Shown: positions 1 to 32,871 of the stretch, one piece after another | How the letters are laid out: the number at the start of each line of letters is the position of its first letter | Numbering within the stretch: position 1 is the stretch's first letter | DNA from: Reyranella sp. | GTDB lineage: Bacteria; Pseudomonadota; Alphaproteobacteria; Reyranellales; Reyranellaceae | Direction of reading: 5' to 3' | Length of the DNA: 32,871 nucleotides | Assembly: GCA_017990895.1 (NCBI GenBank) | Contig: JAGNNA010000007.1 | Location: 1 to 32,871, forward strand | Notes under the pieces: generated by a model | Database searches by the model: none | Told to the model about the DNA's origin: nothing | What the model saw: only the letters and a program-made list of their open reading frames with translations | Translations under genes and position numbers: made by a program

Positions 1-203
1 TCGTCGACCGCGAACAGCGTGTCCCACACCATGTAGCCGTGGTTGCGCTGGATGTAGGCCGTGGTCCAGATCGGATCGAGAATCTTCACGTCCGAATGCA
101 TCACGACCTTGAGCGTCTGCGCCTGCACCGGGGCAGCGGCCATGACGCCGCCGAGCCCTGCTGCAGCGATGACGGCCAATGCCGATTTCCTGAATGAAAT
201 CAT
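1..203 (-). CDS. ABC transporter solute-binding protein, family 5 type (5' end only)
   Basis: The reverse strand from ATG at 203 reads about 67 codons before leaving the window. The product starts with a typical export signal: MISFRK, a hydrophobic Ala/Gly-rich stretch, and a cleavage-like APVQAQ site near residues 24-29. The mature start, TLKVVMHSDVKILDPIW, then a TAYIQRNHGYMVWDTLF block, resembles periplasmic binding proteins of peptide/opine/nickel ABC importers (SBP family 5), where 'LDP...' and 'Y..LF' occur at this point. A GGGAG Shine-Dalgarno lies about 10 bases before the ATG (revcomp of 214-220). The body and substrate are outside the window, so specificity cannot be judged. The 129 bases between this gene and the next should hold its promoter, but I see no convincing -35/-10 pair. 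Confidence 0.75.
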   Translation of the reverse strand, partial: MISFRKSALAVIAAAGLGGVMAAAPVQAQTLKVVMHSDVKILDPIWTTAYIQRNHGYMVWDTLFAVD

Positions 204-332
204 GATTTTTTAGCTCCCTGTCTCGCGGCCATTTCTTGTCCTCGCACGAACTTGCAAGAATCGAGCCGCCCCACGGGACAGTAGCAGCCGGGAACCCCCC
301 TCTGACAAGCCGATTCAGAGGCCGCGCAGATG

Positions 333-1313
333 TCAGCGCGGCTTGTTGATCGCCTGCTCGAGCAGCTGGAGCACGCCTTCGGAGGCGGCGGAGGCGACGA
401 TGTCGCCGAAACCCGCCCACGAACCCTTGGCCGCGGCCAGCGGCACCGGATTGGACTGCTCGATGTCGCCGACATTCTTGCCGGCCGGATCCTTTACGAT
501 CCATTTGACGACCAGCCTGGCCATGCGGTCGTCGATCGGCGTCATGTTCACCGTGCCGACCACCGTGAACGCGCCTTCTTCTGCCTGGTCGACGATCACG
601 AGCTTGCTCGATCCCAGCGCACGCCGCATTCCGGACGTGAGTTGCCGATTGCCATCGGACGGCGCGCCGGTGACCGGCGCTACCAGCACCTTGACCTGCG
701 GTTCGGCGGGCTTGGCGGCGACTGGCGTCGGAACGGTCGTGGTCTTGGCGGGGCCGTCCGACGGCGCGGGCGGCGCGGCCATGGGATCGGGCGGGAATTC
801 GTAGGGAATGGTGACGCCTGCCGCGACCTGGCCGGGAGCTTTGGGAATGAAATTCGGCGGTTTGCCGATCAAGGTAGCGACCCGGGGGGCGGCCTGCTGC
901 GCGATCCGGGAGACCAGGCGCTCGGCCTGCTCGGCATAGTCCTCCGGCGGGGCCCGCGTCTTCACGGTCGCCGGCTCGTCGGTGCGCGGCTTGCCACGGA
1001 TGCGCCAGTCGACCTGGACCTCGATCGACATCCCGGCGTCGCGGGTGCTCATCACGCCGTCGACCTGGACCGGGGCTTCGGTCGGCGCCACGGCGGCCAT
1101 GATCCCGTAGGATTGCAGCTCGACGGCCAGCGCCGCCGCGACCCGCTCGCCCATCTGCGGCGGCATGTTGCGCGGCGGGCTGATCGCGACCTCGACCTTG
1201 TCGCGGATCTGGCGTCCCTGCGAAACCTGGGACGGATCGTGTTCGAAAGGCCTGGGCGATCCACCGCACGCCGCGAGGGCGAGCAGGCAGAGCAGCATCA
1301 CAACATGGCGCAT
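333..1313 (-). CDS. Putative lipoprotein of unknown function
   Basis: 326 residues. The N-terminus is a clear lipoprotein signal: MRHVVMLLCLLALAAC with lipobox LAAC and Cys16 as the lipidation site, so the protein should be membrane-anchored on the periplasmic side. The rest has two related-looking alpha/beta halves (about 40-130 and 205-320) joined by a Pro/Ala-rich linker (about 165-205). This resembles periplasmic proteins with two weakly conserved repeats, but I do not recognise a named family. It follows pgeF on the same strand after 54 bases and probably ends the lgt-midA-pgeF transcription unit. No catalytic motif is visible. Confidence 0.7.
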   Translation of the reverse strand: MRHVVMLLCLLALAACGGSPRPFEHDPSQVSQGRQIRDKVEVAISPPRNMPPQMGERVAAALAVELQSYGIMAAVAPTEAPVQVDGVMSTRDAGMSIEVQVDWRIRGKPRTDEPATVKTRAPPEDYAEQAERLVSRIAQQAAPRVATLIGKPPNFIPKAPGQVAAGVTIPYEFPPDPMAAPPAPSDGPAKTTTVPTPVAAKPAEPQVKVLVAPVTGAPSDGNRQLTSGMRRALGSSKLVIVDQAEEGAFTVVGTVNMTPIDDRMARLVVKWIVKDPAGKNVGDIEQSNPVPLAAAKGSWAGFGDIVASAASEGVLQLLEQAINKPR

Positions 1314-1367
1314 GTCGCGATTACCCCGAGCAGGCAGCAGGCCATCAGGATGATGAAATAGGGCACG

Positions 1368-2135
1368 TCAGGCCGAGAGGGCGATCGCCGACAGGCCGCG
1401 CCCGTAGTCGCGCACCCCCTGCAGCGTGTTGCGCCGGTAGCTGAAGAAATCGTCGGTGCCGGTGAGCGTGTCGTGGCCGGTGGCGGTGACGGCAACGCCG
1501 TTGCGCGCGATGCGGTGCACGAGATAGCCCGGCAGGTCGAACATGAAATGACCGGCACGTGTCGCGGTCCGGAAGAAGGCGGCGTTCGCCTCGTCCTGCG
1601 CCAGAAAGGGCGCGGGAAACTCAGGCCCGACCTCATAGGATTGCGGCCCGATGCAGGGACCGACGACGACCCGGATGCGTTCGCGCCGGGCGCCGAGCTT
1701 TTCCATCGCTGCGATGGTCTGGTCGACGACCCCGCCCAGCGCGCCCTTCCAGCCGGCATGCGCCGCGCCGATCACCGAGGCCTCGCCGTCGGCCAGCAGC
1801 ACCGGTGCGCAGTCGGCTGCCAGCACGCCCAGGACCACGCCCGGCCGGTCCGTGACCAGACCGTCGGCCTTCGGCGCACCGGGCGAACTCCAGCGTTCGT
1901 CGGCGACGGTGAGCACGTCGGTCGAGTGGGTCTGGTGCACGGTCTGCAGGTCGGGCTCGTCCAGGCCGAACTGATCGGCCACGCGGCGGCGATTCTCGCG
2001 CACGTTTTCGGGCGAATCGCCCGATCCGTAGCCGCAGTTCAGCGAGGAATAGAGACCTGTGCTGACACCGCCCCGGCGGGTGAAGAAGCGGTGCTGCACC
2101 CCGTCGAGGGCGGCGAGGGTCTGGGCCTGAATCAT
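1368..2135 (-). CDS. pgeF: Purine nucleoside phosphorylase / multicopper-polyphenol oxidase family (YfiH/PgeF)
   Basis: 255 residues, normal for the YfiH/LACC1 family. The zinc-site residues are visible: His70 in VHQTHSTDV, Cys109 in AADCAPVLL and His126 in GAAHAGWKG, matching the His-Cys-His triad of E. coli YfiH. Members are cytoplasmic enzymes described as purine nucleoside phosphorylase/adenosine deaminase-like and linked to correct peptidoglycan composition. The ATG directly follows the TAA of midA (2136-2138), so the two are translationally coupled. The lgt-midA-pgeF order is common in alphaproteobacteria and supports the call. Confidence 0.93.
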   Translation of the reverse strand: MIQAQTLAALDGVQHRFFTRRGGVSTGLYSSLNCGYGSGDSPENVRENRRRVADQFGLDEPDLQTVHQTHSTDVLTVADERWSSPGAPKADGLVTDRPGVVLGVLAADCAPVLLADGEASVIGAAHAGWKGALGGVVDQTIAAMEKLGARRERIRVVVGPCIGPQSYEVGPEFPAPFLAQDEANAAFFRTATRAGHFMFDLPGYLVHRIARNGVAVTATGHDTLTGTDDFFSYRRNTLQGVRDYGRGLSAIALSA

Positions 2136-3227
2136 TTATTGGTCCGAGAGGGCTTCGTCCGAGGGGGTGTCGATAAAGCCGGCTGGCGGAGCGCTCTTGC
2201 CGTCGCCGAGAGCCAGCACGCGGAAGAGGGTGCCCATTTGGTCGGGCGCGATCAAGCGGGCCGATGCCGCATCGATGGCATCGGCCTGCGCGGCTTTTGC
2301 ATTGCGCTTCAGGACCTGCGCCCGCTCGGGAAGACCCAGTCGGCGCAGGAACTCGCCCTGGCCGACCGGCCCGTAGGTCGCGATGCCGGAGGCCGCGGCG
2401 AGGGCTGCGAAGTCGACATGGGCGCTGAGGTCGGTCTCGCCAGGGCGATCGAGGATGCCCGCCCCCTGATGGCCGCGCACCGCCTGCAGCGAGGCGGCGC
2501 GGCCCGCGCTCTCCAGCCCGTAGTCGATGATGAGCGCCCAGCCGCCATCGCGGGCGATGCGCACGCCGATCGCAGCGGCCAGCGACCGTCCGGCCTCGCT
2601 GAGTTCGGCTTCGGCGCCTTCGCCGGCATCGGGCAGCAGCGAGGCGAAGGGCGTGTTGCCCGGCGCCAGGGCCAACCGCAGCCCGTCATGCTCGTCGAGG
2701 CCGACCATGCGCTCGCGCCAGCCGCTCGCGGTGCGATGGAACTGGCGGACCGGCAGCGCATCGAAGAATTCGTTGGCGACCAGCAGCAGAGGCCCCTCGG
2801 GCACCTCGTCGAAACGTTCGTGCCAGGTCGGATGGTAGGCCTGCAGCGCGGCGCGCTGGGCCTCGCGCATCGGTGCATTGGTGTCGACCAGATGCAGGTC
2901 GACCGCGGCGTGGAAGCCGGGCACGCCGCGCGTCGCCCGCAGCGCATCGGCCATCAGCGTGCCGCGACCGGGTCCGAGCTCGACCAGCCGCACCGGAGAC
3001 GGCCGGCCCATCGCCAGCCAGCGCTCGGCCAGCCAGGCGCCGATCAACTCTCCGAACATCTGCGAGATCTCGGGGGCGGTGGTGAAGTCGCCAGCGGCGC
3101 CGACGGGCACGGCGCGGCGATAGTAGCCGAGCCGTGGATGACCCAGCGCCTCGGCCATGAAGTCGGCCAGCGAGATCGGCCCGGTGAGCGCGATGCGTCG
3201 CGCGATCAGCCCGCCCAGCTCGGTCAC
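2136..3227 (-). CDS. midA: Class I SAM-dependent methyltransferase, MidA/NDUFAF7 family
   Basis: 363 residues. The N-terminal block ISLADFMAEALGHPRLGYY and GDFTTAPEISQMFGELIG are hallmarks of the MidA/NDUFAF7 (DUF185) family. The SAM-binding glycine motif VELGPGRGT is at about 82-90, and a later VANEFFDALPV block is also typical. The mitochondrial homologue methylates an arginine of complex I subunit NDUFS2; the bacterial substrate is less certain, so complex I assembly is inference. The start is GTG at 3227, ten bases after the lgt stop, without a strong Shine-Dalgarno, which suggests coupling to lgt. It abuts pgeF with no gap. Confidence 0.92.
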   Translation of the reverse strand: MTELGGLIARRIALTGPISLADFMAEALGHPRLGYYRRAVPVGAAGDFTTAPEISQMFGELIGAWLAERWLAMGRPSPVRLVELGPGRGTLMADALRATRGVPGFHAAVDLHLVDTNAPMREAQRAALQAYHPTWHERFDEVPEGPLLLVANEFFDALPVRQFHRTASGWRERMVGLDEHDGLRLALAPGNTPFASLLPDAGEGAEAELSEAGRSLAAAIGVRIARDGGWALIIDYGLESAGRAASLQAVRGHQGAGILDRPGETDLSAHVDFAALAAASGIATYGPVGQGEFLRRLGLPERAQVLKRNAKAAQADAIDAASARLIAPDQMGTLFRVLALGDGKSAPPAGFIDTPSDEALSDQ

Positions 3228-3237
3228 GGCGACCCGA

Positions 3238-4059
3238 TCACGGCAGGGCGGGCTTGCGGTAGGCCCGCAGGATCACCCAGACGCCGAACAGCAGCACCGG
3301 CAGCGACAGCAGCATGCCCATGGTGATCGGCCCCCACAGGTAGCCGAGATGCGCGTCGGGTTCGCGGAACAGCTCGCCCACGATGCGGGCGAGCCCGTAG
3401 CCGGCGCAGAACACGCCGGTGAGCAGGCCGGGCCGGCGTCGGCCTTCGGTGAGTTTCCACACCGCGACGACGACGAGGGTCAGCAGCACGCCCTCGAAGA
3501 AGGCTTGGTAGAGCTGGCTCGGGTGGCGCGGCAACGGTCCGCCGCGCGGGAAGACCATGGCCCAGGGCACGTCGCTCACGCGGCCCCACAGCTCGCCGTT
3601 GATGAAATTGGCGAGGCGGCCGAAGAACAGGCCGAGCGGCGCCACGATCGCCACCAGGTCCGACAGCATGAAGGGATCGGCCTTGTTGCGCATCGCGAAG
3701 AGCAGGATGGCGGCGATGACGCCCAGCAGCCCGCCGTGGAAGGACATGCCGCCCTCCCACAGGGTGAGCGCCGCCAGCGGATGCTCGATGTAGAAGCCCG
3801 GCTTGTAGAACAGCACGTAGCCCAGCCGTCCGCCCAGGATGACGCCCAGCGCGGCCCACAGCAGGAAATCGTCGATCTTGAGCGGCGACAGCACCTTGGG
3901 CGGCTGCTCGCAGACGCGGCGCATCACCTGCCAGCCGATCACGAGACCCGCGATGTAGGCCAGGGCGTACCAGCGGAGGGCGAAGGGCCCGAGCTGGACC
4001 AGGACCGGGTCGATCTGGGGGTAGGGGATCGCCAGGAGGATCGCGGAAAGTGTGTTCAT
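3238..4059 (-). CDS. lgt: Phosphatidylglycerol--prolipoprotein diacylglyceryl transferase
   Basis: 273 residues with several membrane helices. Lgt transfers diacylglycerol from phosphatidylglycerol to the lipobox cysteine of prolipoproteins, the first step of lipoprotein maturation in the inner membrane. The family signature is seen as GRLANFINGE at 147-156 (Arg148, Asn151, Asn154, Glu156), with Ala150 where Gly is usual. The essential His of E. coli Lgt (His103) corresponds to His108 in MSFHGG. Length and the FALRWYALAY segment (26-35) agree with the family. It heads the lgt-midA-pgeF-lipoprotein unit. A TATAAG element lies about 10 bases upstream of the ATG (revcomp near 4070), but I cannot pair it with a good -35. 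Confidence 0.96.
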   Translation of the reverse strand: MNTLSAILLAIPYPQIDPVLVQLGPFALRWYALAYIAGLVIGWQVMRRVCEQPPKVLSPLKIDDFLLWAALGVILGGRLGYVLFYKPGFYIEHPLAALTLWEGGMSFHGGLLGVIAAILLFAMRNKADPFMLSDLVAIVAPLGLFFGRLANFINGELWGRVSDVPWAMVFPRGGPLPRHPSQLYQAFFEGVLLTLVVVAVWKLTEGRRRPGLLTGVFCAGYGLARIVGELFREPDAHLGYLWGPITMGMLLSLPVLLFGVWVILRAYRKPALP

Positions 4060-4103
4060 GAGGGCGACCCTTATAGCGGGGGAAACGCGTCCCTAAAATC
4101 GTC

Positions 4104-4133
4104 GCGGCGCCGATCCGGGGGGATCGGCGCCGC
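4104..4133 (-). terminator. Strong hairpin downstream of the YbjN-type gene
   Basis: Perfect 13-base arms GCGGCGCCGATCC and GGATCGGCGCCGC flank a GGGG loop. It lies between the YbjN-type gene (stop at 4200) and lgt (start 4059), both on the minus strand. On that strand the stem is followed after a few bases by ATTTTAG rather than a clean T-run, so it may be a terminator or a transcript-stabilising hairpin. Confidence 0.55.
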
Positions 4134-4199
4134 TGTGACTATCCGAACGAGATGTTATTGGTTTTTTGAGAGAGGGGGCGTCGGAAGGTCCTTGTCGGC

Positions 4200-4709
4200 T
4201 CAGGCTTCGCCGACCGTCTCGAGGATCGAGGCGGTCAACGCGTCGGCGGGGCTCTTGCCGGCCCACACGACGTACTGAAAGGCGGGGTAGAAGCGCTCGC
4301 TCTCGGTGATCGCCACCTCGACGAGATCGTTCAGCTGCTCCGCCATCAGGCCGTTGGTCCCGCGCAGCGGGATGGCGTGGCGGAACATCGGCAGGCCTTC
4401 TTCGCTCCACAGATCGAAGTGACCCAGCCACATCTTCTCGTTGATCAGGCCCAGCAGGCAGTGGATGTCGCTGTGCCGCTCGACCGGGATGCGGACGTCG
4501 TAGGCGCAGGTGAAATGCAGCGCCTCGACATCGTCGCGCCAGCTGAAGAACATGCGGTAGTCGCACCAGCGGCCGGCGACCTCGACGGCGATCTCCCGGT
4601 CCGAGGTCCGGTCGAACGGCCAGTCGTTGGCGGCCACAACCCTCTCGATCATCTCAAGCGGATTGAGGTCGGCTTTCCGTCTGGTCCGCTCCTGTCGCGA
4701 TAACGCCAT
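4200..4709 (-). CDS. YbjN domain-containing protein
   Basis: 169 residues from ATG at 4709. The sequence runs MALSRQERTRRKADLNPLEMIERV and then contains IAVEVAGRWCDYRMFFSW, HFTCAYDVRIP and LLGLINEKMWLGHFDLW, the pattern of YbjN-family proteins (a type III secretion chaperone-like fold; putative sensory-transduction regulators in annotation). The molecular function is not established. A TTG at 4724 would add five residues, but GGGGAG at revcomp 4716-4721 is well spaced for the ATG at 4709, which I prefer. It is monocistronic, followed by a strong hairpin, and divergent from the cyanate operon. Confidence 0.85.
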   Translation of the reverse strand: MALSRQERTRRKADLNPLEMIERVVAANDWPFDRTSDREIAVEVAGRWCDYRMFFSWRDDVEALHFTCAYDVRIPVERHSDIHCLLGLINEKMWLGHFDLWSEEGLPMFRHAIPLRGTNGLMAEQLNDLVEVAITESERFYPAFQYVVWAGKSPADALTASILETVGEA

Positions 4710-4946
4710 CGACCCGCTCCCCAACCATTTCCGCCGTGCGGCCCATCAGGAGCCATTCTTGAGGCGGGTGGTCGACATATCGTGGTGGGTACCCAACATC
4801 CCACTAGCGGTAGCCTGCCAAAGGATGATGGGAGGCGCAATGGGAAATGCCCGTGTAAAACGGGGAAAGAGTCAGGGATTCCATGAATTTAATCCCCAAC
4901 GTTAAGATTCGAATCCCGCGATTCCGCAGAACGATCCGGGATAATC
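4710..4946. other. Intergenic region between divergent genes, mostly unassigned
   Basis: With the control elements at 4947-5030, this is the only gap over 300 bases. It is visibly less GC-rich than its flanks. It contains the palindromes TGGGTACCCA (about 4787-4796) and GATTCGAATC (about 4906-4915) and one tiny open frame (4840-4905). The promoter of the YbjN-type gene should lie here on the minus strand, but no clear -35/-10 pair is seen. No RNA gene is recognised. Confidence 0.5.
4840..4905 (+). CDS. Possible 21-residue small ORF (speculative)
   Basis: ATG at 4840 is preceded by GGGAGG (4830-4835) at a 4-base spacing, a better ribosome site than several real genes here have. It encodes MGNARVKRGKSQGFHEFNPQR and stops with TAA. 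The peptide is basic and matches nothing I recognise. It lies upstream of the sigma-54 promoter, so it would need its own promoter. It may be chance. Confidence 0.2.
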   Translation: MGNARVKRGKSQGFHEFNPQR

Positions 4947-4963
4947 TGCTCAATATTTGAGCA
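4947..4963 (+). promoter_or_regulatory. NtrC-like enhancer dyad
   Basis: TGCTCAA-TAT-TTGAGCA is a perfect 7-3-7 inverted repeat. It keeps the TGC-N11-GCA frame of the NtrC consensus (TGCACCA-N3-TGGTGCA). Its centre is about 87 bases upstream of the start predicted from the sigma-54 promoter, a usual place for an enhancer-binding protein. The NtrC assignment is inference. Confidence 0.6.
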
Positions 4964-5015
4964 AACACGGCGTCGCGCATCGGTCTCTCTACGGTTTCTG
5001 CACGTCATGAGCGAT

Positions 5016-5030
5016 TGGCACACGGCTTGC
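5016..5030 (+). promoter_or_regulatory. Sigma-54 (RpoN) -24/-12 promoter
   Basis: TGGCAC-ACGGC-TTGC matches the RpoN consensus TGGCAC-N5-TTGC without mismatch. Transcription should start near 5042, and the AAGGAGG Shine-Dalgarno at 5049-5055 with ATG at 5063 follows directly. This rules out a TTG at 5015 as the start of the binding-protein gene. The element places the cyanate operon under a sigma-54 activator, most likely NtrC. Confidence 0.85.
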
Positions 5031-5062
5031 CTCTTGACCCTCCGAGACAAGGAGGCTTCCCG

Positions 5063-6430
5063 ATGTTCAAGGACCCGTTCGACCCGAAGGCCCTGCTCGG
5101 CCGCGGGGGCTGCAGCTGCGGCGGCAACCACGCCCAGGCCGACCATGCCCGCCTGACCGCGGCCGCCGTGCCGTCCGGTGAGGAGGATCGCTGGAACCGG
5201 GTCGTCGACGCCGCCGTGCTGCGCGCGGTTTTCCCGGTCGATGCCCAGCGCCGTCAGTTCCTGAAGACGGTCGGCGCGGCCACCGCGATGGCCGCCATCT
5301 CCTCGGTCCTGCCGCTCGGCGCCGCCCGAGAGGCCTTCGCCCAGGGTGGGGCGCCGGAGAAGAAGGACCTCAAGGTCGGATTCATCCCGATCACCTGCGC
5401 CACGCCGATCATCATGGCCCATCCGATGGGCTTCTATTCCAAGCAAGGGCTCAACGTCGAAGTCGTGAAGACGGCCGGCTGGGCGGTGATCCGCGACAAG
5501 TCGCTGGCCAAGGAATACGACGCCTCGCACATGCTCTCGCCGATGCCGCTCGCGATCTCGCTGGGTGTCGGCTCGAACCCGGTGCCGTGGACCATGCCGG
5601 CGATCGAGAACATCAACGGCCAGGCGATCACGCTCGCGAACAAGCACAAGGACAAGCGCAACCCGAAGGACTGGAAGGGCTTCCGCTTCGCCGTGCCGTT
5701 CGACTATTCGATGCACAACTATCTGCTGCGCTACTACGTGGCGGAGGCGGGCCTCGACCCGGACAAGGACATCTCGATCCGCTCGGTGCCGCCGCCGGAG
5801 ATGGTGGCCAACCTGCGCGCCGACAATATCGACGGCTATCTCGGCCCCGACCCGTTCAACCAGCGCGCCGTGTTCGACGGCATCGGCTTCATCCACCTGC
5901 TGACCAAGGAACTGTGGGACGGCCATCCCTGCTGCGCGTTCACGGTGAGCAAGGAATTCGCCACCCAGAACCCGAATTCTTATCGCGCGCTGCTGAAGGC
6001 GATCATCGATGCCACGGCGTACGCCCACAAGCAGGAGAACCGCAAGGAGATCGCCAAGGCGATCGCGCCGGCCAACTACCTGAACCAGCCGGAGACGGTT
6101 CTCGAGCAGATCCTGACCGGCACCTATGCCGACGGGCTGGGCGGCGTGAAGAAGGATCCCAACCGCATCGACTTCGATCCCTTCCCCTGGAACCAGTTCG
6201 CCATCTGGATCATGACCCAGATGAAGCGCTGGGGTCAGCTCAAGGCCGATGTCGATTACGCCAAGGTCGCGTCCGAGGTCTATCTCGCCACCGACACCGC
6301 GACCATGATGAAGGAGATGGGCCTCATCCCGCCTGACCCGTCGAAGAAGACGATCGTGGTGATGGGCAAACCCTTCGATCCGGCCAAGCCCGACGAATAC
6401 GTGAACAGCTTCGCCATCAAGCGGAGCTAA
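5063..6430 (+). CDS. cynA: NrtA/CynA-type periplasmic binding protein (cyanate/nitrate/bicarbonate family)
   Basis: 455 residues. The start is ATG 5063 after AAGGAGG. The mature domain (about 95-455) has LKVGFIPITCATPIIMAHPMGFY and later VANLRADNIDGYLGPDPFNQRAV and GHPCCAF, the NrtA/CmpA/CynA pattern. Export is probably by the Tat route: RRQFLK at 63-68, an Ala-rich h-region, and a likely cleavage after AFAQ near 94. Before the Tat motif is a long N-region with Cys17, Cys19, His23 and His28 (GCSCGGNHAQADH), an unusual metal-ligand-like cluster. The ligand is inferred as cyanate because cyanase is the last gene of the operon; nitrate or another anion remains possible. Confidence 0.85.
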   Translation: MFKDPFDPKALLGRGGCSCGGNHAQADHARLTAAAVPSGEEDRWNRVVDAAVLRAVFPVDAQRRQFLKTVGAATAMAAISSVLPLGAAREAFAQGGAPEKKDLKVGFIPITCATPIIMAHPMGFYSKQGLNVEVVKTAGWAVIRDKSLAKEYDASHMLSPMPLAISLGVGSNPVPWTMPAIENINGQAITLANKHKDKRNPKDWKGFRFAVPFDYSMHNYLLRYYVAEAGLDPDKDISIRSVPPPEMVANLRADNIDGYLGPDPFNQRAVFDGIGFIHLLTKELWDGHPCCAFTVSKEFATQNPNSYRALLKAIIDATAYAHKQENRKEIAKAIAPANYLNQPETVLEQILTGTYADGLGGVKKDPNRIDFDPFPWNQFAIWIMTQMKRWGQLKADVDYAKVASEVYLATDTATMMKEMGLIPPDPSKKTIVVMGKPFDPAKPDEYVNSFAIKRS

Positions 6431-6452
6431 GATGATGAATCCGTATCAAGTG

Positions 6453-6530
6453 CTGGGGGCGCGTGACTCCAGTCACGCGTCATGCTCGGTAGTCGAAGAA
6501 GATCGCGCCACTGGAGTGGCGCGCCCCCAG
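6453..6530. repeat. REP-like paired-hairpin element, copy 1
   Basis: Inverted arms of 27 bases lie at 6453-6479 and 6504-6530, both with CTGGGGGCGCG at the outer end. Each arm is itself a hairpin: CGCGTGACT-CC-AGTCACGCG on the left and CGCGCCACT-GG-AGTGGCGCG on the right. The left differs from the right at four positions, but in pairs that keep the stem intact. It sits between cynA and cynB; related copies are at 15200 and 20785. Confidence 0.85.
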
Positions 6531-6532
6531 CG

Positions 6533-7378
6533 ATGAAGACCTCGCTGGGCGTCCGGGCGGGCTTGCTGTCGGTGCTGATCTTCGTGGCCATCGTCGGCAT
6601 CTGGCATGTCGCCACCATGCCGGTGGCAGCAACCGGCCCGGCGATGGACCCGGAATATGCCAAGCTGGTGGGCGCCGCAGCGGCCACCGGGTCGAAGTCG
6701 GCGATGCCGACGCCGGCCGACATCGGCGCCACGATCTGGAGGCACCTCGCCGATCCGTTCTACGTGCGCGGCAGCAACGACAAGGGTATCGGCATCCAGC
6801 TCGCCTATTCGCTGGGCCGTGTGCTGCTGGGCTTCGGCCTTGCGGCGCTGGTAGCGATTCCGCTCGGCTTCCTGATCGGCATGTCGCCGCTGGTCTATCG
6901 GGCGCTCGATCCGTTCATCCAGATCCTGAAGCCGGTCTCGCCGCTCGCCTGGATGCCGCTCGCGCTCTACACGATCAAGGACAGCGCCATCTCCTCGATC
7001 TTCGTGATCTTCATCTGCTCGGTCTGGCCGATGCTGATCAACACCGCGTTCGGGGTCGGCAGCGTGCGCCGCGAATGGCTAAACGTGGCGCGCACGCTCG
7101 AGGTCGGCCCCTTCCGCACCGCCTTCAAGGTGATCCTGCCGGCCGCCGCGCCGACCATCATGACCGGCATGCGCATCTCCGTCGGCATCGCCTGGCTGGT
7201 GATCGTGGCGGCCGAGATGCTCGTGGGCGGCACCGGCATCGGCTACTTCGTGTGGAACGAGTGGAACAACCTCTCGATCGCCAACATCGTGACCGCGATC
7301 CTGCTGATCGGCCTGGTCGGTCTCCTGCTCGACCAAGGCCTCGCTTGGCTCGCCAGGCTCGTTACCTATCCGGAGTGA
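6533..7378 (+). CDS. cynB: ABC transporter permease, NrtB/CynB type
   Basis: 281 residues from ATG 6533. Hydrophobic helices start at about 7-25 (LLSVLIFVAIVGIWHVA), and a BPD_transp_1 domain follows from about 90. The cytoplasmic EAA-type loop is seen in the segment EWLNVARTLEVGPFRTAFKVILPAAAPTI, where the ATPase docks. This is the membrane pore of the importer. No Shine-Dalgarno precedes the ATG because the REP-like element ends three bases upstream. A 34-codon frame from 6432 ends at TGA 6534-6536, overlapping the ATG as ATGA, so reinitiation is possible. An ATG at 6482 inside the repeat would give 17 low-complexity residues and is less likely. Confidence 0.88.
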   Translation: MKTSLGVRAGLLSVLIFVAIVGIWHVATMPVAATGPAMDPEYAKLVGAAAATGSKSAMPTPADIGATIWRHLADPFYVRGSNDKGIGIQLAYSLGRVLLGFGLAALVAIPLGFLIGMSPLVYRALDPFIQILKPVSPLAWMPLALYTIKDSAISSIFVIFICSVWPMLINTAFGVGSVRREWLNVARTLEVGPFRTAFKVILPAAAPTIMTGMRISVGIAWLVIVAAEMLVGGTGIGYFVWNEWNNLSIANIVTAILLIGLVGLLLDQGLAWLARLVTYPE

Positions 7379-7382
7379 GGCG

Positions 7383-8285
7383 ATGGAAAACCGTCCCCTC
7401 ATCAGCGTCGAAGGGCTGGGGCGCCGCTTCGGCGAGGGCCAGCCGGCCGTGTTCGAGGATGTCTGGTTCGGCGTCGACAAGGGTGAGTTCTGCTGCCTGA
7501 TCGGCCATTCCGGCTGCGGCAAGACCACGATCCTGAACGTGCTGGCCGGCCTAGACAGTCCGAGCGAGGGCGCCGTCATCGTCGACAATCGCGAGATCGA
7601 CGGGCCGAGCCTCGACCGCGCCGTGATCTTCCAGGGCCATGCGCTGCTGCCGTGGATGACGGTGATGGGCAACATCGCCTTCGCTGTCTCCTCACGCTGG
7701 CCGAGCTGGGATCGCGCCAAAGTCCAGGAGCATGCGCGCAAGTTCATCGCGTTAGTCGGGCTCGCGGGTGCGGAGAACAAGAAGCCGGCGCAGCTCTCCG
7801 GTGGCATGAAGCAGCGTGTCGGCATCGCGCGGGCGCTGTCGATCCAGCCCAAGATGCTCTTGATGGACGAGCCGTTCAGCGCGCTCGATGCGCTGACGCG
7901 CGGCATGCTGCAGGACGAGGTGCTGCGCATCTGCGCCGCCACGCAGCAGACCGTGTTCATGATCACCCACGATGTCGACGAGGCGATCCTGCTCGCCGAC
8001 AAGATCGTGCTGATGACCAACGGGCCGGGCGCCAAGATCGCCGAGATCGTGGTCAACACGATGCCGAAGAACGAGCGGCACCGGAACGACCTGCACCGGC
8101 ATCCGCAATACTACGCGATCCGCAATCACCTCGTGGAGTTCCTGGTCAATCGCTCGAAGGCGTTCGACCAGGAGATCGCCACGCACGGCTACGACTCGCG
8201 GCGCCCGAAGCTGGTGAAACCTGGATTGTCGGCGGTCAATCCGCCGGCCGAGATCGTGCCTTTAACAACCGGGAGACGGCAATGA
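7383..8285 (+). CDS. cynD: ABC transporter ATP-binding protein, NrtC/NrtD/CynD type
   Basis: 300 residues. Walker A is GHSGCGKTT (41-49), the signature is LSGGMKQR (138-145), Walker B MLLMDEP is at 158-164 followed by FSALD, and the switch His196 is in MITHDVDE. The VIFQGHALLPWMTV Q-loop region is typical of the nitrate/sulfonate/taurine ATPase group. A C-terminal extension of about 60 residues after the ATPase core (HPQYYAIRNHLVEFL...) resembles the tail of NrtD-like proteins. It starts four bases after cynB; GGAGTGAGG just before the ATG spans the cynB stop. Its stop overlaps cynS by ATGA. Confidence 0.9.
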   Translation: MENRPLISVEGLGRRFGEGQPAVFEDVWFGVDKGEFCCLIGHSGCGKTTILNVLAGLDSPSEGAVIVDNREIDGPSLDRAVIFQGHALLPWMTVMGNIAFAVSSRWPSWDRAKVQEHARKFIALVGLAGAENKKPAQLSGGMKQRVGIARALSIQPKMLLMDEPFSALDALTRGMLQDEVLRICAATQQTVFMITHDVDEAILLADKIVLMTNGPGAKIAEIVVNTMPKNERHRNDLHRHPQYYAIRNHLVEFLVNRSKAFDQEIATHGYDSRRPKLVKPGLSAVNPPAEIVPLTTGRRQ

Positions 8286-8728
8286 AGCGGGCTGAAGTCA
8301 CAGAGAAGATCCTGACGGCCAAGCGGCTGAAGGAACTCACCTGGGAGGAGATCGCCAAGAAGATCGGCGGCGCCTCGAAGATCATCGTGACCGCGGCCTG
8401 CATGGGCCAGATGAAGATGACCAAGGAGCAGGCCACCAAGGCCGGCAAGCTGTTCGGCTTGGGCAAGGAAGAAGTCCTGCTGCTGCAGGAAGTGCCCTAT
8501 CGCGGCTCGCTGCCCCAGATCCCGCCGACCGATCCGCTGATCTACCGCTTCTACGAGCTGGTGCAGGTCTACGGCACGACCTGGAAGGAGCTGATCCAGG
8601 AGGAATTCGGCGACGGCATCATGAGCGCCATCGACTTCGACATGACCATGGAGCGCCAGCCCGACCAGAAGGGCGACCGGGTGAAGATCGCCATGTCGGG
8701 CAAGTTCCTGGGCTACAAGAGCTACTGA
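8282..8728 (+). CDS. cynS: Cyanate hydratase (cyanase)
   Basis: 148 residues, close to the 147-156 of known cyanases. The enzyme converts cyanate and bicarbonate to ammonia and two CO2 (via carbamate), as a cytoplasmic decamer. The catalytic triad known from E. coli (Arg96, Glu99, Ser122) corresponds to Arg89 and Glu92 in IYRFYEL and Ser115 in DGIMSAIDF. The N-terminal helical domain (KRLKELTWEEIAKKIGG) is also typical. The start overlaps the cynD stop (ATGA), with GGGAGA upstream at 8271-8276. The ammonia made would serve as a nitrogen source, consistent with the sigma-54 promoter. Confidence 0.97.
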   Translation: MKRAEVTEKILTAKRLKELTWEEIAKKIGGASKIIVTAACMGQMKMTKEQATKAGKLFGLGKEEVLLLQEVPYRGSLPQIPPTDPLIYRFYELVQVYGTTWKELIQEEFGDGIMSAIDFDMTMERQPDQKGDRVKIAMSGKFLGYKSY

Positions 8729-8734
8729 TTGGCC

Positions 8735-8766
8735 GGCCGCCGCAAATCTTGTGCGGCGGCCTTTTA
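8735..8766 (+). terminator. Rho-independent terminator of the cyanate operon
   Basis: GGCCGCCGCA (8735-8744) pairs perfectly with TGCGGCGGCC (8752-8761) around a 7-base loop and is followed by TTTTA. It starts six bases after the cynS stop. It separates the cyanate unit from the downstream GntR unit and argues against a gntR start inside this region. Confidence 0.92.
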
Positions 8767-8774
8767 CTGTGCAA

Positions 8775-8788
8775 GATTGTCAACAATC
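8775..8788 (+). promoter_or_regulatory. Candidate GntR operator
   Basis: GATTGT-CA-ACAATC is a perfect 6-2-6 inverted repeat containing ATTGT-NN-ACAAT, the usual shape of FadR/FCD-type GntR operators. It lies 26 bases upstream of the gntR start codon, right after the terminator, so autoregulation of the whole transporter operon is likely. Confidence 0.6.
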
Positions 8789-8814
8789 GACGATCCGGAT
8801 TTCCAGGAGGCTGT

Positions 8815-9549
8815 TTGTCCGTTTCCGATGTCTCGACGCGGGACGTGGGCGCGATTTTCGAGCGCGTGCCGAAGGCGACCCTGCGCGCGCATATCGTCGA
8901 GCGGCTGCGGCTCGCCATCCTGGCGGGTGACATCCCGCCCGGCGCGCCGCTGGTCGAGACGGCGCTGTCGGAGCGCTTTGACGTCAGCCGCGGGCCACTG
9001 CGCGAGGCGTTGCGGCAGCTGATCGAGGAGGGGCTGGTCGTGACCGTGCCCTATACCGGCACGCGCGTCGCCGAGCTCTCGGTCGAGGACGTCCACGAGA
9101 TCTATTCGTTGCGCACGGTGCTGGAGACCTTCGCCTTCGAGCAGGTCTGGCCGCGCCGCGACGACCGCTTCCGCGCCGAACTGAAGCGCCGCAACGACGT
9201 GCTGATCGCCTCGATCGACGCCGGCGACGATCGCGCCAGCATCCTCAATGAGCTCGAGTTCCACGGTCTCGTCTACGAGGCGAGCGGCCACAAGCTGCTG
9301 CAGCGTGCCTGGCACGGCCTGCGCGGCCGGCTGCAGCTCTACTGGGCGGCGCATCACCGCGCGCATGGCCGGCGCGGTCCCAAGCGCGATAGCCACGACA
9401 GCTACATCAAGGCGGCCTTCGGCCCGGACTTCGAGGCGATGAAGGCCGAGATCGCCGATCACATGCGTCGCGGTGTGGAAACGACGGAGAAGTTTCTGCG
9501 CTCGATGCCGGATTTGTCTGGGAAGCCAAAAAGGGGAGCCAATTCATGA
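8815..9549 (+). CDS. GntR family transcriptional regulator, FCD (FadR/VanR) subfamily
   Basis: 244 residues from TTG 8815, chosen because AGGAGG lies at 8805-8810; a GTG at about codon 11 is an alternative. A winged helix-turn-helix at about 22-88 includes LRAHIVERLRLAILAGDIPPG and LSERFDVSRGPLREALRQL, the classic GntR DNA-binding block. The C-terminal FCD ligand domain (about 95-230) has SLRTVLETFAFE, NELEFHGLVYEASGH and a late His-bearing helix, with residues that bind metal and carboxylate ligands in relatives. Its stop overlaps the next gene (ATGA), so it probably senses a substrate of the transporter it precedes. Confidence 0.9.
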   Translation: MSVSDVSTRDVGAIFERVPKATLRAHIVERLRLAILAGDIPPGAPLVETALSERFDVSRGPLREALRQLIEEGLVVTVPYTGTRVAELSVEDVHEIYSLRTVLETFAFEQVWPRRDDRFRAELKRRNDVLIASIDAGDDRASILNELEFHGLVYEASGHKLLQRAWHGLRGRLQLYWAAHHRAHGRRGPKRDSHDSYIKAAFGPDFEAMKAEIADHMRRGVETTEKFLRSMPDLSGKPKRGANS

Positions 9550-10379
9550 CCATCAATCGACGTTCGTTGTTTGCCGTCGCGACCGCGAGTGCCGCGGCGC
9601 TGGCCATTCCCTTCGCCGCGCGTGCGCAGAGCACACTCGACGAGGTGAAGAAGCGCGGCGTGCTGAGGGTCGGCGTCACCCAGGCGCCGCCCTGGTACTC
9701 GAAGGATCCCAAGACCGGCGAATGGTCGACGGGCCTCGGCATCTCCATGGGCAAGGCGATGGCGCAGACCCTGGGCGTGAAGTTCGAGCCGGTCGAGGTG
9801 ACATGGGGCAATGCGATCGCAGCCCTCCAGGGCGACAAGATCGACCTGATGTTCATGCTCGACGCCACCGCCGAGCGCAAGCAGGCCGCCAACTTCCCGG
9901 AGAATCCGCTGCTCTGGTATTCGCTCGCCGTGCTGGCGCGCGACGACCTCGACGCCAAGACCTGGGAAGGGCTGAACAAGCAGGGCGTGCGCATCGCCGT
10001 GCCGCAGGCCTCGACCATGGACCGCTGGGCGACCCAGCACACGCCCAGGGCCGACATCCAGCGCTTCCCCGGCAATGCCGAGGCGATCGCCGCCTTCCAG
10101 TCGGGCCGCGTCGATGCCGTGCTGCTGTTCCATCCGCCGCTGCTCGCCGCCCGCCAGCGGCTGGGCAAGGGCAAGATCGTGGTGCCGCTGCCCGCCGAGT
10201 CGCAGCCGTCGAGCGCGGCGCTGCGCAAGGGCGACGCCGCCTTCACCGAATGGGTCGATAAGCAGTTCGCCGACTACTACAAGAGCGGCCAGACCCAGAA
10301 GTGGTACGAGCAGGCGATCGCCGACTTCGGCCTCGATCCCAAGTCCGCGCCGCCGGTCATGAAAGAGATGATCAAGTAG
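9546..10379 (+). CDS. Family 3 solute-binding protein (polar amino-acid ABC importer type)
   Basis: 277 residues. The N-terminus carries RRSLF (residues 5-9) and an Ala-rich segment ending ARAQ at about 28, a Tat- or Sec-type signal. LDEVKKRGVLRVGVTQAPPW is the family 3 start. The carboxylate-binding Arg is kept as Arg111 in ATAERKQAANF. However, the Asp that usually binds the ligand's amino group in the 'D...D' block near 190-200 is replaced: the sequence there is VDAVLLFHPPLL (Phe195, His196). The ligand may therefore be an unusual or acylated amino acid or a carboxylate, which is inference. Permease and ATPase genes follow. Confidence 0.85.
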   Translation: MTINRRSLFAVATASAAALAIPFAARAQSTLDEVKKRGVLRVGVTQAPPWYSKDPKTGEWSTGLGISMGKAMAQTLGVKFEPVEVTWGNAIAALQGDKIDLMFMLDATAERKQAANFPENPLLWYSLAVLARDDLDAKTWEGLNKQGVRIAVPQASTMDRWATQHTPRADIQRFPGNAEAIAAFQSGRVDAVLLFHPPLLAARQRLGKGKIVVPLPAESQPSSAALRKGDAAFTEWVDKQFADYYKSGQTQKWYEQAIADFGLDPKSAPPVMKEMIK

Positions 10380-10392
10380 GCGGGACAGCTTC

Positions 10393-11073
10393 TTGGCGTA
10401 TCAGTGGGACTTCTCGCCGGTCTTCGCCAACGCACCGTTGTTGGTCGAGGGTCTGGTGAACACGCTCCGGGTCACGGGGACGGCGCTGGTCTGCGGCGTC
10501 GTGCTCGGCCTGGGGCTGGCACTGCTGCGCCTGTCGCCCCGGCGATACCTGTCGTGGCCGGCCGGCTTCGTCATCGAAGTCTTCCGAACGACGCCGCCAC
10601 TGGTCCAGCTCTTCTGGTTCTTCTTCGCCCTGCCGATGCTCGTCGGCATCGAGATGACGCCGTTCATGGCGGGCGCCGTCACCTTCTCGATCCAGTCGGC
10701 CGCATTCTTCGCCGAGGTGTTCCGCGCCGGCATCCAGTCGATCGAGCGTGGACAGTGGGATGGCGCGCGGGCGATCGGCATGCGCCATGACCAGGCGATG
10801 CGTCGCATCATCCTGCCGCAGGCGGTGAAGCGCATGATCCCGGCCTTCATGGAGCGCGCCATCGAGCTCATGAAGACGACGACCCTGATCGCCACCATCT
10901 CCTATGCCGACCTGCTGTTTGCCGCGAACGAGGTCTCGCAGAAGACCTTCCGGCCGCTCGAGACCTACACGGTCGTGGCGCTGATCTATTTCGTCGTGAT
11001 CTTCCTCGCGAGCCAGGTCGCGCGCCTCGTCGAGCTGCGGCTGGCGCGCAGCGGCGAAAGCACAGTGCATTGA
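10393..11073 (+). CDS. ABC transporter permease, HisM/GlnP type (first)
   Basis: 226 residues. The start is TTG at 10393; upstream GGCGGG is a weak Shine-Dalgarno, but the MAYQWDFSPVFANAPLLVEG opening fits the family and no later start would keep the first helix. The HEQRO-type amino-acid permease domain is seen in VNTLRVTGTAL, FRTTPPLVQLFWFFFALP and the EAA loop RAIGMRHDQAMRRIILPQAVKRMIPAF. About five membrane helices are expected. It pairs with the next permease as a heterodimeric pore. Confidence 0.88.
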   Translation: MAYQWDFSPVFANAPLLVEGLVNTLRVTGTALVCGVVLGLGLALLRLSPRRYLSWPAGFVIEVFRTTPPLVQLFWFFFALPMLVGIEMTPFMAGAVTFSIQSAAFFAEVFRAGIQSIERGQWDGARAIGMRHDQAMRRIILPQAVKRMIPAFMERAIELMKTTTLIATISYADLLFAANEVSQKTFRPLETYTVVALIYFVVIFLASQVARLVELRLARSGESTVH

Positions 11074-11086
11074 GCGGGGGACACTG

Positions 11087-11746
11087 ATGCGCTGGGACTT
11101 CGCCTCCGTCCTCGACAATACCGACGCGCTGCTGGTCGGCGCCGCCGGCACCTTGCGCATCTTCGCCATCTGCCTGGTGCTGGGCCTGAGCCTCGGCCTG
11201 CTGGTCGGGCTGGGCCGCTATTCGCGCAATCGCTGGATCCACATCCCGGCCACGATCTTCGTCGAGTTCTTCCGCAACACGCCGGTGCTCGTGCAGATCC
11301 TGTGGTTCTACTTCGCCCTGCCGATCCTGCTGCCCTTCCAGATCTCGCCGCTGGCCGCCGCCTCGCTCGGCATCTCGCTCAACTCGGCGGCCTTCTCGGC
11401 GGAGATCTATCGCGGCGGCATCCAGTCGATCGAGACCGGCCAGTGGGACGGCGCGCGGGCGCTCGGTATGCGTTGGGGGCAGGCGATGCGGCGCATCATC
11501 CTGCTGCAGGCGCTGAAGCGCATGCTGCCGGCCCTCACCAATCGCGCCATCGAGATCTTCAAGATGTCGACGCTGGCCTCGGCCGTGGCCTATGTCGAGC
11601 TGCTGCAGCAGGGCAAGCTGATCGCCTCGCTCAACTACAATCCGATCGAGGCCTATACCGCCGTCGCGCTGATCTTCTTCGTCTTCCTGTGGCCGCTGGT
11701 CCAGTTCAGCTACTTCCTCGAACGTCGGCTGAAGAGGGACGAATGA
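11087..11746 (+). CDS. ABC transporter permease, HisQ/GlnP type (second)
   Basis: 219 residues, ATG 11087 with a GGGGGA ribosome site. It parallels its neighbour: MRWDFASVLDNTDALLVGAAG, FFRNTPVLVQILWFYFALPIL and the EAA loop RALGMRWGQAMRRIILLQALKRMLPAL. This is the second membrane subunit of the importer, apparently from duplication of the first. The stop codon overlaps the ATPase start (ATGA 11743-11746). Confidence 0.88.
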   Translation: MRWDFASVLDNTDALLVGAAGTLRIFAICLVLGLSLGLLVGLGRYSRNRWIHIPATIFVEFFRNTPVLVQILWFYFALPILLPFQISPLAAASLGISLNSAAFSAEIYRGGIQSIETGQWDGARALGMRWGQAMRRIILLQALKRMLPALTNRAIEIFKMSTLASAVAYVELLQQGKLIASLNYNPIEAYTAVALIFFVFLWPLVQFSYFLERRLKRDE

Positions 11747-12510
11747 CGATCCTCCACGTCACCGGCCTCACCAAGCGCTTCGGCGCGACCGACGTGCTGC
11801 GCGGCATCGAGCTCGACGTGAAGCGTGGCGAGCGCATCGCGATCCTCGGTGCCTCGGGCTCGGGCAAGAGCACCTTGCTCCGTTGCCTCAACTTCATGGA
11901 GCGCCCGGGCGGCGGCACGATCGCGCTCGACGGCCAGGTGCTGGGCCGCGAGGGCAAGGCCGGCGAGCGGATCTATCGCGAAAGCGAGCTGATTCAGGTG
12001 CGCCAGCGGGTCGGCATGGTGTTCCAGCAGTTCAATCTCTTCCCGCACATGACCGCGATAGGCAACGTGATGGAAGGGCTGCGCACCGTGCGCGGCATGG
12101 CCAAGCCCGAGGCCGAGGCACGAGCCCGCAAGGAGCTGGCGCGGGTCGGGCTCGCCGAGAAGGCGGACACATATCCGGCGCATCTGTCGGGCGGCCAGAA
12201 GCAGCGGGTCGCCATCGCCCGCGCGCTCGCGATGGACCCGGAGATGCTGCTGTTCGACGAGCCGACCTCGGCGCTGGATCCCGAACTGGTCGGCGAAGTG
12301 CTGAACGTCATCCTCGCGCTCGCCGAGGAAGGCCGCACCATGATGCTGGTCACGCACGAGCTGGGCTTCGCCTACCACGTCGCGACGCGAATCATATTCC
12401 TGGCCGACGGCGCCATCCACGAGCAGGGCACGCCGGACGAGGTCCTCAAGAACCCGAAGAAGGACCGCACCCGCGCCTTCCTCGCCAGCCACAAGCAATT
12501 CAGCTTCTAG
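11743..12510 (+). CDS. Polar amino-acid ABC transporter ATP-binding protein
   Basis: 255 residues, starting at ATG 11743. Walker A is GASGSGKST, the Q-loop region is VFQQFNLFPHMTAIGNV, the signature is LSGGQKQR, and Walker B is MLLFDEPTSALDPE with the switch His in LVTHELGFA. This is the GlnQ/HisP class: short, without a regulatory domain. An insertion before the Q-loop (LGREGKAGERIYRESELIQV) is typical of the HisP subgroup. It energises the two preceding permeases. Confidence 0.92.
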   Translation: MTILHVTGLTKRFGATDVLRGIELDVKRGERIAILGASGSGKSTLLRCLNFMERPGGGTIALDGQVLGREGKAGERIYRESELIQVRQRVGMVFQQFNLFPHMTAIGNVMEGLRTVRGMAKPEAEARARKELARVGLAEKADTYPAHLSGGQKQRVAIARALAMDPEMLLFDEPTSALDPELVGEVLNVILALAEEGRTMMLVTHELGFAYHVATRIIFLADGAIHEQGTPDEVLKNPKKDRTRAFLASHKQFSF

Positions 12511-12520
12511 GGAAAATGCC

Positions 12521-13435
12521 ATGACGACGGAACAGGCGAGCGCCCAGGCCTATCTGGCCGATGCGCGCAACGATCAGGTGCTGGTCTATGTGAACGGCGC
12601 CTTCGCGCCGCGCAACGAGGCCAATGTCTCGGTGTTTGATTCCGGCTTCGTGCTGGGCGACGGCGTGTGGGAAGGGCTGCGTCTCGTGAAGGGCCGGCTG
12701 ATCAGCCTCGATGCGCACCTCGACCGCCTGTTCGAGGGCGCGCGCTCGATCGATCTCGATATCGGGCTCGACCGTGCCGGCGTCACCAAGGTCGTGACCG
12801 ATACGCTGGCGAAGAACGGCATGACCGACGGCGCCCACATCCGCCTCATGATCACGCGTGGCCTGAAGAAGACGCCCAACCAGGATCCGCGCTTCGTGAT
12901 CGGCAAGGCCACGATCGTCTGCGTCGCCGAATACAAGACGCCGGTCCCCGAGGCCAAGGCCAAGGGCTACTCGCTCTTCACCTCGACCTTCCGCACGACT
13001 AATCCCGACCAGTTCGACCTGCGCCTCAATTCGCACTCGCGACTGAACCTGATCCAGGCCCTGATTCAGGCTATCAAGGCCGGTGCCGACGAGGCGCTGA
13101 TGCTCGACCCGCGCGGCTTCGTGGCCTCGTGCAACTCGACCAACTTCTTCATCGTTCGCGGACGCGAACTGTGGACGTCCACGAGTCTGTACAGCTTCAA
13201 GGGCATCACCCAGCAGAACGTGATCGATGCCTGGCGCGCCGCGGGCAACGTGGCGAAGGAATGTGACTTCACCCTGGCGCAGGTCTACTCGGCCGACGAG
13301 GCCTTCGTGACCGGCACCCTGGGCGGCGTCACCCCGGTGACGAAGGTCGACGGCCGCTTCATCGCCGACGGTAAGGCGGGCCAGGTCACGAAGGAAGCCA
13401 GCGATCTCTATCTGAAGTCGGTCGGGGCGCTGTAA
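12521..13435 (+). CDS. Class IV aminotransferase-fold protein lacking the PLP lysine
   Basis: 304 residues. The class IV fold is clear: VNGAFAPRNEANVSVFDSGF, GDGVWEGLRLVKGRL, GADEALMLDPRGFV and FKGITQQNVIDAW follow the BCAT/D-amino-acid transaminase order. The Schiff-base lysine is missing: alignment back from GADEA puts Leu169/Asn170 (RLNSHSRLN) at the lysine position. The conserved Glu of the next motif is Ser203 (VASCNSTNFF). Two other class IV enzymes in this window keep both residues (Lys158/Glu192 and Lys207/Glu243). Lys227 in the GIT motif is extra. It is either a non-PLP enzyme, a PLP protein with a displaced lysine, or a regulatory relic. It ends the transporter operon. Confidence 0.8.
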   Translation: MTTEQASAQAYLADARNDQVLVYVNGAFAPRNEANVSVFDSGFVLGDGVWEGLRLVKGRLISLDAHLDRLFEGARSIDLDIGLDRAGVTKVVTDTLAKNGMTDGAHIRLMITRGLKKTPNQDPRFVIGKATIVCVAEYKTPVPEAKAKGYSLFTSTFRTTNPDQFDLRLNSHSRLNLIQALIQAIKAGADEALMLDPRGFVASCNSTNFFIVRGRELWTSTSLYSFKGITQQNVIDAWRAAGNVAKECDFTLAQVYSADEAFVTGTLGGVTPVTKVDGRFIADGKAGQVTKEASDLYLKSVGAL

Positions 13436-13438
13436 GGG

Positions 13439-13535
13439 AAAGGTCCCTCGCTGACGCTCGGGATGACAATTGTGCGCTGGCGCAAGGCGTGCGCCCCAAC
13501 AACGTTGTCATCCCGAGCGTCAGCGAGGGACCTTT
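13439..13535. repeat. 97-base perfect inverted repeat between convergent genes
   Basis: Arms of 31 bases (13439-13469 and 13505-13535) are exact reverse complements; they begin AAAGGTCCCTCGCTGACGCT. The 35-base spacer holds a second hairpin GGCGCA-AGGCG-TGCGCC. The element starts three bases after the aminotransferase-like stop and its right arm includes two bases of the hyuB stop. It probably ends transcription of both convergent operons, though no T-run is present. Elements with a similar core are, as I recall, dispersed in some alphaproteobacterial genomes. Confidence 0.9.
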
Positions 13536-15198
13536 ACTCCGCCGCCATCTTCCGCGCGTTGCGTGGATCGCGGGTGAGCAGCCCGTCGGCCAGGTCGCGC
13601 TCGATCATCGCGTCGGGGCGTTCGACGACGCGGCCGAAGCCGGCGCCGCCGCCTACGAACATCTCGACGATGTCGCCCTTGCCGAGATCGAGGGCGGCCT
13701 TGCTCTTCAGGTCCTCGACGGTGCCATCGGCGCGGAAGACGCGGCAGTAACCGCGCTGGCCGGGCTCGCCGCCCAGAAGGCCCTCGGGCGCGAGACGGAA
13801 GCGGTCGGAGTAGATGGCGAGCTGGACGTCGTCGTGCAGGATCTCGCAGCGTCGCGTGAAGCCCGCGCCGCCGCGCCGGGCGCCCAGGCCGAACGAATCG
13901 GGCGCCAGTTCGTAGCCGACGATGCGGAAGAAGCTGTAGTCGATGTCGAGCGATTCGACCGGTGCGTTGGAGCAGTTGCTGAGCGGCGAATCGACGGCAT
14001 CGCAGCCGTCGGCATCACGCGAGGCGCCGTAGCCGCCGCCGAAGATTTCGAGATAGACGCTGTAACCCTTCTCGCCCAGATGGGAGAGGCAGAAGGCCGT
14101 CGTGCAGTCGAAGCCGGTGGCGATCACCTTGTCGGGCAGCGCCTGGGCCATCGCCTTCATCACCGCGTTGAAGACGCGATAGGCCGGGATCATGCGTGCG
14201 CGCACCGGCGCCGGCGGTCGCGGATTGAGCAGCGAACCGTAGGGCACCTTGATGGTGATCGGCCGCGCCATGCCCTCGTTGTAGGGAATGTCGGGACTGG
14301 TCAGCACCGACTTCACGCAGGAGAGTGCGGCCGACAGCGTGCTGGAATAGGGGCAGTTGAGGTTGCGCTTCACCTGGGCGCAGGTGCCTTCGAAATCGAT
14401 CTCGACCGAATCGTCGGCGATGGTGACCCTGGCCTTCACCACCAGCGGATCGTCGGTCAGCCCGTCGTCGTCGACCGCATCCTCGCCGTAGAAGGTGCCC
14501 TTGGGAGCCTGGGCGATGGCGGCGCGCACGCGGCGCTCGGAATAGTCCTGCATCTCGCGCATCGCCGCCTCGACCTTGTCGGTGCCGTAGCGCTCGCAGA
14601 GCTGCTTCACCCGCATCGCACCGATGGCATTGGCGGCGAACTGCGCGTTGAAGTCGCCGATGGTGAGGTCGGGCACGCGCACGTTGGCGGTCACGAGGCG
14701 CTCGAACGAACCACCGTTCCAGTCCTGCTCGAAACTGTAGCGCGAGGGCGGGAAGCGCAGCCCTTCCTGGTAGACGTCGGAGGCATGGATGTTGAGGCCG
14801 GGCGCGCCGCCGCCCAAGTCGAGATGATGCGCCACCGAGGCGCCGAAGCCCACGACGCGGCTGCCCACGAAGATCGGCGTGAAGATGAAGACGTCGGGGA
14901 TGTGCTGGCCGCCCTCGAACGGGTCGTTGTTGATGAGGAAGTCGCCTTCCTTCAGCGTCTCGACGGGATGGCGCCTCAGGCAGGCGCGCAGGGTCTCGCC
15001 GATGGGGCCGAGCTGCATGGGGATCAGCTCGGCCTGCGCCACCGTGTTGCCGTCGCGGTCCATCAGGCCCGCCGAGCCGTCGCGCGCCTCGCGCAGGATG
15101 GTCGAGTAGGCGGAGCGGATCAGCTTCACGCCCATCTCGCGGGCGGCGGCGATCAGTGCCTGGCTGATGACGGCATAGTCGATCGGGTTCATGCTCAT
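13534..15198 (-). CDS. hyuB: N-methylhydantoinase B / 5-oxoprolinase-type subunit HyuB
   Basis: 554 residues, normal for HyuB. Family blocks are seen: FLINNDPFEGGQHIPDVFIF near 88-107, GASVAHHLDLGG, GLRFPPSRYSFEQDW, and the C-terminal glycine-rich MFVGGGAGFG. With HyuA it should form an ATP-dependent amidohydrolase opening cyclic imides or lactams (hydantoins, 5-oxoproline, or related carboxylation substrates); the exact substrate is unknown. The start is ATG 15198 (a second ATG is two codons on). No Shine-Dalgarno precedes it, because a REP-like element ends one base upstream. It lies downstream of hyuA and converges on the transporter operon. Confidence 0.9.
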   Translation of the reverse strand: MSMNPIDYAVISQALIAAAREMGVKLIRSAYSTILREARDGSAGLMDRDGNTVAQAELIPMQLGPIGETLRACLRRHPVETLKEGDFLINNDPFEGGQHIPDVFIFTPIFVGSRVVGFGASVAHHLDLGGGAPGLNIHASDVYQEGLRFPPSRYSFEQDWNGGSFERLVTANVRVPDLTIGDFNAQFAANAIGAMRVKQLCERYGTDKVEAAMREMQDYSERRVRAAIAQAPKGTFYGEDAVDDDGLTDDPLVVKARVTIADDSVEIDFEGTCAQVKRNLNCPYSSTLSAALSCVKSVLTSPDIPYNEGMARPITIKVPYGSLLNPRPPAPVRARMIPAYRVFNAVMKAMAQALPDKVIATGFDCTTAFCLSHLGEKGYSVYLEIFGGGYGASRDADGCDAVDSPLSNCSNAPVESLDIDYSFFRIVGYELAPDSFGLGARRGGAGFTRRCEILHDDVQLAIYSDRFRLAPEGLLGGEPGQRGYCRVFRADGTVEDLKSKAALDLGKGDIVEMFVGGGAGFGRVVERPDAMIERDLADGLLTRDPRNARKMAAE

Positions 15199-15199
15199 T

Positions 15200-15259
15200 G
15201 GAGCGCGCCACTCCAGTGGCGCTCAAGGATCATGATGCGCCACTGGAGTGGCGCGCTCC
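15200..15259. repeat. REP-like paired-hairpin element, copy 2
   Basis: Two 23-base arms (15200-15222 and 15237-15259) are perfect inverted copies beginning GGAGCGCGCCACTCC. Each forms its own hairpin GCGCCACT-CC-AGTGGCGC (or its complement). The 14-base spacer contains GGATCATGAT. It fills the hyuA-hyuB gap inside an operon. Confidence 0.9.
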
Positions 15260-15265
15260 GATGAA

Positions 15266-17281
15266 TCATGACGTCCTCCGCAGGGTCAGATTGTCCGCCG
15301 TGTCGAGCCCGGCCGTCCAGCCGGGCGGCACCCAGGTCGTGGCGGTGTAGCCCTCGATGACGGCGGGGCCCGTGATCTCCTGTCCCGCGGCCAGCGCTTC
15401 GACAGTATAACGGTCGCAGTCGAGCCAGGCCTCGCCGTGGAAGATCTTCGCCTGCTCGGGCGCGCGGGCCGCGAGCGTCTCGCGGTCGAGCTTCGGCGCG
15501 CCGCCGATCGGCAGAGTGGCGCCGACCCGCAGGGTCACGATCTCGACGGGACGGTCGAGGTTGGCGCCGTGCATGAAGGTGCGGTGATGGGCGTCGGCGA
15601 ACAGGCCGGCGAGAGAGGCCGCATCGAGCGTATCGAGGCGGTCGGCCGGAATCTCGACGCCGACTTCGAAGGCCTGGCCGACGAAGCGCATGTCGAGCGT
15701 GTGGATGTACTCGAGCGTGCCGGGCAGCTTCATCCCGGCGAACTGCGCGGCCAGCCTGTCCCGCATCTCGGCGAAGATCCGGCCGGCCTCGCGGGCCGCG
15801 CCGTCGTCGAGCTTCATCTTGCGCGTGACGGCATCGAACTTGGTGTAGTCTGAGACAACCAGCCCGTAGGCCGAGATCACACCGGCGTTGGGTGGAACGA
15901 CGATGGTCGAGATGCCGAGCTCTTCGGCAATGCGCGCGGCATGCAGCGGACCCGCGCCGCCGAACGGCACCAGCGCGTAGTCGCGCGGATCGCGTCCGCG
16001 TTCGGTCGAGACCAGCTGGATGGCGCGCACGATGTTGGCATCGGCGAGCTGCAGCGCCGAGGAGGCGGCCTGCTCGACACTCAAGGCAAAGCGCTCGGCC
16101 AGCGGCTCGAAGGCGCGACGGGCCGCCTCGCCGTCGAGCTGCATGCGTCCGCCCAGTAACGCGCCGGGGCGGATCGTGCCGATCACGATATGCGCATCGG
16201 TGGTCGCCGGTTCGGTGCCGCCGCGGCCGTAGCAGGCGGGGCCGGGATCGGCGCCGGCGCTCTGCGGGCCGACCCGCAGCATGCCGCCATCGTCCACCCA
16301 GGCGATGGAGCCGCCGCCGGCGCCCACCGAGACGATGTCGAGCACCGGCGTGCGGATCGGCAGCCCGTCGATCTCCGTCTCGGCCGCGAGCGAGGGCCGG
16401 CCGTCCTGCACCAGGCAGACGTCGGTCGAGGTGCCGCCCATGTCGAAGGTGATGAGGTCCCTGAATCCGGAGCGGGCGGCTTGGCGCGTGGCGCCGACGA
16501 CGCCGGCCGCGGGACCGGAATAGAGTGCGGTGATGGCGCTCTGGCGCATCGCCTCGGCGGGAAGGCGTCCGCCGTTGGACTGCATCACCGTAAAGCGGCC
16601 CTTGAAGCCTGCGTCCGCCAGCTTGCCCTCGAAGCGATGCAGGTAGCCGTCGATCACTGGCTGCACATAGGCGGATAGAAGCGTCGTCGAGGCGCGTTCA
16701 AATTCGCGGAACTCGCGCGCCACCTGATGGCTGCACGTCACGAGCACGCCGGGCAGCGCCTCGGCGATCAGTGCCGCGAGTCGCTTCTCATGCACGGGAT
16801 CGGCATAGGCGTTCAGCAGGCAGATCGCGACCGCATGATAGCCGCCGTCCTTCAGGGCGGGCAGCAGCTCGGCCTTCACCTTCGCTTCGTCGAGCGGCGT
16901 CTCGACGGAACCGTCCGCGCGCAGCCGCTCGACCGCCTCGAAGCAATCCTTGCGGCGCACCGGTGGCGCGGGCTTCGCATAGAAGAGGTCGTAGATGTTG
17001 CGCCGGTCGTGGCGCTGCATGAACAGAAGGTCGCGGAAGCCCGCCGTCGCGACGAAGGCCACGGTCGCGCCCTTGCGTTCCAATACGGCATTGGTGGCGA
17101 CGGTCGAGCCGTGGCCGAGATCCTCGATGCGTGCGAGATCGATGCCCGATGCGATGAGCGCGGCGAAGGCGCCGACATCGGGCGACTTCGGGGTGCTCGG
17201 CACCTTGGTGACGACCAGGCGACCGCCTTCGACGGCGACCAGGTCGGTGAAAGTTCCCCCAACCTCGACGCCGACGCGCAT
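15266..17281 (-). CDS. hyuA: N-methylhydantoinase A / 5-oxoprolinase-type subunit HyuA
   Basis: 671 residues, normal for HyuA. The N-terminal ATPase-fold motif is GVEVGGTFTDLV (4-15), and the second phosphate motif is in TFDMGGTSTDVCLV, followed by VSVGAGGGSIAWVD and GPACYGRGG, all hallmarks of the hydantoinase A/oxoprolinase family. The protein is cytoplasmic and works with HyuB. The ATG at 17281 is preceded by GGGAACG and lies 12 bases after the ubiK stop. Substrate cannot be assigned; a link to the nearby amino-acid transporter is inference. Confidence 0.92.
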   Translation of the reverse strand: MRVGVEVGGTFTDLVAVEGGRLVVTKVPSTPKSPDVGAFAALIASGIDLARIEDLGHGSTVATNAVLERKGATVAFVATAGFRDLLFMQRHDRRNIYDLFYAKPAPPVRRKDCFEAVERLRADGSVETPLDEAKVKAELLPALKDGGYHAVAICLLNAYADPVHEKRLAALIAEALPGVLVTCSHQVAREFREFERASTTLLSAYVQPVIDGYLHRFEGKLADAGFKGRFTVMQSNGGRLPAEAMRQSAITALYSGPAAGVVGATRQAARSGFRDLITFDMGGTSTDVCLVQDGRPSLAAETEIDGLPIRTPVLDIVSVGAGGGSIAWVDDGGMLRVGPQSAGADPGPACYGRGGTEPATTDAHIVIGTIRPGALLGGRMQLDGEAARRAFEPLAERFALSVEQAASSALQLADANIVRAIQLVSTERGRDPRDYALVPFGGAGPLHAARIAEELGISTIVVPPNAGVISAYGLVVSDYTKFDAVTRKMKLDDGAAREAGRIFAEMRDRLAAQFAGMKLPGTLEYIHTLDMRFVGQAFEVGVEIPADRLDTLDAASLAGLFADAHHRTFMHGANLDRPVEIVTLRVGATLPIGGAPKLDRETLAARAPEQAKIFHGEAWLDCDRYTVEALAAGQEITGPAVIEGYTATTWVPPGWTAGLDTADNLTLRRTS

Positions 17282-17293
17282 CGTTCCCGTGCC

Positions 17294-17560
17294 CTACGCT
17301 TCGGGGCCGGAGGGGCCGGCGAGCCTGGCCTGCAGCTCGGCGATCTGCTTCCGGAGCTCCTCGTTCTCCTCGCGCGCCTTGGCGGCCATCGCCTTCACCG
17401 CGTCGAACTCGTCGCGGCGCGGAATGTCCATGCCGTCCAGGATCTTGGCGATCTGGTCGCGGACGCGGGCCTCGACTTCGTCCTTCATGCCGGTCAGCGC
17501 GCCCATGGCGCCGTTGGCCACTTTGGTGAGGTCGTCGATGAACGGATTGCGGGTTTGCAT
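17294..17560 (-). CDS. ubiK: UbiK/BMFP-type accessory factor
   Basis: 88 residues from ATG 17560 (AGGAGA upstream). It begins MQTRNPFIDDLTKVANGAMG, continues with a KDEVEARVRDQIAKIL helix and MDIPRRDEFDAVKAMAAKA, and ends in a coiled-coil rich in Glu/Arg/Leu (AREENEELRKQIAELQARLA). This is the YqiC/BMFP (DUF526) family; UbiK is an accessory factor for aerobic ubiquinone biosynthesis and forms trimers with membrane-fusion activity in vitro. It is divergent from the enoyl-CoA hydratase gene and lies 12 bases from hyuA, probably sharing its transcript. Confidence 0.9.
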   Translation of the reverse strand: MQTRNPFIDDLTKVANGAMGALTGMKDEVEARVRDQIAKILDGMDIPRRDEFDAVKAMAAKAREENEELRKQIAELQARLAGPSGPEA

Positions 17561-17629
17561 GGCAGGTCTCCTGATGCGGCGAGTATGGGCGGCTGGTAGC
17601 ATCCGGCGCAAGAAGCACTGGAGGATGCC

Positions 17630-18364
17630 GTGAGTCTGGTCAAAGTCGAGTCGAGCGAAGGTATCACCACCATCACCATGATGCGCCCGGAGAAGCGCAA
17701 CGCGCTGACCCAGGAGTTGTGTGACGGGCTCTACGAGGCGTATCGCGCCTTCGAGGAAGGCGACGATCTGGTGGCCGTGCTGCAGGCCGACGGCCCGGCC
17801 TTCTGCGTCGGTGCCGACCTCACCAATCCGCCCGCCGCCATGTGGAAGGCCGTGCCGCATGTCAGCCACGCGCTCACCAAGCCGGTCATCGCCGCCACCC
17901 AGGGCTGGGTGATCGGCGGCGGTATCTGCCTCGTGATGACCTGTGATCTCATGGTGTCTGCCGATACCACCAAGTTCATGTACCCTGAGGCCAAGGTCGG
18001 CGTGTTCGGTGGCCTGATGCCGGGCATCGTCTCGCGCATGCCGCACAAGGTCGCGATGGAGCTGCTGCTGCTCGGCGAGGAAATCTCGGTGAAGCGCGCC
18101 TACGACGTGGGCTTCGTGAACAAGGTCGTGCCGCTCGGCCAGGAGCGTGTCGAGGCGCGCCGCATGGCCAAGGTGATTGCCGAGTCCGCGCCGCTGGTGA
18201 TCCGCACCCTGCGCGACTTCGCCAACCAGACGCTGCCGCGCGGGCCCGCCGAGGTCTTCGTGCCGGAGCGCTACAAGCTCGAAACCATCGCCAACTCCGA
18301 GGACCGCAAGGAAGGCGCGGCCGCCTTCCGCGAGAAGCGGGCGCCCCGGTTCAAGGGACGCTGA
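17630..18364 (+). CDS. Enoyl-CoA hydratase/isomerase (crotonase) family protein
   Basis: 244 residues. GTG start at 17630 with TGGAGG seven bases before. The crotonase signature appears as ITTITMMRPEKRNALTQEL, the oxyanion segment AFCVGADL and VIGGGICLVMTCDLMVSADT, followed by YPEAKVGVFGGLMPGIVSRM. Family members act on acyl-CoA thioesters in fatty-acid or amino-acid breakdown. The substrate is not deducible. It is followed by proC after four bases. Confidence 0.9.
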   Translation: MSLVKVESSEGITTITMMRPEKRNALTQELCDGLYEAYRAFEEGDDLVAVLQADGPAFCVGADLTNPPAAMWKAVPHVSHALTKPVIAATQGWVIGGGICLVMTCDLMVSADTTKFMYPEAKVGVFGGLMPGIVSRMPHKVAMELLLLGEEISVKRAYDVGFVNKVVPLGQERVEARRMAKVIAESAPLVIRTLRDFANQTLPRGPAEVFVPERYKLETIANSEDRKEGAAAFREKRAPRFKGR

Positions 18365-18368
18365 CGCG

Positions 18369-19166
18369 ATGGGCAAGCTGCTGCTGATCGGCTGCGGCAA
18401 GATGGGCGGCGCCATGCTCGACGGCTGGCTGGCGCGCGGCCTGCCGGCCGCCGACATCGTCGTTGCCGAGCCGGTCGAGGCGATCCGTCCCCGGCACGCC
18501 GGAGTCCGCGTCGTCTCGTCTTCGGCCGAGGTGGAGGAGATCCCCGAGATCGTCGTGCTGGCCGTCAAGCCGCAGTCGATGGACGACACGCTGGTCGATC
18601 TTCGGCGGTTTGCCGCACAGGGCTCGGTCTTCCTGTCGATCGCGGCCGGCAAGACGTTGGGTTATTTCGCCGCCCGCCTCGGCAATGCGGCGAAGCTCGT
18701 GCGTAGCATGCCCAACACACCGGCGGCGGTGCGCCAGGGCATCACCGTCGCGACCGCCGCAGCGAGCGTGACGGCGGCGGAGAAGAAGCGCTGCCACGAG
18801 CTGCTGGAAGCGGTGGGGCAGGTCCTGTGGGCCGACGACGAGGCGCTGATTGATCCGGTCACCGCGCTCTCGGGAAGCGGTCCGGCCTATGTCTTCCTGC
18901 TGGTCGAGGCGATGGCGGAAGCGGGCACGAAGGCTGGGCTGCCCGCTGACATGGCCATGCAACTCGCCCGCGCCACCGTGGTGGGAAGCGGGGAACTGCT
19001 GAAGCAATCCAAGGAGCCGGCGTCGCAGCTGCGCGTTAACGTCACCAGTCCAGGCGGTACGACCGCCGCGGCCCTGCAGGTGCTGATGGCAAGCGACGGA
19101 ATCCAGCCGGTGTTCGACAAGGCCATCGCGGCCGCCTCGCATCGTTCGAAGGAGTTGGCAGGGTGA
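18369..19166 (+). CDS. proC: Pyrroline-5-carboxylate reductase
   Basis: 265 residues, standard size. ProC reduces pyrroline-5-carboxylate to proline with NAD(P)H. The Rossmann start LLLIGCGKMGGAMLDGWL (3-20) binds NADPH; VRSMPNTPAAVRQGIT and DPVTALSGSGPAYVFLLVEAM are the two family signatures. VTSPGGTTAAALQVL near the C-terminus is also typical. It follows the crotonase gene closely and its stop overlaps the TetR gene start (GTGA). Confidence 0.97.
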   Translation: MGKLLLIGCGKMGGAMLDGWLARGLPAADIVVAEPVEAIRPRHAGVRVVSSSAEVEEIPEIVVLAVKPQSMDDTLVDLRRFAAQGSVFLSIAAGKTLGYFAARLGNAAKLVRSMPNTPAAVRQGITVATAAASVTAAEKKRCHELLEAVGQVLWADDEALIDPVTALSGSGPAYVFLLVEAMAEAGTKAGLPADMAMQLARATVVGSGELLKQSKEPASQLRVNVTSPGGTTAAALQVLMASDGIQPVFDKAIAAASHRSKELAG

Positions 19167-19786
19167 ACGACGTCCGCGAAAAGGCTCTCGATGCCTTTCT
19201 CGGCCTGATCGCCGAGAAGGGCTACGCCGACGTGGCGCTGCGCGACGTGGCCCAGGCGGCAGGGGTGGGCTTCGCTGACCTCTATAGCGTCTATCCCGAC
19301 AAGATCTCTCTGGCCGCAGCCTTCATGGCGCGCATCGATGCGGAAGTGATGGCCGGGACCCCGTCTTCGGTCGATCCGGAGGAGACGCCACGCGATCGGC
19401 TGTTCGACGTGATGATGCGCCGCTACGACGCGCTGCGGCCCCACCGCGCGGCATTGCGGGCGCTCCGCCGCGCCGGCACGCGCGACCCGATGCTGGCGAT
19501 CGCGATGGGTCCGCCGTTGCGCCGTTCCATGGCGGCGATGCTGGAGGCCGCCTCGGTCGCCAGCGACGGATTGCCCGGTGCGCTGCGGCAGAACGGGCTG
19601 CTGGCCATTCACTATGCCGTGTCGCGGGTGTTCGACCGGGACGAAACCCGGGATCTTTCCAAGACGATGGCCGCCCTGGACAACCGCCTGAAGACGGCGG
19701 AGCGCTGGTCGCAACTCTTTGACAGATATGTGAAATCTCCGAATGGAGGGATTCCGCCGGGGGCTCCGGTTTCGCCCGAGGCGTGA
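19163..19786 (+). CDS. TetR family transcriptional regulator
   Basis: 207 residues. GTG start at 19163 overlaps the proC stop. The N-terminal helix-turn-helix is ALDAFLGLIAEKGYADVALRD followed by VAQAAGVGFADLYSVYPDK, the TetR pattern (about 8-50). The C-terminal part (MMRRYDALRPHRAALRALRR) recalls TetR proteins with a COQ9-like ligand domain. It sits four bases before the palindrome in the phasin promoter, so it could control the phasin or its own operon; that is inference. Confidence 0.85.
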   Translation: MNDVREKALDAFLGLIAEKGYADVALRDVAQAAGVGFADLYSVYPDKISLAAAFMARIDAEVMAGTPSSVDPEETPRDRLFDVMMRRYDALRPHRAALRALRRAGTRDPMLAIAMGPPLRRSMAAMLEAASVASDGLPGALRQNGLLAIHYAVSRVFDRDETRDLSKTMAALDNRLKTAERWSQLFDRYVKSPNGGIPPGAPVSPEA

Positions 19787-19789
19787 AGA

Positions 19790-19808
19790 TTTTGTGCAGT
19801 GCACAAAA
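19790..19808 (+). promoter_or_regulatory. Operator palindrome upstream of the phasin gene
   Basis: TTTTGTGCA-G-TGCACAAAA is a perfect 9-1-9 inverted repeat, ending 7 bases before the -35 box. Its centre TGCAGTGCA fits the TGC-N3-GCA pattern of PhaR-type boxes, and two further TGC-N3-GCA sites follow. There is no T-run, so a terminator is less likely. Confidence 0.6.
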
Positions 19809-19815
19809 ACATCCC

Positions 19816-19843
19816 TTGACTCGCTGCAATGCATCCCTAAATT
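19816..19843 (+). promoter_or_regulatory. Sigma-70-type promoter of the phasin gene, with internal operator box
   Basis: TTGACT (19816-19821) and TAAATT (19838-19843) are 16 bases apart. Between them lies TGCAATGCA (19825-19833), a TGC-N3-GCA box, so a bound repressor would block RNA polymerase. Confidence 0.6.
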
Positions 19844-19854
19844 GAGCTTCATTG

Positions 19855-19863
19855 TGCACCGCA
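19855..19863 (+). promoter_or_regulatory. Third TGC-N3-GCA box
   Basis: TGCACCGCA lies just downstream of the predicted -10 box, near the expected transcription start. With the sites at 19794-19804 and 19825-19833 it forms an array of three boxes in the phasin control region. Confidence 0.4.
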
Positions 19864-19915
19864 GCAAAGCGGGGCACCCCCAGCTCAGCTTGCTTCGTCC
19901 ATCAAGGAGATCTCC

Positions 19916-20350
19916 ATGTACGCCAACGGTGCCTTCAAGAACCCCTTCGCCGACTTCGACTTCAGCAAGATCTCCGGTGAGTTCAAGCTTCCGACCGTGA
20001 ACGTCGAGACGTTCGTCGAGACCGCGCGCAAGAACTTCGCGACCATGACCTCGCTCAACACCGCCGCCGTCGAGCAGATGAAGACGATCGCGCAGCGCCA
20101 GGGCGACATGGTCCGCGCCGCGATGGAAGACTTCTCCAAGCACGGCAGCGAAGTGCTCGCCGCCGCGACCGTCGAGGAGAAGGCCGCCAAGCAGATCGAT
20201 TTCATCAAGAAGTCCTACGACTCGGCGATCACCAACACCAAGGAACTGGCCGACCTCTACACCAAGGGCCAGGCCGACGCCGTGACGGCGTTGAGCGCCC
20301 GCGTCGCCGAGCTGACCGAAGAGGTCAAGGCCGCGATCGCCAAGAAGTAA
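19916..20350 (+). CDS. Phasin family protein (PHA granule-associated)
   Basis: 144 residues, almost wholly helical. It has an FADFDFSKISGEFKLP start, NVETFVETARKNFATMTSLN and VEQMKTIAQRQGDMVRAAMEDF, the alphaproteobacterial phasin pattern. Phasins coat polyhydroxyalkanoate granules and control their number and size. AAGGAG (19904-19909) precedes the ATG. A terminator follows and the gene is apparently monocistronic. The upstream array of TGC-N3-GCA boxes suggests PhaR-type control. No PHA synthase is in the window. Confidence 0.9.
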   Translation: MYANGAFKNPFADFDFSKISGEFKLPTVNVETFVETARKNFATMTSLNTAAVEQMKTIAQRQGDMVRAAMEDFSKHGSEVLAAATVEEKAAKQIDFIKKSYDSAITNTKELADLYTKGQADAVTALSARVAELTEEVKAAIAKK

Positions 20351-20377
20351 GCGTCGATCGGTCAGTTGCCGATCCGG

Positions 20378-20404
20378 AAAGGGGCCGCGTACGTGGCCCC
20401 TTTT
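20378..20404 (+). terminator. Rho-independent terminator of the phasin gene
   Basis: AAAGGGGCC and GGCCCCTTTT form a stem around GCGTACGT, ending in TTTTCTTTT. It begins about 28 bases after the phasin stop. Confidence 0.9.
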
Positions 20405-20437
20405 CTTTTGCGTGCGCGGCTTTAGGTTCTGCGCACC

Positions 20438-20776
20438 ATGGCGACCATCACCTATGAAGACTTCGAACGTGTCGATATTCGTGTCGGCACCATCGTCGAA
20501 GCGGCGCCGCTCGAAGGCGCGCGCAAGCCCGCCTATCGGCTCCTGATCGATTTCTGCGGCGAGATCGGCACGAAGAAATCCTCGGCGCAGATCACCGTGC
20601 ACTATACGCCGGAAGACCTGATCGGCCGTCAGGTCGCGGCGGTCGTGAACTTCCCGCCGCGCCAGATCGGCAGGTTCATGTCCGAAGTCCTGACGCTCGG
20701 CTTTCCGGCCGCCGACGGCAGCGTCGTGCTGATCGCGCCGACCAAGCCGGTGCCGAACGGCGGCAAGCTGTTCTAG
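20438..20776 (+). CDS. csaA: CsaA-type tRNA-binding domain protein
   Basis: 112 residues, matching CsaA. The OB-fold tRNA-binding domain is seen in YEDFERVDIRVGTIVEAAPL, EIGTKKSSAQITVHYTPEDLIGRQV and VVNFPPRQIGRFMSEVLTLGF. CsaA is a small homodimeric protein with tRNA-binding and reported export-chaperone activity. It stands alone between the phasin terminator and a REP-like element, convergent with the downstream aminotransferase. Confidence 0.93.
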   Translation: MATITYEDFERVDIRVGTIVEAAPLEGARKPAYRLLIDFCGEIGTKKSSAQITVHYTPEDLIGRQVAAVVNFPPRQIGRFMSEVLTLGFPAADGSVVLIAPTKPVPNGGKLF

Positions 20777-20784
20777 AGATCAAG

Positions 20785-20845
20785 GGAGCGCGCCACTCCA
20801 GTGGCGCCTCATGATCATGATTGCGCCACTGGAGTGGCGCGCTCC
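20785..20845. repeat. REP-like paired-hairpin element, copy 3
   Basis: Two 23-base arms (20785-20807, 20823-20845) are identical to the arms of the copy at 15200. The 15-base spacer CTCATGATCATGATT shares GATCATGAT with copy 2. It lies between the convergent csaA and ilvE genes. Confidence 0.9.
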
Positions 20846-20853
20846 AATGAGGC

Positions 20854-21960
20854 TTAGAAAACCTTGTGGATCCAGCCGTGCGGATCGGCCGTGCGGCCGC
20901 GCTGGATGCCGACGAGGGCGGCCTTCAGTTCCTCGGTCTTCGCGCCCGAGCCGCCATTGCCGATCCTGAACTCGCCTTGCTTGCTGCGCACGGTGCCGAT
21001 CGGCGTGACGACCGCGGCGGTGCCGCAGGCGAAGGCTTCGCGCAGGCGGCCGCTGGCGGCATCCTTGCGCCACTGCTCGATCGAATAACGCTCCTCGCTC
21101 ACCTTGATGCCCTTGTCCCTGGCGAGCGTCAGCAGCGAGCTGCGCGTGATGCCGGGCAGGATCGTGCCGCCGAGCGGCGGGGTGATCATCGAGCCGTCGT
21201 CGAACACGAAGAAGATGTTCATGCCGCCCAGCTCCTCGATCCAGCGCTGTTCGACGGCATCGAGGAAAACGACCTGGTCGCAGCCATGGCGCGTCGCCTC
21301 GGCCTGCGCCTGCAGGCTGGCCGCATAGTTGCCGCCGCATTTGGCGGCGCCGGTGCCGCCGGGGGCGGCACGGGTGAAATCCTCGGAGACCCAGACGGAC
21401 ACCGCCGGTGCATCGGTCTTGAAGTAGGCGCCGACCGACGAGGCGATGACGATGAAGAGGTAATCCGACGAGGGCTTCACGCCGAGGAAGATCTCATTGG
21501 CAAACATGAAGGGCCGGAGGTAGAGGCTGCCGTCGCCCTCCGGGATCCACGCCCGGTCGATCTTGACCAGCTGGTCGACCGCCTCGAGGAACACGTCCTC
21601 CGGCAGGGCCGGCATGGCGAGCCGCTCGGCCGACTGCTGGAAGCGGCGGGCATTCTCCAGCGGGCGGAACAGCGTCGCGCCGCCGTCGGCGGTGCGATAG
21701 GCCTTCAGCCCCTCGAAGATCTCCTGGGCGTAGTGCAGCACGGCGGCTGCCGGATCCATCGGGATCGGCGCGCGCGGCTCGACCCTCGCATCGTGCCAGC
21801 CCTGGGACTCGTGATAGCGGATGGTGACCATGTGGTCGGAGAAGACGCGGCCGAATCCCGGATTCTTGAGCAGCGCCGCGCGTTGATCGGCGGGAAGCGG
21901 CGACGGGTGCGGAACGTGCGTGAACTGAAGCGACGGTGTCTTGGACATTGCCTTGGACAT
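20854..21960 (-). CDS. ilvE: Branched-chain amino-acid aminotransferase, type II
   Basis: 368 residues from ATG 21960 (an ATG four codons later, at 21948, is an alternative; CAAGG precedes it). The size and blocks LHYAQEIFEGLKAYR, SLYLRPFMFANEIFLGV and LPGITRSSLL identify the long BCAT type. The PLP lysine is Lys207 in AAKCGGNYAASL and the conserved acid is Glu243 (IEELGGMNIFFV). It interconverts Leu/Ile/Val and their 2-oxo acids. It follows the histidine-kinase gene after 64 bases on the same strand and may belong to that operon. Confidence 0.93.
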   Translation of the reverse strand: MSKAMSKTPSLQFTHVPHPSPLPADQRAALLKNPGFGRVFSDHMVTIRYHESQGWHDARVEPRAPIPMDPAAAVLHYAQEIFEGLKAYRTADGGATLFRPLENARRFQQSAERLAMPALPEDVFLEAVDQLVKIDRAWIPEGDGSLYLRPFMFANEIFLGVKPSSDYLFIVIASSVGAYFKTDAPAVSVWVSEDFTRAAPGGTGAAKCGGNYAASLQAQAEATRHGCDQVVFLDAVEQRWIEELGGMNIFFVFDDGSMITPPLGGTILPGITRSSLLTLARDKGIKVSEERYSIEQWRKDAASGRLREAFACGTAAVVTPIGTVRSKQGEFRIGNGGSGAKTEELKAALVGIQRGRTADPHGWIHKVF

Positions 21961-22024
21961 TTCTCTCTTGAGTATTTCTTTCAATCTATCACAGGCGGCT
22001 CTGCCGCAAGTCCCCCGCCGCCGC

Positions 22025-23376
<1,352 letters not shown>

Positions 23377-23380
<4 letters not shown>

Positions 23381-24081
23381 GCGTCGACCAGCCGGTAGCC
23401 CTGGCCGCGCACCGTGCGCAGATAGCGCGGAAACGACGGGTCAGGCTCGATCTTGCGCCGCAGCCGCGTCACCTGCACGTCGATGGCACGTTCGTTCACG
23501 GATGCGCCGATGATCCTGCACAGGGTCTCGCGGCTCAGCACCTCGCCGATGCGGCCGGTGAAGGCGCGCATCAGGGCGATCTCGGCGTCGGTCAGCGGGA
23601 CGCGCTTGCCCTTGTCGGTGAGTTCGCCCAGTTCGAGGTCGAACTGCATGGGGCCGAACGTCACCTGCCGCTGCGCTTCGGGTGCGGCGACGGTGCCGGC
23701 CGACCGGCCCCGGCGCAGCACGCTCTGGATGCGCAGCAGCAGCTCACGCGGCTCGAAGGGCTTGCCGAGATAGTCGTCGACCCCCCGCTCGAGGCCGGCG
23801 ATGCGATCCTTGGTCTCGACCATCGCCGTCAGCATCAGGATCGGCACGTCGTCGGTGCGGCGCAGCTCGGTCGCGAATTCGAGGCCGGTCTCGCCCGGCA
23901 TCATGACGTCGAGCACGATCAGGTCGAAATCGAGGGAACTCAGCCGCTGGCGCGCCTCCGCGGCGCTGGCCGCGGTGGAGACACGGAAGTCGTTGCGCGA
24001 CAAGAACGACTTCAGGAGTTCGCGCAGGCGGGTATCGTCGTCGACGACCAGGATGTGAGGCTTGTCGGTCGACGCATCCAT
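23377..24081 (-). CDS. petR: OmpR-family response regulator, PetR-like
   Basis: 234 residues. Receiver domain at about 8-125: acidic pocket Asp14-Asp16, phospho-acceptor Asp58 in VLDVMMPGETGLEFA, Thr85 and Lys107. The C-terminal winged helix (about 140-232) ends YLRTVRGQGYRLVDA. The sequence and the MarR gene just upstream match, as I recall, the petP-petR pair of Rhodobacter, which is essential there; the regulon in other genera is not settled. Here a kinase gene follows directly, which gives the regulator a clear partner. The ATG lies six bases after the MarR stop. Confidence 0.88.
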
Positions 24082-24087
24082 CGCGCG

Positions 24088-24585
24088 CTAGCGGCCGCCG
24101 CCGCGCAAACGCTTGTCGACGATCTGGCGCTCCGCCGGATCCAGCAGGCCCAGCAGGACCTTGCGGAAACCCTCGACTGCCTCGGCGCCGGTCTCGCGAT
24201 AGGCCCGGGCGAAGCGCTGGCTCTGTCGGTCGGTCAGGTCGCGTTCGAGTTCCTGTCCCTTGGGCGAGAGCCACAGCAGCCGCTCGCGACGGTCGCGCGC
24301 GCCGCTCTTCTGCTCGACATAACCCTGCTCGATCAGGTCCTTTAGCACGCGGCTGATCGATTGCTTGGTGACCTTCAGGATCGACAGGAGGTGACCGACG
24401 GTCTGCCCGGGATGCCGGCCGATGAAATAGAGGGCGCGATGATGGGCGCGCCCGAGCTGATGATCCTTGAGTCTCTGGTCGATCTCGAAGGTGAAGTCGC
24501 GATAGGCATAGAACATCAGCTCGATGGCCTGTCGCAGCTCTTCGTCGCGCAGGAATAGGGGATTGGCGGGGGCTCTGGATTCCAC
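24088..24585 (-). CDS. petP: MarR-family regulator, PetP-like
   Basis: 165 residues from GTG 24585, chosen because AAGGA is well placed upstream and the family length fits; an ATG at 24675 would add 30 low-complexity residues. NPLFLRDEELRQAIELMF leads to the core LGRAHHRALYFIGRHPG and the winged helix HLLSILKVTKQSISRVLKDL followed by ARDRRERLLWLSPKG, the MarR pattern. It shares a 101-base divergent region with the GST gene. It heads the petP-petR-kinase(-ilvE) run. Confidence 0.85.
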   Translation of the reverse strand: MESRAPANPLFLRDEELRQAIELMFYAYRDFTFEIDQRLKDHQLGRAHHRALYFIGRHPGQTVGHLLSILKVTKQSISRVLKDLIEQGYVEQKSGARDRRERLLWLSPKGQELERDLTDRQSQRFARAYRETGAEAVEGFRKVLLGLLDPAERQIVDKRLRGGGR

Positions 24586-24686
24586 GCCATCCTTTATAGT
24601 GCGGGCGGGCTGCGTTGACACCCCGCGCGCGCCGGTGTTACCGCGCGAACTCCCTGCGGAATTTTCCCAAACCATGCGAGGGCGAC

Positions 24687-25328
24687 ATGCTAACCGTCCA
24701 TCATCTCGGCGTGTCGCAGTCCGAGCGGATCGTCTGGCTCTGCGAGGAGCTCGACCTGTCTTACGAGCTGAAGGTCTATGACCGCGACGCCGTCACGCGG
24801 CTCGCACCGCCGGAATACAAGGCGCTGCATCCGCTCGGCGCGGCGCCGGTGATCCAGGACGGCGACGTGCTGCTGGCCGAATCGGGTGCCATCGTCGAAT
24901 ACATCGTCGCCCGCTACGGCAAGGGTCGGCTGGTGCTGGCGCCGGACCATCCCGATTTCGCGCAGTTCCTCTACTGGTTCCATTTCGCCAACGGCACGCT
25001 CCAGCCGGCAACGGGTCGTAACATGATCCTTGGAAGGCTCGACCTTCCGGCGGACAATCCGCTGATCAAAGCGATGAAGGCCCGCCTCGACCTTGCGCTC
25101 GGTCTCGTCGAGGCGCGGCTCGAAAAGGCCGATTACCTTGCAGGGGCGCAATTCACGACGGCCGACATCATGGCCGTCTTCACATTGACCACGATGCGCA
25201 ACTTCCTGCAGTTCGACCTCGCGTCCTATCCGGCGATCCGCGCCTATCTGCAGCGCATCGCCGCCCGTCCGGCCTACCAGCGGGCGATGCACAAGGGCGA
25301 TCCCGGGATGCCTCTCCTCCTGACCTGA
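24687..25328 (+). CDS. Glutathione S-transferase family protein
   Basis: 213 residues from ATG 24687 with GAGGG upstream. The thioredoxin-fold half (1-80) has MLTVHHLGVSQSERIVWLCEE and the cis-Pro/ESGA block (GAAPVIQDGDVLLAESGAIV), which binds glutathione. The helical half (90-213) has FTTADIMAVFTLTTM. Ser10 of GVSQSER is a possible catalytic Ser. Substrate unknown; GSTs of this type detoxify electrophiles in the cytoplasm. It is divergent from petP. Confidence 0.9.
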   Translation: MLTVHHLGVSQSERIVWLCEELDLSYELKVYDRDAVTRLAPPEYKALHPLGAAPVIQDGDVLLAESGAIVEYIVARYGKGRLVLAPDHPDFAQFLYWFHFANGTLQPATGRNMILGRLDLPADNPLIKAMKARLDLALGLVEARLEKADYLAGAQFTTADIMAVFTLTTMRNFLQFDLASYPAIRAYLQRIAARPAYQRAMHKGDPGMPLLLT

Positions 25329-25352
25329 AATTCTTGGGCGGAAAATGCGCAG

Positions 25353-25393
25353 GGTCAGTGTGATTGACAAGGTCAGTAATATTGACCTATTAA
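25353..25393 (+). promoter_or_regulatory. Tandem dyad repeats and promoter upstream of the second BCAT
   Basis: Two 18-base-phased repeats, GGTCAGTGTGATTGAC (25353-25368) and GGTCAGTAATATTGACC (25371-25387), share GGTCAGT-N3-ATTGAC; the second is a near-perfect dyad. TTGACA (25364-25369) and TATTAA (25388-25393), 18 bases apart, form a plausible sigma-70 promoter overlapping the repeats. A regulator binding the tandem sites would repress; its identity is unknown. Confidence 0.6.
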
Positions 25394-25459
25394 GACCAAT
25401 AGTTGTTCTGTGGATGCCTGCAGAGACCCATTTGGAATCAATCGAGAGAGGATATCGCA

Positions 25460-26392
25460 ATGTCCTTAACTATGGATGACCGGGACGGTGTGATCTGGCT
25501 GGACGGCAAGCTGGTGCCATGGCGCGAGAGCCGCATGCACGTGCTCACGCATGCGCTCCACTACGGCTCGGCCGTCTTCGAAGGCGAGCGAATCTATGAC
25601 GGCCGCGTCTTCCGCCTGTCGGCGCACAGCGCCCGCCTGATCCGATCGGCCAACCTGCTCGACTACGCGCTGCCCTGGTCGCGCGAGGAGATCGACGAGG
25701 CGACCCGCGCCGTCGTCAAGGCAAACGAACTCACCGCCGGCTACATCCGCCCGATCGCCTGGCGGGGCTCGGAGGTGCTGGGCGTGTCGGCGATCGGCAC
25801 GACGGTCCATCTTGCCATCGCCCCGTGGGTGCAGGAAGGCCGACTGTCGGTGCAGGCGCGCGATGCCGGCATCAACGTGACCATGGCGAAGTACCGCCGT
25901 CCCTCGCCCGAGACGGCGCCCGGCCACGCCAAGGTGGCCGGGCTCTACGTGATCTGCGGCATCGAGAAGGACCGCGCGCTGAAGGCCGGCTTCGACGATG
26001 CGCTGATGCTCGACTGGCAGGGCCGCATCGCGGAAACGACCGGCGCCAACATCTTCCTGGTGATCGACGGCAGGCTGGTCACCCCGACGCCGCACAATTT
26101 CCTCGACGGGATCACGCGCCGTGCGGTGATGGGCATGGCGCGGGCGCGCGGCTGGACGGTCGAGGAGCGCGACGTGATGCCGGAAGAACTAGGCAACGCG
26201 AGCGAGGTCTTCCTCTGCGGCAGTGCCGCCGAGATCGTGCCGGTCGGCTCGATCGACCAGCACCATTTCCAGGCGGGTCCCGTCGCCAAGACCCTGATGG
26301 CCGACTTCCAGAAGCTGGTGCGCGCGCCCGACAGCGAAGGCTTCGGCGAGTCGACGCACTTGATGGTGCCGGCCTCGTCGCTGGCCGCCTGA
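25460..26392 (+). CDS. Branched-chain amino-acid aminotransferase, type I
   Basis: 310 residues from ATG 25460 with AGAGGA upstream. Class IV blocks: HVLTHALHYGSAVFEGERIY, YIRPIAWRGSE and FLDGITRRAVM. The PLP lysine is Lys158 (GHAKVAGLYV) and the conserved acid Glu192 (IAETTGANIFLV), so it should be active. It is the IlvE-size enzyme; with the type II enzyme at 20854 the window has two BCATs. It may instead prefer another amino acid. It is under a promoter with tandem operators and is not part of the petP unit. Confidence 0.92.
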   Translation: MSLTMDDRDGVIWLDGKLVPWRESRMHVLTHALHYGSAVFEGERIYDGRVFRLSAHSARLIRSANLLDYALPWSREEIDEATRAVVKANELTAGYIRPIAWRGSEVLGVSAIGTTVHLAIAPWVQEGRLSVQARDAGINVTMAKYRRPSPETAPGHAKVAGLYVICGIEKDRALKAGFDDALMLDWQGRIAETTGANIFLVIDGRLVTPTPHNFLDGITRRAVMGMARARGWTVEERDVMPEELGNASEVFLCGSAAEIVPVGSIDQHHFQAGPVAKTLMADFQKLVRAPDSEGFGESTHLMVPASSLAA

Positions 26393-26401
26393 AGCGATCC
26401 G

Positions 26402-26962
26402 TCACGGATCGTAGACGGCGACGAAAAGCACGGCTTCCCACCTTTCGGCTCGCAAGGTCCGCCGGCGGGAAGCGAACCAGGAGCGAACGCGGCCCTGGGC
26501 TACGCTTCGGCCGAGTTCATGGCCCCGCCGCAGACAGCCGATCCGCACCGTGGATCGGTCGGGCAGGTCGGCCTCGGCGCGGACCGCGTCCTCGCGATCG
26601 AGATTGTCGGGTTCGAGGACAAGGCGGATTTCGGTTCCGGCGGCCAGGTCGCCGATCTTCTCCGAGTCGCTGGAAATGGCCGAATAGAGCCCGCGCCATC
26701 CTGCAGGTAGCGCCACGGTAGCCTCCTTGTCGCCCTGCAGGGTTGCCAGAATGCCGGCCAGCGCACCCGGTGGCAGCTCGCGCTGCTCGATCTTGGTTGG
26801 CGCGTTTTTCGGCCGGTCGATCCCCAACGCGCGGCGAATCTCGCGGACAACCGGGCGAAACAGCCAGAAGGCGAAGCCAAGGACCAACTGGAAGACAAGG
26901 CCGACGGCGGTGAAGATGGCCTCAAAGAGCGAGCCGATAATACAATCTCCATGGGCAGCCAT
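26402..26962 (-). CDS. Small membrane protein with HIRAN-like C-terminal domain
   Basis: 186 residues. One membrane helix (about 10-35, SLFEAIFTAVGLVFQLVLGFAF) precedes a basic stretch VVREIRRALGIDRPKN. The C-terminal half contains LEPDNLDREDAVRAEADL, VRIGCLRRG and a later GRVRSWFASRRR, which resembles the DNA-end-binding HIRAN fold ('EPDN..D..AV' then 'VG.L.R'). Resemblance is weak and unchecked. The ATG at 26962 has no Shine-Dalgarno, so the start is uncertain. It converges on the BCAT gene and diverges from the thi operon. Confidence 0.6.
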   Translation of the reverse strand: MAAHGDCIIGSLFEAIFTAVGLVFQLVLGFAFWLFRPVVREIRRALGIDRPKNAPTKIEQRELPPGALAGILATLQGDKEATVALPAGWRGLYSAISSDSEKIGDLAAGTEIRLVLEPDNLDREDAVRAEADLPDRSTVRIGCLRRGHELGRSVAQGRVRSWFASRRRTLRAERWEAVLFVAVYDP

Positions 26963-26987
26963 GAATCATAGGCGATGAGGCGACCGC

Positions 26988-27016
26988 TTGACATCGAGGC
27001 CCGCGATCCCCTTTTC
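26988..27016 (+). promoter_or_regulatory. Possible promoter of the thi operon
   Basis: TTGACA (26988-26993) is a perfect -35 box. At 17 bases there is only CTTTTC where a -10 should be, so the -10 match is poor. The location just before the riboswitch makes it the best candidate. Confidence 0.4.
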
Positions 27017-27028
27017 TCGGACATGTCC

Positions 27029-27123
27029 GAGGGGTGCCCGGTCTCCACGCGGAGAGGGCTGAGACGGCCGAGCGGCTGAACCCTTTGAACCTGATCCGGG
27101 TCATGCCGGCGTAGGAACGGGAG
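27029..27123 (+). promoter_or_regulatory. TPP (thi-box) riboswitch
   Basis: The conserved elements are all present in order: GAGGGGTGCCC, GGGCTGAGA, CTGAACCCTTTGAACCTGAT, then CCGGGTCATGCCGGCGTAGG and AA. It senses thiamine pyrophosphate and lowers thi expression. The P1 5' strand TCCG (27026-27029) can pair with CGGGA (27118-27122), which contains most of the GGGAG Shine-Dalgarno of thiO, whose TTG start is at 27130. Translation control by direct occlusion is therefore likely. Confidence 0.95.
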
Positions 27124-27129
27124 CAGTCG

Positions 27130-28134
27130 TTGGATCGTCCTGTCGTATCGATCATCGGAGCGGGCGTCGCAGGCTTGGCCTGCGCGACGGAGCTGGCCGA
27201 CCGCGGCGTCACCGTCGAGGTGCTGGAGCGCGGCGGCCGGGTGGGCGAGAGCGCCTGCTCCTGGATGGCCGGCGGCATGCTGGCACCGTGGTGCGAGCGG
27301 GCCACCACCGACGAGATCGTCGCGCGTCTCGGGGAGCCGTCGATCGACTGGTGGCGGCGTCATTTTCCCGGAACCGTCAGCCAGGGCAGCCTGGTCCTCA
27401 CACCACCGCGCGACGCCGCCGACCTCACGCGCTTCGCGGCACGGACAGAGCGATACGAGTGGATCGACGGCGACCGCATTGCGGCCCTCGAACCCGATCT
27501 CGCCGGCCGCTTCCGCCGCGCGCTGTTCTTCCCGGACGAAGCCCATCTCGATCCCCGCAAGGCGCTTGCGTCGCTCGCCGCAGGTCTCGAAGCGCGCGGT
27601 GTTCCGATCCGCTTCGGCGTGGAGGGTGAGCCTGCGAACGTCCGGTCGCGCTTCGCCGTGGATTGCCGCGGCCTCGCCGCACGCGACGCATTGCCCGACC
27701 TGCGCGGCGTGCGCGGCGAGATGCTGGTGGTGCGGACCCGCGACGTGTCGCTGTCGCGTCCGGTGCGGCTGCTGCATCCGCGCATCCCGCTCTACATCGT
27801 GCCGCGCGGCGATGGCGTCTTCATGATCGGCGCCACGATGATCGAGAGCGAGGAACGCCGCGCCGTGAGCGTTCGTTCGGCCATGGAGTTGCTGAACGCG
27901 GCCTACACGCTTCACCCGGCTTTCGGCGAGGCCGAGATCGTCGAGCTGGGCGCCGACCTGCGGCCGACCTTTCCCGACAATCTGCCCTGCATCCGGCGCA
28001 ACGGCCGCGTGCTGCACGCCAACGGGCTTTTCCGGCATGGTTTCCTGCTCGCGCCCTGGCTGGCGCGGCAGGTCGCCGATGCCGTTACGCTGGAGACGAG
28101 AGATGCGGATATTCCTGAACGACGACATGCATGA
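27130..28134 (+). CDS. thiO: Glycine oxidase / FAD-dependent oxidase ThiO
   Basis: 334 residues from TTG 27130 (GGGAG at 27119-27123). The Rossmann FAD motif VSIIGAGVAGLACATELA is at 6-23, followed by an SWMAGGMLAPW block and C-terminal GLFRHGFLLAPWLARQVAD, typical of ThiO/DAAO enzymes. It oxidises glycine to iminoacetate (dehydroglycine), the amine donor for thiazole synthesis in aerobes. It is first after the TPP riboswitch and overlaps thiS by 32 bases. Confidence 0.93.
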   Translation: MDRPVVSIIGAGVAGLACATELADRGVTVEVLERGGRVGESACSWMAGGMLAPWCERATTDEIVARLGEPSIDWWRRHFPGTVSQGSLVLTPPRDAADLTRFAARTERYEWIDGDRIAALEPDLAGRFRRALFFPDEAHLDPRKALASLAAGLEARGVPIRFGVEGEPANVRSRFAVDCRGLAARDALPDLRGVRGEMLVVRTRDVSLSRPVRLLHPRIPLYIVPRGDGVFMIGATMIESEERRAVSVRSAMELLNAAYTLHPAFGEAEIVELGADLRPTFPDNLPCIRRNGRVLHANGLFRHGFLLAPWLARQVADAVTLETRDADIPERRHA

Positions 28135-28300
28135 GGTTTCGCCCGGCACGCTCGCCGCGGCGCTCGAGGTGCTGGGCTTCGGCGGCCGCAAGATCGCGAC
28201 GGCGGTGAATGGCCGCTTCGTCGCGGCTGCCGCGCGACCGCGCACCGAGCTGACCGACGGCGACAGGATCGAGGTCGTCGCCCCGATGCAGGGAGGATAG
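28103..28300 (+). CDS. thiS: Sulfur carrier protein ThiS
   Basis: 65 residues, starting at ATG 28103 inside thiO. It has the ubiquitin-like beta-grasp size and ends VVAPMQGG; the C-terminal Gly-Gly is the site adenylated by ThiF and converted to thiocarboxylate. The line [11 protein letters not shown] matches the usual 'ALN..FV...' block. It passes sulfur to ThiG. Confidence 0.95.
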
Positions 28301-28304
28301 GGCC

Positions 28305-29081
28305 ATGTCGTCCTTCTATGGCGTCGAGCTGAAGTCGCGACTGCTGCTCGGTACGTCGCGCTATCCCTCGCCGGCGGTCCTCGAACGGGCGGTCAAGGCG
28401 TCGGGCGCGGAAGTCGTGACCGTGTCGCTGCGGCGCGAGAGCGGCGCGGGCCGGGCCGGTCAGGCCTTCTGGTCGCTCATCCAGTCGATGGGCGTGCGCG
28501 TGCTGCCGAACACCGCGGGCTGTCACTCGGTGAAGGAGGCGGTGACCACCGCCCACATGGCGCGCGAATTGTTCGATACGCCGTGGATCAAGCTCGAAGT
28601 GATCGGCGAAGCCGACACCTTGCAGCCCGACGTGTTCGGTCTCGTGGAAGCCGCGCGGATTCTCTCCGAGGAAGGATTCGAAGTCTTCCCCTACACGACC
28701 GAAGATCTCGTGGTCGCCGAGCGGCTGGTCGAGGCGGGCTGCAGGGTGCTGATGCCGTGGGGCGCGCCGATCGGTTCGGCGCGCGGCCTGAACAACGTCT
28801 ATGGCCTGCGCTCGATGCGCGCGCACTTCCCCGACATCCCGCTGGTGGTAGATGCCGGGCTGGGCGTGCCTTCGCATGCCGCCGCAGCCATGGAACTGGG
28901 TTACGACGCAGTGCTGCTCAATACGGCGGTCGCCGAAGCCGGCGATCCGGTCGAGATGGCGCGCGCCTTCGCGCTCGGCGTCGAGGCCGGTCGCGCCGCC
29001 TATCTGGCGCGCCCGATGGAGCCGCGCGACATGGCCGTGCCGTCGACGCCGGTGATCGGCAAAGCCGCGCTTGGAGACTAG
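28305..29081 (+). CDS. thiG: Thiazole synthase ThiG
   Basis: 258 residues, normal. Lys96 in WIKLEVIG is the Schiff-base lysine that binds deoxyxylulose phosphate. Blocks [36 protein letters not shown] and [16 protein letters not shown] agree with the family. ThiG joins DXP, dehydroglycine and ThiS-thiocarboxylate into the thiazole. It starts four bases after thiS. Confidence 0.98.
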
Positions 29082-29098
29082 GCTTGGAGACTGAAGAG

Positions 29099-29698
29099 AT
29101 GCTCGACCCATTCTATCCCGTGGTGCCCGATTCCAGCTGGGTGCTGAAGCTGGTGCCGATCGGCACGAAGCTCATCCAGCTGCGCATCAAGGATCAGCCC
29201 GAGGCCGAGGTCCGCCGACAGGTGCGCGAGGCCAAGGCCGTCTGCACCCAGCATGGCGCCGACCTGATCGTGAACGATTACTGGCAGGTTGCGATCGACG
29301 AAGGCTGCGCCTGGGTCCATCTCGGCCAGGAGGATCTGGTCGACGCCGACGTGAAGGCGATTCGTCGGGCCAACATCAAGATCGGCGTCAGCACGCACGA
29401 CCATGCCGAACTCGACAAGGGCATGGCCATCGATCCCGACTATGTCGCGCTGGGTCCGATCTGGCCGACCAAGCTGAAGCAGATGCCGTGGGCGCCGCAG
29501 GGCACCGAGCGTCTGGCCGAATGGAAGAAGCTTGTAGGCGACCGGCCGCTGGTCGCGATCGGCGGGCTGACGCTCGACCGTGCGCTGCTGTGCCTGAAGT
29601 CGGGCGCCGACATCGCCTCGGTCGTGGGCGACATCGTGAACCATGCCGATCCGATCGCGCAGGCGAAGGCGTGGATCGCCGCGACGAGACGGAAATGA
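29099..29698 (+). CDS. thiE: Thiamine-phosphate synthase ThiE
   Basis: 199 residues from ATG 29099, with GGAG at 29086-29089. The TIM-barrel blocks IQLRIKD, LIVNDYWQVAIDEGCAWVHL, IGVSTHDHAEL, YVALGPIWPTKLK and LVAIGGL match ThiE; the diphosphate loop is in GPIWPTKLK, with Trp and Lys where Phe and Thr are more usual. It couples HMP-PP and the thiazole phosphate to thiamine phosphate. It is the last biosynthetic step of this operon and overlaps thiF by ATGA. Confidence 0.93.
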   Translation: MLDPFYPVVPDSSWVLKLVPIGTKLIQLRIKDQPEAEVRRQVREAKAVCTQHGADLIVNDYWQVAIDEGCAWVHLGQEDLVDADVKAIRRANIKIGVSTHDHAELDKGMAIDPDYVALGPIWPTKLKQMPWAPQGTERLAEWKKLVGDRPLVAIGGLTLDRALLCLKSGADIASVVGDIVNHADPIAQAKAWIAATRRK

Positions 29699-30654
29699 CC
29701 GACCGCTACGCCCGCCAAGCCGTGCTGCCCGAGATTGGTGAAGCGGGGCAGGCACGTATCGCCGCCGCCTCGGTGCTGGTGGTCGGCGCCGGCGGCCTCG
29801 GCTGCCCGGTGCTTCAGTATCTGGTAGGCGCCGGCATCGGCCGACTCACCATCGTCGATCACGACACGGTCGAGGAGACCAACCTGCATCGCCAGCCGCT
29901 CTACGGTATGCTGGACATCGGCGAGCTGAAGGCAGAGGCGGCGCGCGCCACGCTGCAGCGCTACAACCCGCAGATTCGCATCGACGCGGTGGCAGAGCGG
30001 CTGACGCCGCAGAATGCCGTAAGGCTGGTCGCCGATGCCGACATCGTGGTCGATGCCGCCGACAGTTTTGCCGTGACCTACATGCTGAGCGATGCCTGCT
30101 TTGCCGTGGCCAAGCCGCTGGTGAGTGCCTCGGTGATCGGCATGACCGGCTATGCCGGCGTCTTCTGCGGCGGCGGCCCCAGCTATCGCGCGGTGTTTCC
30201 CGAAGTCTCGGTCGATGGCGGCACCTGTGCCACGGTGGGCGTAATCGGCACCGCGGTGGCGACCATGGGCGGCCTGCAGGCGCATCTCACGCTGCATCAC
30301 CTTCTGGGCCTCGAACCCGCCGCACTGGGCCGGGTCGTCACGTTCGACGCGAAGCGCATCGCCTTCGGCGGCTTCGACTTTGCCGGCAGTCCCGAGCCCG
30401 AGGAACAGGTGGCGTTCATCGCGCCCGATCAGGTGCGGTCCGACGACATCGTGGTCGATCTGCGCGGTCTCGACGAGGCGCCCGTCTCGCCCTTCGCCGG
30501 CGCGCGGCGGCTCGTTGTCGATACGATCGACGAACTCGGCACGCCCGACGGCCGGGTCGTGCTGGCCTGCCGCAGCGGCCAGCGGGCGTTGATGGCGGCG
30601 GACCGATTGCGCGAGCGCGGTGTCGCGAATCTTGCTCTGGTGGCCTTGGGCTGA
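29695..30654 (+). CDS. thiF: ThiF/MoeB-type adenylyltransferase fused to a rhodanese domain
   Basis: 319 residues. The E1-like part (1-240) has a Rossmann ATP site VLVVGAGGLGCPVLQYLV, DTVEETNLHRQPLY and VDAADSFAVTYML, as in ThiF/MoeB. The zinc Cys-X2-Cys pairs are absent: the first is SYRA (163-166) and no later pair exists. Cys178 (GTCATVGV) aligns with the acyl-disulfide Cys of ThiF. The C-terminal rhodanese-like domain (about 245-319) has the CRSGQR loop with Cys292. It should adenylate ThiS and deliver sulfur in one polypeptide; it may also serve MoaD, whose gene lies close. Confidence 0.9.
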   Translation: MTDRYARQAVLPEIGEAGQARIAAASVLVVGAGGLGCPVLQYLVGAGIGRLTIVDHDTVEETNLHRQPLYGMLDIGELKAEAARATLQRYNPQIRIDAVAERLTPQNAVRLVADADIVVDAADSFAVTYMLSDACFAVAKPLVSASVIGMTGYAGVFCGGGPSYRAVFPEVSVDGGTCATVGVIGTAVATMGGLQAHLTLHHLLGLEPAALGRVVTFDAKRIAFGGFDFAGSPEPEEQVAFIAPDQVRSDDIVVDLRGLDEAPVSPFAGARRLVVDTIDELGTPDGRVVLACRSGQRALMAADRLRERGVANLALVALG

Positions 30655-30695
30655 AGCGGCACTGAGGCGATGAGCGGGGTGAAGGCGGGTGCTGC

Positions 30696-31166
30696 CTACT
30701 TCTTTTCCCAGCGGGCTGCCGCCGCATCGTCGTCCTGGTGGGCACCGACCCATTGCTCGCCCTTCGGCGTGTCTTCCAGCTTCCAGAAAGGCGCCATTGT
30801 CTTCAGCCAGTCGACCAGGAACTCGCAGGCCTCGAAGGCCGCCTCGCGATGCGGCGAGCCGACGGCCACCAGCACGATGCGCTCGCCTGGCTCCATGCGA
30901 CCGTAACGATGCACGATCAGTGTCGCCTCGAGCGGCCACCGCCGGTTGGCTTCCGCCTCGATCTCCTGCAGCGCCGTCTCGGTCATGCCGGGATAGTGTT
31001 CCAGCGTCAGCGCATCGACCCGGTCGCGATGATAGCCCTCGCGCACATGCATCTCGCGCACGAGACCGACGAAGACTGCGAGCCCGCCGATCCGCTTGTT
31101 GCCGTCGGTGAGGCGGGCGAGCTCGGCGCCGACATCGAAGTCGGCTTCCTGGACGCGCACCGTCAT
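30696..31166 (-). CDS. moaE: Molybdopterin synthase catalytic subunit MoaE
   Basis: 156 residues from ATG 31166. MoaE converts cyclic pyranopterin monophosphate to molybdopterin with MoaD-thiocarboxylate. The family blocks IGGLAVFVGLVREMH, LEHYPGMTE, IVHRYGRMEPGE, VLVAVGSPHREAAFEAC and DWLKTMAPFWKLE are present, including the catalytic Lys in the last two blocks. One base separates it from the moaD stop. It converges on the thi operon. Confidence 0.97.
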   Translation of the reverse strand: MTVRVQEADFDVGAELARLTDGNKRIGGLAVFVGLVREMHVREGYHRDRVDALTLEHYPGMTETALQEIEAEANRRWPLEATLIVHRYGRMEPGERIVLVAVGSPHREAAFEACEFLVDWLKTMAPFWKLEDTPKGEQWVGAHQDDDAAAARWEKK

Positions 31167-31167
31167 G

Positions 31168-31419
31168 TCAGCCGCCCGTGAACGGCGGGAAGAAGGCGAC
31201 TTCGCGCGCGCCCGCAAGTCTCACGTCGAAGGTTGCGGTGCGCTGGTCGACGGCAGCGCCGAAGGCCGCGCCTTCGGCGAGCGCCTCGGCATGGCCGGTG
31301 CTGCGACTGCGCAGCCAGACCACCAGATCGCCCACTGTGTCGGTGCCCTCCGGTGGAATCACCTCTTCTTCGGCGACGCCGACGGTGCGCTTCATCCAGG
31401 CGAAATAGCGGATCTTCAC
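31168..31419 (-). CDS. moaD: Molybdopterin synthase sulfur carrier subunit MoaD
   Basis: 83 residues from GTG 31419, which overlaps the pgsA stop (GTGA). Beta-grasp protein beginning MKIRYFAWMKRTVG and ending AFFPPFTGG; the terminal Gly-Gly is activated and thiocarboxylated. It fits the MoaD length. It works with MoaE encoded directly downstream. Confidence 0.95.
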   Translation of the reverse strand: MKIRYFAWMKRTVGVAEEEVIPPEGTDTVGDLVVWLRSRSTGHAEALAEGAAFGAAVDQRTATFDVRLAGAREVAFFPPFTGG

Positions 31420-32003
31420 TTCTGGCCACCCGATGAAGGGGCGTCTTCCGCCATGTGGCGCAGGCCGGTGCGCAGATAGTCGTAGCCGGTGATGAGGGTG
31501 AGCGCCGCGGCGATCCAGATGAGCACGATGCCGGCCTGCGTGACCCAGTGCGCCGCCGAATCGCCGACCAGCAGCGCGGCGATCGCCACCATCTGCACGG
31601 CCGTCTTCCACTTGGCGAGCGCGCTGACCGGCAGGCCGACGCGCAGTTCGGCCAGGAACTCCCGAAGGCCGGAGACCAGGATCTCGCGCGCCAGGATAAT
31701 GAGCGCGGCCAGCACGTTCACGCCGGCCAGTGTGCTGTTGTCGACCAGCATGACCAGGGCGGCGGCGACCAGAAGCTTGTCGGCGATCGGATCGAGGAAG
31801 CGGCCGAACCGCGAAATCTGATGATAGCGCCGTGCGAAATAGCCATCGAACCAGTCGGTCACCGCGGCGGCCACGAAGAGCGCCATCGAGAACCACTGTG
31901 CCCAGCCGCGATCGAGCCAGAAACAGGCCACGACCAGCGGAATCGCGACAATGCGCGACAGGGTGAGCATGTTGGGAAGGTTGAACAGCATCGAACCGGA
32001 CAT
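31416..32003 (-). CDS. pgsA: CDP-diacylglycerol--glycerol-3-phosphate 3-phosphatidyltransferase
   Basis: 195 residues, several membrane helices. The CDP-alcohol phosphotransferase signature DG-X2-AR-X8-G-X3-D-X3-D is visible from DWFDGYFAR to FGRFLDPIADK. It makes phosphatidylglycerol phosphate in the inner membrane. The start overlaps the uvrC stop by one base (TAATG). The uvrC-pgsA-moaD-moaE order is common in alphaproteobacteria. Confidence 0.96.
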   Translation of the reverse strand: MSGSMLFNLPNMLTLSRIVAIPLVVACFWLDRGWAQWFSMALFVAAAVTDWFDGYFARRYHQISRFGRFLDPIADKLLVAAALVMLVDNSTLAGVNVLAALIILAREILVSGLREFLAELRVGLPVSALAKWKTAVQMVAIAALLVGDSAAHWVTQAGIVLIWIAAALTLITGYDYLRTGLRHMAEDAPSSGGQK

Positions 32004-32871
32004 TACCGGCCGCCCCGGAAGTGGTCATGGATTTTCTGGGCGAGCGCATCCGAGATTCCGGGAACCGACTTGATGTCCTCCAAGGTCGCGCCGGAGACCG
32101 CACGGGTGCTGCCGAAATGATTGAGCAGCGCGCGCTTGCGACCGGCGCCGATGCCCGGCACCTCGTCGAGCGCCGAGCGAGTCATGTCGGCTGCGCGGCG
32201 CGTGCGGTGAGTTCCGATCGCGAAGCGATGCGCCTCGTCCCGCAGCCGCTGCAGGAAATAGAGGACGGGATCGCGAGGCTCGAGCGAGAAAGGCTGTCTG
32301 CCGGTCATGAAGAAGCGCTCGCGACCGGCATCGCGGTCGGGTCCCTTGGCGATGCCCACGACCGCGATGTCTTCGAGGCCGAGCTCGCTCATCACCTGGC
32401 GAACCGCTTCGAGCTGTCCCTGGCCGCCATCGATCAGCAGCAGGTCCGGCCAATGCTCGTCGTCACGCTCGGGATTTTCCTTCAGCGCGCGTCCGAACCG
32501 GCGACTGAGGACCTCGCGCATCATGGCGAAGTCGTCGCCTGCGGCACCCTCGGTCTTGATGTTGAACTTGCGGTAGGCGTTCTTGTTGAAGCCCTCCGGT
32601 CCGGCCACCACCATCGCGCCGATCGCCGCCGTGCCCTGGATGTGGCTGTTGTCGTAGATCTCGATGCGCTCGGGCGGCGCATCGAGGCCGAACACGCGGG
32701 CCACGCCTTCGAGCAGGGTGCGCTGCGTGCCGCGCTCGGCCATGCGGCGAGCCAGCGCCTCGCGCGCATTGTTCACCGCCTGATCGAGAACGTCCTTCTG
32801 GTCGCCGCGCTTGGGCTGGCGGATCTCGACCTTGTGGCCAGCCGACAGAGCGAGCGCGCTTTCCATGAGCT
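32003..32871 (-). CDS. uvrC: UvrABC excinuclease subunit C, C-terminal part
   Basis: About 289 codons before the window edge; the N-terminal GIY-YIG domain and part of the centre lie outside. The RNase H-like endonuclease domain is seen: [20 protein letters not shown] and [16 protein letters not shown], and [20 protein letters not shown] before [16 protein letters not shown]. The C-terminal helix-hairpin-helix pair is in [20 protein letters not shown] and [13 protein letters not shown]. The protein cuts both sides of DNA lesions with UvrB. The first Met in the window is not the start; the frame continues beyond the edge. Confidence 0.96.

Follow-up and report, generated by a model that had tools for sequence, protein, structure and literature searches.

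A conserved branch of the class IV aminotransferase fold without the Schiff-base lysine, encoded after an amino-acid-type ABC importer in Reyranella

The window, by which we mean the whole analysed stretch of 32,871 nucleotides of Reyranella sp. DNA, contains an operon on the + strand in which genes for a GntR regulator, an SBP_bac_3 protein, two permeases and an ATPase are followed by a gene for a protein of the class IV aminotransferase type that lacks the catalytic lysine. The first gene (8749..9549) encodes a regulator of the GntR/FCD family (Pfam GntR and FCD) and is read from a TTG at 8749, and the true start may be downstream. The second (9546..10379) encodes a periplasmic solute-binding protein of the amino-acid type (Pfam SBP_bac_3, E = 5e-18), which among solved sequences is closest to the reconstructed ancestor AncCDT-1 (E = 6e-36); a cyclohexadienyl dehydratase ancestor as closest relative leaves the ligand unfixed. 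Permease 1 (10393..11073) is of the amino-acid HEQRo type (NCBIfam TIGR01726, above cut-off) and is followed by permease 2 (11087..11746). The amino-acid-type ATPase (11743..12510) begins at residue 148 of the open reading frame 11302-12510, where its domain starts, the N-terminal extension being spurious. The gaps between these genes amount to a few bases, and 10 bases separate the end of the ATPase from the lysine-less gene (12521..13435), which has 304 codons without a stop and encodes 304 amino acids.

This protein matches the Pfam profile Aminotran_4 (PF01063) over positions 1-223 of 223 (E = 2e-42). Its AlphaFold model, computed with 73 aligned members (mean pLDDT 92.6, with lower values of 76-80 in the segment 161-180 around Asn170), lies 1.1-1.2 Å from the solved structure 7z79 and 1.4-2.0 Å from BCATs and D-amino-acid transaminase, with a TM score of about 0.9 to the BCATs. 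Profile and model together indicate a complete class IV fold, in agreement with the initial annotation, while the geometry of the pocket is what we infer from homology. In NCBIfam, all 19 matches of the protein remained under their curated cut-offs (the best model scored 237 bits vs 363 required), and none of the BCAT, D-amino-acid transaminase and aminodeoxychorismate lyase equivalogs reached its cut-off.

The phmmer alignment with the archaeal BCATs 5mqz and 5cm0, which is ungapped around the site, places their Schiff-base lysine ('IKSLN') opposite Asn170 (13028..13030, +) and their pyridine-nitrogen glutamate ('SEGSG') opposite Ser203 (13127..13129, +). The initial annotation had named Leu169/Asn170 and Ser203 as the replacing residues; Asn170 and Ser203 stand, but Leu169 corresponds to the isoleucine just before the lysine and thus lies one position off. 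The best PDB matches, 7z79 and 9j32 (65-66% identity), point to the same residue: 7z79 (2022) is titled as an aminotransferase-like protein of Variovorax paradoxus, its N174 is Asn170 of the window protein (constant offset of 4), and 9j32 (2025), its mutant N174K, differs from it there only. The depositors of 7z79 were therefore already aware of the missing lysine and restored it. The motifs at the lysine and glutamate sites of the window protein are LNSHSRLN and SCNSTN, and both motifs of the 7z79-type lysine-less family, NSHS[RK]LN and Ser/Thr-x-Asn, are present. The window encodes two more class IV proteins, an IlvE type II protein (20854-22305, -) and a BCAT (25403-26392, +), and each retains both the lysine and the glutamate. 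The loss, proposed earlier as specific to one gene, is indeed so among the three class IV proteins of the window, but beyond it defines a large family.

Genome contigs, plasmids and whole genomes were searched for homologues of the protein with an E-value cut-off of 1e-50, at which divergent members may be missed. Among 156 distinct fetched proteins, the window's own not counted, 151 carry Asn at the lysine position. These 151 homologues (39-97% identity) all have Asn170 together with Ser or Thr at 203, so that the substitutions for which a homologue search had been recommended are conserved throughout. The other five belong to class IV but not to this family: four come from the genome of the window, and the fifth is L210 (38% identity). 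One of the four is the BCAT at 25403-26392, whose lysine is present and lies 1-2 columns off in the homologue alignment. Close homologues bearing the lysine, named beforehand as the finding that would speak against its loss, were searched for, and none occurs at 39% identity or above, L210 being the first.

In the 82 aligned members, Arg69, His106, Arg108, Arg113, Asn170, Ser173, Asn205, Thr230, Thr264 and Gly265 are invariant (82/82). Position 203 is Ser in 42/82 and Thr in 40/82, with Thr in subgroups C and D described below. Mean identity is 94% across nine positions in the lysine site, the glutamate site and the phosphate cup vs 69% overall (permutation p = 0.0003, 82 aligned members), and dN/dS values of 0.04-0.20 among the Reyranella-type orthologues indicate strong purifying selection. 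Lysine-less members with the same residues and intact frames come from more than 20 bacterial families. A decaying pseudogene or a sequencing artefact, for which nothing speaks except the missing residues themselves, is ruled out by this breadth of conservation and by dN/dS values far below 1; the earlier argument against simple decay, drawn from the open frame, thus holds. The family alignment also contains an N-terminal D-x-R-N motif (residues 14-17), in which Asp14 and Asn17 are invariant.

The lysine of a transaminase both holds PLP and moves the proton, and hence ordinary transamination is very unlikely for a protein without it; no internal aldimine can form, so the protein does not qualify as a conventional transaminase. 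A class IV transaminase of the ordinary kind that uses another lysine would escape this conclusion, and three candidates were considered. Lys227 (13199..13201, +), suggested in the initial annotation as a displaced substitute, is Lys in 17/82 members only and cannot be a general replacement. Lys116, in the loop after 'TRG', is better conserved (Lys in 78/82) but is Arg in the remaining 4/82. Position 174 (13040..13042, +; Lys+4) is Arg in 43/82 and Lys in 39/82; most members of subgroups C and D have the lysine, which might serve there, but the position is Arg throughout A and B, including the window protein. Since, moreover, both the alignment and the depositors' N174K mutant put Asn170 at the site, we regard such an enzyme as highly improbable.

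What remains of the PLP site is its phosphate cup. Arg69 (12725..12727), Thr230 of 'GIT' (13208..13210) and Thr266 of 'TGT' (13316..13318), all on the + strand, are present in the window protein, with roles assigned by homology to R61/T223/T260 of DestiTA. This Desulfomonile tiedjei transaminase, also of fold type IV, contacts PLP through K158, E194 and Y162, the last of which (Lys+4) touches O3', and the phosphate through R61/T223/T260 (PMC12429042). Position 266 is Thr in 79/82 members and Ser in 3/82. The preserved cup might hold PLP or PMP non-covalently, with Ser/Thr203 facing the pyridine nitrogen in the manner of fold type II enzymes, a reading that overlaps with the main one given below. 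Lysine-less PLP enzymes exist in other folds, for example the dehydratase ColD with His for Lys, and a D-amino-acid transaminase in which Asn replaces the lysine has reportedly been studied and partial reactions seen; the change of Lys to Asn alone need not abolish PLP binding. The E177S mutant of D-amino-acid transaminase (1g2w), with Ser for the same Glu, is termed a PLP enzyme in its title. Against this, all three ring contacts of the D. tiedjei enzyme (Lys, Glu and Tyr) have become Asn, Ser/Thr and Arg/Lys, and PLP goes unmentioned in the titles of 7z79 and 9j32, so we consider a non-covalent PLP or PMP enzyme unlikely. The cup might also persist for structural reasons alone.

In a quick tree, the lysine-less proteins form one side of a branch apart from the lysine-bearing class IV proteins (SH-aLRT 98), with an uncertain root owing to the quick tree version and the long outgroup branches. 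According to the motif at 203-208 and residue 174, four subgroups can be distinguished: A (SCNSTN, Arg), B (SCNATN, Arg), C (T.N..H, usually Lys) and D (TTN.CN, Lys). Subgroup A, to which the window protein belongs, is one clade (SH-aLRT 95), as are B (85) and D (100, including its TTNGCN member), and C is paraphyletic to D. The lysine-less protein was found in 45 of the 385 sampled genomes of the class, after exclusion of a 46th match (G104) that is the lysine-bearing L210. Sampling covered one phylum, and gene calls in unannotated loci were mechanical. The lysine of this fold was apparently lost once, and the resulting protein then spread to many Alphaproteobacteria as well as to some Beta- and Gammaproteobacteria.

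The importer is a regular companion of subgroup A. A solute-binding protein and both permeases lie nearby on the same strand in 67 of the 72 subgroup-A loci with enough flank, in Reyranella, Azospirillum, rhizobia, Paracoccus, Comamonadaceae and others, and almost never in subgroups B, C and D. A relative of the GntR/FCD regulator occurs on the same strand within 5 kb in 18/18 Reyranella-type and 44/54 other subgroup-A loci. The place after an ABC importer, from which a role in handling the imported compound had been proposed, is therefore a property of subgroup A, but does not extend to the other three, which are tied to a sulfotransferase instead.

Several further neighbours were recorded. 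Upstream in the window, 5015-8728 encodes an NMT1-type binding protein, a permease and an ATPase, followed by cyanase; cyanase and the nitrate-type transporter were rejected as general partners, cyanase being found near 9/18 Reyranella-type loci and 0 others. Downstream, 13534-17281 (-) encodes a hydantoinase B/A pair with a weak likeness to caprolactamase subunits; its presence in 13/18 Reyranella-type vs 1/54 other loci marks genus synteny, and a pathway partnership was likewise rejected. A divergent ClcB-like ClC transporter lies directly 3' of the lysine-less gene in 15/95 subgroup-A members (e.g., L116 9931-11715, L117 9941-11662 and L120 9903-11663), and in it the usual GREGP motif appears to read GMEAG. 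An operon for a halogenated amino acid, proposed from this neighbour alone, found nothing further in its favour and was dropped. In one Hyphomicrobiales MAG, a GRDB/PrdB-like protein (D-proline reductase type) follows the ClC gene (L093 12812-13756). Extra operon genes of the ProC-like, aconitase X (cis-3-hydroxyproline dehydratase-like) and pyrroline-2-carboxylate reductase-like kinds occur at L116 4975-5811, L117 11676-12509, L120 11676-12476, L066 681-1934 and L123 8066-9004; a ProC-like reductase is present in about 6 subgroup-A operons and aconitase X near 3 members. The ClC, ProC-like and aconitase X neighbours suggest cyclic-imine or proline-like chemistry, and are too patchy to bear a claim.

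The gene usually found beside the lysine-less gene in subgroups B, C and D encodes a Sulfotransfer_5 (PF19798) match about 240 residues long, present nearby in 9/11 members of B, 22/25 of C and 10/20 of D (41/56 together) vs 1/95 of A. Several subgroup-D members adjoin other importers rather than Sulfotransfer_5. Across genomes the association is close: a strong Sulfotransfer_5 match was found in 33/385 genomes, 32 of which also encode the lysine-less protein, and in 32/37 of the non-A carrier genomes vs 1/348 of the remaining genomes (Fisher p of about 3e-40 over 385 genomes, uncorrected for phylogeny and hence a description, not a strict probability, since genomes are not independent). In five genomes (G116, G154, G228, G268 and G414) both proteins are present and encoded far apart or on different contigs. 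The lone exception, G128, is an assembly 87% complete in which only lysine-bearing class IV proteins were found. Sulfotransfer_5 occurred in none of the 14 control genomes and not in the genome of the window, so the window protein has no such partner, unlike subgroups B, C and D.

The model of the Sulfotransfer_5 partner predicts a sulfotransferase fold, and its closest structural matches are TPST and the sulfotransferase domains of CurM and olefin synthase (Z of 13-14). In the partner proteins (L189 8863-9603 and those of 21 other loci, alignment A2) the motif WSGPRN.ST is invariant and IR.P.....SY is conserved, and we take both to resemble PAPS-binding loops. A function for the pair of Sulfotransfer_5 and lysine-less proteins was not found in our literature search. 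In plants, a sulfotransferase-like domain may be fused to a class IV domain.

Such tight pairings could mean that the protein is a pseudoenzyme, which binds or regulates without catalysis and either senses the imported amino acid or controls the transporter (the sulfotransferase in the other subgroups). The loss of the catalytic Lys and Glu, the close operon with the importer in subgroup A and the near-obligate pairing with Sulfotransfer_5 elsewhere are consistent with this. However, a site released from chemistry would be expected to relax, and here the residues in place of Lys and Glu never vary or vary only between Ser and Thr, while His106, Arg108, Ser173 and Asn205 are the same in 82/82. 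It is also one fold that serves two distinct partner systems, importer and sulfotransferase, and two different partners make a role of its own in small-molecule pathways more likely than a mere subunit role. We therefore hold a purely binding or regulatory function to be possible but somewhat unlikely.

The reading that we prefer, with a probability of roughly 0.5, is that the lysine-less proteins are a monophyletic offshoot of the aminotransferases of class IV (PLP fold type IV), and that the window protein, a functional member of this offshoot, is not a transaminase and processes a ligand without an internal aldimine. We infer from the sites described a loss of aldimine chemistry, a ligand with phosphate or sulfate and a catalytic rather than purely binding role. 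The protein retains the phosphate-gripping pocket of PLP enzymes, ringed by a new conserved polar set (Asn170, Ser173, Asn205, His106, Arg108, Arg/Lys174 and Ser/Thr203), and it is the retained cup in combination with the newly invariant polar residues that argues for a phosphate or sulfate group on the ligand. Most likely, the pocket binds an amino-acid-derived ligand through such a group, which could belong to PLP or PMP held non-covalently or be the substrate's own phosphate or sulfate ester, and the protein would then act on this ligand with no Schiff-base lysine involved. This action would take place downstream of the amino-acid-type ABC importer in the window, and together with a PAPS-type sulfotransferase in most other branches.

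A more specific version, which overlaps with the preferred non-aldimine reading and which we consider a long shot, assumes that Sulfotransfer_5 sulfonates a hydroxyl of an amino-acid-like substrate. With the sulfate bound in what was once the phosphate cup for PLP, the lysine-less protein would carry out a PLP-independent step such as elimination of sulfate that yields an enamine or imine. Subgroup A would have its substrate imported ready-made, and the imine reductases of some operons (ProC-like, ornithine-cyclodeaminase-like) would follow. If true, a PLP enzyme fold would have been turned to PLP-free sulfate-ester chemistry.

Overall, a fold defined by its vitamin B6-binding lysine persists without that lysine as a conserved protein that probably does a different job, and the database label 'aminotransferase class IV' is probably wrong as a function for these genes. 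For one relative, the PDB entry 7z79 already documents the loss itself. What is new here is how large the family is and that it is monophyletic, its division into four subgroups, the importer operon of subgroup A and the Sulfotransfer_5 link, for none of which a description was found in our literature search. The near-obligate link of three subgroups to a sulfotransferase is a concrete biochemical lead not given by structure alone.

Of the known systems, the Variovorax protein 7z79 is the closest, sharing the fold, Asn for Lys and the LNSHSRLN and SCNSTN motifs with the window protein, although its locus is arranged in a different order (ATPase, lysine-less gene, solute-binding protein, permeases, GntR). 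No paper giving a function for 7z79 or 9j32 was found in the literature search, from whose reach most subscription journals were excluded. The class IV BCATs 5mqz, 5cm0 and 5e25 are similar over the full length (about 36% identity, fold within 1.4-1.7 Å) and have the phosphate-cup motifs in common with the window protein, but keep the Lys and Glu, both of which it lacks. D-amino-acid transaminase (1daa) and its mutant 1g2w have the same fold, and E177S reproduces one of the two substitutions, but this enzyme has the catalytic lysine and performs ordinary transamination. In comparison with the D. tiedjei transaminase, the counterparts by motif position of K158, E194 and Y162 are Asn, Ser/Thr and Arg/Lys, whereas those of R61, T223 and T260 are kept.
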